Assembly (NCBI GenBank): GCA_947504725.1
Contig: CANNHN010000001.1
Coordinates: forward strand, 124,001-188,000
DNA length: 64,000 nucleotides
Source of the DNA: Bacteroidota bacterium
Lineage (GTDB): Bacteria > Bacteroidota > Bacteroidia > 2-12-FULL-35-15
Reading direction: 5' to 3'
Positions 1 to 64,000 of the stretch are shown here, piece by piece; position 1 is the first letter of the stretch; each line of letters starts with the position of its first letter. The notes below the pieces were generated by a model, which saw only the letters and a program-made list of their open reading frames with translations, ran no database searches and was not told where the DNA came from. A program made the translations under genes and the position numbers.

Positions 1-8
1 TTGTGAGT

Positions 9-1100
9 ATGAAAATATTACATTTGAGTTCTGAAAAAAGTTGGAGAGGTGGAGAGCAGCAAATGGCTTATCTTATTGAACAATTAAAGCTTTTAGGTGT
101 TGAGTCGCATGTGGCTGCACGTTCAAATTCAGCCTTTGAAAAATGGTGTTTAGCCAACAATATTCCTTTCCTTTCTATTCCATATAACAACGTTTTTGAT
201 ATTTCTTCAGCTTTAAAACTTAAATCATATTGCTCTAAAAACAGCTTTGATTTCATTCACATGCATTCTTCACGTAGCCACGGGTTGGCACTACTAGCTA
301 ATGCTCTTGGTAATTCAGTTCCTTTGATTCTTTCTAGAAGAGTTGATTTTCCTATTAAAGCAAATTTCTTTTCTAAGCGAAAATACAACCACGCTTTAAT
401 TAAAAACATAATTTGTGTTTCTAACAAAATAAAAGATATTGTTTCTGAATCTATATCGAATCCTGAAAAATGTGTAACCGTTTATGATGGAGTTGATTTG
501 AATCGTTTTCATGGTAAAGGAATGCGCGGCAAAATCAGAAAAGAACTCGGAATTTCTGATGAGTTTAAATTAATTGGAAATATTGCTGCGATTGCTCCAC
601 ATAAAGATTATTTCACCTTTTTAGATACAGTAAAAATTCTTTCTTCAAAAATTAAAGCCAAATATCTTATTGCTGGTGAAGGCCCACTTCGTAAAGAAAT
701 AGAAAATCGAATTGTTGAATTGGAATTACAAAACGATGTTTTTGTGTTAGGCTTCCGTAAAGATGTTGAAAATGTGTTTGCTGATTTGGATTTACTTTTA
801 TATACTTCCAAAGAAGAGGGTCTCGGCTCTACTTTATTAGATGCGATGGCATACGGACTTCCAATAGTTGCTGCTGAAGGTGGTGGTATTCCTGAAATTG
901 TAAAATCCGAATTCAATGGATTAACTGCTCCTGTTCAAGATTCACAAAAACTTTCGGAGCATGTTGTGCGAATGCTTAGCGACAACGCTTTACGTGAAAA
1001 ACTTGTCCTTAATGCTAAAGAGTTTGTGAAAGATTTTTCAAAAGAAGCAATGGCAAAACAAACCCTAGCGATATATAAGCAGGTATTAGCTCATAAATAA
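9..1100 (+). CDS. GT4-family glycosyltransferase
   Basis: Predicted cytoplasmic or membrane-associated sugar transferase acting on a cell-surface glycan or lipid; the substrate cannot be told from sequence. It has the two-domain GT-B layout. The N-terminal half opens with MKILHLSSEKSW and a GGEQQ acceptor-side loop, as in glycogen-synthase-like and PimA-like GT4 enzymes. The C-terminal half carries the nucleotide-sugar site, including a GEGPL strand, the E-x7-E type segment EEGLGSTLLDAMA and the GGIPEIV loop that usually contacts the sugar nucleotide. About 363 aa, normal for the family. I prefer the ATG at 9; a GTG at 3 is also in frame, and the window begins there, so an upstream start cannot be excluded. 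No operon partner is visible; the next gene lies 88 bp downstream behind its own promoter box. Confidence 0.88.
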   Translation: MKILHLSSEKSWRGGEQQMAYLIEQLKLLGVESHVAARSNSAFEKWCLANNIPFLSIPYNNVFDISSALKLKSYCSKNSFDFIHMHSSRSHGLALLANALGNSVPLILSRRVDFPIKANFFSKRKYNHALIKNIICVSNKIKDIVSESISNPEKCVTVYDGVDLNRFHGKGMRGKIRKELGISDEFKLIGNIAAIAPHKDYFTFLDTVKILSSKIKAKYLIAGEGPLRKEIENRIVELELQNDVFVLGFRKDVENVFADLDLLLYTSKEEGLGSTLLDAMAYGLPIVAAEGGGIPEIVKSEFNGLTAPVQDSQKLSEHVVRMLSDNALREKLVLNAKEFVKDFSKEAMAKQTLAIYKQVLAHK

Positions 1101-1146
1101 ATCAATTTCGGTGTCGTTTTCCTCTTTCACATTAGCCAAATTTTGA

Positions 1147-1154
1147 TATATTTG
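1147..1154 (+). promoter_or_regulatory. Bacteroidota -7 box (TATATTTG)
   Basis: Exact match to the TAnnTTTG -7 consensus of the Bacteroidota housekeeping sigma factor. A weak -33 candidate (TTTC, 1125-1128) lies 18 bp upstream. The start codon of the secreted-protein gene is 35 bp downstream, leaving a short leader. Confidence 0.55.
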
Positions 1155-1188
1155 TTATAGAAACTATAAAATCAAAAAAAACATAAAA

Positions 1189-3024
1189 ATGAAAAAAATT
1201 GCTACACTACTTTTTGCATGCGTTTTAGGAATTAACACCCTGTCGGCTCAAACTACAGGCGGGCCAGATGCATATGGTTATATTTGGAGAGACAGTAACG
1301 ATGCGCTGGGTCCAATTTATAATTGGATTGATATTTTACCACTAGTAGGTGCTCAAGAAGTGCGCTTTTTAGCGGATGACAACACTGTTGGTTCTTTTCC
1401 AATTGGTTTTCCATTTCACTACTACTGGTACGATGTTTCTCAATTTTGGGTTGGCTCAAATGGATACATCGGTTTTACAAATGGACAAATATCAGCTCCT
1501 TTTGGAACAATTCCAGCTACTACAGGTACACAAAATTTTTTAGCTGCAATGGCATGTGATTTATTATTCGACATTTCAAATACTGCTGAATGTTGGAGAT
1601 ATACTAATCCCGCTCAGGATACATTAATTGTTTCTTGGTTAAATGTTCCTTTTTATGATGCAGCAATTGCAGCTGGATCAGGGAACAATGAATTTCAAAT
1701 TATTTTAAGTGCAGTTGATAGCTCTATCACTTACCAATATAAAACGCAAACGGGTTTTCCATCAGCTGGTGCAAACGTTGTTATTGGTATCGAAAACAAT
1801 TCAGGTAGTATTGGATTACAACATTCGTACAATGTTTTTCCTCCTATCAATTATGCTATTAAATATTCTTATCCAAGCAATACAACTTATGTTGTAAATG
1901 ATGCTTCTACTTCTTACAATGACAATTCTGAAACTGGAGGATTGTTTCTTGCGCGAAATGGACAGCAGTTTACAATGAGTACAAGTATTAAAAATACAGG
2001 TAACCAAAACTTAGCATCTTATAATGTGTTTTCTCGTGTATTGAATACAATTGGAACAACAATGGTGTCGGATAATAGAATGAGTTTGGCTTCTATACCA
2101 GGACAAACAGAAAATATTACGATGACAAACATGTTCAATCCAACAACCGCTGGAACGTTTCGTTTTTTTACAAATACACAATTGCCTGGTGATGCAACAC
2201 CAAGTAACGATCAAAAAGTTCAAGAAATTGTTGTAATTGATACTACAGCAGCATCCATCCGCTTAGCGTATGATAATAATATTGAAGCAGGTTTGGGAGG
2301 GTTAAATTGGACAGGTGGTTCTGGTGGAGCTGCTGTTTATTTTGTTCCTCCTTGTGATTCGGTTAAAGTTACTGAAGTGTATGCTTACATTGTAGCAAAC
2401 CCTATGTCGTTTGGATATTCAATTGTTTTGTATGATGACAATGGAGCTGCTGGAGCTGCTGGGGCACAATTGGATTCTATTTATGTACCTGCTACTTCTG
2501 TATTCACATCTGCTTGGAATACTATTCCATTAACAACCCCTATCACAATTAATACAGGTGGTATTTATGTTGCTTGGGTAATGAATGGCGATGGTTTGAC
2601 TCTAGGACAAAATCAAGTTGCTCCTTTTTCTTACAGAACGTTTGAAATCATTAGTAATACTTGGGCTCCTTATCGTTACAGAGAAACAGAAGATTTGATG
2701 ATTAATATTAGCATTGAAAAACTTCCTCCTTTTTCTGGTGTTGGAATTCAAGAAAATACAATGGATAACTATTTTGGTGATTTCTATCCTAATCCTTCTT
2801 CTAATTTTGCTACTATCAATTACGATATTCCATTCAATGCTAAAACAATTGCATACCAATTGTATGATGTTCAAGGGAAATTAGTGAATGTTGCATCGTC
2901 TAACCTTCAATCTAATTCTGGTAAGCTTAGCATTAGCGCTGCCAATTTAGATGCAGGTATTTATACATGCAAAATTTCTGTTGATGGTGAAATGATTGTT
3001 AGGAAATTAGTGATTACTAAATAA
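1189..3024 (+). CDS. T9SS-secreted protein with type A sorting domain
   Basis: Secreted protein of unknown function. Residues 1-20 form a signal peptide ending in LSAQ. The body (about 25-510) is beta-rich and contains aromatic segments (FPIGFPFHYYWYDVS, WVGSNGYIGF) like those of Bacteroidota adhesin or lectin-type surface proteins. The last ~85 residues are a type IX sorting domain: a YPNPSS motif, a LYDVQGKLV strand, a GIYTCKISVDG strand and a final VRKLVITK. It should cross the inner membrane by Sec and the outer membrane by T9SS, where PorU cleaves the tail. It stands alone between its own promoter box and a strong terminator. No catalytic motif was recognised. Confidence 0.85.
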   Translation: MKKIATLLFACVLGINTLSAQTTGGPDAYGYIWRDSNDALGPIYNWIDILPLVGAQEVRFLADDNTVGSFPIGFPFHYYWYDVSQFWVGSNGYIGFTNGQISAPFGTIPATTGTQNFLAAMACDLLFDISNTAECWRYTNPAQDTLIVSWLNVPFYDAAIAAGSGNNEFQIILSAVDSSITYQYKTQTGFPSAGANVVIGIENNSGSIGLQHSYNVFPPINYAIKYSYPSNTTYVVNDASTSYNDNSETGGLFLARNGQQFTMSTSIKNTGNQNLASYNVFSRVLNTIGTTMVSDNRMSLASIPGQTENITMTNMFNPTTAGTFRFFTNTQLPGDATPSNDQKVQEIVVIDTTAASIRLAYDNNIEAGLGGLNWTGGSGGAAVYFVPPCDSVKVTEVYAYIVANPMSFGYSIVLYDDNGAAGAAGAQLDSIYVPATSVFTSAWNTIPLTTPITINTGGIYVAWVMNGDGLTLGQNQVAPFSYRTFEIISNTWAPYRYRETEDLMINISIEKLPPFSGVGIQENTMDNYFGDFYPNPSSNFATINYDIPFNAKTIAYQLYDVQGKLVNVASSNLQSNSGKLSISAANLDAGIYTCKISVDGEMIVRKLVITK

Positions 3025-3042
3025 GCGAATTAGTATTTGCTT

Positions 3043-3080
3043 AAAAAGGCGTTCTAGAAATAGAACGCCTTTTTTTATTC
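3043..3080. terminator. Bidirectional intrinsic terminator
   Basis: A 14-bp perfect stem (AAAAAGGCGTTCTA / TAGAACGCCTTTTT) with a GAAA loop, followed by a T run on the plus strand and preceded by an A run that serves the minus strand. It lies between convergent genes and probably terminates both the T9SS protein gene and ispH. Confidence 0.9.
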
Positions 3081-3118
3081 ACTAAAATAAGTTAGAATTG
3101 AAACAATTATAAAGTAAA

Positions 3119-4339
3119 TTAACTCAAACCTTGAATTACTTCATCAATGTTTTTCGCAGATGGGAAGTAGGAAATAATTTTCTGCAACACTTCATCTACA
3201 GTTGAGTCTGGGCAAGAAGCACCGCTAGTTAGAATAATATCTACTACTTCTTTTTGGGGTAAAAAATCAAAACTATGTAAATGTTTTTGATGTAAAAAAT
3301 CAAAATGATTGATCTCGTTTCTTGAAACAACTTCTCTTGCAGATGAAATGAAATAAGTAGGAAGCTTTTCTTCACACAATTCGACAATATGAGAAGTGTT
3401 GGAGCTATTGTATCCGCCAACTACAATTGCGATATCGGCATTGTTTTTTAATAGTCCATATGTCGCTTCTTGATTTTCATTTGTTGCATAACACAAAGTA
3501 TCGCGTGTATCTGCGAAGTGATTTTTTAAATCCGTATCACCATACTTTTTTAGCATTATGTTTTTGAAATAATCTGCAATTTCTTGCGTCTCAGTTGCCA
3601 ACATAGTAGTTTGATTAATAACACCAACGCGTTCCAGGTGTTTTGTAGGATCGAAATTATCGGAATGGTGGCCTTTGAAAATAATATTGAAAGCATCAAT
3701 GCCGATGTTTCCTAAGATGTATTCTCCTAAAACTCTCGACTCGATTATGTCTTTTACAATAATAGATGGTGCGTTTTGTTCACTTCTTGAGTACGTTGCT
3801 CTTGTTTCTTCATGGTTGAATTTGCCATGAATAATTATACTGTATTGGTCTTCTCCAAGTTTTTCGGATTTTTTCCAAACTCTCTCCACAAACGGACAAG
3901 TAGTATCATACTTGCGAACTTCAATGCCAATTTTATTCAACTCAACTTCAATCTTTAATGTTGTTCCAAATGCTGGAATAATTACAATATCATTTGAACT
4001 CAAGTCCGTAAATGGAATAATTTGATTGCCGCTCGTATCCATCAGGAATTTAACACCACGATGCAATAAATCATTGTTTACATCAGGATTGTGAATCATC
4101 TGACTTAATAGAAATATCCTTTTGTTAGGATTTTCTTCAATTGCTTTGTATGAAATTTCAATTGCGTTTTCTACTCCATAACAAAACCCAAAATGACGAG
4201 CAATATGAAAACGAACAGGTCCGAAATCTAATATAGTAGGACTGAAATCCTTTTTGCGAGGATCGCTAATTTTTCGGATTTCTTTTACTTTAGAAATAAC
4301 CGGACTTTTATAAAATTCAGGGATATTGAAGTTTTTCAT
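3119..4339 (-). CDS. ispH: 4-hydroxy-3-methylbut-2-enyl diphosphate reductase
   Basis: Last step of the MEP isoprenoid pathway: an iron-sulphur enzyme reducing HMBPP to IPP and DMAPP in the cytoplasm. The three cluster cysteines are visible at Cys53 (GFCYGVENAI), Cys148 (TTCPFVERVW) and Cys283 (DTLCYATNENQEA), with the substrate-loop motif VVGGYNSSNTSH. At 406 aa it is the long form found in Bacteroidota and cyanobacteria; the E. coli type is about 316 aa. Residues 346-367 contain a small in-frame duplication (FDFLHQK / FDFLPQK, period 11). A TAATTTTG -7 box lies 7 nt before the ATG. It diverges from surE. Confidence 0.95.
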   Translation of the reverse strand: MKNFNIPEFYKSPVISKVKEIRKISDPRKKDFSPTILDFGPVRFHIARHFGFCYGVENAIEISYKAIEENPNKRIFLLSQMIHNPDVNNDLLHRGVKFLMDTSGNQIIPFTDLSSNDIVIIPAFGTTLKIEVELNKIGIEVRKYDTTCPFVERVWKKSEKLGEDQYSIIIHGKFNHEETRATYSRSEQNAPSIIVKDIIESRVLGEYILGNIGIDAFNIIFKGHHSDNFDPTKHLERVGVINQTTMLATETQEIADYFKNIMLKKYGDTDLKNHFADTRDTLCYATNENQEATYGLLKNNADIAIVVGGYNSSNTSHIVELCEEKLPTYFISSAREVVSRNEINHFDFLHQKHLHSFDFLPQKEVVDIILTSGASCPDSTVDEVLQKIISYFPSAKNIDEVIQGLS

Positions 4340-4346
4340 TGAGAAG

Positions 4347-4354
4347 CAAAATTA
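4347..4354 (-). promoter_or_regulatory. -7 box of ispH (TAATTTTG)
   Basis: Exact TAnnTTTG on the minus strand, ending only 7 nt before the ispH ATG, so transcription should start at or within a few bases of the start codon. A TTG about 21 bp upstream is a possible -33 element. Confidence 0.6.
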
Positions 4355-4551
4355 CGGATTTCTATTTAATAGAATCAAGTAATTATATGTTTTTGCTTTT
4401 TTTCGACTACTCAAATAGTGGTTAGCATTTTACTTAAGCCTTCATCAACAATAGTAATTGCTTTCGATTTTATACAATTTTTAGCCCTTTTATCAACAAT
4501 TCGATGTGAATGCAATATTGATTAAAACATTCTATTTTTCAGATAACTAAG

Positions 4552-4559
4552 TATTTTTG
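4552..4559 (+). promoter_or_regulatory. -7 box of surE (TATTTTTG)
   Basis: Exact TAnnTTTG with only 5 nt between it and the ATG at 4565; implies a leaderless or nearly leaderless transcript for the surE-lpxB run. No clear -33 TTTG is seen at the usual distance. Confidence 0.55.
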
Positions 4560-4564
4560 TAGGA

Positions 4565-5338
4565 ATGAAAACAAAACGTCCTTTAATACTAGTCACCAAC
4601 GATGATGGTATTACAGCTCCTGGTATTGCTTCCTTAATTGAAGCGGTTAAATCAATCGGTGATGTAGTAGTGGTAGCGCCCGATAAGCCTCAGTCTGGAA
4701 TGGGTCATGCAATTACTATAAATGCTACGCTGCGTATTAATAAAGTAAATATCTATGGTGTAAAAGAGGAGTACAGTTGTACTGGAACTCCTGTCGATTG
4801 CGTGAAAATTGCTATTAACAAGATTTTAAAACGGAAACCGGATTTAGTTGTTTCTGGAATCAATCATGGTTCTAATATGTCTATTAATGTTATTTATTCT
4901 GGAACCATGTCTGCTGCTGTGGAAGGAGCAATTGAAAGTGTTCCAGCTATTGGTTTTTCTTTACTAAACGAATCCATTGATGCCGATTTTTCTGCTGCAA
5001 AAAAGATAGTAAAAACAATTGTAACTCAAGTTTTGAAAAACGGCTTGCCAAAAGGTGTTTGTTTGAACGTAAATATCCCTAAGGTTAAGTTTGAAATGTT
5101 AAAAGGTATAAAAATTTGTCGTCAAGCAAAAGCAAACTGGATCGAAGAATTGGACGAAAGAAAGGATCCAAGTGGAAAAACATATTTTTGGTTAACAGGC
5201 AGATTTGATAATTATGATAAAGGGAAAAAAGACACGGATGTTTGGGCATTAGAAAATCAATATGTTTCTATTGTTCCTACTCAGTTTGATATGACTGCTC
5301 ATGATTCGATAAAAGTACTTGAGAAATGGAAATTTTAA
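4565..5338 (+). CDS. surE: 5'/3'-nucleotidase SurE
   Basis: Metal-dependent nucleoside monophosphate phosphatase, sometimes acting on short polyphosphate, in the cytoplasm. The N-terminal TNDDG (Asp13-Asp14) supplies the metal-binding acidic pair; the APDKPQSGMGHAIT and SGINHGSNMS motifs complete the active site; YSGTMSAAVEGA is the usual oligomerisation/active-site helix. The length of 257 aa is typical. It is the first gene of a same-strand run with a small membrane protein, lpxB and a SpoIID-like gene. The next gene's preferred ATG lies 10 bp after the stop. Confidence 0.95.
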   Translation: MKTKRPLILVTNDDGITAPGIASLIEAVKSIGDVVVVAPDKPQSGMGHAITINATLRINKVNIYGVKEEYSCTGTPVDCVKIAINKILKRKPDLVVSGINHGSNMSINVIYSGTMSAAVEGAIESVPAIGFSLLNESIDADFSAAKKIVKTIVTQVLKNGLPKGVCLNVNIPKVKFEMLKGIKICRQAKANWIEELDERKDPSGKTYFWLTGRFDNYDKGKKDTDVWALENQYVSIVPTQFDMTAHDSIKVLEKWKF

Positions 5339-5348
5339 TTTTTTAAAT

Positions 5349-5624
5349 ATGAAAAACTTTAATTGGGATAGAACTTGGGTCGGGCTTTCAATTGGAATTT
5401 TATTTCCAGTTGTGATTTATACCATCTATTATTATTTTGTGTACAATTCCGGATTGCAAAAGATGAATGTGAGTTTGTGTATTGCTACTAACCTAATTCC
5501 TTTCTATTTGTATCAAAGAAAAGAAAGTTACAAAGGATTGAAAGGTGTTTTAGTTGCAACGTTTGTCTGGGCAGGAATTATTTTTGGATTGGCATTTTTT
5601 ACAAATCACTTACGAATAGGATAA
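5349..5624 (+). CDS. Small three-helix membrane protein, unknown function
   Basis: About 91 aa. Three hydrophobic segments are visible (roughly residues 9-28, 37-52 and 61-84) with a short basic loop YQRKESYKG between the second and third. I chose the ATG at 5349, just after the surE stop; an in-frame earlier start at 5319 would overlap surE and add residues that only mirror surE coding sequence. Its stop abuts the lpxB ATG directly (TAA then ATG), so translation is probably coupled. Similar small membrane proteins are often found beside lpxB in Bacteroidota; I cannot assign a function. Confidence 0.75.
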   Translation: MKNFNWDRTWVGLSIGILFPVVIYTIYYYFVYNSGLQKMNVSLCIATNLIPFYLYQRKESYKGLKGVLVATFVWAGIIFGLAFFTNHLRIG

Positions 5625-6725
5625 ATGAACTACTATATTATTTCGGGTGAAGCTTCGGGCGATTTGCATGCATCAAATTTAATGAAATCATTAAAGGTGT
5701 TGGATGCTAATGCGCATTTTCGTTGCTGGGGTGGTGATTTGATGCAAAAGCAGGGTGGTGTAATTGTTAAACATTACCGCGATTTAGCATTTATGGGTTT
5801 TACCGAAGTGCTCATGAATATCCGTACCATTTTTAAAAACATTGATTTTTGTAAAAAAGATATTTTAGAGAACAGACCAGATGTTTTGATTTTGGTTGAT
5901 TACCCTGGCTTTAACTTGCGCATTGCTGAGTTTGCAAAAGCAAATAAAATTAAAGTGTTTTATTACATCTCACCCCAAATATGGGCTTGGAAAGAATCTC
6001 GTGTTCACAAAATAAAAAAGGTTGTAGATAAAATGTTTGTGATTCTTCCTTTTGAGAAGGAATTCTATAGCCGATTTGATTATAATGTTGATTTTGTTGG
6101 TCATCCTCTTTTAGATGCAGTGGATAATTATTCAAAAGAGTCGAATGATTTGGGAATAACTATTAATAAACCAATCATTGCAATCTTGCCTGGAAGTAGG
6201 AAGCAAGAAATTTCAACTTTGTTGCCTTTGATGTTATCCATGCGCAAATATTATCCAAATTATCAGTTTGTGGTTGCTGGCGCTCCGTCACAATCTCTTG
6301 AATATTATCAAACATTTTTTCCTGATAATGATGTGAAAATTGTATTTGGTAAAACATATCCTTTACTTCAAAAATCCGAAGCTGCTTTAGTGGCATCTGG
6401 AACAGCAACATTAGAAACGGCTTTGTTTGGAGTTCCTGAAGTAGTTTGTTACATCGCAGGTAAAATATCTTACGCTATTGCCAAACAACTTGTAAAAGTG
6501 AAATTTATTTCACTTGTGAATTTAATTATGGATAAAGAAATCGTTAGAGAATTAATTCAATCCGATTTGAATGAAGCGAATTTGAAAGTTGAATTGGATA
6601 AATTACTGAATAGTGAAACGCGTATTAAATTAATAGCAGATTATGCAGAACTGAAGACTAAACTAGGTGGTTCAGGTGCTTCACTTAAAACGGCTTCTTT
6701 AATGTATAAATATCTAAATGCATAA
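5625..6725 (+). CDS. lpxB: Lipid-A-disaccharide synthase
   Basis: GT19-family glycosyltransferase that joins UDP-2,3-diacylglucosamine to lipid X to make the lipid A disaccharide on the inner face of the cytoplasmic membrane. Recognisable parts: the opening YYIISGEASGDLHAS, the FMGFTEVL segment, YYISPQIWAWKESR, VGHPLLDAV, the LPGSRKQEI nucleotide-binding loop and the C-terminal ASGTATLETAL motif. At 366 aa it is normal length. It sits between a small membrane protein (stop abutting this start) and the SpoIID-like gene (3 bp downstream), in a short envelope-biogenesis operon. Confidence 0.96.
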   Translation: MNYYIISGEASGDLHASNLMKSLKVLDANAHFRCWGGDLMQKQGGVIVKHYRDLAFMGFTEVLMNIRTIFKNIDFCKKDILENRPDVLILVDYPGFNLRIAEFAKANKIKVFYYISPQIWAWKESRVHKIKKVVDKMFVILPFEKEFYSRFDYNVDFVGHPLLDAVDNYSKESNDLGITINKPIIAILPGSRKQEISTLLPLMLSMRKYYPNYQFVVAGAPSQSLEYYQTFFPDNDVKIVFGKTYPLLQKSEAALVASGTATLETALFGVPEVVCYIAGKISYAIAKQLVKVKFISLVNLIMDKEIVRELIQSDLNEANLKVELDKLLNSETRIKLIADYAELKTKLGGSGASLKTASLMYKYLNA

Positions 6726-6728
6726 CGG

Positions 6729-7895
6729 ATGAAGAAACACATTCTGTCTTTTTTCTTTTTCGTTTCTTTTTTCCATGTAGCTGCAACAACTCTAAATGTT
6801 CGAATACTTACAACCAAAGTAATTCAATCCTTCATTTTTTCACCAATCAACGGAACGTATGATGTATACGGAGATGGAGTATTACAGTTAAATAGCGATA
6901 CGCCAGGCATTTTCCAACTCACTATAGAAAAAGACTCCATCGTTTTAAAAACATTTGAACGTACAATTGGCAAATACGCAACGCTAAAAATGCTTTCGCA
7001 AAAATCGGATGGTGCTTTTAAAATAAAATCGGTTCTGCCAGAAGGAAAAGTAAGAACCTATGAGGATGATGTTATGATTGGCTTAACAGCCGATAAAAAA
7101 CAATTTTTATTAATTAATAAAATCGATATTGAAAAATACATTGGTGGAGTGGTAGAGTCAGAATCGGGAACGCGTACTAGTTTAGAGTATTATAAATTAC
7201 AATCTATTTTATGTCGTACATATTTGTTAGCGCATATCAATCGGCATGTTTTTGAAGGATTTCAAGTGTGTGACGATGTTCATTGTCAAGCTTATTTAAG
7301 CAGAACCACGGATGTGGATGTGCAAAAAGGAGTAAATGATACGAAAGGTTTAGTTGTTGTTGATAATGATTTAAATTTGATTACGGCAGCCTTTCATTCT
7401 AATTGTGGCGGACAAACTGTTGCCTCGCAAGATGTTTGGGCTATGTCTACTTCCTATTTAAAATCCGTAAAAGATACATTTTGTATGAAGCAAACACATT
7501 CAAATTGGAAACGCACAATTCCGATGGAAGATTGGAAAGCGTATTTGCAATTGAAGCATAAATATCCGGTTGAGGATAGTTTAAAATTAAACAGTGCAAC
7601 TACGTTTGCACAACCTAACGGAAGATCAGTTTATTTCATTGATAAAGATTTAAAAATTCCATTGAAAATTATTCGTGCCGATTTTCAATTAAAATCTACT
7701 TACTTCTCAGTTGAACAACAAGGAGAATCTATCATTTTTAATGGCAGAGGATATGGACATGGAGTAGGGATGTGTCAGGAAGGAGCAATGCGCCAGGCTA
7801 AGTTAAATCGTTCTTACAAAGAGATTTTGAACTTTTATTACAAAGATGTCCACTTGGTGGATTTGTCGGCTTTGAGTTATTTTCGACAAGAATAA
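6729..7895 (+). CDS. SpoIID/LytB-domain protein
   Basis: Secreted or periplasmic protein of the SpoIID/LytB family, whose best-known members bind or cleave denuded peptidoglycan glycan strands. A signal peptide covers residues 1-20 (hydrophobic stretch ending HVAATT). The domain spans about 115-375, with VVESESG, the LCRTYLLAHINRH segment, AFHSNCGGQT and the hallmark NGRGYGHGVGMCQEGA near the C terminus. About 388 aa. It starts 3 bp after lpxB, so it is co-transcribed with lipid A synthesis genes; a role in coordinating peptidoglycan and outer-membrane assembly is inference only. Confidence 0.88.
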   Translation: MKKHILSFFFFVSFFHVAATTLNVRILTTKVIQSFIFSPINGTYDVYGDGVLQLNSDTPGIFQLTIEKDSIVLKTFERTIGKYATLKMLSQKSDGAFKIKSVLPEGKVRTYEDDVMIGLTADKKQFLLINKIDIEKYIGGVVESESGTRTSLEYYKLQSILCRTYLLAHINRHVFEGFQVCDDVHCQAYLSRTTDVDVQKGVNDTKGLVVVDNDLNLITAAFHSNCGGQTVASQDVWAMSTSYLKSVKDTFCMKQTHSNWKRTIPMEDWKAYLQLKHKYPVEDSLKLNSATTFAQPNGRSVYFIDKDLKIPLKIIRADFQLKSTYFSVEQQGESIIFNGRGYGHGVGMCQEGAMRQAKLNRSYKEILNFYYKDVHLVDLSALSYFRQE

Positions 7896-7930
7896 AGTTT
7901 GTTGATTGCTATTAACATTTTCGCAGCACT

Positions 7931-8096
7931 TGTCATTCCGACCGCAGTTCCAATACTTGTCATTCCGACTCTTTTACACCAATTGTCATTCCGATCAGAC
8001 TTCCACTACTTGTCATTCCGACCGAAGCGGAGGAATCTATCTAGCTCATTAGTAACGACAAAGCAGTTTAGTTTTCTCCGCTTCGGTCGAAAGGAC
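7931..8096. repeat. Tandem array of TGTCATTCCGA half-units plus inverted REP arm
   Basis: Four copies of (A)CTTGTCATTCCGA start near 7931, 7958, 7984 and 8011, a period of 26-27 bp, separated by unrelated 13-bp spacers. The last copy continues into a full unit (GACCGAAGCGGAGGAATC). An inverted copy follows at 8074-8096, so the last unit can fold back on it. This fills the 254-bp gap between the SpoIID-like gene and the DUF2279 gene. The open reading frame across it is a product of the repeat. Confidence 0.8.
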
Positions 8097-8138
8097 ACAG
8101 AACAAACATAGTAGTTTTACTAGAATCAAAATTCTGCT

Positions 8139-8146
8139 TATCTTTA
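8139..8146 (+). promoter_or_regulatory. -7-like box (TATCTTTA)
   Basis: One mismatch to TAnnTTTG, with TTTA 19 bp upstream as -33. The GTG start lies 3 nt after the box, another nearly leaderless arrangement. Confidence 0.4.
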
Positions 8147-8149
8147 ATC

Positions 8150-9130
8150 GTGCGTTTTATTCTCAAATATCTTTTATTACTACCTGTTTGTATTGCCTTT
8201 GTTCGTTCAAATGCACAAAACGATACAATTAGAGTTGCTCGACCCACAAGTGAATTCCGCGTAATAGGAGGAACAGAGTTTTGTGGTTATGTCAATAGAA
8301 GCAATTTCAATAAGAAGCGTTTTAGTCTTGTTGCTATAACAGAAGCCGCATTATATGGTGGTTCACTTGTAGGCTTAAATGAATTATGGTACAAAGATTA
8401 TCCACGTTCATCGATGCATTCGTTTGATGATAATCAAGAATGGTTGCAACTAGATAAAATCGGACACGTAACAACATCTTATTATGTTGGGCGAGTTGGA
8501 ACTCAACTTTATAAATGGAGTGGACTAAATCGCAAAAAAGCAATTTGGTACGGAGGTATGTTAGGTTCGGTTTATCAAAGTACCATTGAAGTGCTGGATG
8601 GTTATTCTTCTCAATGGGGATTTTCCTGGGGAGATTTTGCTGCAAACACTGCTGGTTCTTTGCTTTGTATCGGACAAGAACTTGCTTGGGACGAACAACG
8701 CATTATCTTGAAGTTTTCTTTTATGCAAAGTGAATATTCAAAATTTCGTCCGAATCTTTTAGGAAAAAATCTACAAGAAAATATTCTCAAAGATTATAAC
8801 GGACAAACATATTGGCTGTCTGTCAACCCTGCTTCGTTTATGAGCGATGAAACACGATTTCCAAAATGGCTAAACATTGCTGTTGGTTACGGAGCGAATG
8901 GTATGACTGGAGGAAACTTTAATCCTCCTTACATTGATGGAAACGGTTTTCAAATTTATCACGAACGTTACCGACAATATTATTTATCTTTTGATGTCGA
9001 CTTAACAAGAATAAAAACAAAATCGAAGTTTTTGAATACGGTATTTTATTCCATTGGTTATCTGAAAATTCCCGCGCCTGCCATTGAGTTTTCTGAAAAA
9101 GGGGTGAAGGGAAGTTTGTTGGGGTTTTAA
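8150..9130 (+). CDS. DUF2279 family protein (YfiM-like), exported
   Basis: Predicted periplasmic or outer-membrane-associated protein of unknown role. It begins with a GTG and a signal peptide (about residues 1-22, ending RSNAQ). The DUF2279/YfiM signature is clear in the middle: DKIGHVTTSYYVG, then WYGGMLGSVYQSTIEVLDG, then SWGDFAANTAGS. The C-terminal part (about 200-326) is rich in aromatic residues in alternating patterns and could form outer-membrane beta strands. Length 326 aa. It stands alone between a repeat array and the convergent glutaminase gene. Confidence 0.85.
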   Translation: MRFILKYLLLLPVCIAFVRSNAQNDTIRVARPTSEFRVIGGTEFCGYVNRSNFNKKRFSLVAITEAALYGGSLVGLNELWYKDYPRSSMHSFDDNQEWLQLDKIGHVTTSYYVGRVGTQLYKWSGLNRKKAIWYGGMLGSVYQSTIEVLDGYSSQWGFSWGDFAANTAGSLLCIGQELAWDEQRIILKFSFMQSEYSKFRPNLLGKNLQENILKDYNGQTYWLSVNPASFMSDETRFPKWLNIAVGYGANGMTGGNFNPPYIDGNGFQIYHERYRQYYLSFDVDLTRIKTKSKFLNTVFYSIGYLKIPAPAIEFSEKGVKGSLLGF

Positions 9131-9176
9131 ATGTATTCTACTTAAATAAGGGTTTTGCTTAAAAATGCAGAATTAT

Positions 9177-10091
9177 TTAAAAAATTGACATGCCTGTTTT
9201 TGTAGTTAATAATTCAAGTGCCTTCATTCCCAAACTAGAATTACCCTTTTTATTTAATTTGGGACTCCAAACTGCTACACTATATTTTTGAGGTTGCACT
9301 GCAACAATGCCTCCTCCAACTCCGCTTTTTCCTGGTAAGCCCACTTTGTAAGCAAACTCCCCCGATTCATCATAAAAACCACATGAAAGCATTAGCGCAC
9401 TGATTCGTTTTACTTGACTTCCTGAAATTATTTGGTCTTGCAAATGGGCGCATTTCCCTTGATTGGCAAATAGTAAGAAGGAATTTGCTAAGTCTTTACA
9501 AGTCATTTCAATCGAGCATTGGTGAAAATAAAAGTCTAAAACATCTTCTACCTTGTTGTGTATATTCCCTCTTGATTTAAGCATATTCACCAGTGAAGCA
9601 TTCATGAATCCTGTTTCTTTCTCAGATTTTGCAACTGCTAAGTTATATTCTATGTTTTTGTTTCCACTGATTTTTCTTACAAATTCAAGAAAATCTTTTT
9701 TAGGATCATTCAGTTTTGAAACTAATAAATCTGCCATCACAAGTGCTCCAGCATTGATGAATGGATTTCTTGGAATTCCATTTTCGTATTCTAATTGAAC
9801 GATAGAATTGAATGAATTGCCTGAAGGCTCAACCCCAATTCGTTCCCAAATTGTTTCGCCAACAAGCGACATCACATGTGTTAACGTAAATACTTTGGAA
9901 ATACTTTGAATGGAAAAATTTTCATCGGTATCACCAACTTTGTATTCTTTTCCATCAACAGTTAAAAGGCTCATGCCAAATTTATCAGCACTTACATTAG
10001 CAAGTTGAGGAATATATGAAGCAACTTTCCCTTCTAAAGGTAACCCCTTTACTTCTTCATAAATATTTTTTAATAGTTCTGAATAATTCAT
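9177..10091 (-). CDS. glsA: Glutaminase
   Basis: Hydrolyses L-glutamine to glutamate and ammonia in the cytoplasm. It belongs to the serine-dependent beta-lactamase-fold glutaminases, with the catalytic SxxK pair at Ser63/Lys66 (QSISKVF), the family signature NPFINAGALVMADLL and the C-terminal LPGKSGVGGGI loop. Length 304 aa, as in E. coli YbaS/YneH. It lies 24 bp after the MFS gene on the same strand, but has its own TATCTTTG box in that gap, so it can be transcribed independently. Confidence 0.95.
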   Translation of the reverse strand: MNYSELLKNIYEEVKGLPLEGKVASYIPQLANVSADKFGMSLLTVDGKEYKVGDTDENFSIQSISKVFTLTHVMSLVGETIWERIGVEPSGNSFNSIVQLEYENGIPRNPFINAGALVMADLLVSKLNDPKKDFLEFVRKISGNKNIEYNLAVAKSEKETGFMNASLVNMLKSRGNIHNKVEDVLDFYFHQCSIEMTCKDLANSFLLFANQGKCAHLQDQIISGSQVKRISALMLSCGFYDESGEFAYKVGLPGKSGVGGGIVAVQPQKYSVAVWSPKLNKKGNSSLGMKALELLTTKTGMSIF

Positions 10092-10107
10092 GTCATTTAT
10101 ACTTATT

Positions 10108-10115
10108 CAAAGATA
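10108..10115 (-). promoter_or_regulatory. -7 box of glsA (TATCTTTG)
   Basis: Exact TAnnTTTG on the minus strand, directly after the MFS stop codon and 16 nt before the glsA ATG. Confidence 0.55.
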
Positions 10116-11351
10116 CTATTTTGTCTCCTTCATTAACTTACTAACTCTTTGCAGCATAAAGATATTCAGTACAGCAAATACAACTACAACGTAGCCTAAA
10201 GTGTTGTAATGTTCTAGCGGACTCAATTTTGTTTGTTGCACCACAATTAATCCTCCAATGATGGAAGCAATTCCTCCGGCCAATTGTTGAAGCGATGAAT
10301 TGATGCTCATAAATGCTCCTCGGTCGTGCATTTCGGGAAGTGCTGTTACCAATGCCATGGATGGAACCATTCGTCCCATAATACCAATCATCATGGCAAT
10401 GTTTACGATAATAACAATCCACAATGGAGTTGGACCCATGTTGGTATAAAGCACCACCACTACTATCATCCAGATGGAAGCAAAGGTGAAGATGGTCATC
10501 TTGTTTAATTTATCACTCATTTTTCCTATTACTGGCATAATTACTAATGTAGCAATACCAGCAACCATGAATAAGATAGGAAGTTGTTCGTTTGTGATTT
10601 TTAAATTGTTTATAGCAAAAGCACTTCCCCATGGCATCATCATAAATCCACCTAAGGAAAGTAAAGCAGTGGTTAAGAAACCAATTCTATAGTTTCTGTT
10701 TTTGATAGTATTCCAAAGGTGTTGGAATGCATTATCTTCTGTTTTTTCGTTTAAATGCTCTGTGATGGGATGCATTTTCGCAATTAGTAATAAAAGAATA
10801 ATAGTCGCCATTCCAACAATCATAAAAAACGGACTTTCCCAACCCCAATGATTGGAGAGGTACAAACTGATTGGAATTCCAAGCACTTGACTAGCACCAA
10901 ACCCCATTTGCATAAATCCCATTACGCGTCCGCGTTGTTGAATTGGAAAAAGATCTGCAACAATCGCCATGGAAATAGAACCAATCACACCACCAAACAA
11001 TCCAGTAATGATACGTGCAGCTAACAACATGACATAGGATGAAGACAATCCGCAGAACAAGGTTCCTAAAATAAAACCTATGTAAAAAAATAAGAGTAAT
11101 TTTTTTCTATCAAATCGATCAGCAAATCCAGCAGTTAATATTCCCGATAAGAATGCACTTATCGCATAAGCTCCAACGGATATTCCAAATTGTGTTGTAG
11201 TTAAATCCATCTGTTTCATTAACATATCACCCAGTGGCGACATAACCATGAAATCTAATACAACTGTGAATTGCGTTAGGGCTAATAGAGTTATTACAAA
11301 TACTTGGTAGGAAGTAAATTTTATTGATGGAGGAGTTGTTTCTTTTGTCAT
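10116..11351 (-). CDS. MFS transporter, DHA1-like
   Basis: Twelve-helix major facilitator in the inner membrane, most like drug:H+ antiporters or sugar-efflux proteins. The N-terminal half shows the conserved loop-2 motif as GFADRFDRKKLLL, followed by the motif-B region ARIITGLFGGVIGS and, in helix 5, a glycine-rich GFMQMGFGASQVLGIP (motif-C like). Length 411 aa. Substrate unknown. The upstream region holds an imperfect palindrome (TTGC-N8-GCAA) that could be an operator. glsA follows 24 bp downstream. Confidence 0.88.
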   Translation of the reverse strand: MTKETTPPSIKFTSYQVFVITLLALTQFTVVLDFMVMSPLGDMLMKQMDLTTTQFGISVGAYAISAFLSGILTAGFADRFDRKKLLLFFYIGFILGTLFCGLSSSYVMLLAARIITGLFGGVIGSISMAIVADLFPIQQRGRVMGFMQMGFGASQVLGIPISLYLSNHWGWESPFFMIVGMATIILLLLIAKMHPITEHLNEKTEDNAFQHLWNTIKNRNYRIGFLTTALLSLGGFMMMPWGSAFAINNLKITNEQLPILFMVAGIATLVIMPVIGKMSDKLNKMTIFTFASIWMIVVVVLYTNMGPTPLWIVIIVNIAMMIGIMGRMVPSMALVTALPEMHDRGAFMSINSSLQQLAGGIASIIGGLIVVQQTKLSPLEHYNTLGYVVVVFAVLNIFMLQRVSKLMKETK

Positions 11352-11469
11352 GTAAAAATTGTTTTGCGCAATAGTGCAATCAAATTAAACAATTAAGTTA
11401 AGGTATTGTTCTACCTCAAACGTCTTAATAGCTAGAGAACAAAGATATGTTAATTTTTGTTATGGAAAC

Positions 11470-11500
11470 TTTGAAATCGAAAAATGTTTCCATAGTTTTG
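11470..11500 (+). promoter_or_regulatory. Complete Bacteroidota promoter, TTTG-N19-TAGTTTTG
   Basis: Exact -33 TTTG (11470-11473) and exact -7 box TAGTTTTG (11493-11500) with 19-bp spacing. It drives the metallophosphoesterase gene, whose ATG is 19 nt downstream. This is the best-formed promoter in the window. Confidence 0.75.
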
Positions 11501-11519
11501 TGTCCTAATAAATAAATGA

Positions 11520-12788
11520 ATGGCAATTGGTTTACGAATTTTAATTATTGGTATAGCGTTGTTTTTATTCGACCTATATTTTTACCAATCTATTAAAACT
11601 GTGCTAGCGAACAGCTCTTCTTTTAAGAAGAATTTAGTATTCTATTTATATTGGGGCTTTACCTTACTTACAATACTAATTACTTTGGTTCCAAGTGTTG
11701 TTAATTTTAACGATATACCTAAATTTATTAGAATTTACGTTTTTGCATTTTTTGTAATGGTTGGCATTTCAAAATTGATAGGCACAACGTTTATTCTATT
11801 AGACGATGTAATTCGTTTGTTCCGATGGATTGCAAGTTACTTTACAAAGCCAGCAGAAATTGTTTCGAATGAGATTGCAGTTAATCCTCATGCTATTTCA
11901 CGTTTAAAGTTTTTGAATTATGCAGCAGTTGGAATGGCTGTATTACCTTTTGCTAGTTTTATTTACGGTATGGTAAAAGGTGCATTTGATTACAAAGTGC
12001 ATAAAGTAAAAGTTGTTTTACCAAATTTGCCTTCAGAGTTTAATGGACTAAAAATTGTTCAGATTTCAGATATTCATTCAGGAAGTTTTGTTTCTACTAA
12101 TCCGTTGGAAGCAGCAGTGAAAATTATTATGGAGCAAAATGCAGATGTCATTTTTTTTACAGGAGACTTAGTAAACAACGAATCAAAAGAAGTACTTCCG
12201 TTTATTGAAGTTTTGAAAAAAGTGCAAGCACCATTGGGTGTATACAGCACATTGGGAAACCACGATTATGGCGATTATATTACTTGGGAAAGTCAAGCCG
12301 CAAAATCACAAAATTTAGACGATTTAAAAAATATACATGCAGCAATGGGTTGGAAATTAATGATGAATGAGCATGTTGCATTAAAAAAGGGGGATGCTGA
12401 AATTGCATTGTTAGGTATTGAAAACTGGGGTGGCAATTTAAATTTTCCAAAGTATGGAGATATGAAAAAAGCACATGCAGGAACAGAAAAATATCCTGTG
12501 AAACTTTTATTATCACATGATCCATCACATTGGAACATGCAAGTAACAGAAGAGTTTAAAGATGTTGATATCACCTTCAGTGGTCATACCCACGGTTTCC
12601 AATTCGGAATAGAAATCCCGGGATTAATCAAATGGAGTCCTTCACAATTTGTCTATAAACAATGGGCGGGATTGTACTCAAAAGAAAAACAGCACTTATA
12701 CGTGAATCGTGGTTTAGGATTTTTAGGTTATCCAGGTAGAGTAGGGATTATGCCAGAGATTACGGTGATGGAACTTTACAACGCGTAA
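11520..12788 (+). CDS. Membrane-anchored metallophosphoesterase (YkuE-like)
   Basis: Calcineurin-like phosphoesterase with an N-terminal membrane module. About four hydrophobic helices fill residues 1-160; the catalytic domain follows. All metal-binding blocks are visible: VQISDIHSG (~residue 180), FFTGDLVNNES (~215), STLGNHDYGD (~244), LLSHDPSHW (~330) and SGHTHGFQFG (~352). Family members hydrolyse phosphodiesters or UDP-lipid pyrophosphates; YkuE-type proteins act at the cell envelope. The substrate here is unknown. An out-of-frame ATG at 11516 was ignored; translation in this frame gives MAIGLRIL. Confidence 0.92.
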   Translation: MAIGLRILIIGIALFLFDLYFYQSIKTVLANSSSFKKNLVFYLYWGFTLLTILITLVPSVVNFNDIPKFIRIYVFAFFVMVGISKLIGTTFILLDDVIRLFRWIASYFTKPAEIVSNEIAVNPHAISRLKFLNYAAVGMAVLPFASFIYGMVKGAFDYKVHKVKVVLPNLPSEFNGLKIVQISDIHSGSFVSTNPLEAAVKIIMEQNADVIFFTGDLVNNESKEVLPFIEVLKKVQAPLGVYSTLGNHDYGDYITWESQAAKSQNLDDLKNIHAAMGWKLMMNEHVALKKGDAEIALLGIENWGGNLNFPKYGDMKKAHAGTEKYPVKLLLSHDPSHWNMQVTEEFKDVDITFSGHTHGFQFGIEIPGLIKWSPSQFVYKQWAGLYSKEKQHLYVNRGLGFLGYPGRVGIMPEITVMELYNA

Positions 12789-12812
12789 ACTGAGGTTGAC
12801 CTCCATCGTCAC

Positions 12813-12898
12813 CGTCATTGCGTGCCGCGACACGGAATCTTCCTATTAGAACATTTTGCGATCATTAATGAGATCCCGTGTCGTAGCACGGGATGACG
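12813..12898. repeat. Palindromic REP/MITE-like element, left copy
   Basis: An 86-bp element with imperfect 28-bp terminal inverted repeats (CGTCATTGCGTGCCGCGACA at the left; the right end reads GTAGCACGGGATGACG). Its core TCC-TATTAGAA-n-CATTAATGAGATCCC resembles that of the copy at 14059-14170. It sits just upstream of the alkylation repair gene. Confidence 0.75.
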
Positions 12899-12913
12899 CT
12901 TCGTAAGGGAAAC

Positions 12914-12945
12914 GTTGTAATTAATAATACGAAATCTTACATTTG
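12914..12945 (+). promoter_or_regulatory. Promoter GTTG-N20-TACATTTG
   Basis: Exact TAnnTTTG at 12938-12945 with GTTG at 12914-12917. Only 4 nt separate the box from the ATG at 12950, which supports that start rather than the in-frame ATG at 12893. Confidence 0.6.
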
Positions 12946-12949
12946 TGAA

Positions 12950-14035
12950 ATGGCAGACGCACTCAAAGATATGTTCTCGAAAAAATTCTACGAGCGATTG
13001 GCTCATGAATTAAATATAGCAGACAAAAACATTCACCCCGATAAATTTGTAAAAGATGTAACAAAGGGAATAGATGCATTGTCTTTGAATCAAAGGATGC
13101 GCAACACTTCTGTTGTATTAAAAAAACATCTACCTGACGATTATAAAAAATCAATCGACACACTTTTTAAAGTAGTTCCTGAGTTTCAAAAAAGTTATAC
13201 GGCTTTGTTGTTTCCTGATTTTGTTGGACAATATGGTCACCACGATTTCAAAACATCCATGGAGGCTTTAAAACATTTTACTCAATTCGGTTCTTCTGAA
13301 TTTGCTATTCGTGAATTTTTAAAACGCGATTTTGATAAAACACTTTCCGTTATGAAAAAATGGGCAGAAGATAAAAATCATCACGTAAGAAGATTAGCAA
13401 GTGAAGGTTCTAGACCTAGACTACCATGGTCGTTTAATTTAGATGAGATTGCAAAAAATCCAAACCATACATTACCAATTTTAGAAATGTTGAAATCCGA
13501 TAATGAATTGTATGTAAAAAAATCGGTAGCCAATCACTTGAATGATTTCTCGCGCATCAATCCAGATTGGATGTTGAAAGTGGTGAATTCTTGGGATAGA
13601 AAAAATGAAGATACGGCTTGGATTGTAAAACATGCTAGTCGTTCGTTGATTAAAAAGGGCGATCAGAGGTCATTAGCAGTTTTTGATTATGAGAAATCTC
13701 CTAAAGTAAAAATCCTAAATTTTAAAATCTTAAATTCTAAATTAAAGTTGGGAGAGAGTCTTTCTTTTTCTTTTGACATTGTTTCTGAGAAAAGTAAATC
13801 ACAGAAACTGGTAATTGATTATGCCATTCATTATCAAAAGAAATCCGGAGAACTCGCTCCGAAAGTATTTAAGTTGAAAGATTTGAATTTAAAATCTAAG
13901 CAAAAGGTTTCCATTTCTAAATCACATCGATTTATGGATTTTACAACTCGTAAACATTATCCCGGTAAACATGCTTTCGAGATTATGTTGAATGGGAAGC
14001 CTTACGGGAAGAAGGAGTTTTTGCTGCAATCATAA
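12950..14035 (+). CDS. AlkC-like DNA alkylation repair protein
   Basis: HEAT-like-repeat DNA glycosylase of the AlkC/AlkD superfamily, which removes positively charged alkylbases such as 3-methyladenine or 3-methylcytosine. Residues ~1-255 are helical repeats, with the family motif HVRRLASEGSRPRLPW and later WIVKHASRSLIKKGD. Residues ~260-361 form a beta-rich module (VKILNFKILNSKLKLGESLSF to KKEFLLQS) that matches the C-terminal Ig-like domain known from AlkC and absent from AlkD, so AlkC is the better label. From the ATG at 12950 it has 361 aa; an upstream in-frame ATG at 12893 starts inside the palindromic element and lies before the promoter. The gene is bracketed by two copies of that element. 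Confidence 0.85.
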   Translation: MADALKDMFSKKFYERLAHELNIADKNIHPDKFVKDVTKGIDALSLNQRMRNTSVVLKKHLPDDYKKSIDTLFKVVPEFQKSYTALLFPDFVGQYGHHDFKTSMEALKHFTQFGSSEFAIREFLKRDFDKTLSVMKKWAEDKNHHVRRLASEGSRPRLPWSFNLDEIAKNPNHTLPILEMLKSDNELYVKKSVANHLNDFSRINPDWMLKVVNSWDRKNEDTAWIVKHASRSLIKKGDQRSLAVFDYEKSPKVKILNFKILNSKLKLGESLSFSFDIVSEKSKSQKLVIDYAIHYQKKSGELAPKVFKLKDLNLKSKQKVSISKSHRFMDFTTRKHYPGKHAFEIMLNGKPYGKKEFLLQS

Positions 14036-14058
14036 CTGAGACTTTCTATTCTCGTATC

Positions 14059-14170
14059 CGTCACCCCGTGCTACGACACGGGGTCTCCTTGTTAGAAACG
14101 TTAGGCATTATCGCAACTAAAATGGAACAGCTGGCGACAATGAGATCCCGTGTCGCGGCACGGGATGACG
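14059..14170. repeat. Palindromic REP/MITE-like element, right copy
   Basis: A 112-bp element with 28-bp terminal inverted repeats (CGTCACCCCGTGCTACGACA at the left; CGGCACGGGATGACG at the right end). It is related to the copy at 12813-12898 and has a longer centre. The two copies flank the AlkC-like gene. Confidence 0.78.
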
Positions 14171-14240
14171 ATTCTAAGGGTGACTGAGTTAAGACAATCA
14201 TTCAAACTATTTTCCTATTTTTACTCACAAATCATCACTA

Positions 14241-15254
14241 GTGAAGTCAAAAGCATTTCAAGTCATTCAATATATTCTCCTTCTTGCAGTTGGTGTTTAC
14301 CTTTGTTTTCTGTTTTTTAATACACTTGATTTCGAAGGGTTAAAAGCAAAAATCATTAACGGAAACTTTTCTTGGTTGTATGTTGTGATGTTTGTTTCCA
14401 TTATGGTTTATGTTTTAAGAACACTCCGTTGGCAAATGCTAATTCGTTCTATCGGACATGAAACCAAATTTCTAAATGCATTCTCTGCTTTATCAATTAG
14501 CTATTTTGTAAGTTTTGTTGTTCCTCGTCTGGGAGAAGTGACTCGCTGTTTGTCGGTTAAGAAACAGCACGATATTCCTTTTATGCAATTGCTGGGAACG
14601 GTAATCATTGAGCGCATTGTTGATATTGTCAGTTTGATTATTCTTTTATGCTTAACACTTGTTTTACAGTTTGATCAGATTATGTCGTTTGTTCAAACCA
14701 ATATTTTTGATCCGTTTTATGATAAAATACTTCTAAAAATTATCAATGGGAACATGGTGGTGATAATTGCTGCTTTGGCATTGATGGTTATCTGCGGAGC
14801 ACTGTTTATTTATTTTAGAAAATACATTCGTGAGCGTTCGCCTAAATTAGTTGTAAAATTTGTTGAAGGATTGAAAGAAGGAATCACAAGTGTTTTGAAA
14901 TTAAAACAGAAAAAACTTTTTATCCTTTATACATTTTTGATTTGGGTATGTTATTACTTGATGACGTATTTCTGGTTTTTTGTTTTTGAAGAAACAAGCG
15001 TATTGACTTGGGGAGCATGTTTGTCAATCTTAACAATCGGAACGATTGGTCGCTCCGTTCCCATCCAAGGCGGTGGAATGGGAGCGTATCACTTTTTAGT
15101 GACAAGTGTAGTTGTGTTATATGGCTTATCAGAAACCTGGGGAAAAGATTTAGCAACCTTGATTCATGCTGGACAAACATTTTTTACGTTTGCGATGGGC
15201 TTGGTTGGTTTGTTGATTTTCTTTGTTTCTTACTGGAAGATGGAACGCAGATGA
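14241..15254 (+). CDS. Lysylphosphatidylglycerol synthase TM-region family protein (UPF0104)
   Basis: Inner-membrane protein with seven to eight hydrophobic helices, matching the flippase-like transmembrane region of MprF/AglD proteins but without the soluble lysyltransferase domain. Typical segments are YVVMFVSIMVYVLRTLRWQML, a SFVVPRLGEVTRC loop, the helix LGTVIIERIVDIVSLIILL and, near the end, PIQGGGMGAYHFLV. Length 337 aa, starting with GTG. The family is thought to move lipids or lipid-linked sugars; the substrate here is unknown. It lies just after the right palindromic element. Confidence 0.88.
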   Translation: MKSKAFQVIQYILLLAVGVYLCFLFFNTLDFEGLKAKIINGNFSWLYVVMFVSIMVYVLRTLRWQMLIRSIGHETKFLNAFSALSISYFVSFVVPRLGEVTRCLSVKKQHDIPFMQLLGTVIIERIVDIVSLIILLCLTLVLQFDQIMSFVQTNIFDPFYDKILLKIINGNMVVIIAALALMVICGALFIYFRKYIRERSPKLVVKFVEGLKEGITSVLKLKQKKLFILYTFLIWVCYYLMTYFWFFVFEETSVLTWGACLSILTIGTIGRSVPIQGGGMGAYHFLVTSVVVLYGLSETWGKDLATLIHAGQTFFTFAMGLVGLLIFFVSYWKMERR

Positions 15255-15317
15255 CGCTGATAAAGCAGATTCACACGGATTTTTTAATTGGTAGAGTTCA
15301 CTTTTAAAGGAAACGGA

Positions 15318-15355
15318 TCAATTCCCCCTTTGAAAAGGGGGCAAAGGGGATTGAC
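15318..15355. repeat. CCCCCTTTG hairpin repeat
   Basis: CCCCCTTTGAAAAGGGGG at 15324-15341 forms a stem-loop, with a further partial GGGGATTG arm downstream that pairs with CAATTCCCC. This type of G/C-rich palindrome is common between Bacteroidota genes. It may act as a bidirectional terminator for the two convergent genes. Confidence 0.6.
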
Positions 15356-15376
15356 TCATGAATTGGAACGAAATGC

Positions 15377-15886
15377 TCACTTCAACGCCTTCATCACCAT
15401 CTTTGCTCTAGCATTAAAAGCTGCTGTTGTCTTCGGCAACTGATCTTCAATAGCTGATTTTAATTCAGGAATCAATTCACGATGTTCTTTTGCAATGTTT
15501 GCGATACATTGCATGGCATGCGTTTTTATTGCTACTTTTTCATTTGGCAAGAGAATAAGGTTAAAACAAACAGTGATTAATTTTCCTTGTAGTTTTTTTG
15601 GAATTTCGTGACTTGCTAATACAACAGACATATTCCGTCTGACAGCATCCAATTCAAATTTCTGAATATCGTTAATGAATTTAGAAAGATATGGTTTTAG
15701 TAATTCTGGATATTTTTTATTTACAGTCGTAAGCAACCAAGCAGCACGTTGCGGTAACGGAGGTTCTGCATGATAAATAATATCGATTATTTTTTTGAAC
15801 TCATCTGGATCATTTCCAATTGCCTTTGCAATTTTATCGGTATTAACACGAGAATGTTCTTGTAAGAGTTGTGAGGTGTAATTCAT
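15377..15886 (-). CDS. HEAT-like helical repeat protein, unknown function
   Basis: A 169-aa all-helical protein. Repeated helix pairs are visible (IIDIIYHAEPPLPQRAAWLL, FINDIQKFELDAVRRNMSVVL, VAIKTHAMQCIANIAKEHRE), spaced as in HEAT/armadillo repeats, so it probably binds a protein or nucleic acid. No signal peptide, so cytoplasmic. Its fold class is the same as the AlkC-like gene 1.5 kb away, but it lacks the HVRRLASEG glycosylase motif. A TATCTTTA -7-like box lies about 33 nt upstream of the ATG. It diverges from the glycosyltransferase gene. Confidence 0.75.
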   Translation of the reverse strand: MNYTSQLLQEHSRVNTDKIAKAIGNDPDEFKKIIDIIYHAEPPLPQRAAWLLTTVNKKYPELLKPYLSKFINDIQKFELDAVRRNMSVVLASHEIPKKLQGKLITVCFNLILLPNEKVAIKTHAMQCIANIAKEHRELIPELKSAIEDQLPKTTAAFNARAKMVMKALK

Positions 15887-15976
15887 AACTATTGTTGCTC
15901 AATCGTAATTGAATGTGTTTAAGTAAAGATAAAAAATCTTATGTTATTGAATACTTTATACTTCTAAAACAGACGT

Positions 15977-16006
15977 TTTAGGGCTGAAGTTTTTAATTAT
16001 CTTTAC
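15977..16006 (+). promoter_or_regulatory. Promoter TTTA-N18-TATCTTTA
   Basis: Near-consensus -33 (15977-15980) and -7 (15999-16006) elements. The ATG of the glycosyltransferase is 6 nt after the -7 box. Confidence 0.45.
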
Positions 16007-16012
16007 ATCATT

Positions 16013-17158
16013 ATGTCAACTCAAAAGCAAAAAGCAATTATAGTCGGACCAGCATTTCCATTGCGAGGCGGGATTGCTAATTTTAATGAAGCGTTGTGTA
16101 GAGCGATGAATGCTGCTGAAATTGAAACTAAGATCATCTCTTTTTCGCTTCAATATCCGAGCTTTTTATTTCCTGGTAAAACCCAGTATGATAAAGGCAA
16201 AGGGCCACAAGATATTTGCATTGAAACAAAAATAAATTCGATTAATCCTTTCAATTGGTTTGCCGTAGCGAGGTATATTAAAAAGCAAAAACCTGATTTT
16301 GTGGTTTTTCGATTCTGGCTTCCTTTTATGGGGCCTTGCATAGGTACAATTGCTGGTCGCGTGAAAAGCGGAACAAACATCAAAGTAATTGCGATTACAG
16401 ACAATGTGATTCCTCACGAAAAACGTTTTGGCGATAGAGCATTCACTAAGTATTTTATCAAACGTTGCGATGGGTTTATAGCCATGTCGCAATCGGTCTT
16501 GAATGATTTAAAAGAATTTACCTCGACTGATAAAAAGTCTTTCTTGCCACATCCCATTTATGATATTTTCGGTGAAAAAGTGAATAAATCCGATGCTCAG
16601 CAAAAGCTTGGACTTAATTCCAATGATAAACATTTACTCTTTTTTGGCTTTATTCGTAAATACAAAGGATTGGATTTGCTATTGGAAGCCATGGCAGATG
16701 AAAGAGTAAAGCAATTGAATGTGAAGCTGATTGTAGCAGGTGAATATTATGAAGATGCAGCTCCATTCAATGAAATTATTCGTAAAAACAACCTGGAAAA
16801 GAATATTATTTTGAAAACAGAATACATTCACGCTGACGATGTACGTTATTACTTTTGCGCGTCAGATATGGTTACACAACCTTATAGAACAGCTACTCAG
16901 AGTGGAGTAACTCAAATTGCTTACCATTACGAACGCCCAATGTTGGTGACGGATGTTGGTGGTTTGCCGGAGATCGTCCCTCACAACAAAGTAGGGTATA
17001 TCACCCAAATTTCCTCAAAATCTATTGCAGACTCAATAGTTGATTTCTATACGAATAATAGAGAACAAGGATTCACGGCAAATACCGTTATTGAAAAGAA
17101 GCGATTCTTATGGAGCAGTTTTGTGGATGGGCTTCAGAATTTGCACAAACGCCTCTAG
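16013..17158 (+). CDS. GT4-family glycosyltransferase
   Basis: Cytoplasmic GT-B glycosyltransferase, substrate unknown. The N-terminal domain opens with AIIVGPAFPLRGGIANF, the glycine-rich acceptor loop; the C-terminal domain has LLFFGFIRKYKGLDLLLEA, the sugar-nucleotide binding strand LIVAGEYYED and, late, TQSGVTQIAYHYERP then VTDVGGLPEIV. The usual E-x7-E is replaced by a TQSGVTQIA segment, as in several GT4 subfamilies. Length 381 aa. It is not obviously in an operon and is unrelated in detail to the glycosyltransferase at the start of the window. Confidence 0.88.
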   Translation: MSTQKQKAIIVGPAFPLRGGIANFNEALCRAMNAAEIETKIISFSLQYPSFLFPGKTQYDKGKGPQDICIETKINSINPFNWFAVARYIKKQKPDFVVFRFWLPFMGPCIGTIAGRVKSGTNIKVIAITDNVIPHEKRFGDRAFTKYFIKRCDGFIAMSQSVLNDLKEFTSTDKKSFLPHPIYDIFGEKVNKSDAQQKLGLNSNDKHLLFFGFIRKYKGLDLLLEAMADERVKQLNVKLIVAGEYYEDAAPFNEIIRKNNLEKNIILKTEYIHADDVRYYFCASDMVTQPYRTATQSGVTQIAYHYERPMLVTDVGGLPEIVPHNKVGYITQISSKSIADSIVDFYTNNREQGFTANTVIEKKRFLWSSFVDGLQNLHKRL

Positions 17159-17228
17159 TTAGCTTGTTTTCTCTAGCTTTTCAACTTGACAAACTTCCAA
17201 CTTTCGAACTTTAAAGAATGGCTTAATA

Positions 17229-17262
17229 TTTGAAAAGCCCTTCTTAAATTTTCGTACTTTTG
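17229..17262 (+). promoter_or_regulatory. Promoter TTTG-N22-TACTTTTG
   Basis: Exact -33 and -7 sequences with 22-bp spacing, slightly long. The 5' leader to the ATG at 17350 would be about 80 nt. Confidence 0.5.
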
Positions 17263-17349
17263 TACCTGAATTAGTTCGTAAAACGCGATAATATAGACTT
17301 GTATCTTTTTTCGCTTTTTGTGTTACATTAAAAACTAATACTTAATGCT

Positions 17350-18150
17350 ATGAAACACTCGTTTTTATTCGCAATTGGAATATTATTCTCAACTGCAATT
17401 TTGGCTCAAACAGCACCAAATGTAACGGATGCTGCTGGTAAAAAGCAAGGTCATTGGATTAAGCTAGATGAAGATAATAAGAAAATTTATGAAGGAAATT
17501 TCGTGAACAATGTTCCTGTTGGAACGTTTACTTATTTCTACGATACTGGTACTCCATGGTCGATTTCTATTTTTTCTAAAAATGGAACTGTCGCACGAGC
17601 AAAAATGTTTGACGCTGGAGGGAAATTAACAGGTGAAGGGAAGTTTATCAATGAGAAAAAAGATAGTGTTTGGAAGTTTTATAATCAAGATGGAAAATTA
17701 TTGTCCGATGAAGTTTATTTGAACGGACTAAAGAACGGTGTTGTAAAAGTATATTATACAAACGGGCAAGTTGCTGAAGAAAAAATGTGGAAAAACGGAG
17801 TGATGGAAGGTCTTTGCAAAAAATATTTTGAAAGTGGTCAATTAAAATATTCTGGTGGTTATGCAAAAAATAAAGTAGAAGGAAAGGTTACGTATTATTA
17901 TGCTTCAGGAAAAGTAGATGCTGAAGGAATGTATGTGAATGATTTAAAAAATGGTCCTTGGAAATATTATAAAGAAGATGGAACGGTTATTAGAACTGAT
18001 ACATATCAATGGGGAAAAATGACAGATTCTACCGATAAGAATAAGAATAAAGACGTTATTACAAAAGAACAGCAAGCAGAAGAAAAAAAGAAATCACAAC
18101 AATTTGAATTGAAAGATCCACATTCAAACGATTACCGTGGAGAATATTAA
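17350..18150 (+). CDS. YwqK-family MORN-repeat protein, exported
   Basis: Secreted or periplasmic protein (signal peptide residues 1-20, ending ILAQ). From about residue 30 it consists of MORN-like repeats of 22-25 residues with the pattern G-x-W-K-x-Y-x-x-x-G-K/Q (KDSVWKFYNQDGKLL, NGVVKVYYTNGQVAE, EGLCKKYFESGQLKY, NGPWKYYKEDGTVIR). The family is often auto-named 'toxin-antitoxin YwqK antitoxin', but no toxin is present and the secretion signal argues against that role here. The charged C terminus has EEKKKSQQFEL. Its stop abuts the mnmA start, so the two are probably co-translated. Confidence 0.82.
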   Translation: MKHSFLFAIGILFSTAILAQTAPNVTDAAGKKQGHWIKLDEDNKKIYEGNFVNNVPVGTFTYFYDTGTPWSISIFSKNGTVARAKMFDAGGKLTGEGKFINEKKDSVWKFYNQDGKLLSDEVYLNGLKNGVVKVYYTNGQVAEEKMWKNGVMEGLCKKYFESGQLKYSGGYAKNKVEGKVTYYYASGKVDAEGMYVNDLKNGPWKYYKEDGTVIRTDTYQWGKMTDSTDKNKNKDVITKEQQAEEKKKSQQFELKDPHSNDYRGEY

Positions 18151-19257
18151 ATGAGCAAAAAAGGAAAAGTATTATTAGCAATGAGCGGTGGAATTGATAG
18201 TTCCATCGCTGCTTTGTTATTGCATGAACAAGGTTATGATGTAGTTGGAATAACCATGAAAACCTGGGATTACGCATCATCTGGTGGGGCAACAAAAGAA
18301 ACGGGTTGTTGTAGCTTAGATTCAATCAATGATGCACGCATGCTTGCTGTGAATCTTGGTTTTCCACATTTTATTTTAGACATCCGTCAAGAATTTGGAA
18401 ATTATATTATCGATAATTTTGTTGAAGAATATATTGCAGGTCGTACACCAAACCCATGTGTGTTGTGTAATACACATATTAAGTGGGAAGCATTATTGAA
18501 GCGTGCCGACATGTTAGAATGCGATTTTATTGCAACCGGACATTATGCTCGTATTCGTGAAGAGAACAATCGTTTTGTGGTTTCCAGAGGTTTGGATACC
18601 AACAAAGATCAATCATATGTGCTTTGGGGTTTGACACAAGAAAGCTTAAAACGTACTATTTTTCCATTACAAGATTTCCGTAAATCAGAGATTAAACAAA
18701 TGGCTATCGATAACGGATATGTTGATTTAGCTAATAAAAGCGAGAGTTATGAAATTTGTTTTGTGCCTGATAACGATTATCGTGGGTTCTTAAAACGCAA
18801 AGTAGATGGTTTAGAAGAACGTGTTGCGGGAGGAAATTTTGTTGACAGAACTGGTCGCGTTTTAGGAAAACATAAAGGATATCCATTTTACACTATAGGT
18901 CAGCGTAAAGGTTTGGAAATTGCAGTAGGAGAGCCGTTGCACGTTTTGGAAATTGTTCCGGAAACAAACACAGTTGTATTAGGAACCAAAGAAGATTTAG
19001 AAGAACAACAAATGATTGTTGGTAAATACAATCTGATAAAATATGCTTCTATACCTGATAGTATGGAATTGCTTACTAAGATTCGTTACAAAGATGCAGG
19101 TTCAATGGCTACCGTTTCTCATGTTAATGATAAATTAAATGTTATGTTTCATAGTCCTGTATCGGCAGTTGCTCCAGGGCAATCCGCTGTGTTTTATGAA
19201 GGCGAAGATTTAGTTGGTGGTGGGATAATTGAAAGACAGAAACCGATTCTTTTATAG
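18151..19257 (+). CDS. mnmA: tRNA-specific 2-thiouridylase
   Basis: Puts sulphur on the wobble uridine (U34) of tRNA-Glu, -Gln and -Lys, using ATP and a persulphide relay. N-terminal PP-loop AMSGGIDSS; the catalytic cysteines are in NPCVLCN and ESYEICFVPDNDYRGF; GHYAR, KDQSYVLWGL and the C-terminal GQRKGL and SAVAPGQSAVFY motifs are all present. Length 368 aa. The ATG follows directly on the stop of the YwqK-like gene. Confidence 0.97.
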   Translation: MSKKGKVLLAMSGGIDSSIAALLLHEQGYDVVGITMKTWDYASSGGATKETGCCSLDSINDARMLAVNLGFPHFILDIRQEFGNYIIDNFVEEYIAGRTPNPCVLCNTHIKWEALLKRADMLECDFIATGHYARIREENNRFVVSRGLDTNKDQSYVLWGLTQESLKRTIFPLQDFRKSEIKQMAIDNGYVDLANKSESYEICFVPDNDYRGFLKRKVDGLEERVAGGNFVDRTGRVLGKHKGYPFYTIGQRKGLEIAVGEPLHVLEIVPETNTVVLGTKEDLEEQQMIVGKYNLIKYASIPDSMELLTKIRYKDAGSMATVSHVNDKLNVMFHSPVSAVAPGQSAVFYEGEDLVGGGIIERQKPILL

Positions 19258-19594
19258 GTTCATTCTCTTTTTTAAACACATAGACACATAGTTTTTTATA
19301 TTGGGTCAGTAAATTGTTCCATACCAACCGTTTTTCATAGAAAATAAATTTTTTACATATAGGTAGTCGTTGCGACTATTTCTTTGTGTTTGAAGCTTGC
19401 TTCAACTATGCAATAAGATTTCCACAGTGCAGTTTTCCAGTTGATTATTCTACTTTTTGATTTTACAGAAATGATGTTTAGGAGAATAAATTCTATGTAT
19501 CTATGTGTTAAAACCTGCCCAGTTGGACTCAAATCATAATATTTCCTTTTCCCAACAATATTCCTTAACTTAGCTGATGATTAATTCATAACGG
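19258..19594. other. Intergenic region holding a MITE-like element
   Basis: 337 bp without a gene. Most of it is the 235-bp inverted-repeat element described at 19275-19509. The last 85 bp lead into the lipoprotein gene and contain TAACTTAG (19565-19572), a weak -7-like box. No small ORF with a plausible start was found. Confidence 0.6.
19275..19509. repeat. MITE-like element with 17-bp terminal inverted repeats
   Basis: Left end AACACATAGACACATAG (19275-19291) is the inverse of the right end CTATGTATCTATGTGTT (19493-19509) with one mismatch. The interior has two small hairpins: TAGTCG-TTG-CGACTA (19364-19378) and TTGAAGC-TT-GCTTCAA (19390-19405). It carries no ORF. It looks like a non-autonomous mobile or structured-RNA element. 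No clear target-site duplication could be assigned. Confidence 0.7.
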
Positions 19595-20350
19595 ATGCAA
19601 AAAATCTGCAGCTTCTTTTTTCTCTTGCTTATAGTGTTTTCGGGGAGTTTGTCTTGTAAAAAAGAAAAAGATCCAGATCCCGATATGGGCTACAATTATT
19701 TTCCGAATCAAGTTGGAAAATATGTGATTTACGATGTTGATTCTTTTTATTACAACGATTTTAATGTTCCACTAACAATTGATACGTTCAAATTTCAATT
19801 GAAAGAAAAAATTCAATCTACTTATCTAGACGGACAAGGAAGGACAACACTTCGCTTAGAGCGGTACGTGCGATATTATAATCCTACCATTCCGTTTAGC
19901 GCTTTACCTTGGGTACTGCGTGATGTATGGGCTGCAAACCGAACGGCAACTACTGCTGAAAAAGTAGAAGAGAATGAACGTTTTGTTAAATTAGCTTTTG
20001 CTGTTAAGCAGGATCAAACTTGGAATGGCAATGCACAAAATACGTTAGGAGAACAAAACTATTCGTTCGAGTTTATTAATCAGGCAAGAACCATTGGTGG
20101 AACAGCGTTTGATTCGGTGTTGCAAGTGAATCAGTTGGACGGGTCCTCCATTATCAATAAAAAATATTATATCGAAAAATATGCAAAACGTACAGGGTTG
20201 GTTTATAAACAAGTAATTGATATTGAATCACAACCTGATCCATCTTGGACGTCTTCAGTTACGTCAGCATTTTTAGCACAACCAATTTTGACTCGTGTAA
20301 CATCGGGTGTTCAATATTCATATACTTATAACTCTTCTGGAACAGAATAA
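19595..20350 (+). CDS. Lipoprotein of unknown function
   Basis: Probable outer-membrane or periplasmic lipoprotein. Residues 1-21 are a lipoprotein signal ending in the lipobox LSC with Cys21, followed by KKEKDPDPD, an acidic stretch; charged residues just after the Cys influence surface export of Bacteroidota lipoproteins. The remaining ~220 residues are soluble and beta-rich, with no family I recognise. Length 251 aa. It is followed 5 bp later by the S8 peptidase gene. Confidence 0.78.
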   Translation: MQKICSFFFLLLIVFSGSLSCKKEKDPDPDMGYNYFPNQVGKYVIYDVDSFYYNDFNVPLTIDTFKFQLKEKIQSTYLDGQGRTTLRLERYVRYYNPTIPFSALPWVLRDVWAANRTATTAEKVEENERFVKLAFAVKQDQTWNGNAQNTLGEQNYSFEFINQARTIGGTAFDSVLQVNQLDGSSIINKKYYIEKYAKRTGLVYKQVIDIESQPDPSWTSSVTSAFLAQPILTRVTSGVQYSYTYNSSGTE

Positions 20351-20355
20351 TCATT

Positions 20356-22038
20356 ATGAAAAAAATCAGTTCTCTAATTTTGTTTTCAATGTTTGCGCAG
20401 TTTTCTTTAGCTCAATCTTCAAAAACATATCTTGTTGTTTTTAACGATAAAACAAACTCTACCTTTTCTATTGAGAAACCTAAAGAATTTCTTTCTGAAA
20501 AATCTATTGCTCGAAGACAAAAACAAGGAATTGTAATTAATTCCCGCGACTTGCCTGTTAATGCCTCTTATATCAATGATGTAAAAAATATTGGTGTGTC
20601 CGTATTGAATCAATCGAAATGGATGAATGCGGTTACTGTTTCAACAAATGATGAAACAAAATTGAAAAGCATTAAAAAATTATCTTTTGTAAAATCAATT
20701 ATTCTGACTGCTGATCCTTCTGCAATCAAAATCAATTCAGATAAATTTGATCAATCAAAAAATACTCATGCAGTCAGAAATAATGAAGAAACAGAAAAAT
20801 CTGTTGCTGCAGTTTTAAATTATGGTCCTTCGTTTTTCCAAGCCAATCAAATTGGCATTGACTGCATGCATGATTTGGGATACATGGGACAAGGAATGAC
20901 TGTTGCAGTTTTAGATGCAGGTTTTTTTAAAGCAGATTCTTTACCAGCGTTTGATAGCTTAAGAATGGATAACCGTTTATTAGGTTGTAGAGATTTTGTA
21001 ACAGGAGACACAATGGTATATGAGGATTACCCTCATGGAATGAATGTGCTTTCTTGTATGGCAGCAAATTTACCTGGTCAATTAATTGGTACAGCCCCAA
21101 AAGCAAAGTATTGGTTAATTAGAACAGAGGATGCTTTTACAGAAACAGTACAAGAAGAAATTAATTGGTTGGTAGGTGCAGAGTTTGCAGATAGTGTAGG
21201 AGCAGATGTTATTAATTCATCGTTGGGTTATAGTAAATTTGATGGTGGTATAGGAGATCATTTTTATTCAGATATGGATGGAAACACAACCATCATTTCT
21301 AATGCAGCAGATTGGGCAGCCAGCGTAGGAATTTTTGTTACAACAAGTGCTGGTAACTCTGGTGGTCCACCTTGGTTTAAAATTACCGCTCCGGGTGATG
21401 CAGATAGTGTATTAACAATTGGTGCCGTTGATTCAGCAGGAGTAATTGCAGGATTTAGTTCACGCGGACTAACATTTGATGGAAGAATAAAACCAAACAC
21501 TTGCGCACGTGGAGTACAAGCTGTTATTGCAGCTAACGGAGGCGGAATAACTACTTCAGGTGGTACTTCTTTTTCCTCTCCAATTACAGCAGGTGCAGTT
21601 ACTTGTTTATGGCAAGCAAATCCTAGTGCAAACATTGTTCAATTAATTAATGCAATCCAGTTAAGCGCAACACAAGCTTTTGCTCCCGATTCTATTCAAG
21701 GTTACGGCATTCCAAATTTTTGTAAAGCAGACTCAATTCTTAGTATGATTTTAGGAGTAGCTGATTTGTCATCGAATGAAAATAATATGTTATTTGTGTA
21801 TCCAAATCCATTTAATACCAATTTCACAATTGAATATTATGCTGCACAAAAGGAAACTGTTACTGTTGAATTGTATGATGTAACTGGAAGAAAAGTTGTT
21901 TCGCAAAATCAAGTAGTATTCATGAACACTAAAAACACATTTACTTTGTCAGATATTTCAATCCTTTCAAAAGGTATCTACACCCTACGTTTAATCAGTT
22001 CTGCTAAAACGTACAATTCAAAAATCATCAAACAATAA
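20356..22038 (+). CDS. S8 (subtilisin-like) serine peptidase with T9SS type A sorting domain
   Basis: Secreted endopeptidase. Signal peptide residues 1-19 (ending SLAQS); an inhibitor-I9-like prodomain around 25-125; catalytic domain ~150-460 with the triad in AVLDAGFF (Asp ~188), YPHGMNVLS (His ~226) and GGTSFSSPITAG (Ser ~404), plus the oxyanion-hole motif TSAGNSG. The C-terminal ~80 residues are a sorting domain (VYPNPFNTNF, LYDVTGRKV, GIYTLRL, final SKIIKQ). Length 560 aa. It lies between a lipoprotein and an S46 peptidase in a tight cluster, suggesting shared extracellular protein digestion. Confidence 0.93.
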   Translation: MKKISSLILFSMFAQFSLAQSSKTYLVVFNDKTNSTFSIEKPKEFLSEKSIARRQKQGIVINSRDLPVNASYINDVKNIGVSVLNQSKWMNAVTVSTNDETKLKSIKKLSFVKSIILTADPSAIKINSDKFDQSKNTHAVRNNEETEKSVAAVLNYGPSFFQANQIGIDCMHDLGYMGQGMTVAVLDAGFFKADSLPAFDSLRMDNRLLGCRDFVTGDTMVYEDYPHGMNVLSCMAANLPGQLIGTAPKAKYWLIRTEDAFTETVQEEINWLVGAEFADSVGADVINSSLGYSKFDGGIGDHFYSDMDGNTTIISNAADWAASVGIFVTTSAGNSGGPPWFKITAPGDADSVLTIGAVDSAGVIAGFSSRGLTFDGRIKPNTCARGVQAVIAANGGGITTSGGTSFSSPITAGAVTCLWQANPSANIVQLINAIQLSATQAFAPDSIQGYGIPNFCKADSILSMILGVADLSSNENNMLFVYPNPFNTNFTIEYYAAQKETVTVELYDVTGRKVVSQNQVVFMNTKNTFTLSDISILSKGIYTLRLISSAKTYNSKIIKQ

Positions 22039-22059
22039 TTTTTATAGTTCTACATTTTT

Positions 22060-24219
22060 ATGAAAAAATTCATTCTCGTTTTTTTAATTTTTAATTTTTC
22101 AATTTTCAATTTTTTAAAAGCTGATGAAGGAATGTGGCTTCCTATTTTCTTGAAAGCTATGAATGAAGCGGATATGCAAAACAAAGGCCTAAAGCTCTCT
22201 GCAGAAGATATATATAGTATCAATAAATCTAGCTTAAAAGATGCGATTGTGCATTTTGGAGGAGGTTGTACTGCTGAAATAATTTCTGATCAAGGGTTGA
22301 TGTTTACGAATCATCATTGTGGGTATGGGCAAATACAAGAACACAGTTCAGTTGAAAATGATTTATTGACCAATGGCTTTTGGGCGAAATCACAAGCAGA
22401 AGAATTGCCAAATCCAGGTTTAGTTGCCACGCTGATTATTCGGATGGAAGATGTAACAGCTCAGGTATTAGCAAATGTCACTTCTGGAATGTCAGATACG
22501 GAGCGTGAGAAAAAAGTAAATGAAGCGATTGCTCTCATTACGAAAGAAGCAACCAAAGATTCACATTACGGTGCATACATTCGTCCATTCTTCTATGGAA
22601 ACGAATACTACATGTTTGTAACCGAAACGTTTAAAGATGTTCGTTTAGTTGGTGCTCCGCCATCATCCATTGGAAAGTTTGGTGGTGATACCGACAACTG
22701 GATGTGGCCTCGTCATACCGGTGATTTTTCAGTATTTAGAATCTATGCGAATAAAGACAATAAGCCGGCTGATTATTCAAAAGACAATGTGCCATACAAA
22801 CCAAAATACGTTATCCCAATTTCAATAAAAGGAATTGAAGAAAATGATTTTACAATGGTATATGGTTTTCCTGGAAGAACAACTGAATATTTAAGTTCGT
22901 TTGCAGTAAACATGATTATGAATGAAAGTGATCCTGCGAAAGTGAAAATACGTGAAACACGTTTAGGGATTTGGGATGCGGACATGAAAGCGAACGACAA
23001 AGTGCGTATTCAATACTCAGCTAAACATGCTAGTTTGGCGAATTATTGGAAAAAATGGGACGGTGAAATTAAAGGCTTAAAAACAGCAGATGCAATCAAT
23101 AAGAAGAAATTGTTTGAGCAAGATTTTTTATTGAAAGTAAATACTGATGATGACGCAAAAGGGAAATATGGAAATCTGTTTTCTGATTTTGAAAAAATGT
23201 ATGCAGAAATCAGTGTTTGGAGTAAACAACGCGACTATCACTCGGAAGCAATTATGGGAATTGAAATAGTAAGTGCGGCTGCTTATTTCTATGATGTGAT
23301 GGAAGTTTTGAAAACTGGTAAAAAAGCAGTTGATGCACAAAAAAATATTAGCAAAATCAATGGAGAGGTTAGTGATTTTTACAAAAATTTTAATGCTGTT
23401 ACAGATGAAAAGATCTGCGCTGCCATGTTAAAAACATATGTGGATAATATTGATAAATCACAACAAGCTGCTGTGTTTAGTGAAATACAGAAAAAATATA
23501 AAGGGGATTTTAAAAAATATGCAAAAGATCTTTATTCTAAATCAATGTTTGTTTCTGAAACGAAAGTTAAAGAAGCACTAATGGATATGGATAAAAATTA
23601 CAAAAAAATTGAAAAGGATCCGGCTTACAAATTAATGTACAGTTGTTTGTCGAAGTACAAAAAAGAAGTATTGCCAACGTATACTGATTTAGATGCAAAA
23701 ATTAACACATTGAATCGTACGTATATGAAAGCGATGCGTGAGTTGGTGACAACAAAAAAGTATTATCCAGATGCTAACAGTACATTGCGTGTAACCTATG
23801 GAAAAGTGAGTGGATACGTTCCAAAAAATGGAGTGCATTATGATTATTATACAACATTGGATGGAGTAATGGAAAAAGAAAATCCAGCAGTGGATGAGTT
23901 TGTTGTGTTTCCGAAATTGAAAGAATTGTATAAGAACAAAGATTATGGCCAGTATGCGAACAAAAAGGGTGAGTTGCCTGTTGCATTCTGTGCCAGCAAT
24001 CATACTACGGGAGGAAACTCTGGTAGCCCTGTCTTTAATGCCGAAGGACAATTAATCGGAACCAACTTCGATAGAAATTGGGAGGGTACAATGAGTGATA
24101 TTATTTATAATCCTGATCAAGTACGTAACATTGTTCTAGATGTAAGATTCACTTTGTTTGTGATTGATAAATTTGCGGGTGCTGGGTATTTGTTAAATGA
24201 AATGAAAATTATTAAGTAA
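22060..24219 (+). CDS. S46 dipeptidyl-peptidase, DPP11-like
   Basis: Periplasmic exopeptidase that removes dipeptides from peptide N termini. Signal peptide 1-21. Catalytic His84 lies in FTNHHCGYG, the Asp in RHTGDFSVFR, and Ser654 in GGNSGSPV. The residue 18 positions after the catalytic serine is Arg672 (FDRNWEG). Arg at this position in Porphyromonas DPP11 (Arg673) gives Asp/Glu specificity, while DPP7 has Gly, so this is predicted to be DPP11-type. Length 719 aa, normal. It probably finishes digestion of peptides made by the upstream S8 enzyme. The cinA start follows with no gap. Confidence 0.95.
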   Translation: MKKFILVFLIFNFSIFNFLKADEGMWLPIFLKAMNEADMQNKGLKLSAEDIYSINKSSLKDAIVHFGGGCTAEIISDQGLMFTNHHCGYGQIQEHSSVENDLLTNGFWAKSQAEELPNPGLVATLIIRMEDVTAQVLANVTSGMSDTEREKKVNEAIALITKEATKDSHYGAYIRPFFYGNEYYMFVTETFKDVRLVGAPPSSIGKFGGDTDNWMWPRHTGDFSVFRIYANKDNKPADYSKDNVPYKPKYVIPISIKGIEENDFTMVYGFPGRTTEYLSSFAVNMIMNESDPAKVKIRETRLGIWDADMKANDKVRIQYSAKHASLANYWKKWDGEIKGLKTADAINKKKLFEQDFLLKVNTDDDAKGKYGNLFSDFEKMYAEISVWSKQRDYHSEAIMGIEIVSAAAYFYDVMEVLKTGKKAVDAQKNISKINGEVSDFYKNFNAVTDEKICAAMLKTYVDNIDKSQQAAVFSEIQKKYKGDFKKYAKDLYSKSMFVSETKVKEALMDMDKNYKKIEKDPAYKLMYSCLSKYKKEVLPTYTDLDAKINTLNRTYMKAMRELVTTKKYYPDANSTLRVTYGKVSGYVPKNGVHYDYYTTLDGVMEKENPAVDEFVVFPKLKELYKNKDYGQYANKKGELPVAFCASNHTTGGNSGSPVFNAEGQLIGTNFDRNWEGTMSDIIYNPDQVRNIVLDVRFTLFVIDKFAGAGYLLNEMKIIK

Positions 24220-25476
24220 GTGAACGTTGAGATTATAACCATAGGTGACGAAATCCTAATCGGTCAAATTGTTGACACCAATTCTGCATTTATTGCTCAG
24301 CTATTAAATTTAAATGGAATAAGTGTGAAGCAGATTTCTTCTGTTTCAGATGATAGAGCTCATATTTTAAAAGCATTGGATGAAGCCAAGAGTCGTGCTG
24401 ATATTATTTTGATTACAGGCGGCCTTGGTCCAACTAAAGACGATATTACAAAAAAAACATTGTGCGAATACTTCAAAACAACCATGCGTTTTGATGAAGG
24501 TGCTTATCAGGATGTAGTAAATATTTTTGCTACTTACGGAAAAGAAGTGACACCAATCAATCGTTTGCAGGCAGACGTTCCAGCAATCTGTGAAGTAATT
24601 CACAATTATAATGGGACAGCACCTTGCATGTGGTTTGATGTGGACGATAAAATTTTTGTTTCGATGCCTGGTGTTCCTTATGAAATGAAAGCTTTAATGA
24701 AAGAACAAGTAGTTCCAAAATTAAGAGAGCGTTTTAAATTTCCTTCCATTTATCATAAAACAATTTTAACACAAGGTATAGGGGAGTCAGCATTATCCGA
24801 AATGATTTCTGATTGGGAAGATAGTTTGGCTGCTGTTGAGATTAAGTTGGCGTATTTGCCTTCGCCAGGTATGGTACGTTTACGTTTGAGTACAAAAGGC
24901 GAAGACAAAAATGCACTTATCAGAAATGTAGAAAAGAAAATAGAAGAAGTGAAACCACTTATTTCTGAATTTATTTACGGGTATGAAATTTACGGAGTAG
25001 AAAGAGAAAGTTTGGAACAAATGGTAGGTAAACTCCTGAAAGAAAAAAAGAAAACTGTTTCAACTGCAGAAAGTTGTACAGGAGGATATATTTCTCATTT
25101 ACTAACCAAAGTTGCTGGTAGCTCAGAATATTACATTGGTTCGGTTATTTCCTATGCCTACGAGATTAAAGAAACGGAGCTGGATGTTCCTCATGAGATA
25201 ATTGAAAAACACGGAGCAGTATCACAACCTGTTGTGGAGCAAATGGCAAAAGCGATTCGTGAAAAGTATAAAACGGATTATGCTATTTCAGCATCTGGAA
25301 TTGCTGGTCCGGGTGGTGGAACAGAAGAAAAGCCTGTTGGAACTGTTTGGGTGGCCATTGCAACTCCTACCAAAATTATTTCAGAAAAATTTCTTTTCGG
25401 GGCGAACCGTGAACGCAATATTCAAAAGACAGCCAATGTTGCATTGAATATGTTGAAAAAAGAGTTGGAAAATTAA
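24220..25476 (+). CDS. cinA: CinA-family protein (competence/damage-inducible, NMN amidohydrolase)
   Basis: Two-domain CinA. The N-terminal MoCF-like (COG1058) domain has ITIGDEILIGQIVDTNS and ITGGLGPTKDDITK; the C-terminal domain has TAESCTGGYIS and SGIAGPGGGTEEKPVGTVW, the pyridine-nucleotide deamidase signature, which recycles NMN to NaMN. Length 418 aa. It begins with GTG immediately after the S46 peptidase stop (TAA-GTG), so it is translationally coupled. Co-transcription with a peptidase is probably incidental. Confidence 0.95.
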   Translation: MNVEIITIGDEILIGQIVDTNSAFIAQLLNLNGISVKQISSVSDDRAHILKALDEAKSRADIILITGGLGPTKDDITKKTLCEYFKTTMRFDEGAYQDVVNIFATYGKEVTPINRLQADVPAICEVIHNYNGTAPCMWFDVDDKIFVSMPGVPYEMKALMKEQVVPKLRERFKFPSIYHKTILTQGIGESALSEMISDWEDSLAAVEIKLAYLPSPGMVRLRLSTKGEDKNALIRNVEKKIEEVKPLISEFIYGYEIYGVERESLEQMVGKLLKEKKKTVSTAESCTGGYISHLLTKVAGSSEYYIGSVISYAYEIKETELDVPHEIIEKHGAVSQPVVEQMAKAIREKYKTDYAISASGIAGPGGGTEEKPVGTVWVAIATPTKIISEKFLFGANRERNIQKTANVALNMLKKELEN

Positions 25477-25494
25477 TTTAGTTTAATTTTTATT

Positions 25495-25547
25495 TGTCAT
25501 TTCGAGCAAAGCCGAATTTTGTCATCTCGACCGAATCGGAGAGATTA
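25495..25547. repeat. Two-unit TGTCATYTCGA array
   Basis: TGTCATTTCGAGCAAAGCCG starts at 25495 and TGTCATCTCGACCGAATCGG at 25520, a period of 25 bp; the second is the full unit ending GGAGAGATT. It belongs to the same family as the arrays at 7931 and 48650. Its final ATTA overlaps the stop codon of the SPFH gene on the opposite strand. Confidence 0.7.
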
Positions 25548-26732
25548 CTTTTTATCGTCAAGTAATTTCACTCCTAAAATACTTTCTAGTAAAGATGCTT
25601 CTTTGCCACTTCCTCCAGCCATGTATGTAGTAGGAAGTGCAATTTTTGATAATGCTTCAGCAACTCCTATTTTAGTGTCTTTTTCAAATTGCGCTTTTTC
25701 TTGAGGCGTTAATCCATCATTTACAAGTAGTCTGTTTGCATATGCCTTTGCATCTGCATCAGTTCTTATTTTCTGCGCATCCAACAAAGCAGTTTGTGCA
25801 GCAAAAGTAGCTACTTCTTTTTCTTGTTCTGCTTGAGTAACGGCTTGGGCTTTTATTACTTCTTGTTCCCATTTTGCTTTAGCGGCAGCAGCCTTTCCTT
25901 GTAATTCTGTCGTGATTGCATCTTGTTCCGCTTTTTTAGAATTAGCAATAGCTGTTTGAACTTGCATATACGCTTCTTGTTGAACCTTAATTTGTTTTTC
26001 TACTTCTTCATCATAGTCAATTGAATTTAAAGCAAGTCCTTGAAGATTTACACTATACATCTTAACAGCTGAAATTTCTTGACGCAAAGGGACGTTGTTT
26101 TTTTCAACAATTCTTACTACAGTTATTGTCTTATCAGTATTCATTAAATCATCGTGAACTTTTATATCTTCTTGCTTTGTACGATAAACTCCATTTATTG
26201 ACTGATCTTCTATATAAGATAATAAATCATTTCTTTTTTCAGCAGACGACTCTTTTGAAGACATTAAAGGACCAGTCATATATACAGCTTTTGTTACAAC
26301 TTGTCTGATTAATTGTTGCTCAATTGCCAGTTGTGAACCAAAGTCTGTATGTAATTTTAAAATTGCCATGTCATCAGAAGGCATATACCATCTCACTGAA
26401 CCAGAAATTTGTCCATGTCCGCCATCATTAAAACGAATTTTTATTGATTGGTCTTCTTGCTTTCCTTCATCCTTATGTCTACTAAACCAAAATTGATTTG
26501 ATTTTTTGTAATGCGTTGCAGTTCCAAATCCTTGTGTAACAGGACCAGGAGTTGTGTGGATAGTAACATTTCCTGTAAATGCACTCTGAATAATCACTAT
26601 TTCGGAGTTATCAACGTTTTCAATGATTTTACCTGAGAAAATTAAAAAAATCAAAAGAAGGAAACCTAATCCTAGAATAAGAATTTTTTTTGTAGTTAGG
26701 TTTTGAAAAATTGTTCGAAAATAATTTAACAT
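25545..26732 (-). CDS. SPFH/Band 7 (prohibitin/flotillin-like) membrane protein
   Basis: Membrane-anchored scaffold-type protein. One transmembrane helix at about residues 18-36 (ILILGLGFLLLIFLIFSG), then the SPFH domain (~45-260), then a long coiled coil rich in Ala, Lys, Glu and Gln (~235-345: KKAEQDAITTELQGKAAAAK and onward). The C terminus has AEALSKIALPTTYMAGG. Length 395 aa. Such proteins form rings or membrane microdomains and often bind FtsH or proteases. It shares an orientation with a 91-aa membrane protein 20 bp upstream, probably an operon. Confidence 0.85.
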   Translation of the reverse strand: MLNYFRTIFQNLTTKKILILGLGFLLLIFLIFSGKIIENVDNSEIVIIQSAFTGNVTIHTTPGPVTQGFGTATHYKKSNQFWFSRHKDEGKQEDQSIKIRFNDGGHGQISGSVRWYMPSDDMAILKLHTDFGSQLAIEQQLIRQVVTKAVYMTGPLMSSKESSAEKRNDLLSYIEDQSINGVYRTKQEDIKVHDDLMNTDKTITVVRIVEKNNVPLRQEISAVKMYSVNLQGLALNSIDYDEEVEKQIKVQQEAYMQVQTAIANSKKAEQDAITTELQGKAAAAKAKWEQEVIKAQAVTQAEQEKEVATFAAQTALLDAQKIRTDADAKAYANRLLVNDGLTPQEKAQFEKDTKIGVAEALSKIALPTTYMAGGSGKEASLLESILGVKLLDDKK

Positions 26733-26752
26733 AGAGTAGTTATTAAGTATGA

Positions 26753-27028
26753 TTATTTTAAAAGATTATCTGATTCGTTTTTTAATTCTTCTGCAGATTT
26801 AAAATTTTCTTCAATTTCATCTTGAACCTTCTTTATTTCTTTTACTTTTTCCTTTGCATCAGAAATTTTCTCATCCAATGGGCCACCTGAATTAGTTTTT
26901 TCTTTCGGTGTAGTTTTTTTTCTGAAAGATCCAAAAAGAGGTTTTTGTGTTAATATGGGATATAAAAATTCTGTTATAAAAATTAATATTATCGCAGCAA
27001 TTACAATAAATTCAATTACAATCCACAT
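26753..27028 (-). CDS. Small membrane protein with coiled coil
   Basis: 91 aa: one N-terminal transmembrane helix (residues 1-20, rich in Ile and Val), a basic linker FRKKTTPKEKTNSGG, and a charged coiled coil (about 55-90, EKVKEIKKVQDEIEENFKSA). Encoded 20 bp upstream of the SPFH gene on the same strand; this layout and the shared coiled-coil character suggest a partner, which is inference. No family recognised. Confidence 0.72.
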   Translation of the reverse strand: MWIVIEFIVIAAIILIFITEFLYPILTQKPLFGSFRKKTTPKEKTNSGGPLDEKISDAKEKVKEIKKVQDEIEENFKSAEELKNESDNLLK

Positions 27029-27194
27029 TTTGTTCGTTTTTAAATTACAATTTTAAATGTTCCTTTTCGATAAGTTTCTTTCGCTATCAAATGTATGGTT
27101 TAAATCGATATTTAGCAAATTACTGAATCAGAAGATTAGATTTAGTTTGGGTGTTTAATTGACTTTAATTCGAAGCATGGAAATGATATAACGT

Positions 27195-28100
27195 TTAATC
27201 CACAATCATCAATTTCCCATTTAGAACATTGCCATTCTCTTGTAAAATTTGATAGTAATATATTCCTGAACTTAAGTTTCCCCGTTCAATTACTACTGAT
27301 TCTCTAGAGATGTTAATACTCTTTATTGTTGCTCCAATTGAATTATATAAATTCATAGTCGCACCATTTAACGTATGATTAAATTGAATAGTTGTTGAAT
27401 TAGAAAATGGATTTGGAAAAGCGATGGCAGTTTCTTTCATTCCGATATCATCTATTCCAACAATCATATTACAAGAACTACCCGTTGTTGGAACATAGCT
27501 GATGTCATTTAAGCTGAAACATAATAAATCTGAAGTTCCGTGAAGAAACATAGTATTCATTTCTTCTACCAATCCGGCTGAACTACCTATTCCTTAATAC
27601 AAATAACCACTTGGATTGAGAGCGAAACGTTTTCTATATCCAAATGGCGTAAAAACACTATCGATAGAACTAACGGTAAAAAGAGTATAGCCAAGGTTTG
27701 TATAGGAAAGTGGAATTGTATCACCTATATTTAAGTTGAAATCATATAACAACTCCTCTGTTGTGCTTCCGGGTTCTATAACATACATTTGTTTTCCAGC
27801 AGATCGAATAAAACAGGAAGGGTTAGAGTTGGTGTAAGAAGCAGGACTATATGGATTGCAAAAAAAATCAACAGGAGAATAGATTCCCTTTTTTATGATT
27901 TTTTTATAAGTCAAGGAACCGATGATAGTATCTCCATTTTCATTATAGTTATACGTATCCACCCATCCTGTGCAATCGCTTCCGGAAAATACTTGGTACT
28001 TTATTTTCCATTGTGGATTGTTCAAAAAATAATCGTTCACTTGAGAGAAAGTGGGATGAATCGTGAAAAGGATTAGAATTGCGAAGTAGATTTTCTTCAT
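27195..28100 (-). pseudogene. T9SS type A secreted protein gene interrupted by one stop codon
   Basis: Two reading frames at 28100-27594 and 27593-27195 are in the same frame, separated by a single TAA (27596-27594). The upstream half starts MKKIYFAILILF (signal peptide ending TFSQ) and ends NPSGYLY; the downstream half continues GIGSSAGLVEEM and ends in a sorting domain (AFPNPFSNSTTI, LYNSIGATI, GIYYYQIL, GKLMIVD). Related Bacteroidota proteins read E-GIG-S at this point, so TAA most simply replaces a GAA (or AAA) codon. No frameshift is needed. The promoter box TATATTTG (28153-28146) is intact. Intact length would be about 301 aa. Confidence 0.8.
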
Positions 28101-28145
28101 GGTTTTTATATGTTGGACAAGTCGTATTGCGTACTTTTCATTATT

Positions 28146-28153
28146 CAAATATA
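28146..28153 (-). promoter_or_regulatory. -7 box upstream of the T9SS pseudogene (TATATTTG)
   Basis: Exact TAnnTTTG on the minus strand, 45 nt before the pseudogene's ATG. It shows the locus may still be transcribed. Confidence 0.5.
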
Positions 28154-28199
28154 ATGCTTTAAAAGTTTAAAACAAACTGATATATTTTGCTAAATGGTC

Positions 28200-28207
28200 T
28201 ACATTTG
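28200..28207 (+). promoter_or_regulatory. -7 box of the hybrid kinase gene (TACATTTG)
   Basis: Exact TAnnTTTG, 23 nt before the ATG at 28231. No good -33 element is seen at 19-21 bp. Confidence 0.5.
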
Positions 28208-28230
28208 CATTGTAATAAGATGAGGATTAT

Positions 28231-28602
28231 ATGAGCGATTCAAAAAGCATAAAAGAACTTTTAGAGAAAATTCAAAAACTCGAGCAAGAGAATGCGATGT
28301 TGCGTAGAGATTTTACTTCTGTTGAGAAAGGTAATACAGTTAGTGTTCCAGATGCCATCAAGCCCTTGTTTGATGAAGCGCAAAAAACAGTAGGAGAATA
28401 TTTTCGTAATTTAAAAATGGATCCAACTCGAGGAACCATTGAGATAAACGACCAACGTTACGTATTGGTAAGAGCTTCTGCTTTATCAAACGATTTTCTT
28501 GATACCATTCAGCATTTATATTCAGATAGAGGAGAGAAAGAAGCTTTGTCAATTGGAAAAATATTTCTTATTCGATATTGCACATGTTATTGGAACAAAT
28601 GA
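28231..28602 (+). CDS. Hybrid histidine kinase, N-terminal fragment (frameshifted)
   Basis: First part of a sensor kinase broken by a +1 frameshift. It begins with a coiled coil (KELLEKIQKLEQENAMLRRD) and runs into an XylR_N/V4R-type sensory domain (RGTIEINDQRYVLVRASALS, HLYSDRGEKEALSIGK). The last ~14 residues (FLIRYCTCYWNK) are out of frame: dropping one A from the five-A run at 28557-28561 would join SIGK to YFLFDIAHVIG in the next frame. See the entry for the remaining part, which starts within this one. Confidence 0.8.
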   Translation: MSDSKSIKELLEKIQKLEQENAMLRRDFTSVEKGNTVSVPDAIKPLFDEAQKTVGEYFRNLKMDPTRGTIEINDQRYVLVRASALSNDFLDTIQHLYSDRGEKEALSIGKIFLIRYCTCYWNK

Positions 28603-30202
28603 TGCGAAAAATTTTCATCAGAAAATGAATTTGGTTGACCCAATCTCTAAATTATCTGCTGGTCCAGTTCACTTTGCCTATTCAGGTTGGGCATTTGTTG
28701 ATATTCTTCCAGAAAGTACTCCTTCACCAAACGATGATTATTATTTGATTTACAATCATCCTTTTTCTTTTGAAGCAGATTCATGGATGCGTTCTGGAAA
28801 AAAATCAGAAACTCCAGTTTGTGTTATGAATTCTGGTTATTCTTCGGGTTGGTGTGAAGAAAGTTTTGGAATTCCACTTACAGCAGTTGAAGTTACTTGT
28901 AAAGCAAAAGGTGACGAACATTGTACGTTTATTATGTCGCCTCCTGAAAGAATTCAAGAACATGTAAATCGCTTTACTTCCGATTCGAAATATGTCAACA
29001 AAAAAATCACTTACGATATCCCAACATTTTTTGAAAGAAAAAAAGTAGAAGAAGAGATGCGTAATGCTCGCAAAAAAGCAGAAGAGTCAGATAAAGCGAA
29101 ATCGGAATTTTTAGCAAATATGAGTCATGAAATTCGTACTCCTATGAATGCGATTATTGGTTACGTTGAATTAATGCAGCAAGATAAAGTTTCAACGGAG
29201 CACAGAGAATATTTAGAAACATTAAAAGATAGCGGAAAATTATTATTGAATTTAATCAATGATATTTTGGATGTTTCTAAAATTGATGCAGGACAGCTGG
29301 TTATTGAACAAACGGCTACTTCTTTGTCTAAAATTTTTGATGGCAAAGAATTGTTGGTGAAAAATTTAGTGGCAAAATCTGAAAATAGAATTGAAATTGT
29401 AAAAGAAATTGATGACTCAATAGCTGATCAAGTATATCTAGATTCATCCAGATTACAGCAGGTTCTAAATAATTTATTGGGCAACGCTGTAAAGTTCACA
29501 AATAAAGGTGAAATAAGGTTTGGTGTTGTTTTAAAAGATGAAGCAACGTTAGAGTTTTTTGTGAAAGATTCAGGTATTGGAATCAATGAAAAAAATCACA
29601 CGAAAATATTTGAAATGTTCGGACAGGCGGATGCTTCTAGTACACGTGAGCATGGAGGAAGCGGTTTGGGATTAACAATTTCAAAAAAATTAGTTGAATT
29701 GATGGAAGGAAAAATTTGGGTTGAATCAACTGTTGGAATGGGTTCTACATTCTTTTTTACTTTGCCGTATAAACCTTTATCAACAACGAACGTAAAAAAA
29801 TCAAATCAAATACAAAAATTAGAAGTAGTAAAAAACAAATTACTACTGGTAGAGGATAATTTAATCAATCAACGGTTAACGAAATTGATTTTAGAAAAAG
29901 CAGGATATGAAGTGTTAACAGCAAACAATGGTCAAGAGGCTGTAGATTATTTCAAAAAAGATTTAGAAATTAAATTAATTATTATGGACATTCAAATGCC
30001 CGTGTTGGATGGTTTAGCTGCAACACAAGTAATTCGTTTTCATGAAGTAGAACAAAAATTAAAAAAAACACCCATCATTGCACTTACAGCGCATGCAATG
30101 AAGGGTGATAAAGAAAAATGTATTGAAGCAGGTTGCGATAATTACTTATCAAAACCAATTATGATAGACGTTTTGGTTGATACAATTAAAAAGTATGTTT
30201 AA
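28499..30202 (+). CDS. Hybrid sensor histidine kinase/response regulator with V4R domain (frameshifted 5' end)
   Basis: Main part of the same gene; genuine homology begins near 28562 (YFLFDIAHVIG). Order: rest of the V4R domain (cysteines in SGWCEESFG and CKAKGDEHCTF), a short coiled coil, HisKA with SHEIRTPMNAIIGY (phospho-accepting His), the HATPase domain (LNNLLGNAVKF N-box, VKDSGIGI, GSGLGLTISKKL) and a C-terminal receiver (LLVEDN, Asp in IIMDIQMP, ALTAHAM, Lys in LSKPI). V4R domains usually bind small hydrophobic ligands. No transmembrane helix, so a cytoplasmic sensor. The stop overlaps the convergent amidohydrolase stop by 4 bp. With the frame restored the protein has about 656 aa. Confidence 0.88.
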   Translation: MIPFSIYIQIEERKKLCQLEKYFLFDIAHVIGTNDAKNFHQKMNLVDPISKLSAGPVHFAYSGWAFVDILPESTPSPNDDYYLIYNHPFSFEADSWMRSGKKSETPVCVMNSGYSSGWCEESFGIPLTAVEVTCKAKGDEHCTFIMSPPERIQEHVNRFTSDSKYVNKKITYDIPTFFERKKVEEEMRNARKKAEESDKAKSEFLANMSHEIRTPMNAIIGYVELMQQDKVSTEHREYLETLKDSGKLLLNLINDILDVSKIDAGQLVIEQTATSLSKIFDGKELLVKNLVAKSENRIEIVKEIDDSIADQVYLDSSRLQQVLNNLLGNAVKFTNKGEIRFGVVLKDEATLEFFVKDSGIGINEKNHTKIFEMFGQADASSTREHGGSGLGLTISKKLVELMEGKIWVESTVGMGSTFFFTLPYKPLSTTNVKKSNQIQKLEVVKNKLLLVEDNLINQRLTKLILEKAGYEVLTANNGQEAVDYFKKDLEIKLIIMDIQMPVLDGLAATQVIRFHEVEQKLKKTPIIALTAHAMKGDKEKCIEAGCDNYLSKPIMIDVLVDTIKKYV

Positions 30203-33200
30203 TGCCCAAACTCACAACCACCCATAAAACTATTTGTTTCTTCATGCCAAGGAAAGTTGTTGTTGGATTTTACATTTTCCCAATAAAATTTCCCACGTTT
30301 CACATCGTAGTTTCCTATTTGATTCATGGTTTCAGCATCAAATAATCTTCCGTTTACCATCACATATTGAATTGATTCCGTATTGCGAATATTTTCCAGT
30401 GGATTTTTTTCCATAACAATTAAATCAGCCAATTTTCCTTTTTCCAAAGAACCAATTTGATCAGCCATTCCTATATAATCTGCACCATTCATTGTTGCAC
30501 ATCGTATTGCTTGTAATGGAGTCATTCCGCCCATTTGTAACATCCATAATTCCCAGTGCGCACCAATTCCCTGAATTTGCCCGTGTGAACCCATGTTTAC
30601 TTTTACACCTGCATCAGCCAATTTTTTACATGACTTGGAAACTTGAATAAATCCAGCTTCGTATTCCGAATCTGGTATCATTGTGCGATGGCGGGAGCGA
30701 GAATCGATAATTCCACGTGGGAAGAAATTTAACAAACGTTTATTTTCCCATACATTGGTTTTTTGGTACCAATAATTTTCTCCATTTATACCTCCGTAAA
30801 CAACAATTAGAGTGGGAGTATAGCCTGTTTTACTCGCGCCCCAAAGTTTCACAACATCTTTACTTAAATCTGCAACAGGAATGTTGTGTTCAATTCCTGT
30901 ATGTCCATCCAAAATTTCACTCATGTTGTGAAAAAATGTAGAACCACCTTCCGGAACAACCAATATGTTTAAATCACGAGAAGCTTGAATTACTTGTTGA
31001 CGTTGCTCTCTTCTTGGTTGGTTGTAACTCTTAACGGAAAATGCACCGAATGCTTTTGTTCGTGCTATTGCAGAACGTGCATCATCTAAATTATTTATTA
31101 CTGCTTTGAAATCACCTTCCGCACCATATAAAATTGTTCCAGTAGAATATACTCTGGGTCCAACCATATAACCTGCTTTCACCATTTCTGATTGAGAAAA
31201 ACACATTTCTGAAACCGAAGATGGATCATGTGTTGTTGTAACTCCAAATGCAACATTTGCAAAATAGCTCCATTGTTTTTGCGGTGTTGGTCCCAAGCGC
31301 CATGTGCTTAAATGTGAGTGAACATCAACCATTCCAGGCATAATCGTTTTTCCTTTACAATCAATAGTTTTTGCATCTGCTGGGATTTTTATTTCAGCTG
31401 AGTTTCCAATTTCTACAATTTTATTTTCATTTATGATGATGGTTCCGTTTTCAATTACTTCATCACCTTTCATAGTAATGATTCTTGCGTTTGTAAATGC
31501 AACCTTTCCTTTAGGTTTATCCATAGGTAATTCAAGGTTAATTTTTATTCCTACTGAATCTATTGGTGCACTTTTTTCTGGAGAACCTTCCATGAAAGTG
31601 AAATGATCTTTCAGAACAGTTGTGAAATATTCATCGCTATAAGTCCAATGAATTTTTTTACTGTCTTTGCTCCAATGAATATTTAATCCAGCATCTTTTG
31701 CAATTTGAACAACTGGAACAGAACCCATTTTAGCACTTAACTCCAAAGGTTTTCCAGTTTTTGGAAAAGCAGCAACATACGCTTTAAATAATTCGATAAA
31801 TGCTACCCAATTTCCATCTGGACTAACAGATACAGACGTTGCATATTTTGAAGTGAAATGTGTTTTGATTTCTTTTCCATCTATGGAAATGCTTTTATAC
31901 GTTTTATCTTCTCCTTCAAATGATTGAAAAAGAATTCTGTCGTTAGCAATAAACTGTGCATCAAATCCATCTTTCGAAACTAATTTAGGAGTAGCACCAA
32001 CTTTATTTTCGATGATATAAATTCCGGGATTAACACAAAACGTAAAACCCATGTGGTCGTTTCCGTCTTCTTTTTGGTATACAATATATTTTCCATCAGG
32101 AGAAAAATGTGGTGTACGATAAATTCCTTTTTCAGAAGTTAATTTTACCACTTTTTTATCAGCAACATTCATTTTGTAAATCGCACCCATGTTATCATCA
32201 TTCCAAGTAGTATATACTATTTCATTTGTTGATGAAGAGAATGATGGTTCAAATTCAAAATCTGTTGAAGTGCTTAATCTGCTTGGTGTTCCTGATGGTA
32301 GATCTTTTTTCCACAAGAACCCTACAGAATTAAAAACTAGAAATTTTTCATCTGGAGAAGTAGATGCATTACGAATAACTTTTACATTAAATTTATCTGG
32401 AGCAACTTCTTGACGAAATTTTAATGCATCAATAATTTTATGTTTCGAAACAGCATTAAAAGGAATTTCTGTTGCAGTAGATTTTGTAATATCTACATTC
32501 ATAATTTTTCCGTTTGCCCAAACAATAATGTGTGAAGCATCTAGCCAATTAAAGTTTGTGTACACACCAAAAATTGCCCATGCTTCTTGTTGGTCTTTAC
32601 TTAATTTATCGTATACTGGCCATTCTTCGCCTGTTTCTAAATTGCGTAAATACAAAACGGAAGCTTCGTGAACACGTCTTACAAAAGCCAATGTTTTTCC
32701 ATCTTTAGAAATTTGCGGACGACAAGCACCACCTGGACCGCCAGTTATAACTTCTGTTTCACCAGTTGTTCTATCAAAACGTTTGATAACATAAATCTGA
32801 GCATTTGGATTTTTATTGTATTGAAAAAATCCACCTGGATACATGTCTTCACTATAATAAACATATTTTCCATCTGCTGAAGCACAAGGTTCTCCAGCAT
32901 CTTGTTGGTCATTTTTTTTCTTTGTCAATTGTAATCCTTCACCACCAGAAATATGATACATCCACATTTCTCCAGCACCCATAGAGCGAGTAGAGGAGAA
33001 GTGTTTTCTTGCAATCAGGTATTGTCCGTCTGGAGTCCAAACAGCATTATTTAATAATCTGAAATTTTCAGTAGTAATTTGTTTTGCATTTGTACCATCG
33101 ATATTCATCATCCAAATGTTATCACCTCCACCTGCATCACTGGTAAAAGATATTTTTTTTCCATCCGGACTAAATCTTGGTTGCACTTCATAAGGAAAAC

Positions 33201-33456
33201 CACTGCGCAATACTTTTGCTTCTCCACCAGTAATTGGCAGAATGTAAATATCGCCTAACATGTCAAAAACAATGTTTTTGCCATCCGGACTAACATCCAA
33301 ACTCATCCAAGTTCCTTCGTTGGTAGAAAATTCTAAATCTTTATAGGTCCCTTTTGGGTTTGAAACATCCCATTTTTTCTCTTCTGTTTTATCATTTTGA
33401 GCAAAAGTGTTCAAGCATAATAGCATTGCAACAACTCCAATTATTTGTTTTTTCAT
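30199..33456 (-). CDS. PD40 beta-propeller amidohydrolase, exported
   Basis: Large secreted or periplasmic hydrolase. Signal peptide 1-19 (ending NTFAQ). Residues ~40-640 hold TolB/PD40-like propeller repeats, recognised by recurring SPDGKxIxF motifs (VSPDGKNIVFDM, FSPDGKKISFTS, FSPDGKYIVYQK, VSPDGNWVAFIE). Residues ~660-1085 are an amidohydrolase domain: IMPGMVDVHSHL (metal-binding HxH), GVTTTHDPSS, GIEHNIPV, NMGSHGQIQG and GSLEKGKLADLIVME. Length 1085 aa. The family includes imidazolonepropionase-like and peptidase-like enzymes; the substrate cannot be predicted. Its stop overlaps the kinase gene's stop by 4 bp. Confidence 0.9.
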   Translation of the reverse strand: MKKQIIGVVAMLLCLNTFAQNDKTEEKKWDVSNPKGTYKDLEFSTNEGTWMSLDVSPDGKNIVFDMLGDIYILPITGGEAKVLRSGFPYEVQPRFSPDGKKISFTSDAGGGDNIWMMNIDGTNAKQITTENFRLLNNAVWTPDGQYLIARKHFSSTRSMGAGEMWMYHISGGEGLQLTKKKNDQQDAGEPCASADGKYVYYSEDMYPGGFFQYNKNPNAQIYVIKRFDRTTGETEVITGGPGGACRPQISKDGKTLAFVRRVHEASVLYLRNLETGEEWPVYDKLSKDQQEAWAIFGVYTNFNWLDASHIIVWANGKIMNVDITKSTATEIPFNAVSKHKIIDALKFRQEVAPDKFNVKVIRNASTSPDEKFLVFNSVGFLWKKDLPSGTPSRLSTSTDFEFEPSFSSSTNEIVYTTWNDDNMGAIYKMNVADKKVVKLTSEKGIYRTPHFSPDGKYIVYQKEDGNDHMGFTFCVNPGIYIIENKVGATPKLVSKDGFDAQFIANDRILFQSFEGEDKTYKSISIDGKEIKTHFTSKYATSVSVSPDGNWVAFIELFKAYVAAFPKTGKPLELSAKMGSVPVVQIAKDAGLNIHWSKDSKKIHWTYSDEYFTTVLKDHFTFMEGSPEKSAPIDSVGIKINLELPMDKPKGKVAFTNARIITMKGDEVIENGTIIINENKIVEIGNSAEIKIPADAKTIDCKGKTIMPGMVDVHSHLSTWRLGPTPQKQWSYFANVAFGVTTTHDPSSVSEMCFSQSEMVKAGYMVGPRVYSTGTILYGAEGDFKAVINNLDDARSAIARTKAFGAFSVKSYNQPRREQRQQVIQASRDLNILVVPEGGSTFFHNMSEILDGHTGIEHNIPVADLSKDVVKLWGASKTGYTPTLIVVYGGINGENYWYQKTNVWENKRLLNFFPRGIIDSRSRHRTMIPDSEYEAGFIQVSKSCKKLADAGVKVNMGSHGQIQGIGAHWELWMLQMGGMTPLQAIRCATMNGADYIGMADQIGSLEKGKLADLIVMEKNPLENIRNTESIQYVMVNGRLFDAETMNQIGNYDVKRGKFYWENVKSNNNFPWHEETNSFMGGCEFGH

Positions 33457-33822
33457 ATGATTTTAAGTATTAAGCGACTAATTAAGCAATAAAAAGTGAG
33501 AAAAAACAGAAAAAAGGATGAATGGTTAATTTTAATTTGAATTTTAAGTGTCTGATTATTAGACAATAGTGAATTGTCTGATTTTTCAAGATTCACGGGA
33601 GCAAAAAATAACAATTAGTTAATATTATAAAAAATGGCCATTGGTCGACAAATAAATAGTGCTTGTGGGTATTTTTGAATATTAAAAGGCAATTAACAGG
33701 TATAAGCTCAAATCTTCATGCAACTATTTGTATGTAATTATACATCAACATAGTACATTTATCAAAAACTAACAAAACACTCCTTTAATAAAAATGTTTA
33801 AAATTTTTAGCAAATAAAAATT
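33457..33822. promoter_or_regulatory. Divergent intergenic region upstream of the giant adhesin
   Basis: 366 bp with no credible ORF. It contains an inverted repeat, TTAGACAAT-AGTGA-ATTGTCTGA (33559-33581), followed by a T run, usable as an operator or an RNA hairpin. A TACATTTA box (33754-33761) with TTTG 23 bp upstream (33727-33730) is the best promoter candidate for the adhesin, giving a leader of about 55 nt. Confidence 0.45.
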
Positions 33823-36800
33823 ATGACACAAACAGCTCTCTCTAAACTAAAAATTACATTCATTGCCTTGATGCTCACTCTTGGTATCTCAAAGACAATG
33901 AATGCATCACACGTACAAGGTGGTAACATTACCTATACTTGTTTGGGTGGAAATCAATTTGAAGTAACCCTAGCGCTTTACCGAGATTGCGCTGGTGTTG
34001 CGGCCCCAACTTCGGTTTCCATTAACAGACGGTCGATAACATGCGGTATTAATGCCAATTTTGTGTTAAACAGAATACCCGGAACTGGAATTGAAGTAAC
34101 CCCAATTTGTCCTACAACAATTACACAGTGTTCAGGCGGTACATTGCCTGGAGTTCAAGAGTATATTTATAAAGGGATTGTAACTCTTCCTCCTTGTTCG
34201 GATTGGGTTTTGTCATATTCGTTATGTTGTAGAAATGCTTCGATTGGTACGATATCTGCACCTTCTTCTCAAAACATGTACATTGAAGCAACTTTGAATA
34301 ACTTAGCGTTTCCATGTAATGACTCACCAACTTTTACAAATCGTCCAGTACCATTTGTTTGTGTTGGGCAACCTTATTGTTTTAATAATGGTTCTGTAGA
34401 TCCTGATGGGGATTCTTTATCATATACCTTGATTCCTCCTCGTCATACTGCTGCAGTTAACGTAACATATTTGCCAGGGTTTTCTGCAACTCAACCTTTA
34501 ACATCATCTCCTCCTTGTACATTTAATCCTTTAACTGGAGATATGTGTGTAACTCCTACATTAATTCAAGTTTCAGTTTTTACAGTTTTAGTGAAAGAAT
34601 GGAGAGGCGGAATTTTGGTTGGAAGTGTTATGCGTGATATTCAAATTAGAACCATCGCTTGTTCTAATAACAATCCTTTTTTAAATGGTATCAATAATAC
34701 AGGAGCTTACACATTAAATGCTTGTATTGGCGCACCAATTACATTTACAATTCCTTCTTTTGATGCTGATGTAGCTCAAAACGTACTATTGTTTTGGAAT
34801 AGTGGAATACCAGGTGCAACATTTGTTGTTGGACCGGGGTCACGCCCAACTGCAACATTTACTTGGACACCTACAATTGCTGATGTTGGAGCTCTTCCAC
34901 ATTGTTTTACTGTCACGGTAGTAGACAATAATTGTCCTTTGCTCGGAAGTCAGACGTATTCATTTTGTATAACGGTTGGTGGTTTTACGGGAACGTCAGC
35001 CTCAACAAATGCGACATGTTCAGCCGCCAATGGTTCCGCCAGTGTTAATATAACGGGCGGTGTTACTCCACTTACTTATGCATGGACGCCTTCAGGTGGT
35101 TCAGGTTCAACAGCTACAGGTTTAACGGCTGGTTCTTATACTTGTACAGTTACAGATGCTTCTGGTTGTACGCGTACATATCCAGTTGTAATATCAACAA
35201 CTCCTGGTGGTGTAGCGTCTATCAGTTCTTTTGCAAATGTTACATGTAACGGAGCCTCTAATGGTACAGCTACTGTAACAATGGGTGGAACTGTTACTCC
35301 GGCTTTAACTTATTCTTGGTCGCCAAGCGGTGGAACTGCTGCAACAACAACAGGTCGTCCTCCAGGAACGTATACTGTTACAGTTACTGATGCAAATGGA
35401 TGTACCGCTACTGCGACTCAAATAATTACTCAACCTCCACCATTAACTGTTGCGCCAACATTTATAAATGTAAGTTGTTTTGGTGGAACAACCGGAACAG
35501 CGACAGCTACTCCAGTGGGCGGAACAGGACCATATACTTATTTATGGATACCAGGAGCATTTACTACCCCTTCTATTAGTTCATTATCTATTGGGTCTTA
35601 TACAGTAACTGTTACAGATTCTAGAGGTTGTACAGTAACAGGAACGGCAAACATTACTCAGCCTCCAGCTTTATCAATTACAAATACACCTGTAAATGCA
35701 AATTGCGGCTTAGCAAATGGTTCAGCTACTGTAGCGGGTTCTGGTGGTTTTGCACCTTATACTTGGTCTTGGTCAAACGGACAAACAGGTTCATCAGCAA
35801 CAGGATTATTAGCAGGAACATATACTGTAACTATTACTGATATAAATCTTTGTACAGCAACAGCACCTGTTACAATTGGTACAATTGCAGGTCCAACAGC
35901 ATCAATTATTTCTTCAATAAACGTTGCTTGTTTTGGTGGAAACACCGGAAATGCTACAATAGGAGTAACGGGTGGAACAGCTCCATTTACTTATTTGTGG
36001 AGCAATGGTCAAACAACTCCAACTGCTAATAACTTAGTTGCAGGAATTTATTCAGTAACGGCTACTGATGCAGCTGGATGTGTTGCATCAACAAGCATAA
36101 CAATTACTCAGCCTACCGTACTTATTGCAAATGCTGTAAGTACAAATCCAATTTGTTTTGGCAATACAAACGGAACTGCAACAGCTAGTGCTGTTGGAGG
36201 GACTACACCTTATAGTTATTTATGGACTTCAGCAGGAAGCCCTGTTACTTCTGCGGTATCAGGATTAGGTGCAGGAACTTATAGTGTTACGGTTACAGAT
36301 GCAAATGGATGTATTCAAAATGCGTCAGTAACTTTAGTAAATCCACCAACATTAAGTACAGCAATTACATCTACAAATGTAACATGTAATGCTGCTTGTA
36401 ATGGAACAGCTACTGCTACTGTTAGTAGTGGTACTCCACCTTATACTTATTTGTGGAACAACCCTGCAGCACAAACAACTACTACAGCAACTGGATTATG
36501 TGCAGGTAGTTTTACAGTAACTGTTGCTGATGCAAATGGCTGTCCTTCGCAAGGTGTAGCTACAATTACTCAGCCTGCTGTATTAACGAACGTGCTTTCC
36601 TCTTCAGGTAACTTAACCTGTTTTGGTGTTTGTACTGGATTCGCTCAGGTAACAGCTGGAGGTGGAACTGCACCTTATACTTATAACTGGTTACCAAGTG
36701 GTGGAACAACCGCAACAGCTTCAAGTTTATGTGCTGGTTCTTATACTTGTACTGTAACAGATTCAAGAGGTTGTACAGCTGTTGTTGTTGCAAATATTAC

Positions 36801-39714
36801 ACAACCAACACAATTGGTTGCAACTATTACAGGAACAAATATTAATTGTTTTGGTTCTTGTGATGGAACAGGTATGATTAACTTCTCTGGTGGTACTGCT
36901 CCTTATTCTTTCTTATGGACGCCTAGTATGCAAACAGTTTTTAATCCTAGTAACTTATGTCCTGGCGTTAATGCTGCAACGATAACCGATGCAAATGGAT
37001 GTGCAGTAACTGGAAGTGTCACTTTAACACAAGCATTTACTCCAGTGGTTGTTACAACTTCTTCAACAAATTCTAACTGTGGTCAATCAAACGGAGGAGG
37101 ATGTGCAGTAGTTGCTGGTGGATTACCTCCTTATTCTTATATCTGGAATGACTTAGCAGTTACAATGGCTCCTTGTATGGATTCAGTTCCTGCAGGTACA
37201 TATATTGTGGACGTAACAGATGCGAATGGATGTTTAGTAACATCTGTTGTAAACGTGAATGATATTCTTGCACCAACTGTTACTATTACTTCTCACACAG
37301 ATTTGTTGTGTAATGGTTTGACTAACGGAACTGCAACAACTACAATTGTTGGTGGTGTAACTCCTTACGCTGTTTTATGGACACCAGGTGGTCAAATAAC
37401 TCCAAACCCTATTAATTTAAATGGTGGAGTTCATACGATTACAGTTACGGATGCTGCAGGATGTATTTCTTCTCAATCAGTAACAATTTTAGAGCCACCT
37501 CCAATTAATCACGCTATTACTGGATTGAACCCTGTAAGTTGTTTTGGTGCTTGCAACGGATCAGCTACAGTAGTTGCCGCTGGTGGATTTGGAGCATTAA
37601 CTTTTGCTTGGAACGATCCTGCTGCTCAAACCACTACAACTGCTTCAGCATTGTGTGCTGGTACTTATGAGGTTGTCATTACTGATGCCAATGGTTGTAC
37701 CGCAATCGATTCAGCTTTAATTATTTCTCAACCTGGAACATTAGCAATTACTTCAAGTGCTTCAACAGACATTACTTGTTTTGGTGATAATGATGGAAGT
37801 ATAACAACAACAGTATCAGGTGGGACACCATTTTATGTTTTTGCTTGGACACCAAGCGGAGGTTCTGCACCAGTTGCGAACTCATTAGCTCCGGGTACTT
37901 ATACTTTAACCGTAACCGATCAAAATGGTTGTACAACAAATCAAAACTGGACAATTACTCAGCCAACACTTTTAACTGACACTTCTTCATTTGTAGCGAG
38001 TACTTGCGGATTGGCAAATGCAACTGCATTAGTAACAGCTGCGGGTGGATCTCCTGCTTATGTTTATCAATGGAATGACCCTGCGTTGCAAACAACTCCT
38101 ACAGCTACTGGTTTGTTAGCGGGAACTTATAGTGTCATTGTTACCGATTCACATGGTTGTACAACAACTCAAAATTATGTTATAAACGATTTATCTGGAC
38201 CAGTTGTCGATACTGTTACATCAACTCCTGTTTTGTGTTTTTCTGGAAATACGGGTACTGCAACTGTTGTAGTTGTTCCTGGAACAGGAACATTACCATT
38301 GGCATATGATTGGAATCCAGGTGCACAAATCAATTCAACTGCATCAGCTTTAACACAAGGAACCTATAGCGTTATTGTAACGGATGCAAATGGTTGTTCA
38401 GCAACTGGTGTAGTTGTTGTAAATGAACCGCCTTTGTTACAATTGTTTGTTAGTGTAACAGATACTATTTGTTATGGTGACACCTCTCAAGTTTATGCAA
38501 CTGCATCTGGTGGAACTCCGGCATATAATTATTTCTGGGTTGGAGCTTCTGGTTCTGGTTTCACTGGTTCTGGTCCTCATATGGTTATGCCAACTACAAC
38601 TACAATGTATACAGCTTTGGTTTTGGATTTAAATGGTTGTAGCGCTGGACCTTTGGATATGTTTGTTGTAGTTAAACCACCTTTGTCAGTTATCGCTAGT
38701 GATACTTCTGTTTGTGATGGTGATGCTGCTACAATTTATGCTACTGGAAGTGCAGGAAATGGCGGACCATATACATATTCTTGGGACAATGGGCCACTTA
38801 CACAATCACAAGTGGTAACTCCTCCAACTGGCTCATTAACAAACTATTATATTGTTACTGTTTCTGACGGCTGTTCAAATCCTATGTCTGATACTTCAAC
38901 GGTTACTATTAATCCTGGTTCAATCGGATTATTGCAAGGATTGCCAACTGATGGTTGTCAACCTTTAACAGTTGCTTTTACTGGTGCAAGTAATAATGGG
39001 GTAACTTATACTTGGGATTTTGGTGATGGAAATACAGGAACAGGAAGTAACGTTTCAAACACTTATTACAATTCAGGGGTATATGATGTGGAATTGACCA
39101 TTATAACTGCTTTTGGTTGCGAAACGATTATTGACAGTATAGCTTATATTAATGTATACCCTAAGCCTGTTGCTGATTTTATTGCATCACCTAATCCTGC
39201 ATCATCGCTTTCTCCATTAGTTTCTTTTACAGATATTTCTACAGTTGCATCTGAAATTACGAACTGGAATTGGAATTTCGGTGATTTGTTAAGCTCTACC
39301 GATATTTCATCTATTCAGCATCCTAATTATACATACTCAGTTGCTGGTTTTAATACTGTGACATTAATTGTTACAAATCAGTATGGTTGTGTTGACACGG
39401 CTCAACAGATTATTGAAATCATTGACGACTTCGTTTTCTTTGCGCCAAATGGATTTACACCAGATGGTGATGGTATAAATGACACGTTCCTTCCACAAGG
39501 TATAGGTTATGATATTAAAACGTTCAACATGATGATTTTTGATCGTTGGGGAAATATGATTTACCAAACAGACGATTGGAACAAAGGTTGGGATGGAAGA
39601 GCAAATGGTGGTTCTGAGATTGCTCAAATTGATGTTTATGTATGGAAGGTTCGTTTAAAAGATAACAAAGGAATTCCTCATAACTATATTGGACACGTAA
39701 CAATTGTAAAATAA
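33823..39714 (+). CDS. SprB-repeat giant surface adhesin with gliding-motility C-terminal domain
   Basis: Predicted cell-surface adhesin, 1963 aa, exported by T9SS. Signal sequence ~1-27. N-terminal region (~28-385) has cysteine-rich modules (CLGGNQFEVTLALYRDC and CCRNAS). About 15 SprB-type repeats of ~75-80 aa follow (~390-1560), each running from a C(F/N)G motif through a GG-x-PYTYLW core to AGTYTVTVTDANGC. Then come two Ig-like modules, two PKD domains (YTWDFGDGN; WNWNFGD) and the type B sorting domain (APNGFTPDGDGIND, FDRWGNMIYQT, WDGRANGG, VYVWKVRLKD). SprB moves along the surface of gliding flavobacteria; here gliding is inference. An adhesin and a PorP/SprF gene follow, as in sprB-sprF loci. 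Confidence 0.93.
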   Translation: MTQTALSKLKITFIALMLTLGISKTMNASHVQGGNITYTCLGGNQFEVTLALYRDCAGVAAPTSVSINRRSITCGINANFVLNRIPGTGIEVTPICPTTITQCSGGTLPGVQEYIYKGIVTLPPCSDWVLSYSLCCRNASIGTISAPSSQNMYIEATLNNLAFPCNDSPTFTNRPVPFVCVGQPYCFNNGSVDPDGDSLSYTLIPPRHTAAVNVTYLPGFSATQPLTSSPPCTFNPLTGDMCVTPTLIQVSVFTVLVKEWRGGILVGSVMRDIQIRTIACSNNNPFLNGINNTGAYTLNACIGAPITFTIPSFDADVAQNVLLFWNSGIPGATFVVGPGSRPTATFTWTPTIADVGALPHCFTVTVVDNNCPLLGSQTYSFCITVGGFTGTSASTNATCSAANGSASVNITGGVTPLTYAWTPSGGSGSTATGLTAGSYTCTVTDASGCTRTYPVVISTTPGGVASISSFANVTCNGASNGTATVTMGGTVTPALTYSWSPSGGTAATTTGRPPGTYTVTVTDANGCTATATQIITQPPPLTVAPTFINVSCFGGTTGTATATPVGGTGPYTYLWIPGAFTTPSISSLSIGSYTVTVTDSRGCTVTGTANITQPPALSITNTPVNANCGLANGSATVAGSGGFAPYTWSWSNGQTGSSATGLLAGTYTVTITDINLCTATAPVTIGTIAGPTASIISSINVACFGGNTGNATIGVTGGTAPFTYLWSNGQTTPTANNLVAGIYSVTATDAAGCVASTSITITQPTVLIANAVSTNPICFGNTNGTATASAVGGTTPYSYLWTSAGSPVTSAVSGLGAGTYSVTVTDANGCIQNASVTLVNPPTLSTAITSTNVTCNAACNGTATATVSSGTPPYTYLWNNPAAQTTTTATGLCAGSFTVTVADANGCPSQGVATITQPAVLTNVLSSSGNLTCFGVCTGFAQVTAGGGTAPYTYNWLPSGGTTATASSLCAGSYTCTVTDSRGCTAVVVANITQPTQLVATITGTNINCFGSCDGTGMINFSGGTAPYSFLWTPSMQTVFNPSNLCPGVNAATITDANGCAVTGSVTLTQAFTPVVVTTSSTNSNCGQSNGGGCAVVAGGLPPYSYIWNDLAVTMAPCMDSVPAGTYIVDVTDANGCLVTSVVNVNDILAPTVTITSHTDLLCNGLTNGTATTTIVGGVTPYAVLWTPGGQITPNPINLNGGVHTITVTDAAGCISSQSVTILEPPPINHAITGLNPVSCFGACNGSATVVAAGGFGALTFAWNDPAAQTTTTASALCAGTYEVVITDANGCTAIDSALIISQPGTLAITSSASTDITCFGDNDGSITTTVSGGTPFYVFAWTPSGGSAPVANSLAPGTYTLTVTDQNGCTTNQNWTITQPTLLTDTSSFVASTCGLANATALVTAAGGSPAYVYQWNDPALQTTPTATGLLAGTYSVIVTDSHGCTTTQNYVINDLSGPVVDTVTSTPVLCFSGNTGTATVVVVPGTGTLPLAYDWNPGAQINSTASALTQGTYSVIVTDANGCSATGVVVVNEPPLLQLFVSVTDTICYGDTSQVYATASGGTPAYNYFWVGASGSGFTGSGPHMVMPTTTTMYTALVLDLNGCSAGPLDMFVVVKPPLSVIASDTSVCDGDAATIYATGSAGNGGPYTYSWDNGPLTQSQVVTPPTGSLTNYYIVTVSDGCSNPMSDTSTVTINPGSIGLLQGLPTDGCQPLTVAFTGASNNGVTYTWDFGDGNTGTGSNVSNTYYNSGVYDVELTIITAFGCETIIDSIAYINVYPKPVADFIASPNPASSLSPLVSFTDISTVASEITNWNWNFGDLLSSTDISSIQHPNYTYSVAGFNTVTLIVTNQYGCVDTAQQIIEIIDDFVFFAPNGFTPDGDGINDTFLPQGIGYDIKTFNMMIFDRWGNMIYQTDDWNKGWDGRANGGSEIAQIDVYVWKVRLKDNKGIPHNYIGHVTIVK

Positions 39715-39733
39715 TAAATTTATTCATAGAAGG

Positions 39734-39765
39734 AATCCCCAGAGGCAGCTCCGGGGATTTTTCTT
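39734..39765 (+). terminator. Intrinsic terminator after the giant adhesin
   Basis: AATCCCC (39734-39740) pairs with GGGGATT (39753-39759), with an inner GAG/CTC pairing, followed by TTTTCTTTTTT. It separates the giant adhesin from the next adhesin gene. Confidence 0.8.
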
Positions 39766-39791
39766 TTTTAAGAATAAACATTAAAAAATAG

Positions 39792-39799
39792 TAACTTTG
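39792..39799 (+). promoter_or_regulatory. -7 box of the second adhesin (TAACTTTG)
   Basis: Exact TAnnTTTG, with TTTA (39767-39770) 21 bp upstream as a -33 candidate. It overlaps an in-frame TTG codon at 39797, so the ATG at 39827 is the real start. Confidence 0.6.
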
Positions 39800-39826
39800 C
39801 AAAAAAAATCGCAAGAAATAAATAGT

Positions 39827-41722
39827 ATGAAACAACTTACTCAAAGTTTTTTACTTATTCTTTTTTTTACTTTTTCATTTTCTACGGTTGATGCACAATC
39901 CGTTGGAGGTACAACTTCTGGTGCCGCAACTTATTGTTCAACAACAAATGCTGGCTTTGTTACTGTTACAGGTTATGTTGGTTCAATTACTAATTGGCAA
40001 TCTTCTACCGATGGAGGACTAACTTGGAACAGCATCCCAAATACTACAGCCAATCAAACTTATTTTAATTTAGCACAAACTACATGTTACCAGGCAGTCG
40101 TACAAAATGGCGTATTTCCGCCAGATACGTCTTCAACAGTTTGTATTACTATTTATCCGCCTAGCGTTGGAGGAACAATAAGTGGAGGAGGAACTTTTTG
40201 TGCTGGTACAGGTGCTGGTACATTAACATTATCGGGCTATACCGGAAGTATATTGTATTGGCAATATTCAATTGATGGTGGTTCAACATGGACAACAATT
40301 GCAAATACGACTCCAACAGAAAATTATTTAAATATTACTACAAATACTTTGTATTGGGCTATTGTTCAAAATGGTGTGATGTGTCCAACAGATACATCCA
40401 GTCAAGTTTCATTTATAATAGATCCAGCAACTGCAACAGGAAGTATAAGTGGGGCTGCAAGTGTTTGTGCTACTGCGAATAGTGGAACATTAACGTTGTC
40501 GGGATACACAGGAACTATTTTAGGTTGGTCGTATTCAATTACTTCTGGTGCTACTTGGGTGCCTATTGCAAACACAACCAATACGGAAACATATTTAAAT
40601 TTAACCACTACAACTTGGTATCAAGCAATTGTACAAAGTGCAAGTTGTCCAGCGGATTCAGCGGCATATGTAATTATTGATGTTAGTCCGCCAACTGTTG
40701 CGGGAACGATTACGGGTGGTGGTGTTTTTTGTGGAACAGCAGCAACAGGCACATTAACGCTAGCAGGATATACAGGAAGTATAGTAAGTTGGATTTCTTC
40801 TACAACCAGCGGTGCAAGCTGGACGGCAATTTCGAATACAACATCAACAGAAACATATACAGCTTTAGCGGCAACAACATGGTATTCAGCAATTGTACAA
40901 AGTGGTGGTTGTCCTGCTGATACTGCAAATATCGAAATTGTTGATGTTGCACCAAATACAGTAGCAGGCACAATATCAAGTAGTGCAACCGTTTGTTCGG
41001 GTACAAATACAGATTCACTTGTATTATCAGGAAATATTGGAAGTGTGTTAGGTTGGATTTCTTCAACTGACGGAGGAATAACTTGGCTGCCAATTTCAAA
41101 TACGACAACCACAGAATTATATGCTGGACTTACAACAACAACAATATATGCAGCAATTGTTCAAAGTGGTTCTTGCGCTATTGATACTGCAGGTTCGGTT
41201 ACTATTACAATATTAGCTCCTTTTCCAGTGTTTGCTGGAAATGATACAAGTATAAATGCTGGACAAACATTGGTGTTGAATGGAACAGGAACAGGAACGC
41301 CTATTTGGACTCCAGGAGCAACCTTGAGTAGCTCAACTGTGTTTACTCCAACTGCAACACCAATAAATACAATAACCTATTTATTATCTGTAACAGATAT
41401 TAATGGTTGTGTAAATACGGACGCTATCACTGTTACTGTTATTCCACTTTCTTTTAATGGAATGGTGTCTAATCTATTTACTCCCAATGGTGATGGAATA
41501 AATGACAATTGGTATGTAGAAGGAATATTAAATTTCCCTGAGAACGAAGTATTTGTATACAATATATATGGAAACGAAGTGTATACAAAAAAGGCGTATG
41601 CTAACGATTGGCAAGGAACATATAATGGTTCTGAATTGCCTGATGGTACTTATTTCTATGTTATTCGTTTTGATAGTCCTTCAAAAATTATTAAAGGATC
41701 AATTGATATTTTAAGAAAATAA
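39827..41722 (+). CDS. T9SS adhesin with Ig-like repeats and gliding-motility C-terminal domain
   Basis: Secreted surface protein of 631 aa from the preferred ATG. Signal peptide ~1-24 (ending VDAQ). Five tandem repeats of ~85-90 aa follow, each starting (S/T)VxGTISGxxxxC, passing through TLSGYTGSIxxWxxS and T-x-x-W-x-x-I-x-N-T-T, and ending in YxAIVQxxxCPxDT. A PKD-like module (GNDTSINAGQTLVLNG) and a type B sorting domain (NLFTPNGDGINDNW, YNIYGNEVYTK, LPDGTYFYVIRF) close the protein. It lies between the giant adhesin and the PorP/SprF gene; the latter's ATG abuts its stop, so they are co-transcribed. Probably an alternative cargo of the same secretion route. Confidence 0.92.
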   Translation: MKQLTQSFLLILFFTFSFSTVDAQSVGGTTSGAATYCSTTNAGFVTVTGYVGSITNWQSSTDGGLTWNSIPNTTANQTYFNLAQTTCYQAVVQNGVFPPDTSSTVCITIYPPSVGGTISGGGTFCAGTGAGTLTLSGYTGSILYWQYSIDGGSTWTTIANTTPTENYLNITTNTLYWAIVQNGVMCPTDTSSQVSFIIDPATATGSISGAASVCATANSGTLTLSGYTGTILGWSYSITSGATWVPIANTTNTETYLNLTTTTWYQAIVQSASCPADSAAYVIIDVSPPTVAGTITGGGVFCGTAATGTLTLAGYTGSIVSWISSTTSGASWTAISNTTSTETYTALAATTWYSAIVQSGGCPADTANIEIVDVAPNTVAGTISSSATVCSGTNTDSLVLSGNIGSVLGWISSTDGGITWLPISNTTTTELYAGLTTTTIYAAIVQSGSCAIDTAGSVTITILAPFPVFAGNDTSINAGQTLVLNGTGTGTPIWTPGATLSSSTVFTPTATPINTITYLLSVTDINGCVNTDAITVTVIPLSFNGMVSNLFTPNGDGINDNWYVEGILNFPENEVFVYNIYGNEVYTKKAYANDWQGTYNGSELPDGTYFYVIRFDSPSKIIKGSIDILRK

Positions 41723-43126
41723 ATGAAAAAAATTGTTGCTATACTCGTAGTGTTTTTATTTGCATCGGCTATTAATGCTCAGCAGATAGGGATGTATAGT
41801 CATTATTTTTATAAGCCGATGGTTTATAACCCTGCTTTTACAGGAACAAGTGATGCCACCAATGTGATGTTTGTAAGTCGAGCGCAATGGTCTGATTTTA
41901 AAGGAGCACCTCAATTAAATATTGCAACATTTGATGGAAGTTTGATGAGTAAAAAAGTAGGATTAGGTGTGATGTTGATGAGTGATAGAAAAGGGATTAC
42001 AAATAGAATCGGAGGAGAAGTATTTTATTCTTATCGATTAAATATCAATGATGATATGCATTTGCAGTTTGGTGTTTCTGCTGGAATTGTTGATCACCAA
42101 ATTGATTATTCTAAAGCATTAGTTGAAACAGCGAATGACCCAACTTTATTTACAGATTCTCAGCGCAAAACAGTATTCAATGGAAACGCTGGATTAGCTT
42201 TTGTATGGAAGGATTTAGAATTTGGTGTTGCTGTTCCACAAGTGGTTGGAAATAGAGTGAATTATGTGGATACTAGCAATGTTCGAGGCTACTATACGCA
42301 GGCTCGTCATTACATGGGTTCATTGAAATATAAATTTTATATCAATAAAGAAAAAGGATTATCCATCACTCCTTTAGCGTTAGTTCGTTTTGTTCCCAAT
42401 ACGCCTTTTCAATACGATGGGAATGTGAATTTCGAATGGCAAGATAAATTTTGGATTGGAGCAACCTATAAGAGTGGTTATGCTGTTGGTGCAAACGTTG
42501 GATTTTGTATTCATAAACAATTGTTTGTTGGGTATTCTTATGATTTTATTATTGGAGATATAGGTGAATACTCAGGAATGGCTCATGAGTTAATGATGAA
42601 TTATAAATTTGGGAAAAATAAAAAAGCAGAAGTTGTTGAAGCACCTAAAGATGATGGGGCTTATACAAAGCGAATGGATAGTTTAAAAATGGAATTAGAT
42701 GCTAGTCAAGCTAAATTAAAAGAATTGAGTGACAAAGTAGACCAATTGTCGAAACAAGGATCAGTTCCTCCTTCCGAAAATAAAAATTCTCAAGTAAAAG
42801 ATAGTAGCGCTATCAAAAGAGTTGAAGATGGAGTATTAATTATAACAAATCAAAAATCAGAGTTTAAAGATGAAGATGGTTATTTGCCTCCGAAAGGATA
42901 TTATGTTGTAATTGGAACCTATTTTTATAGAGATTTAGCAGAGGCAGAAACAAAAAGGTTTAGAGAAAAAGGGTATCAAACATCTGATTGGGTGTATTCA
43001 GGACCTAAAAACTTCAATTATATCTTTATGTTTAAATGTGTTACCAAAGAAGAAGCCCTAGAGAAGTTGAAAATAGCGAATCAGGCAGGTGTAAAAGATG
43101 CTTGGTTGCAGGAATTAATAGATTAA
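41723..43126 (+). CDS. PorP/SprF-family T9SS outer-membrane protein with C-terminal SPOR-like domain
   Basis: Outer-membrane beta-barrel of the PorP/SprF family, the type that helps secrete or anchor particular T9SS cargo. Signal peptide 1-19 (ending NAQQ). The barrel covers ~20-300, with the typical opening GMYSHYFYKPMVYNPAFTG and strands such as IGGEVFYSYRLNI and LFVGYSYDFIIGDIG. A coiled coil (~315-340, SLKMELDASQAKLKELSDKV) leads to a SPOR-like domain (~385-467: GYYVVIGTYFYRDLAEAE and KEEALEKLKIANQAGVKDAW). SPOR domains bind denuded glycan strands of peptidoglycan, so this barrel may be tethered to the wall. Its ATG abuts the adhesin stop. Its stop overlaps the small minus-strand gene by 4 bp. 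Confidence 0.9.
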   Translation: MKKIVAILVVFLFASAINAQQIGMYSHYFYKPMVYNPAFTGTSDATNVMFVSRAQWSDFKGAPQLNIATFDGSLMSKKVGLGVMLMSDRKGITNRIGGEVFYSYRLNINDDMHLQFGVSAGIVDHQIDYSKALVETANDPTLFTDSQRKTVFNGNAGLAFVWKDLEFGVAVPQVVGNRVNYVDTSNVRGYYTQARHYMGSLKYKFYINKEKGLSITPLALVRFVPNTPFQYDGNVNFEWQDKFWIGATYKSGYAVGANVGFCIHKQLFVGYSYDFIIGDIGEYSGMAHELMMNYKFGKNKKAEVVEAPKDDGAYTKRMDSLKMELDASQAKLKELSDKVDQLSKQGSVPPSENKNSQVKDSSAIKRVEDGVLIITNQKSEFKDEDGYLPPKGYYVVIGTYFYRDLAEAETKRFREKGYQTSDWVYSGPKNFNYIFMFKCVTKEEALEKLKIANQAGVKDAWLQELID

Positions 43127-43269
43127 TTTAGAGAATTACAAGTAACCCAATACTTGTAACCAACAAGTGCCATTTCCCACTTTTTTAGGTTTTTTAAGTC
43201 GCGACTATAGTATTTGGGCAATACAGCCTTATTAAATCGGGCAAGAATCTTAAAAATGGTCTTTTTCAT
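43123..43269 (-). CDS. Conserved-looking 48-aa basic small protein
   Basis: A 48-codon ORF starting MKKTIFKILARFNKAVLPKY and ending YKYWVTCNSLN. It is basic and amphipathic with no membrane span. I recall a family of ~45-50-aa Bacteroidota proteins with the same shape (MKKxIxKILAxxNKxxLP ... VTxNSL), often auto-labelled SsrA-binding protein; this is memory, not a search. It has a TATCTTTA -7-like box (43282-43275) 5 nt before the ATG. It diverges from rpmE2 and converges with the PorP/SprF gene, overlapping its stop by 4 bp. Gene callers with a length cutoff would miss it. Confidence 0.72.
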   Translation of the reverse strand: MKKTIFKILARFNKAVLPKYYSRDLKNLKKWEMALVGYKYWVTCNSLN

Positions 43270-43274
43270 CGGGA

Positions 43275-43282
43275 TAAAGATA
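43275..43282 (-). promoter_or_regulatory. -7-like box of the 48-aa gene (TATCTTTA)
   Basis: One mismatch to TAnnTTTG on the minus strand, 5 nt before the ATG. Confidence 0.4.
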
Positions 43283-43306
43283 GTTATTTAAAATTTCTCT
43301 AAAAAT

Positions 43307-43337
43307 ATTGCAGAATTAATACAAATACCTATATTTG
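43307..43337 (+). promoter_or_regulatory. rpmE2 promoter, ATTG-N19-TATATTTG
   Basis: Exact -7 box (43330-43337) with a one-mismatch -33 (43307-43310) at 19-bp spacing; the leader is 26 nt. Confidence 0.65.
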
Positions 43338-43363
43338 CAGTCCGAAATAAAAAAAAGAATAAA

Positions 43364-43609
43364 ATGAAAGCAGGAATTCACCCAGAAAACTACCGTTTAG
43401 TAGTATTTAAAGATTTGAGTATTGATTACTCTTTTTTAACAAAATCATGTGTTGAAAGCAAAGAAACAGTAAAGTGGGAAGATGGAAATGAGTATCCAAT
43501 CGTAAAGTTGGAGATTTCTCATATGTCACACCCTTTTTATACTGGTAAAGTTAAATTGGTAGATACAGCAGGACGTGTTGATAAATTCAGAACACGTTAC
43601 AAAAAATAA
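43364..43609 (+). CDS. rpmE2: 50S ribosomal protein L31, type B
   Basis: Large-subunit ribosomal protein. Residues 1-81 match the type B (zinc-independent) form: [16 protein letters not shown] at the start, [12 protein letters not shown] in the middle and [10 protein letters not shown] at the end. Only one cysteine (Cys29) is present, so the CxxC zinc ribbon of the classical form is absent. It is monocistronic, with a strong promoter and a strong terminator. Confidence 0.97.
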
Positions 43610-43632
43610 TAGTACCGTTTTGTACCTAAAAG

Positions 43633-43664
43633 ATCCCTCTTCGTGAAAATGAAGAGGGATTTTT
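43633..43664 (+). terminator. Intrinsic terminator of rpmE2
   Basis: ATCCCTCTTC (43633-43642) pairs perfectly with GAAGAGGGAT (43651-43660), loop of 8 nt, then TTTT. Confidence 0.92.
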
Positions 43665-43761
43665 GTTTGGAAGATATTTTTCTTGATTGTTTTAAAACAG
43701 AGTTTTTCCCAACACCGCTTTATTTCCTCGAAAGCTGTTCCTAAATTGTGAATAAAACAAA

Positions 43762-43793
43762 TTTGATATTCAGCAATAAAAAACATACTTTTG
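43762..43793 (+). promoter_or_regulatory. sucC promoter, TTTG-N20-TACTTTTG
   Basis: Exact -33 (43762-43765) and -7 (43786-43793) elements at 20-bp spacing; the leader is 28 nt. Confidence 0.7.
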
Positions 43794-43821
43794 AAACTCT
43801 TAAATCTAAAACCAATATAGT

Positions 43822-45033
43822 ATGAATATACACGAATATCAAGGGAAAGCTGTTTTAAAAGGCTTTGGAGTAGCAGTTCAAGAAGGTATTGTTGCTGAAA
43901 CACCTGAACAAGCTGTAGAAGCTGCAAAAGAATTGCAAAAAACTACTGGCACAGGTTGGTGGGTTGTAAAATCTCAAATTCATGCTGGTGGTCGCGGTAA
44001 AGGTAAAATAGTTGGGACAGAACAACGAGGTGTTGCTTTAGCAAAGTCGTTAGACGATGTGAAAACAATTTCAGCAAATATCTTAGGAAACAACCTTGTT
44101 ACATTACAAACTAGTGCAACGGGTAAAAAAGTAAGTAAAGTGTTAATTGCTCAGGATGTTTATTATCCAGGCGAAACTCCAACAAAAGAATTTTATGTAA
44201 GTGTGCTTTTAGATAGATCAAAAGGTCGTAACACCATTATGTATTCAACTGAAGGTGGAATGGATATTGAAACAGTTGCACATGATACACCGCATTTAAT
44301 TTTCAAAGAAGAAATCGATCCGAAAGTAGGGTTGCGCGATTTTCAATGTCGCAAAGTAGCTTTCAATTTAGGTCTAACTGGAGAAGCTTTCAAAGGAATG
44401 ACAAAATTTATTGCTTCACTTTATAAAGCTTACGAAGCAACAGATTCATCCATGTTTGAAATTAATCCTGTTTTAAAAACATCGGATAATAAAATCATCG
44501 CAGTAGATTCTAAAGTTTCTTTGGATGGAAATTCTCTGTTTCGTCACCCTGATTTGTTGGCATTACGGGATAAATCTGAAGAAGATCCTACGGAAGTTGA
44601 AGCAGGAGAACATGATTTAAATTATGTAAAATTAGATGGGAATGTTGGTTGTATGGTGAATGGTGCCGGATTAGCAATGGCAACAATGGACATCATTAAA
44701 TTATCTGGTGGAGATCCTGCTAACTTTTTAGATGTTGGAGGTACTGCAAATGCTGCTCGTGTTGAACAAGCATTTCGTATTATTTTAAAAGATCCAAACG
44801 TAAAAGCTATTTTGGTAAATATATTTGGTGGGATTGTGCGTTGCGATAGAGTGGCACAAGGAATTGTTGATGCATACAAAAATATGGGCAACATCACTGT
44901 TCCGATCATCATTCGTTTGCAAGGAACAAATGCTGTTGAAGCAAAGAAAATTATTGATGACTCAGGATTAAAAGTTTATTCAGCTATTGCTTTGCAAGAG
45001 GCTGCAGACTTGGTAAAGAAAGTGTTGAGTTAG
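43822..45033 (+). CDS. sucC: Succinyl-CoA ligase, beta subunit
   Basis: TCA-cycle enzyme subunit that converts succinyl-CoA to succinate with formation of ATP or GTP, together with SucD. It has the ATP-grasp start MNIHEYQGKAVLKGFGV, the HAGGRGKGKI glycine-rich loop, EINPVL and DSKVSLDGNSLFRHPDL, and the CoA-ligase half with GCMVNGAGLAMATMD, LDVGGTANAARV and NIFGGIVRCD. Length 403 aa. sucD is not next to it, as is common in Bacteroidota. A strong terminator follows. Confidence 0.97.
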   Translation: MNIHEYQGKAVLKGFGVAVQEGIVAETPEQAVEAAKELQKTTGTGWWVVKSQIHAGGRGKGKIVGTEQRGVALAKSLDDVKTISANILGNNLVTLQTSATGKKVSKVLIAQDVYYPGETPTKEFYVSVLLDRSKGRNTIMYSTEGGMDIETVAHDTPHLIFKEEIDPKVGLRDFQCRKVAFNLGLTGEAFKGMTKFIASLYKAYEATDSSMFEINPVLKTSDNKIIAVDSKVSLDGNSLFRHPDLLALRDKSEEDPTEVEAGEHDLNYVKLDGNVGCMVNGAGLAMATMDIIKLSGGDPANFLDVGGTANAARVEQAFRIILKDPNVKAILVNIFGGIVRCDRVAQGIVDAYKNMGNITVPIIIRLQGTNAVEAKKIIDDSGLKVYSAIALQEAADLVKKVLS

Positions 45034-45055
45034 TTTTTATATATCATTTTAAGAG

Positions 45056-45088
45056 GCGTCATTCGTAATTCGAATGACGCTTTTTTTA
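45056..45088 (+). terminator. Intrinsic terminator of sucC
   Basis: GCGTCATTCG (45056-45065) pairs perfectly with CGAATGACGC (45071-45080), 5-nt loop, followed by a T7 tract. Confidence 0.93.
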
Positions 45089-45118
45089 TTTGTTTAAGTT
45101 TTATAAATAAAATAATCC

Positions 45119-45126
45119 TACATTTG
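45119..45126 (+). promoter_or_regulatory. -7 box (TACATTTG) before the 37-aa ORF
   Basis: Exact TAnnTTTG, 16 nt before the ATG at 45143. TTTA at 45093-45096 lies 22 bp upstream as a possible -33. Confidence 0.55.
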
Positions 45127-45142
45127 TCCCAATCAAAACAAA

Positions 45143-45256
45143 ATGTCAATAGCATTATATATCATTTCTTTGTTATTTATTTCAACGGTCATTACCGTGG
45201 GAATGTGCTATAACATTAATCTAACGCGATTAAATCGCATTCCCTTAAGTAGATAA
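45143..45256 (+). CDS. Candidate 37-aa single-span membrane peptide
   Basis: Short ORF with one hydrophobic helix (ALYIISLLFISTVITVGMCY, about residues 4-23) and a basic tail (TRLNRIPLSR). It sits in the 299-bp gap between sucC and the PAS-SpoIIE gene, after the sucC terminator and directly behind a consensus -7 box, which is why I believe it. The codons for the tail lie within a GCGATT-A-AATCGC hairpin. No homologue is known to me; it could also be the leader of the next gene. It would be too short for most gene callers. Confidence 0.45.
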   Translation: MSIALYIISLLFISTVITVGMCYNINLTRLNRIPLSR

Positions 45257-45332
45257 TCCTACAGCTTCTAAGAAGCAAATCACAATTTTTTTAATTTTAA
45301 TTCAGGCAATTTGCCTTTTTACACTCTTTATT

Positions 45333-46493
45333 ATGTCACTCGTTACTGATGCTATACTAGCAAAACTCAACAGCTTAATAGTTGTTGTAAACCATCATGG
45401 AGAAGTTGAATATGTTAGCCCTTCTGCCAAAAGAATTTTAGGCTTTGAGCCCGAACAATTAATTGGTGAAGGTTGGTGGAATTTAACGCGCATTGACGAG
45501 TTAGAACGTGCAGAGATTAAAGCATTGACCTTTCAACAATTAAAACAAGATTCATTGATAGAGTCTGTTCCTTATGAACGATTATTAAAAACAGCAACGG
45601 GTGGCGACAAGTGGATACTTTGGAATACTTCTAAAGGTCCAGCAAACACTTTGGTTGGAATCGGTCATGATATTACCGATAGAAAAAAAGCGGAACAAAA
45701 ATTATTAGAGAAAAATAAAGAGTTAGAACAGCATAATAAGGATATGGTGGATAGCATTCAGTATGCTAGTCGTATACAAGAAGCTATATTACCAGATATC
45801 CATAGAATAAAAAAAGCTTTTGATGATGCGTTTGTGTTGTATCAACCGAAAGATGTTGTGAGTGGTGATTACTACTTCCATTATCAAAAAGGAAGCAAAA
45901 CATTTGTTGCTGTTGTTGATTGCACTGGACATGGTGTTCCTGGAGCATTGATGAGTTTTATCGCCAATGGAATATTAAAAGAAGTCATCATAAAAAAAGG
46001 AATTGAAGAAGCGTCTGAGATTTTGTATGCTTTGGACGATGAATTATTTACAGCATTGAACAAACAAAACAGTGAAAGTATCACCAACGATGGGATGGAT
46101 GTGGCATTGGCTGTATTTGATTCAGAAAAGAATACAGTAAACTATTCGGGAGCATTCCGTCCAATGTTATTGGTGCGTGAAAATGAATTGATAGAGTTCG
46201 AAGCTAACCGTTATCCCATAGGATTTTATGGTGATGTTGAAAAAATATTCGAATCAAAAGAATTAGAATTGCAGAAAGGAGACACGTTCTATTTTTTTAC
46301 AGACGGTTATTGTGATCAATTTGGTGGAGAGTTGAAAAAGAAGTTCAACAGAAAACGTTTCAAAGAGTTATTGTTGTCGTTACAAGGAATGGAGATGGAA
46401 GAGCAGCAATCGTTTTTGCAATATGCTTTGTTGAATTGGAGACAAGAAGAGCCTCAGGTGGATGATCTATTGGTGATGGGCGTGAGAATATGA
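45333..46493 (+). CDS. PAS domain / SpoIIE-type PP2C phosphatase
   Basis: Cytoplasmic signalling phosphatase. Residues ~5-125 are a PAS domain (LIVVVNHHGEVEYVSPSAKRILGF, IGHDITDRKKAE). A coiled coil (~130-150) and the linker DSIQYASRIQEAILP lead to the SpoIIE/RsbU PP2C domain (~160-386): KDVVSGDYYF and VVDCTGHGVPGALMSF carry metal-binding aspartates, with DGMDVALAVFD and FFTDGYCDQFGG further on. Members usually dephosphorylate anti-anti-sigma proteins. No anti-sigma kinase or STAS gene lies nearby. The linker is shared with the two TPR-SpoIIE proteins at 59-63 kb. Confidence 0.93.
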   Translation: MSLVTDAILAKLNSLIVVVNHHGEVEYVSPSAKRILGFEPEQLIGEGWWNLTRIDELERAEIKALTFQQLKQDSLIESVPYERLLKTATGGDKWILWNTSKGPANTLVGIGHDITDRKKAEQKLLEKNKELEQHNKDMVDSIQYASRIQEAILPDIHRIKKAFDDAFVLYQPKDVVSGDYYFHYQKGSKTFVAVVDCTGHGVPGALMSFIANGILKEVIIKKGIEEASEILYALDDELFTALNKQNSESITNDGMDVALAVFDSEKNTVNYSGAFRPMLLVRENELIEFEANRYPIGFYGDVEKIFESKELELQKGDTFYFFTDGYCDQFGGELKKKFNRKRFKELLLSLQGMEMEEQQSFLQYALLNWRQEEPQVDDLLVMGVRI

Positions 46494-46514
46494 TAGTGTG
46501 AAGAGTTGTTGGAT

Positions 46515-47102
46515 TTAAAACTTCAGCAATTCTTCATACAATTCCTTTACTGGCAGTCCCATTACATTAAAATAGGTGCCTTCAATTTTTTCAACAGCTA
46601 CCAAGCCAATCCAATCTTGCGCTCCGTATGAACCAGCTTTGTCGAAAGGGTGATAGTTGTTTATATAAAACTCTATTTCTTGTAATGTCAGTGGTTTGAA
46701 ATAAACCTTAGTTAAAGCATAAAAGGATTTTTTTTTATTTTTTGATTTTAAACAAACGCCTGTATACACTTCGTGCATTTTACCGGAAAGTAGTTGCAAC
46801 ATTCTAACTGCATCTTCGAAATTTTCAGGCTTATTTAAAACTTCATTAGTTTGAGGTAGCCATACGATCGTGTCTGCTGTTATAACAATTGTATTGTCCT
46901 TTAATTCTTCATCAAAGGCATTTGCTTTTTTTTCGCAAAGATATAAAGGAATTTCTTGTGCTTTTAAAGTGTCAGGAAAGCTTTCGTCTACTTCTTTGGT
47001 GCGGACTTCAAAGTCTAATCCGAGTTCTTTCAATAGATATTGTCTGCGAGGCGATTTAGATGCAAGCAGTAATTCATGTTTTTTGAGATTCTCAGATGAC
47101 AT
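46515..47102 (-). CDS. maf: Maf-family nucleoside triphosphate pyrophosphatase
   Basis: House-cleaning pyrophosphatase that hydrolyses non-canonical or dTTP/UTP-type nucleotides in the cytoplasm. The signature is LLLASKSPRRQYLL at the N terminus, then VDESFPD, ITADTIVWL, HEVYTGVCL and DKAGSYGAQDWIG. I use the ATG at 47102 (MSSENLKKHE), giving 195 aa; a longer frame to 47138 would start well inside the upstream gene. Even so it overlaps the upstream prenyltransferase by 11 bp, so translation is coupled. Confidence 0.93.
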   Translation of the reverse strand: MSSENLKKHELLLASKSPRRQYLLKELGLDFEVRTKEVDESFPDTLKAQEIPLYLCEKKANAFDEELKDNTIVITADTIVWLPQTNEVLNKPENFEDAVRMLQLLSGKMHEVYTGVCLKSKNKKKSFYALTKVYFKPLTLQEIEFYINNYHPFDKAGSYGAQDWIGLVAVEKIEGTYFNVMGLPVKELYEELLKF

Positions 47103-48060
47103 GCAGGAAGTTGTGTAGAATTGGGTAAGCAAATACAAATAGGTAACAAATGCCCATAAGCATTATGAATTTTGATAAATTACCTGCAAAACGAAATTGT
47201 TTTTTTTCTTGTGCTGTTTTTATTTTGTAAATTAAAAACAGAAGCGGTAATTGTAGAGCAACGATAAAATAAACGAATGAAACAAAATCGTCTAGTTTTA
47301 AAAATTCAACTTGAATAAAAACGAGGCAGATAATTGTCAAGAAAGCTATAAACATTGCAATGTTCTTCGTTGTTTTTATTCCAATTAAAATAGGCATTGT
47401 TTTGCAACCGTATTCAGTATCTCCATCCACATCTTCAATATCTTTGATGATTTCACGTAATAAAGTTGTTATGAAAGCAAAAAATGAAAGAGCAATGGTA
47501 TATTCCCAGACAGAAATGAAACTTAAGTTTTCTTCAATAGGAATATATTCTCTATAAATAGGAATCATTTCGTAAACTACTGCAATAAGAGGAACAAGAG
47601 CTGTGAACAATGCAATTATTACGTTTCCTATTAAAAATTGTCTTTTAAAAGAAGTGGAGTAGAACCAAAGTCCACCAGCACAAACAAAATGAATCAAAGC
47701 CAATCTCCAAGAGCCAATTGAATAAGCAACGTAGAGAGCAATTAATATAGCCAAAATATTTATTAAAGTATGTGCACCAATTGCAACGCGTCTTTTTACA
47801 CCTTTGCCAATAACCATACGCTCTGGTTTATTTACCTTATCTATATTAACATCAAAATAATCATTAATAACATATCCTGCTGCTGCAATCATTACTGTAG
47901 AAAGTACTAATAAGAAAAAGTTGAGTTCAGAAAGTTGAAGTTCGTAGAAAGTGCTACTAACTTTTATAATAGGATAAATAATGCACCAACGCACCACATA
48001 TTGCGTAAATGCAATGATGAGTAAATTTTGTATTCTAATAAGTTTAAGAAATGCTATCAT
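47092..48060 (-). CDS. UbiA-family prenyltransferase
   Basis: Polytopic inner-membrane prenyltransferase, 322 aa with eight to nine helices. Both aspartate-rich, Mg-diphosphate-binding motifs are present: NDYFDVNIDKVNKPER (~residue 67) and KDIEDVDGDTEYG (~205). Members attach isoprenyl chains to aromatic acceptors or to glycerol phosphate; Bacteroidota copies are commonly annotated geranylgeranylglycerol-phosphate geranylgeranyltransferase, but the acceptor cannot be read from sequence. It lies between kdsC-like and maf genes in a minus-strand operon. Confidence 0.87.
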   Translation of the reverse strand: MIAFLKLIRIQNLLIIAFTQYVVRWCIIYPIIKVSSTFYELQLSELNFFLLVLSTVMIAAAGYVINDYFDVNIDKVNKPERMVIGKGVKRRVAIGAHTLINILAILIALYVAYSIGSWRLALIHFVCAGGLWFYSTSFKRQFLIGNVIIALFTALVPLIAVVYEMIPIYREYIPIEENLSFISVWEYTIALSFFAFITTLLREIIKDIEDVDGDTEYGCKTMPILIGIKTTKNIAMFIAFLTIICLVFIQVEFLKLDDFVSFVYFIVALQLPLLFLIYKIKTAQEKKQFRFAGNLSKFIMLMGICYLFVFAYPILHNFLHVI

Positions 48061-48093
48061 ATAACTTTGAACTTTAAAACTTTGGACCAGAAA

Positions 48094-48615
48094 TTACCAT
48101 ACAAATCCTTCTTTATCTAGCCATTTGTCTTGAACTTTTAATACTTGCTCAATAACATCGCGCACGGCACCTTCTCCACCTTTTTTGTCTGAAATGTAAA
48201 TAGAAATGTCTTTTATTTCCTGTGCTGAATCGTTCGGACAAGTTGGAATACCAACTTTTTTCATTACTTCATAATCTGGAATGTCATCACCCATGTATAG
48301 AATTTCTTCGGGGTTGATGTTATATATTTCGATAAATTCTTTATATGTATCAATCTTAGTATGACTTCCTAAATAAATATCTGTAATCCCTAAACCGTTT
48401 AATCGCGTGCGTACCATTTCTGATTTCCCTCCAGAGATAATTGCTATTTTATATCCTTTTTTTATTGCTAATTGTAAAGCATAACCATCTTTGATGTTCA
48501 TTACACGCACTTGTTCGCCATTCGGCATTAATGTAACGGAGCCGTTGGTAAGCACACCATCCACATCAAAAATAAATGCTTTAACACGTGTAAGTTTTGT
48601 TTTAAAGTTTTCCAT
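48094..48615 (-). CDS. KdsC-like HAD phosphatase (KDO-8-phosphate phosphatase)
   Basis: C0-type HAD phosphatase expected to remove the phosphate from 3-deoxy-D-manno-octulosonate 8-phosphate in LPS core synthesis. It has the catalytic FDVDGVLTNG (nucleophile Asp17, acid/base Asp19), ISGGKSEMVRTR, YMGDDIPDYEVM and the C-terminal KGGEGAVRDVIE tail. Length 173 aa, normal for the tetrameric family, which lacks a cap domain. The REP array begins 35 bp upstream of its start. Confidence 0.92.
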   Translation of the reverse strand: MENFKTKLTRVKAFIFDVDGVLTNGSVTLMPNGEQVRVMNIKDGYALQLAIKKGYKIAIISGGKSEMVRTRLNGLGITDIYLGSHTKIDTYKEFIEIYNINPEEILYMGDDIPDYEVMKKVGIPTCPNDSAQEIKDISIYISDKKGGEGAVRDVIEQVLKVQDKWLDKEGFVW

Positions 48616-48649
48616 CGCTACTAAATTACTACTTTATTTCCATTTTTGT

Positions 48650-48786
48650 TGTCACTTCGAGCGGAGTCGAGAAGCGAGTATTTCTTATTGTCATTTCACC
48701 CGAACTCCTTTTTGTCATTTCAACCTTTCCTTTTTTGACATTTCGACCTTTCCCTTTTTTGTCATTTCGACCGAAGCGGAGAAATC
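48650..48786. repeat. Tandem array of TGTCATTTCGA half-units
   Basis: Copies of TG(T/A)CAyTTC start near 48650, 48689, 48713, 48736 and 48760. The last four are spaced 23-24 bp. The first continues into GAGCGGAGTCGAGAAG and the last into a full GACCGAAGCGGAGAAATC unit, while the middle copies have unrelated CT-rich spacers. The array separates the kdsC-like and DUF2520 genes and supplies the last codons and stop of the latter. Confidence 0.8.
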
Positions 48787-49571
48787 GATTTCGTTTTGAC
48801 GATACTCTTACTTATCAATTCGTATATCTTTTGCAAATCCTTTTCTTTTAACAATACTTTCAAATGCGCATCCATTGTTTTTTTGTCGTTACGTATTGCT
48901 GGCCCTGTTTGTGCTTTTGAAGGCTTTGTGTTTATTGTCTTGTTAGCTGTTTCTTCGATTAGCGGTTTTAATAAATCAAAGGATAATTTATCTTTAGCTA
49001 ATAGTTTTTCAGCAATTGCATACATGTGGTTGCTAAAGTTACAAGCAAACACCGCTGCCAAATGAATTTTTTTACGCTGAGCTGAATTTACTTTCTGAAC
49101 ATTACTGCTAATGCTTTTTGCAAAGTATTGCAATGTTGTGGAAGTATTGTTGTTGCTTGCTTCAATGCAGATAGGAATTACTTTAAAGTTAGATTGCTTA
49201 TCTTTTGAAAATGTTTGTAAAGGGTAAAATACTCCGTAATTTTTTGAATATTTTTTCAAAACATCCATGGAGACACTTCCAGATGTATGCACAACAATCT
49301 GATCTTTCAGCTTTAGTTGTTTGGCTACTGATTCAATTGCATCATCTTTAACTGCAATAATATAAATTGAAGAATCTTTTGAAAGTTTTTTAAAATCTGT
49401 GATTGCTTCAGCTTTTAGTTTTTTAGATAAGATTGAAGCATTTTTTTGAGAACGACTGTATACCTGAGATATAAAATATCCTTCCTTATGCAAAGCGAAT
49501 CCTAGCTGAGTAGCCAAGTTTCCTGAACCAATGATTGATATTTTGATTGGTGAATCCATTTTTTTTAACAC
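48762..49571 (-). CDS. DUF2520 / Rossmann-fold NAD(P)-binding protein
   Basis: Cytoplasmic protein related to F420-dependent NADP oxidoreductases and pyrroline-5-carboxylate reductases. N-terminal Rossmann motif KISIIGSGNLATQLGFAL, then IYIIAVKDDAIESVA and VVHTSGSVSMDVL; the C-terminal DUF2520 helices include HLAAVFACNFSNHMYAIAE. Length 269 aa. Its last residues (about SPLRSK) and the TGA stop come from the terminal REP unit, so the native C terminus has been replaced or extended by the repeat. It follows ccmF by 36 bp in a conserved-looking operon. Confidence 0.88.
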   Translation of the reverse strand: MLKKMDSPIKISIIGSGNLATQLGFALHKEGYFISQVYSRSQKNASILSKKLKAEAITDFKKLSKDSSIYIIAVKDDAIESVAKQLKLKDQIVVHTSGSVSMDVLKKYSKNYGVFYPLQTFSKDKQSNFKVIPICIEASNNNTSTTLQYFAKSISSNVQKVNSAQRKKIHLAAVFACNFSNHMYAIAEKLLAKDKLSFDLLKPLIEETANKTINTKPSKAQTGPAIRNDKKTMDAHLKVLLKEKDLQKIYELISKSIVKTKSISPLRSK

Positions 49572-49607
49572 AGAGCTCTCAGAGTTTTAAAAGAGAGTTG
49601 GATAGCG

Positions 49608-52025
49608 TTATTTTCTTATTCGTTCTAGTATTGCTAATATGGTTCCTATCGCCATTATAATACAGCCAATCCAAAGAATGTTGATGTAAGGGAAAATCAT
49701 TGCTTGCATTACAATAAAATCGCGCACGTTTGATTTTTTCTCTTGAAGTGAAATTTGAATTTTTCCATCTTCTGGATTGATTTGCCAAAACATAAACTTC
49801 AATCCCAATTCATCTACTTTTGATTCTATGGGCTGAATACTATTGTCTCGAATCACATATATAGGATTTGCTTTGTATTTTTTATTTATATCCAATACTT
49901 GAAAATGCGCTTCAACTGCAATGTCATTTTCTTTTAATTGATATTTTTGTTTGTCAACATTCACTGATAATGAATCGAAAATGATAATGGCATTTGAAGA
50001 AAATAATGTATCACCTTTTTTAATGGTGTGATTTTTCGCTTGTGCATATTCATCTCCGATTGTTTCTTTTTTCTCCTGAAGTGTTTCCATATCTGCAAAA
50101 GTGATATGCGTATACACATCAAACGTTAAAAAATGACGAGTGTCTGGTTCTGCAACATTCCCCATCCGTGGATTGGTTTGTAACAAGGGAGCTAATGAAA
50201 ATTCTTTTACAAGTTTACCATTTTCATCCTTCGTGAAATAATCTACATCAAAATATATGTTAATACCTTCGTGGCGTTTCTTAACGTAAGTTACAAGGTA
50301 TTTTCCCATTTTTAAGGTATCTCCTTGGGTCAGAAGAATATTGTCGTTGTTAGAATAAGATTTCCCTAATTGTGTAACATCTTTTCCAGATGTGTTTTGT
50401 GAGATAACATCTTTTTTAGAAGTAGAAATTAATGCACCCAATAGTACCAATGCAAATCCAATGTGTGCGATGGATGCGCCAGCCTTTCGGACTTTCCCTT
50501 TCAAGACTCTAAACATATAATCAATGTTTGCAACCGTTGCAAAAATGGATGAAAACAGTAAAATTGAAAAATAGCGATCATCGAAATTTAAAATGTAAAT
50601 CATTAAAAAAGTCAACACTAATGCTATAACAAAGGATATCGATATCTTTTTTAAAAACTCCTTTATGCTAGTGTTTTTGTATTTAAAAAATTGTCCGATT
50701 GCAATTAACATTGTAACAACAAAAGCAAACGGCAACTGCCAATTGTTATAAAACTTAATGACTTCTTTCAAGGGCGCTTTGTTCATTCCAAAAAGTTTGT
50801 TCCAAACAGGAATAGAAGTATAGAAGCTAATTTGAAAAGCAGAAACTAATAATACAATAGCCCCAACAAACATCCAAAATTCGCGCGACCAGATTCCTTC
50901 TTCTTGTGTTTGTTTAGGGAAATGTTTCCAGCGTATGATAAGCAGAACCATTCCCATTATAACAAAGCAAAACATGTAAACGAGTAACTGACCAGCCATA
51001 CCAGCTGTTGGAAAAGAGTGTACAGATGTTTCACCTAAAATGCCACTACGAGTTAAATAAGTTGAATATAATATCAACAAAAAGGAAAGTATCGCTAAAA
51101 AGAACGCGGTAAATAAAGATTGACCTTTGTTTCGATTAATCAACATTAAATGTGCTGCACCAACTAATATTAACCAAGGAACTAGTGATGCATTTTCAAC
51201 TGGATCCCAGGCCCAAAAGCCACCAAAACTTAATGCTTCGTATGCCCAAGCACCACCCATTAAAATTCCAATTCCTAAAACAGTAACTCCTGCATATGTC
51301 CATGGTAAAGCTGGTTTTAACCATTCGTTAAATTGTTTCTTCCACAATCCCGCAATAGCATATGCAAACGGAACAACAGTTAAAGCAAATCCAAGAAATA
51401 GAGTAGGAGGATGAATCGTCATCCAATAGTTTTGTAACAATGGGTTTAGACCTCGTCCATCAAACGCTGGATTAGAAAGATAATTTGCATCGGAGAACAA
51501 AGGAATTTTTGAATATTCAGGATGTTCACGTAATAAAACAGTGAATGGATTGCTTCCTAAATGATATTCACCAATCGTGATTCCTAATAACATAGATGCA
51601 AGGAATACTTGTACCAAAGCAATAACAGACATAACAGGAGCTTCAAAGTTTTTTGCTGTACGCTGTAAAATTAAACCAAGTACAACATGCCAGAATGTCC
51701 AAAGTAAAAAGCTTCCTTCTTGTCCTTCCCAAAAGCACGACATGATATAGCGCATTGGCATAATTCTGTTACTATGATGCCAAACATATTCGTATTCGAA
51801 ATAATGGTTCATGAGCATCACGAACAAAGTGCCCACAATTCCCATTACAGATAAACTATGTAAACGAAATGAAATTCGAGCAATCTTTTTCCAAGATGCC
51901 GAATCTTCATTGTCTTTTGCCGCAAAAAAATATGAGAGACTTGCTAAAAGTGCAAAAACAAAGGAAAGAATAACGAATACATTTCCAACTTTACCAATTC
52001 CTATATGCTCACCTATGTATTCCAT
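49608..52025 (-). CDS. ccmF: Cytochrome c maturation protein CcmF/CcsA-type
   Basis: Large inner-membrane haem-handling protein (805 aa, ~14 helices) for attaching haem to apocytochrome c in the periplasm. The tryptophan-rich WWD signature is GGFWAWDPVENASLVPW at ~265-280, with preceding MTIHPPTLFLGFAL and conserved histidines in helical segments. A periplasmic soluble domain covers ~560-760, and a final helix ends LAILERIRK. It is the last ccm gene in the run ccmB-C-D-E-F. The 71-bp gap to ccmE contains short ATAGGCAATAGG-type repeats. Confidence 0.93.
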   Translation of the reverse strand: MEYIGEHIGIGKVGNVFVILSFVFALLASLSYFFAAKDNEDSASWKKIARISFRLHSLSVMGIVGTLFVMLMNHYFEYEYVWHHSNRIMPMRYIMSCFWEGQEGSFLLWTFWHVVLGLILQRTAKNFEAPVMSVIALVQVFLASMLLGITIGEYHLGSNPFTVLLREHPEYSKIPLFSDANYLSNPAFDGRGLNPLLQNYWMTIHPPTLFLGFALTVVPFAYAIAGLWKKQFNEWLKPALPWTYAGVTVLGIGILMGGAWAYEALSFGGFWAWDPVENASLVPWLILVGAAHLMLINRNKGQSLFTAFFLAILSFLLILYSTYLTRSGILGETSVHSFPTAGMAGQLLVYMFCFVIMGMVLLIIRWKHFPKQTQEEGIWSREFWMFVGAIVLLVSAFQISFYTSIPVWNKLFGMNKAPLKEVIKFYNNWQLPFAFVVTMLIAIGQFFKYKNTSIKEFLKKISISFVIALVLTFLMIYILNFDDRYFSILLFSSIFATVANIDYMFRVLKGKVRKAGASIAHIGFALVLLGALISTSKKDVISQNTSGKDVTQLGKSYSNNDNILLTQGDTLKMGKYLVTYVKKRHEGINIYFDVDYFTKDENGKLVKEFSLAPLLQTNPRMGNVAEPDTRHFLTFDVYTHITFADMETLQEKKETIGDEYAQAKNHTIKKGDTLFSSNAIIIFDSLSVNVDKQKYQLKENDIAVEAHFQVLDINKKYKANPIYVIRDNSIQPIESKVDELGLKFMFWQINPEDGKIQISLQEKKSNVRDFIVMQAMIFPYINILWIGCIIMAIGTILAILERIRK

Positions 52026-52096
52026 AAAATTTAATTAATTCAATAAGAATAGGCAATAGGCAATTTTTAATCAATTGCATACTGCTTACTGCCTAA

Positions 52097-52486
52097 TTAT
52101 TTATTTGCTGTTGGTTGACCTTCATTGTATTTAGAAGGACATTTCATTAATATGTCAGAAGCAACAAACTCGTCTCCTTGCATTTGTCCAATCAAAACAA
52201 TTTGTTCGGAGCGCTCAAAGTCTTGTGGTTTGTTTTTATGTAATATCACTTTGCATTCTTTTCCTTTATTATCAACCATATAAAATGTAAAAAGATTGGC
52301 ATCAACTTTCGGATCGTAAATCGCTTCTTTTTCTTTATTTAATTTGCCAACTACGTGAAATTCGCTATCCGGTTCGCTCGCAGCTTCTGCAAAACTTGCA
52401 TATGTGCTTGTGTTGTTTAATGTAGTGAATATGGCTCCAATTGCAATAGCAATGATGATAATGCCAAGTATGTGTATCTTTTTCAT
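52097..52486 (-). CDS. ccmE: Cytochrome c maturation protein CcmE, CxxxY variant
   Basis: Periplasmic haem chaperone anchored by an N-terminal helix (residues 3-23). OB-fold core with FHVVGKLNKEKEAIY and CKVILHKNKPQDFE. Classical CcmE binds haem covalently at the His of HxxxY; here that place reads MKCPSKY, i.e. CxxxY, the cysteine variant known from Desulfovibrio and archaea. Length 129 aa. Haem would bind through cysteine instead. It overlaps no gene; ccmD starts the next frame 1 bp away. Confidence 0.9.
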   Translation of the reverse strand: MKKIHILGIIIIAIAIGAIFTTLNNTSTYASFAEAASEPDSEFHVVGKLNKEKEAIYDPKVDANLFTFYMVDNKGKECKVILHKNKPQDFERSEQIVLIGQMQGDEFVASDILMKCPSKYNEGQPTANK

Positions 52487-52487
52487 C

Positions 52488-52709
52488 CTACTTATTTTCT
52501 TTTTCTAACTTACTTATCTTTCTGTCAAGCACAATTAAATATCCTGCAATTCCAACAAAAATTAACGACATCACAATTACAACAACATAAATTTTTCCTG
52601 ATTGATATAATCCTGTTGCCATTTCAACTTGTGCATTTTCTTGAGCAAAAGTTGATGCAGATAAAAGCATCGCAATTAGGAAGGCAGATTTTTTTAATAG
52701 ACTAGTCAT
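52488..52709 (-). CDS. ccmD: CcmD-family small membrane protein
   Basis: 73 aa, with a signal-like helix (~8-22), a transmembrane helix (~40-60, IYVVVIVMSLIFVGIAGYLIVL) and a short basic tail DRKISKLEKENK, the pattern expected for CcmD, which links CcmC to CcmE. It overlaps the ccmC 3' end by 8 bp and lies 1 bp from ccmE. Confidence 0.82.
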   Translation of the reverse strand: MTSLLKKSAFLIAMLLSASTFAQENAQVEMATGLYQSGKIYVVVIVMSLIFVGIAGYLIVLDRKISKLEKENK

Positions 52710-53379
52710 TGAATAATTTTTTTCTTTTTAATTTTTCTATTCTAACTCTTAATGTGAAAATCCAAACGGTTAATAAAATCCAACCAATCACAGCAGGATA
52801 AAAAACCATTCGCATGTTGCTATCTAAATCATAATTGTTGAATCCAGGATTTCCTCCGTTGCCTGGGTGAAGTGAATCACTCATGCGAGGCAATATCATC
52901 AGAAATACTATTAACAATACATATGCAAAAATGTTGTAGACGGCAGCGATTCGAGCACGTTTTTGTTCTTCATCAATAGAACCTCTCAAAACAAAATAAG
53001 CCAAATAAATAAGCATGGTGATTGCAGCACCATTTAGTTTCGTGTCAGCAACCCACCAAGCTCCCCAAGTATATTTAGCCCAAACAGACCCAGTTACGAG
53101 TCCAAGTGCACCAACTAACATTCCAACATTTGCAGCCTGTGTTGCAATAATATCACTTTGTATATTTGACTTGTTCAAGTATTTGATGCTATGCCAAAGG
53201 GAGACAAATAGTATGGTCATCATTGAAAACCACATTGGAACGTGGAAATATAAGTTGCGAATCGTTTCGTGAAGAATTGGCTGAGCTGGAACGGGAACTA
53301 TAAATCCGGCAATAATGGTGTATAGTACAAAGGCTATCGCAATAATTTTCCACCAATTTTTTTTCATTTTACTACTCAA
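52702..53379 (-). CDS. ccmC: Cytochrome c maturation / haem-transfer protein CcmC
   Basis: Six-helix inner-membrane protein that passes haem to CcmE. The WWD segment is KYTWGAWWVADTKLNGA (~residue 108), and the flanking haem-ligand histidines are in LYFHVPMWFS (~45) and SDSLHPGNGG (~170). In the WWD motif one Trp of the usual WDxRL is replaced by Ala (WVADTKL). Length 225 aa. The gap to ccmB contains a pair of REP units. Confidence 0.92.
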   Translation of the reverse strand: MSSKMKKNWWKIIAIAFVLYTIIAGFIVPVPAQPILHETIRNLYFHVPMWFSMMTILFVSLWHSIKYLNKSNIQSDIIATQAANVGMLVGALGLVTGSVWAKYTWGAWWVADTKLNGAAITMLIYLAYFVLRGSIDEEQKRARIAAVYNIFAYVLLIVFLMILPRMSDSLHPGNGGNPGFNNYDLDSNMRMVFYPAVIGWILLTVWIFTLRVRIEKLKRKKLFND

Positions 53380-53389
53380 ATGTTACTTA

Positions 53390-53450
53390 GATTTCTCCGA
53401 TTTGGTCGAAATGACAGTTTGCTTGTCATATCGAGCGTAGTCGAGATATC
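53390..53450. repeat. Pair of divergent TGTCAT REP units inside the ccm operon
   Basis: On the minus strand, TGTCATTTCGACCAAATCGG extends to GAGAAATC (53416-53390); on the plus strand, TGTCATATCGAGCGTAGTCG extends to AGATATC (53424-53450). Divergent, 7 bp apart. Between ccmC and ccmB. Confidence 0.7.
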
Positions 53451-53471
53451 TTGCTTGTTTTACCTTTGCGT

Positions 53472-54128
53472 TTAATCTCGCCAAAGATAACGAAATAATA
53501 GATAAGATAAAGCGATAATTATTAGGTTTAGAAGCATTAAAATTGCTAAATAATTCAAGTCCCAGCGCTCAAGTCCATCAATAGCATTTTTTGATAGTTT
53601 AATCAATACCATTAGGAGAGGTATAATGATTGGAAAGCTCAAAATAGCCATCAACGTAAAGTTGTTTCCCGCTTTGGAAGCAATTGCTGAAACCATTGTT
53701 AATAATGAAGAAAAGCCTAAACTTCCCATGAATAAAGTTATTAAAAACAAAGGCAAATCTTGAATGATATTTCCGATAAATAGGGTGTAAGCCAATAAAC
53801 ACAGTGTTGATAAAACAATTAGCAATAACGAATTGTAAATAATTTTTGATATAATTACTGCTTGCGGACTAGCCATTGTATACATGTATAATAGTCGACC
53901 TTTGGTTTCCGTAATAAAGCTTTTAGCGATGGCATTGATTGAGGCAAAAAGGAGGATAATCCAAAATAAGGCATTCCAGGTTGCAGGAGTAACAATCTTC
54001 TTAAAAGATAAATAGCTAATAAAAACAGTTGAAACCACATACAAAAGAATTCCACCAAGCGCATACTTGTTCCGGAGCTCAAGTTTAAGTTCCTTTATTA
54101 TGAGATATTTTATCTGTTTGCTCAGCAT
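53472..54128 (-). CDS. ccmB: Haem exporter subunit CcmB
   Basis: Six-helix ABC-type permease subunit of the CcmAB complex, which drives release of holo-CcmE. Recognisable are ELKLELRNKYALGGILLYVV at the start and the SLGFSSLLTMVSAIASKAGN segment. Length 218 aa. The ATPase CcmA is not encoded beside it, although it should exist elsewhere in the genome. The stop of the beta-CASP nuclease gene abuts this gene's start, so it is probably co-transcribed. Confidence 0.92.
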   Translation of the reverse strand: MLSKQIKYLIIKELKLELRNKYALGGILLYVVSTVFISYLSFKKIVTPATWNALFWIILLFASINAIAKSFITETKGRLLYMYTMASPQAVIISKIIYNSLLLIVLSTLCLLAYTLFIGNIIQDLPLFLITLFMGSLGFSSLLTMVSAIASKAGNNFTLMAILSFPIIIPLLMVLIKLSKNAIDGLERWDLNYLAILMLLNLIIIALSYLLFRYLWRD

Positions 54129-55532
54129 TTAAACCAATTCTATTATGTCATTTTGTGCCGGGATTGTAATGTTTCTAAAACCTGCATCCAGCAATTTTTC
54201 TTTATAGTTTAATTGTACTTCATATTCACCATGCACTAAAAATACTTGTTTTATTTTTTTCTTGTCCTGACAATCGTAGTACTTTATCATTTCTTTGTAA
54301 TCTGCATGTGCACTATATGAATCAATAATTACTACTTCTGCATTTACAGGATATTCAATTCCAAATATTTTCACTGTTTTATTCTTATTTCGCAACTTTC
54401 CGCCTAAGGAACCGTCTTCGGCAAAACCAACCATTAAAATGGTATTGTTGGAGTCGGTAATATTGTTTTTGATATGATGTTTGATTCTTCCTGCATCTGC
54501 CATGCCGGAAGCAGAGATAATGATACAGGGCTCTTTTAATTCATTCAATTGTTTTGATTCAAAAACATCTTGAATATAAACCAATTTTTCAAAACCAAAA
54601 GGATCTGAATCCTTTTTCATGTATTCTACAATATCTTCATTAAAACATTCGGGATGGTTGCGCATGATGCTTGTTGCGTTTACTGAAAGCGGACTGTCCA
54701 CATACACTTTGATAGGCGGCAACATCCCTTTTGTAGACATTTTATCAAGCGCATAAACCAATTCTTGCGTTCGTCCTAGACTAAATGCTGGGATAATGAC
54801 TTTGCCTTTTTTCGTAACACAAGTATTAAAAATAACATCAAACAGTTGCTGTTCAGTTTGTTCTATATCGCTATGCAAACGATCTCCATAAGTTGACTCA
54901 GTAATTACGTAATCTGCTTGAGGGAAGGGTTGTGGGTCTTTTAAAATAGAACCATCGTATCGACCTATATCTCCTGAGAAAAACAAGTTGCTAACCTTTT
55001 GACCTTCGGTTAATTCAATATTAACAGCTGCGCTTCCAAGTATATGTCCTGAATCGGTAAACATTACTTTTAAATCATCATAAACTTGGTAAGATGTATT
55101 GTAGTTAATTCCAACAAAAAGTTTTAAGCATTTTTCTACATCCTTTTCAGTAAATATTGGTTTCAAAGGCTCTTGCCCCATTTTCATCCTTCTCTTATTC
55201 AAATATTTGGTATCGTTCTCCTGAATATGTGCACTATCTTTTAAGATTACTTTACACAAATCCATAGTGGCTTTTGTACAAACAATCGGACCTTTAAATC
55301 CACTTTTTACAAGATTTGGAATACTGCCGGAATGATCAATGTGTGCATGCGAAAGTATAAGGTAATCAATACTTGCAGGGTCAAATCCTAAATGGCGATT
55401 AAGTACATCCGTGTCTTTTCCTTTGCCTTGAAAAAATCCACAATCTAATAAAGTTCGTGTTCCATTTTCTGTTATTATAAGATGTTTGCTGCCAGTAACT
55501 GTTCTTGCAGCTCCAAGAAATTGAATCTTCAT
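54129..55532 (-). CDS. Beta-CASP metallo-beta-lactamase-fold nuclease
   Basis: RNA-processing-type hydrolase. The metallo-beta-lactamase core has LSHAHIDHSGSIPNL (HxHxDH, ~residue 60) and DSGHILGSAAV; the beta-CASP insert and C-terminal RNA-specificity motif follow (IIPAFSLGRTQELVYAL, IISASGMADAGRIKHH, SYSAHADYKEM, VFLVHGE). Length 467 aa, in the range of bacterial Ysh1/CPSF73-like proteins. It begins the minus-strand run leading to ccmB. A TATCTTTG box (55562-55555) lies 22 nt before its ATG. Confidence 0.92.
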   Translation of the reverse strand: MKIQFLGAARTVTGSKHLIITENGTRTLLDCGFFQGKGKDTDVLNRHLGFDPASIDYLILSHAHIDHSGSIPNLVKSGFKGPIVCTKATMDLCKVILKDSAHIQENDTKYLNKRRMKMGQEPLKPIFTEKDVEKCLKLFVGINYNTSYQVYDDLKVMFTDSGHILGSAAVNIELTEGQKVSNLFFSGDIGRYDGSILKDPQPFPQADYVITESTYGDRLHSDIEQTEQQLFDVIFNTCVTKKGKVIIPAFSLGRTQELVYALDKMSTKGMLPPIKVYVDSPLSVNATSIMRNHPECFNEDIVEYMKKDSDPFGFEKLVYIQDVFESKQLNELKEPCIIISASGMADAGRIKHHIKNNITDSNNTILMVGFAEDGSLGGKLRNKNKTVKIFGIEYPVNAEVVIIDSYSAHADYKEMIKYYDCQDKKKIKQVFLVHGEYEVQLNYKEKLLDAGFRNITIPAQNDIIELV

Positions 55533-55554
55533 AAGTAGTTTTCAAATTATTTAT

Positions 55555-55562
55555 CAAAGATA
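55555..55562 (-). promoter_or_regulatory. -7 box of the beta-CASP gene / ccm run (TATCTTTG)
   Basis: Exact TAnnTTTG on the minus strand, 22 nt before the ATG at 55532. Likely promoter for the nuclease-ccmB unit. Confidence 0.5.
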
Positions 55563-55626
55563 CAATCAAATCAGTATATTGAATGAACTATTTTTTAGAA
55601 CAAAATCGTTTTCTATTTGTTTTTCG

Positions 55627-55634
55627 TACATTTG
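55627..55634 (+). promoter_or_regulatory. -7 box of the peroxidase gene (TACATTTG)
   Basis: Exact TAnnTTTG, 24 nt before the ATG at 55659. Confidence 0.55.
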
Positions 55635-55658
55635 ATAACCATTTAAATAAAAAAAACT

Positions 55659-56210
55659 ATGAAAATGAAAATTTCTTTATTGTTAGTTGCAATTGTTGCA
55701 CTTTCAGCATTTACTGTTAAATTGACTACCGCATCTTTTTATGATTTAAAGGCAAAAACCATAGATGGAAAGGATTTTAATTTTTCTGATTTAAAAGGAA
55801 AAAAAGTGATGATTGTGAATACAGCTTCTAAATGTGGATACACACCTCAATATGAAGATTTAGAAAAATTGTACAAAGCTTACAAAGGCAAAAACTTTGT
55901 TATTATTGGATTCCCAGCAAATAATTTTGGAAAACAAGAGCCTGGTACAAATGGAGAAATTAAAGAGTTTTGTACCAAAAACTATGGAGTAACTTTTCAA
56001 ATGATGGAAAAAGTTGATGTGAAAGGTGATGATATGAATGCCGTATACAAATGGCTTACATCAAAAGAATTGAATGGCAAGATGGATTCATCTGTAAAAT
56101 GGAATTTTCAAAAATATTTGATTGATGAAAAAGGAAACCTTGTGGATGTTGCATTTTCAAATGAAAAACCTATGGATGATAAAATTGTTAACTGGATTAA
56201 CGGAAAATAA
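55659..56210 (+). CDS. Glutathione peroxidase-family thiol peroxidase
   Basis: Reduces peroxides, probably with thioredoxin rather than glutathione as donor. Signal-like N terminus (residues 1-26) suggests export to the periplasm. The peroxidatic Cys is in NTASKCGYTPQY, the catalytic Gln/Trp in FPANNFGKQEPG and WNFQKYLID, and a resolving-type Cys in IKEFCTKNYG. Length 183 aa. The bshB1 gene starts 2 bp later, so thiol redox functions are co-transcribed. Confidence 0.93.
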   Translation: MKMKISLLLVAIVALSAFTVKLTTASFYDLKAKTIDGKDFNFSDLKGKKVMIVNTASKCGYTPQYEDLEKLYKAYKGKNFVIIGFPANNFGKQEPGTNGEIKEFCTKNYGVTFQMMEKVDVKGDDMNAVYKWLTSKELNGKMDSSVKWNFQKYLIDEKGNLVDVAFSNEKPMDDKIVNWINGK

Positions 56211-56212
56211 AA

Positions 56213-56977
56213 ATGACTGCTAGCAATGACTCTTCTTTATTTGCACCATTATCTCCATTGCATAAATTGGATATTTTGGCAATTGGTGTGCATCCTGACG
56301 ATGTAGAACTTTCCTGTTCTGGAACTTTGTTAAAACACATGTCGCTTGGAAAAAAATGCGGAATATTGGATTTGACTTGTGGAGAAATGGGAACACGAGG
56401 AACTGGAGAGTTGCGTTTGAAAGAAGCCGCAGATGCTGCTAAAATAATGGGCATTACTGTTCGTGATAATTTAAAGATGCAAGACGCTTTTTTCAAAAAC
56501 GATAAAGAAAGTCAGTTAGCCATCATTAAAAAAATAAGAGAATATCAACCCGAAATCGTTTTATGCAATGCCGTATCAGATCGTCATCCGGATCATGCCA
56601 GAGCATCACAGCTTGTTTTGGAAGCTTGTTTTTATAGTGGTTTGGTAAAATATGAAACTGCATATGATGGCTTTAAACAAACAGCATGGCGACCAAAAGC
56701 AGTGTACCATTACATTCAGGATCGTCAGTTAAAGCCTGATTTTGTTGTGGATGTAACTGCTTTTGTGGAAAAGAAAATGCAAGCCATTCAAGCTTTCAAA
56801 TCTCAATTTTACGATCCAACTTCGAATGAGCCGGAATCACCAATATCTGTTAAAAATTTCTTTGATGTCGTAAAAGGAAAAATGGCTGTATTTGGCAGAG
56901 ATGCTGGTTTTGATTTTGCCGAGGGATTTACTGTAGATAGAAATGTTGGAGTGAATAATTTATTTGATTTGAAGTAG
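56213..56977 (+). CDS. bshB1: Bacillithiol biosynthesis deacetylase BshB1
   Basis: Zn-dependent LmbE/PIG-L-family deacetylase that removes acetate from GlcNAc-malate in bacillithiol synthesis. Metal ligands are in IGVHPDDVELSCSG (HPDD) and SDRHPDHARAS; other typical segments are GEMGTRGTGELRLKEA and the C-terminal GRDAGFDFAEGF. Length 254 aa. Start chosen at the ATG 2 bp after the peroxidase stop. It fits a thiol-redox operon with the peroxidase. Confidence 0.93.
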   Translation: MTASNDSSLFAPLSPLHKLDILAIGVHPDDVELSCSGTLLKHMSLGKKCGILDLTCGEMGTRGTGELRLKEAADAAKIMGITVRDNLKMQDAFFKNDKESQLAIIKKIREYQPEIVLCNAVSDRHPDHARASQLVLEACFYSGLVKYETAYDGFKQTAWRPKAVYHYIQDRQLKPDFVVDVTAFVEKKMQAIQAFKSQFYDPTSNEPESPISVKNFFDVVKGKMAVFGRDAGFDFAEGFTVDRNVGVNNLFDLK

Positions 56978-57021
56978 GGTTTTACTTTAGGCTCACTGAA
57001 TTAGAGGAAGAGTATTTTATT

Positions 57022-57055
57022 AATCTGCAATGAACTTCCATTGCAGATTTTTTAT
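57022..57055 (+). terminator. Intrinsic terminator after bshB1
   Basis: AATCTGCAATG (57022-57032) pairs perfectly with CATTGCAGATT (57039-57049), 6-nt loop, followed by a T-rich run. Confidence 0.9.
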
Positions 57056-57109
57056 TTTCTATTCAATCAAATTTCCTTAAATTCGCATTCTTAAAAAAAT
57101 AATAAAAAG

Positions 57110-58453
57110 ATGTTTGATAATTTAAGTGATAAGCTAGATAGAGCCTTTAAAGTTTTAAAAGGACATGGGAAAATTTCGGAAATAAACGTGTCAGAAACCG
57201 TTAAGGAAATTCGAAAAGCCTTATTGGATGCCGATGTGAACTATAAAGTTGCTAAGGAATTTACAGATAGAGTAAAGGAACAAGCACTCGGACAAAATGT
57301 ATTAACTTCTATTTCACCTGGACAATTACTTACCAAAATTACGCACGATGAGTTGAGTAAATTGATGGGTGAAACCAGTACCGACATTAAATTAGGTGGC
57401 AATCCAACCATTGTATTGATGAGTGGTTTGCAAGGTTCAGGTAAAACAACATTTTCAGGAAAATTAGCCAATCATTTAAAAACAAAACGTGGTAAAAAAC
57501 CATTATTAGTTGCGTGTGATATTTATCGTCCCGCTGCGATTGATCAATTACATGTATTGGGTGAACAAATTGGCGTGGATGTGTTTTCTGATAGAGAAAA
57601 CAAAGATGCTGTTTCCATTGCTCAAAAAGGAATTGCACATGCGAAGTTAAATGGCAATTCGGTTGTAATTATAGATACTGCGGGTCGTTTAGCGATTGAT
57701 GAACAAATGATGAATGAGATTGCTGCTGTAAAAGAAGCTATCCAGCCAGATGAAATTTTGTTTGTTGTCGATTCCATGACAGGACAAGATGCTGTAAATA
57801 CTGCAAAAACATTCAACGATAGATTAAATTTTGATGGAGTAGTTCTAACAAAATTAGATGGAGATACAAGAGGTGGAGCAGCATTATCAATACTTTCAGT
57901 AGTTAACAAACCAATCAAATTTGTTGGTACAGGCGAGAAGATGGACGCAATTGATGTGTTTCATCCGAGTCGTATGGCTGATAGGATTTTGGGAATGGGT
58001 GACGTTGTTACCTTGGTGGAGCGTGCTCAGGAGCAATACAATGTTGAAGAAGCTCGTAAGCTTCAAAAGAAAATTGCAAAAAATCAATTTACTTTTAATG
58101 ATTTCTTATCTCAATTAAATCAAATTAAAAAGATGGGTAACATCAAAGATTTGGTTGGAATGATTCCGGGTGTAGGCAAAGCATTGAAAAATGTGGATAT
58201 TGATGATAAAGCATTTGTTGGAATTGAAGCAATTATTTTTTCGATGACACCCCACGAAAGAGAAAACCCCGATTCATTGAATGGAAAACGCAGAGATAGA
58301 ATTGCTAAAGGAAGTGGAACAAGCATTCAAGATGTAAACCGATTGGTAAAACAATTTGAAGATACTCGCAAAATGATGAAGATGATGGGCAATAAAGAGA
58401 ATATGGCGAAGATGATGCAGCAGATGAAGAATATGCCAGGAATGGGTAGATAG
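57110..58453 (+). CDS. ffh: Signal recognition particle protein Ffh
   Basis: GTPase that binds signal sequences at the ribosome and delivers nascent chains to FtsY and SecYEG. The N domain covers ~1-90; the G domain has GLQGSGKTTFSGKLA, DIYRPAAIDQL, DTAGRL, TKLDGDTRGG and the GTGEKMDAIDVF motif. The methionine-rich M domain (~320-447) binds 4.5S RNA (SGTSIQDVNRLVKQF) and ends in MMKMMGNKENMAKMMQ. Length 447 aa. A weak -7-like TAAATTCG is upstream at 57078-57085. Confidence 0.98.
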   Translation: MFDNLSDKLDRAFKVLKGHGKISEINVSETVKEIRKALLDADVNYKVAKEFTDRVKEQALGQNVLTSISPGQLLTKITHDELSKLMGETSTDIKLGGNPTIVLMSGLQGSGKTTFSGKLANHLKTKRGKKPLLVACDIYRPAAIDQLHVLGEQIGVDVFSDRENKDAVSIAQKGIAHAKLNGNSVVIIDTAGRLAIDEQMMNEIAAVKEAIQPDEILFVVDSMTGQDAVNTAKTFNDRLNFDGVVLTKLDGDTRGGAALSILSVVNKPIKFVGTGEKMDAIDVFHPSRMADRILGMGDVVTLVERAQEQYNVEEARKLQKKIAKNQFTFNDFLSQLNQIKKMGNIKDLVGMIPGVGKALKNVDIDDKAFVGIEAIIFSMTPHERENPDSLNGKRRDRIAKGSGTSIQDVNRLVKQFEDTRKMMKMMGNKENMAKMMQQMKNMPGMGR

Positions 58454-58478
58454 TTTCTCGACTCCGCTCGAAATGACA
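58454..58478 (-). repeat. Single TGTCATTTCGAGCGGAGTCG REP unit
   Basis: One full minus-strand copy, TGTCATTTCGAGCGGAGTCG then AGAAA, directly after the ffh stop codon. Confidence 0.65.
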
Positions 58479-58497
58479 AAAATGAATTTGATTAAAA

Positions 58498-59388
58498 ATG
58501 CTTATGGCAACAATAATAGACGGTAAATTAATTTCATTGCAAATTCAGGATGAGATTGCAAAAGAAGTACAAACGATAAAAGCAAACAACGGGAAAATTC
58601 CCCATTTGGCTGCTATACTTGTTGGCAATGATGGTGCTTCCGAAACGTATGTTGGTGCAAAAGTAAAGGCATGTGAAAAAAATGGTTTTAAGTCTACTTT
58701 GGTTCGTTTGGCAGAAAACACTACCGACCAAGAGTTAATCTATATTATAGAAGGTCTAAACGCTGATGCTGACATTGATGGATACATTGTTCAATTGCCT
58801 TTGCCAAAGCATATGGATGAACAAAAAATTATGGAAGCCATCGCTCCGCAAAAAGATGTAGATGGATTTCATCCTCAGAATATCGGTAGAATGGCATTGA
58901 ATTTACCAACGTATCTTCCTGCAACACCTTATGGAATAATGCAATTGTTGGAGCGCTATAAAATTGAAACAGTTGGAAAAAATTGTGTAGTGATTGGAAG
59001 AAGTCATATTGTTGGTTCACCGATGAGTATTTTAATGGCTAGAAATACCAATCCTGGGAATTGTACCGTAACCATGTGTCATAGTCGCACAGCCAATTTG
59101 AAGGAGTTTACTTTAAAAGCAGACATTATTATTGTTGCTTTAGGGAAAGCAGAATTTTTAACAGCAGACATGGTGAAAGATGGAGTAGTGGTGATTGATG
59201 TTGGGATAACACGTGTGACTTCTGCTGAAACAAAAAGCGGATTTAAATTGTTAGGTGATGTGAAATACGATGAAGTGGCTGCGAAATCATCTTACATAAC
59301 GCCAGTTCCGGGTGGAGTAGGGCCAATGACAATTGCTTCTTTGTTGATGAATACGTTGAAGGCTTCTAAAAAAGAAGTGTATAAATAA
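58498..59388 (+). CDS. folD: Bifunctional methylene-THF dehydrogenase/cyclohydrolase
   Basis: One-carbon metabolism enzyme interconverting methylene-, methenyl- and 10-formyl-tetrahydrofolate with NADP. Signatures: [32 protein letters not shown] (catalytic Lys), [26 protein letters not shown], the Rossmann segment [14 protein letters not shown] and [11 protein letters not shown]. Length 296 aa; the second ATG at 58504 (MATIIDGK) is an equally good start. It is separated from ffh by one REP unit. Confidence 0.97.
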
Positions 59389-61292
59389 TTATATTTTTAT
59401 ACCAATAATTAATATATCATCGATTTGCTCCAATTTACCTTTCCGCGCTTCTATTTCAAAATCCAATGCTTGTTTTTGTTCTAACATTGGTTTTTCACAA
59501 TTCGCCAAAAGTAGTTGTTGCATTTTTTTGTATTTGAATTTTTTTCCTTTTTCTCCTCCAAACTGATCAGCATATCCATCTGTGAACGTATAAACAATAT
59601 CTCCTTTTTTTAAATTAAAGGTATTTAATGAAAAATCTTTTTGTTCGCCATAATAGGTGCCCACTGGTAATTTGTCCTGTTGGAATTCAAGCAGTTCTTT
59701 ATCTCGAATAATCCACAATGGATTATTAGCGCAAGCAAAACTAAGTATAGCATTGTTAAAGTCATACATGCACAATACAGCATCCATTCCATCCGATCGT
59801 TCTGTTTCCGCTCCATCCGGATTTAAAGAAGCAATAATTTGCTTTCGTACATAATTTAATATTTTGTCTGGCGAATCTATTTTCTTCTCTACTACTGCTT
59901 CGTTTAGGTATGAGATATTCAGTAGACTCATAAATGCACCAGGTACACCATGTCCAGTACAATCAGCTGTAATTATAACAAACTTGTTGTCAATTGTGTT
60001 CGCCCAATAAAAGTCGCCACTAACAATGTCTTTTGGTTTATATAAGATAAAAAAATTAGGCAAATGTCTTTTTAAAAATGTATCGCTAGCAAGTAACGCT
60101 CCTTGTATTCGTTTCGCATAATGAATACTATCTGTTACTTCTTTGTTTTTGGTTTCAATTAAATCGCGTTGTTTTTCAACTTCCTCTTTTTGAATCGTAA
60201 TAATTTCATTTGCCTTTTTCTTATTTCTATACCCGATAGTTGCAATGAGGATGATAACCAAAAACAAACCAATGGCGATATAAAGTGTTCTTGTTTTAGC
60301 GGTTTGAGCTTCATTTTTTTTATTTAGATTATCTATTTGTAATTGTTTGGTTTCGTTTTGATATTTTGCTTCCATTTCAGTTATCAATCGGGAGTTCTGC
60401 TCATTAAAAATACTGTCTTTTACCTCAATGTGCTTTTGGAAATAGGAATATGCTAGTTCATAGTTTTTTTGACCAGAATAGATATCAGAAATCATTTTAT
60501 AGCAATACTTCTGCAGGTCAGCATATTTTATTTTTTCTGCTATCTCGGCACATTTCATGTAATAGAGAAGCGCATTTTCCATTTCACCCATTTGTGCGTA
60601 AACCTCTCCGATATTTACTAAGTTGATTGCAAGTCCAGATGTGTCGTGTAGTTCAGAGCGAATCACATAAGCTTTGTTCAAGTACTCGATGGCAGTTTTG
60701 AAATCTTTTTGATTAGAGTATAATTCAGCTAAAAAATTTAGGCTATAAGATTCGCCTAACTTATCGTCCATTAGCTTGTAGTACTCTAACGCATTTTGGA
60801 TTTTTGAAATTGCCACTTCGTTTTCTCCTTCTAGTTGATGAACGAGCCCTCTATCATTCAAAGCGCCTGCTATCCCAGATGTATCTTTTATTGAAATTGC
60901 CAATTCAAATGCTTTGTCAAATTGCTTTGCGGTAGATTTTAGGTCATTCGTTTTTTTATAGAATGTGCCATATAAATTATACACAGAAAGAAGGATGTCT
61001 GAAAATTTTTCTTTTTCAGCTATGGTTAAAGCTGTTTGTAAATTTTTTAGAGTAGCTGGATATTCTCCTTTAGCATAGTATGCTGCCCCTTTGTTTTTAT
61101 AGGCTTCAGAAAGAGCATGTTTATTGTTTTCCTTTTTTGCAAAATATAAAACGGAATCAGAATATACGAGTGAGCTATCGAAATTAACGCTTAAAGTTCG
61201 ATACGATTGCTTTAACAATCGTTCAATGTCATTCTCCGAAACGGATTGAAGGGAAAAGAATAGAAAAAAGAAATAAAGTGGATAGATTTCAT
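59389..61292 (-). CDS. TPR / membrane / SpoIIE phosphatase, frameshifted at its signal peptide
   Basis: Membrane-anchored signalling phosphatase. TPR repeats (NIGEVYAQMGEMENALLYYMK, YYAKGEYPATLKNLQTAL) fill ~20-270, a coiled coil (~275-310) precedes one transmembrane helix (TLYIAIGLFLVIILIATIGY), then the shared linker DSIHYAKRIQGALL and the SpoIIE PP2C domain (VSGDFYW, TADCTGHGVPGAFMS, DGMDAVL, FTDGYADQFGG). The open frame begins only at 61218, without signal peptide. The ATG at 61292 begins a good signal peptide (MKSIHFIS) in another frame; adding one T to the six-T run (minus strand of 61264-61269) joins it to LFFSLQSVSENDIERLLK. Restored length ~634 aa. Confidence 0.85.
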
Positions 61293-61314
61293 TCGATTTT
61301 TAAATAAAAGATTA

Positions 61315-63423
61315 TTATAATCGAACGCCAAACACCAATACATCATCTACTTGTTCTCTGCTGGCTTTCCACGATTTGAAATTATTTTCTAGAACACTTT
61401 GTTGTTCATTCATTGTTTTGCCTTGAATACTAATCAGCAATTCCTTCATGTTTTTGGTCATCATTTTTTTGCCTTGGTCGCCACCAAATTGATCAGCATA
61501 ACCATCAGTGCTTAAATAAAAGGAATCACCTTTAGAAAGCTTAATTTCATGATTAGTAAATTCTCTTACATCATTTGAATATGCTCCTCCTATTGAATGT
61601 TTGTCTGCTTTGTATTCTGTTATTTCTTTCGAATTGTTTTTAATTAACCACAATGGACGCAAAGCTCCAGCATATTCAATGTTTGAATAATTTGTTTTGT
61701 CGAAAGAAACAATCGCGATATCCATTCCATCTTTTGTATCGCTAGTAGTTGAGTCTTGCTTCAACGATTTTTTTACTCCATCATGCAAATTCGTTAAAAT
61801 CATATTTGGTTTTGTGATTCCTTTTTCGATCACAATTTGAGTTAAAATATCGTTCCCAACCATACTCATAAATGCGCCAGGCACACCATGTCCTGTGCAA
61901 TCAGCAATGGCAACAATTAGTTGATTTCCTTTTTCGGCAAACCAATAAAAATCTCCGCTAACAATATCTTTTGGTTGATATATGATGAACGAATCAGATA
62001 GCTGTTTTTGTAAATTTTCAATTGATGGAAGTATAGCTGTTTGAATTCTTCTGGCGTAGTTAATACTATCTGTAATGTCTTTGTTTTTAACTTCAATTTC
62101 TATGTACGCTGACTGTAAAGCAATGTTTGCTTTTTGTTTTTCTTTGAATTGACGAAAAATAAAAAAGGCAAGGATAATAACTATTAATAATCCTGCACCA
62201 ATCGACCATGTAATAATTTGTTGTTGTTTAAAGTTTGCCGTCTGAATCTCTTTGTCTTTATTCAATAATTCAATTTCTTGTTCTTGTTTTTCGCTGTCAT
62301 ACTTGGCTTGCATGTCATTCATTTGTGCACTATTCTCTTCATTAAAGAGACTGTCTTTCATATTCGAATACAAATTATGATAATCGTATGCTTGTTTATA
62401 GTCTCCGTTTTTATAAGAGAGGTCGGCTAAATTTAAATAAGAGCCTCTCATCTCTTCTTTGTTTCCAGTTGCAACTCCAATCGACAATGCCCTTTCATAA
62501 TAGTTTTTGGCTATCGCAGGTTTATTGAGACTTAAATAACATTGACCAATTGTATTTAAATAAGTTGCATGGGACTTTTTGTCTCCAATATTTTCAACAA
62601 TTTCTAGACCTTTTGATAAATATTTTAAGGCATCATCGTATTTTTTTTGTTCAGCATAAACAGACCCAATGTTTCCAAGTGCATTTAAAATCCATTTTTG
62701 ATTTTTAATTTCTTCCGCAATTTTCAAACCTTTGAAATAATAGGAGAGTGCTGTATCGTACATTTTTCTTCTTCCATAAACATTCCCCATATTAATATAG
62801 CTTGCTGATACTCCGTATTTGTCTTTTAATTCAAAGCGAATATTTAGTCCTTTCAAGTGAAATTCTTCTTCTTTTTTGCTATTCCCTTGTCGACCATATA
62901 CATTACCAATTGCAGCGTAGCAGTTACCTATTAAATCTTTTTTGTCGAGAAGTTCATAAAGTTTTAATGTTTTGAAAAAATTTTCATTCGCTTTTGCATA
63001 ATTTCCGGTATATACTTCTAAAATTCCTATTTGGTAAATCATATTAGCCATTCGGAATTGATTCTTTTCTTTTTCAAATAGAATTAAAGCTTCTTGATAA
63101 TTTTTTTTAGCCGATGAAAAGTTCCCTTTTCCGTATTCGAATAATCCTTTTGTATTATAGCATTCAGCAATCCAATGTTGAGAATTTAGTTCATTGGCTA
63201 ATTTAGTAGCTTCTTCAATCAGGGGAGGAACTTTGTTCGGGTTCGTCTGCAGATGTGCACCGCATAGAAGGATCAGTGTGCTGATTTTGCTTGTGTCTTT
63301 TATTGAAGTCTTTAAAACAGCTTCAAGGCTATCAATTTTAGCCTGAATGTTTTTTTGTGCCAAAACGGTATTTGCAGAAATGCAAATAGACAGGAAAATG
63401 AAATATAGTAAATACTTTTTCAT
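61315..63423 (-). CDS. TPR / membrane / SpoIIE phosphatase (paralogue)
   Basis: Intact sister of the gene downstream. Signal peptide 1-22 (ending VLAQK); seven or so TPR units (~45-350, e.g. YINMGNVYGRRKMYDTALSY, NIGSVYAEQKKYDDALKYLS) facing the periplasm; a coiled coil (~365-395); a transmembrane helix (IITWSIGAGLLIVIILAFFIF); a linker DSINYARRIQTAILP; and the SpoIIE PP2C domain with VSGDFYW, IADCTGHGVPGAFMS, DGMDIAIVSFD and LSTDGYADQFGG. Length 702 aa. The topology suggests periplasmic sensing coupled to a cytoplasmic phosphatase. The paralogue starts 22 bp after this stop. Confidence 0.92.
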   Translation of the reverse strand: MKKYLLYFIFLSICISANTVLAQKNIQAKIDSLEAVLKTSIKDTSKISTLILLCGAHLQTNPNKVPPLIEEATKLANELNSQHWIAECYNTKGLFEYGKGNFSSAKKNYQEALILFEKEKNQFRMANMIYQIGILEVYTGNYAKANENFFKTLKLYELLDKKDLIGNCYAAIGNVYGRQGNSKKEEEFHLKGLNIRFELKDKYGVSASYINMGNVYGRRKMYDTALSYYFKGLKIAEEIKNQKWILNALGNIGSVYAEQKKYDDALKYLSKGLEIVENIGDKKSHATYLNTIGQCYLSLNKPAIAKNYYERALSIGVATGNKEEMRGSYLNLADLSYKNGDYKQAYDYHNLYSNMKDSLFNEENSAQMNDMQAKYDSEKQEQEIELLNKDKEIQTANFKQQQIITWSIGAGLLIVIILAFFIFRQFKEKQKANIALQSAYIEIEVKNKDITDSINYARRIQTAILPSIENLQKQLSDSFIIYQPKDIVSGDFYWFAEKGNQLIVAIADCTGHGVPGAFMSMVGNDILTQIVIEKGITKPNMILTNLHDGVKKSLKQDSTTSDTKDGMDIAIVSFDKTNYSNIEYAGALRPLWLIKNNSKEITEYKADKHSIGGAYSNDVREFTNHEIKLSKGDSFYLSTDGYADQFGGDQGKKMMTKNMKELLISIQGKTMNEQQSVLENNFKSWKASREQVDDVLVFGVRL

Positions 63424-63464
63424 ATGGAGATATTAAGAGTATCTCGTAAATATATGAAAATTAT

Positions 63465-63917
63465 TTATTTTTTCTTTTTTGATTTAGCTTTTGCTTCAGC
63501 TTTAGCTTTGTCTAGTTTAATATTGTCGCGAATTTCTTTCCAATATTCGGCACCATAAGCAACAAAAATTTCAGAGCCAGCGAGGATGTTTTTTTCTGCT
63601 TTTATCCAACCGGATTGTTTGTACACAACGTAACAACAATTGTTTGTAATGCCTTTTACTTTTGTTATCCCCTTTGCATCGTTAGCATATCTAGCAATTT
63701 CTTTTGGAGTATAGTAGGCATCAACACACTTCTTTTTACTAATGTAAAAGGCGTATCCGTAAATGTCATTTTCTGCTCTTCTGTCTAACTCAGCTTCTGT
63801 AACGATTTCGCCAAGATATTCGACAATCCGCACACCTTTTTTAATGTCTTTTTTTGTGAATAGTCCTTTTCCCGTTCCAGGTAAGGTTGATTTTTTAATT
63901 ATAAAATCTGGGTGCAT
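63465..63917 (-). CDS. SET-domain protein with lysine/alanine-rich tail
   Basis: Candidate protein-lysine methyltransferase. The SET domain covers ~5-125: GTGKGLFTKKDIKKGVRIVEYLGE (SAM-binding N-flank), then the pseudoknot region RYANDAKGITKVKGITNNCCY and the FVAYGAEYW catalytic Tyr segment. The usual NHS is replaced by ANDA, as in some bacterial SET proteins. The tail (~133-150, KAKAEAKAKSKKKK) resembles histone H1 or bacterial H1-like tails. Length 150 aa. A TATTTTTG box (63944-63937) lies 19 nt before the ATG. The substrate is unknown. Confidence 0.82.
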   Translation of the reverse strand: MHPDFIIKKSTLPGTGKGLFTKKDIKKGVRIVEYLGEIVTEAELDRRAENDIYGYAFYISKKKCVDAYYTPKEIARYANDAKGITKVKGITNNCCYVVYKQSGWIKAEKNILAGSEIFVAYGAEYWKEIRDNIKLDKAKAEAKAKSKKKK

Positions 63918-63936
63918 ATATTTGTTTTTGTGGGCG

Positions 63937-63944
63937 CAAAAATA
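63937..63944 (-). promoter_or_regulatory. -7 box of the SET-domain gene (TATTTTTG)
   Basis: Exact TAnnTTTG on the minus strand, 19 nt before the ATG at 63917. Confidence 0.5.
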
Positions 63945-64000
63945 GTAAAAGCTTTTAATGATAAATCATTTGTTGAAGTTTAAATGCAATTATAATTGAA

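Follow-up and report, generated by a model that had tools for sequence, protein, structure and literature searches.

The window (the whole stretch of 64,000 nucleotides that was analysed) contains a gene coding for a giant surface adhesin, with a possible partner a short distance downstream. The features that delimit the locus are:

33823-39714, forward strand: open reading frame of a giant T9SS type B adhesin, 1,963 aa, with matches to PF13573, PKD_4, CHU_C and TIGR04131
34660-34992, forward strand: Ig-like domain ahead of repeat 1
35017-38397, forward strand: 15 contiguous SprB repeats, delimited by the repeat alignment from the first start cysteine (aa 399) to the last ANGC cysteine (aa 1525)
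38470-39390, forward strand: two atypical repeats and two PKD domains
41723-43126, forward strand: PorP/SprF-family outer-membrane protein (PF11751, E 6e-65), two genes downstream of the adhesin

SprB repeats and T9SS adhesins are already known. In this protein the order is an N-terminal region, one Ig-like domain, the 15 SprB repeats, the two atypical repeats, the two PKD domains and a type B sorting domain. The PF13573 profile matched it over 14 stretches (E 1.6e-108, 354.4 bits against a cut-off of 28), which places the repeats in the SprB family, and the C-terminus matched TIGR04131 with 48.3 bits (cut-off 35) and CHU_C with 54.7 (cut-off 27), as a T9SS type B substrate does. No open reading frame of at least 150 aa was found on the opposite strand of the repeat array. 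We have modelled repeats 6-10 with AF2 and obtained a confident all-beta chain (pLDDT 96, pTM 0.73). Its best solved matches were Ig-like tandems and, together with the strand ladders recovered from coevolution (see below), this identifies the stalk as a tandem of Ig-like beta sandwiches.

The presence of a PorP/SprF-family gene nearby is in keeping with a SprB-type gliding adhesin, and its product is probably the adhesin anchor. In Flavobacterium johnsoniae, SprF is reported to have a twin-cysteine periplasmic tail (PMC12635249). The tail of the window protein (41723-43126) has no twin cysteine; it ends in a SPOR-like region (19.7 bits, just under the Pfam cut-off of 21), through which the adhesin might be held on peptidoglycan instead of a moving track. 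A similar C-terminal sequence, also without the twin cysteine, is found in the neighbour of the related adhesin at locus L073. Between the adhesin and the SprF-like gene (39797-41722) lies another T9SS type B protein. Its Ig-like units, ~85 aa long, are repeated, and every one carries conserved cysteines of its own.

We refer to the cysteine at the start of each repeat as A and to the ANGC-type cysteine as Z. The alignment confirmed the claim of the original prediction that every one of the 15 repeats has both, A at aa 399-1472 and Z at aa 449-1525. It had also been noticed that four repeats start with CxxxC, and these are repeats 7, 8, 9 and 12 (CNAAC, CFGVC, CFGSC and CFGAC). Just as described, among the 15 the cysteine in L-C-[AP]-G is limited to the same four. 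The second cysteine of CxxxC (A+4) is at column 13 of the repeat alignment and the L-C-[AP]-G cysteine at column 46. A different extra pair had been assigned to the repeat with CGQSNGGGC, repeat 10. A distinct pair is indeed present there, but not with the members proposed, as the first cysteine of this motif is the ordinary start cysteine and the pair is formed by C1094 and C1118, five residues along the same B-E ladder as the CxxxC/LCxG pair. Overlooked at that time were two further repeat-like units (C1550-C1606 and C1631-C1684), a pair C361/C382 in the domain preceding the array, and two lone cysteines. The additional cysteines of the 15 repeats are located as follows:

35143-35145, forward strand: lone cysteine C441 in repeat 1, F strand, column 52, motif YTC
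36397-36501, forward strand: optional pair of repeat 7, C859 (36397-36399) with C893 (36499-36501), B-E ladder, putative disulfide
36631-36732, forward strand: optional pair of repeat 8, C937 with C970, putative disulfide
36748-36750, forward strand: lone cysteine C976 in repeat 8, column 52, motif YTC
36859-36960, forward strand: optional pair of repeat 9, C1013 with C1046, putative disulfide
37102-37176, forward strand: alternative optional pair of repeat 10, C1094 with C1118, columns 18 and 41, B-E ladder
37552-37656, forward strand: optional pair of repeat 12, C1244 with C1278, putative disulfide

Cysteines at column 52 occur in ~2% of repeats, without an evident partner, and L073 has lone ones in the same two repeats as C441 and C976. 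These two residues could possibly be free thiols or take part in inter-molecular contacts.

By simple combinatorics a perfect match in 4 of 15 repeats has a probability of 1/1365, a figure that takes no account of the fact that the repeats are not independent. Actually, the match within the window proves little, because the repeats are related to each other and their order has been inherited with an orthologous C-terminal block:

36130-38649, forward strand: conserved C-terminal block, repeats 6 to 16, type order.2223.2 in the window protein (2, 13/46 repeat; 3, 18/41 repeat)

Near the C-terminus, the order 2222-3-plain-2, kept by most orthologues and in several families, was found at L111, L059, L122, L070, L076, L128, L151 and L154, and the reduced order.2223.2 in the window protein and L073. 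The number of N-terminal repeats, in contrast to this conserved arrangement, varies widely. The conservation of the order suggests, from sequence comparison, that the optional pairs mark special segments of the fibre. It also speaks for shared ancestry as the whole explanation of the co-occurrence, by which the four repeats would be copies of one CxxxC ancestor with no functional coupling of the two cysteines; with the order inherited, the four are not independent trials.

The larger sample speaks against that explanation. It comprised 264 proteins with 3,757 repeats, filed under 113 genome labels, and a few of the named loci come from a shared genome. A first sample was drawn from 35 genomes of the same genus and class, and a second one from 80 named loci across the phylum, including Flavobacterium, Chryseobacterium, Chitinophaga, Runella and Saprospiraceae, with 103 proteins. 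Over the 3,757 repeats, cysteines were present at both columns 13 and 46 in 757 cases, at a single one in 8 and 7, and at neither in 2,955, these counts exceeding the number of independent events since the repeats are kin. The 15 single cases were read individually. Three had an ambiguous base at column 13, in seven the alignment had shifted the late cysteine by one or two columns (..CP..), three had a substitute cysteine in the C-C' region and in one a deletion misaligned the first cysteine, leaving L220 as the sole plain exception. The covariation proposed as a check in the original prediction is therefore found, and with 757 double cases versus one unexplained single, neither position varies independently of the other among homologues. 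The pair was seen in 107 proteins and 52 genome labels, 86 times flanked by plain repeats on both sides, and among repeats with an identity of 60% or more, 209 pairs were of opposite state, both cysteines differing together. Within the orthologous block, the window and L073 lack the two cysteines in repeat 6, where the other orthologues possess them, and at the +3 repeat they are found in L128 only. This joint switching at orthologous positions, with single-cysteine intermediates almost absent among 3,700 repeats, leaves very little probability for ancestry without coupling.

In order to find out whether these positions are in contact irrespective of the cysteines, we used the 2,921 repeats without any of the extra cysteines for a coevolution analysis (2,211 column pairs). 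The pair 18-41 ranked 2, 51 with Z+5 ranked 3, 37-42 ranked 6 and 13-46 ranked 25. The mean coupling had a sharp peak at i+j=59 for strands B and E, and 13-46 and 18-41 are directly opposed positions of this one antiparallel B-E ladder, while 51 with Z+5 belongs to the F-G ladder, at its peak register. The first three optional pairs (13-46, 18-41 and 51/Z+5) are thus at exactly opposed ladder positions, where two side chains face each other. The occurrence of the cysteines themselves followed the same rule. At 18/41 there were 27 repeats with both and 1 and 0 with a single one, at 37/42 there were 13 with both and 0 and 3 with a single one, and a cysteine at column 51 was always accompanied by a G-strand cysteine near Z+5 (45 with, 0 without). 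The 13/46 and 18/41 pairs never appeared in one repeat (0/28). Both the mutual dependence of the cysteines and the contact of their positions are apparent from the sequence statistics. The optional second disulfide that had been suggested inside selected repeats has gained ground here, from 757 versus 1 and from the contact detected in cysteine-free repeats, so that an intradomain disulfide at columns 13-46 appears well supported. The data also support a small repertoire of alternative intradomain pairs beyond CxxxC/LCxG.

The use of these pairs differs between proteins. In the same genome as the window, a SprB-repeat protein of 2,869 aa (L031, G000:C3:123000-137000) has CxxxC/LCxG in nearly all of its 29 repeats, versus 4/15 in the window. 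A cluster of several similar SprB-repeat proteins (L033 and L034, G000:C3:174500-194500) has in each of them adjacent repeats of type 2 and of type 6, the latter with both the 13/46 and the 37/42 pair in one repeat.

CxxxC with two more cysteines is superficially like a four-cysteine metal site, and it could be argued that the CxxxC and LCxG cysteines bind a metal together with A and Z, with no disulfide. We consider this very improbable. The 13/46 pair is present in repeats without A (repeat 1 of L128 and repeat 1 of L076) or without Z, so the four cysteines are not one set. Besides, the other optional pairs, 18/41 and 51/Z+5, are simple two-residue cross-strand pairs, and the protein bears an export signal for the cell surface.

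The two universal cysteines are a different matter. Both are present in ~97% of the repeats, as could be expected if A and Z of each repeat formed an internal disulfide, to which a second one from CxxxC to LCxG would be added in some repeats. This is how the original prediction had it, and the optional-pair half of that explanation is supported by the data above. The internal A-Z bond did not survive the analysis of losses. Within arrays there were 36 repeats that had lost only Z, 46 that had lost only A and none that had lost both; over the two samples, 0 to 2 double losses stand against these 82 single ones (p 0.08 in the first sample and 1.0 in the second). The losses were coupled across the joint between repeats i and i+1. 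Among 3,366 unambiguous joints, 3,341 kept both A(i) and Z(i+1), 12 had lost both, 12 had lost A and kept Z and one had lost Z and kept A. All 12 joints with A lost and Z kept carry a substitute cysteine in the linker (this class comes from 5 proteins, with 8 of its joints in 2 proteins of one genome), and four more apparent exceptions were due to an ambiguous base at A. When shifts from -3 to +3 were compared, only A(i) with Z(i+1) behaved as a pair, and Z-only losses at shifts 0, -1, -2 and +2 numbered 36, 33, 29 and 10. Shuffling within arrays gave a mean of 1.05 co-losses and a maximum of 5, versus the 12 observed. In the second sample, joints without a linker cysteine had 8 cases with both lost, 0 discordant and 1,770 with both kept (p 4e-22). 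The ends of the arrays behaved as joint pairing would have it, since the proposed partner is absent there: in the first sample Z was lost in the first repeat of the array in 17/21 cases (p 1.5e-14) and A in the last repeat in 14/25 (p 8e-9).

One protein, L144_-1_4218 (L144, G058), has eight consecutive repeats without the start cysteine, with a linker cysteine and a 51/Z+5 pair instead; by its cysteine pattern, this would be an alternative stapling scheme within one array. A cysteine at column 51 as stand-in for a missing A was considered and rejected, as column 51 always goes with a cysteine near Z+5 and it is the linker cysteine that replaces A.

The couplings between neighbouring repeats reproduced the pattern of the losses. 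The strongest joint-specific ones, all at variable columns, were x10-y58 (z 17.6), x8-y58 (z 15.4) and x7-y58 (z 11.7), and they connect the residues flanking A(i) to the residue two before Z(i+1). In the reverse direction nothing was seen at the flanks of A and Z, and inside one repeat the same flanking positions ranked 419, 501 and 1,556 of 2,211, that is, they were uncoupled. Near-invariant columns (9, 60, 32 and 56) were excluded as evidence in the cysteine-conserved subset, where symmetric values show their coupling to be an artefact of invariance. According to the strand ladders, A is next to Z+10, where strand G ends, and Z is where this strand begins. Within a domain the two cysteines consequently occupy opposite poles, with A(i) turned towards the N-terminal pole of domain i+1. 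One observation counts against pairing across the joint: columns 9-60 rank 20 of 2,211 in the single-repeat coupling table, although these columns are near-invariant and their coupling falls back to ranks 111-135 of 8,001 when the neighbouring repeat is taken into account. Taking the losses, the couplings and the geometry together, A(i)-Z(i+1) pairing probably replaces pairing within the repeat, and we regard the internal disulfide as improbable.

Applied to the window protein, the pairing of A(i) with Z(i+1) predicts a continuous series of inter-domain bonds, which we call staples. One of them serves as example:

36385-36774, forward strand: putative staple between the start cysteine of repeat 7, C855 (36385-36387), and the ANGC cysteine of repeat 8, C984 (36772-36774)

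The rule could be run from C301 in the Ig-like domain to C1856 in the last PKD domain, and all cysteines from aa 280 onwards were paired except C441 and C976. The individual pairings given here are those predicted from the sequence. In the Ig-like domain ahead of repeat 1, C301 would be stapled to C449, C361/C382 would be a pair of the F-G type and C280 the likely partner of C371. Beyond the 15 repeats the pattern would continue through the atypical repeats and the PKD domains as C1550-C1684, C1631-C1766 and C1712-C1856. The last PKD domain has no A cysteine, which fits the staple model because the end of the chain should have none.

We find it very likely that the stalk of this SprB family combines universal inter-domain staples with optional intradomain cross-strand disulfides. 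It would be a T9SS-exported chain of ~77-residue Ig-like domains with two kinds of disulfide. The universal one would link the C-terminal pole of domain i to the N-terminal pole of domain i+1, with the start cysteine in the A-B turn of the former and the ANGC cysteine immediately ahead of strand G in the latter. The optional ones would be at columns 13-46, 18-41, 51 with Z+5 and 37-42. We infer the disulfide nature of these pairs, their formation in the mature fibre and their mechanical effect. Against the staples it has to be counted that the co-loss of A and Z comes from 12 joints, that C441 and C976 are left over, that neither DsbB nor VKOR was detected in this genome and that the DsbA-family match is weak.

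SprB-type repeats build adhesins on which gliding Bacteroidota pull, and such fibres must bear load. The backbone from Z(i) to A(i+1), ~25 residues, would connect every second staple, and the shortest covalent path would come to ~12.5 residues per domain instead of 77. By arithmetic on this presumed connectivity, the path would be ~4.5 nm per domain, versus ~28 nm for an unstapled, unfolded domain of 77 residues. The unfolding of a domain would then barely lengthen the fibre, the load would be shared by two interleaved covalent paths and one cut in the backbone would leave the fibre connected. The optional pairs would tie opposed strands in the core, stabilising single domains against unfolding or proteolysis. 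That they rigidify selected segments of the fibre, as first proposed, is plausible, although the inter-domain staples are more likely to be the main source of stiffness.

The pattern of staples and, in selected repeats, intradomain pairs appears to span about a hundred related bacterial genomes. We lean, with some reserve, towards the broader view that throughout Bacteroidota the SprB-type adhesins are fibres with a covalent braid, with staples, two load paths, near-zero extensibility when domains unfold and tolerance to single backbone cuts, and that the optional disulfides follow a conserved order towards the C-terminus, where the fibre is anchored to the cell. If this is true, the fibre would be a tape of almost no extensibility, as opposed to a string of beads that can unfold, which would bear on how the motor transfers force to the surface and on the oxidation and export of these proteins. 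It also provides a sequence rule for domain pairing applicable to thousands of unannotated repeat proteins.

Among known systems, SprB of F. johnsoniae (PF13573) shares with the window adhesin the repeat family, the T9SS type B sorting domain and a nearby PorP/SprF-family gene. Our literature search, which covered openly accessible papers, found no account of repeat cysteines or inter-domain disulfides in SprB-type adhesins. The closest solved fold is that of GhpA, the grappling-hook protein of Aureispira (PDB 9flv, 9flw, 9flp, 9fly and others; structural Z 13.7 over 356 residues, rmsd 7.3). It is also the closest solved structure by sequence profile (E 1.6e-39, ~20% identity), and its aligned stretches have the start and the GC-type cysteines, as in the window adhesin. 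The deposited GhpA structures may already contain inter-domain bonds of this kind. The adhesin of Mobiluncus mulieris (PMC10619420) is, like the one in the window, a giant stalk of tandem Ig-like domains with covalent cross-links. In M. mulieris the cross-links are confined to the domains, which are joined by a flexible linker (PMC10619420), whereas the universal link of the window adhesin would be between domains. The window adhesin does not behave as an intradomain cross-linked stalk, as universal cysteines of its type depend on the neighbouring repeat and not on each other. The gliding machinery of Bacteroidota already provides functional disulfides between SprF and GldK, which join different proteins in the periplasm (PMC12635249). 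These belong to the same export and motility system as the window adhesin, in which the proposed bonds would lie inside the adhesin itself.
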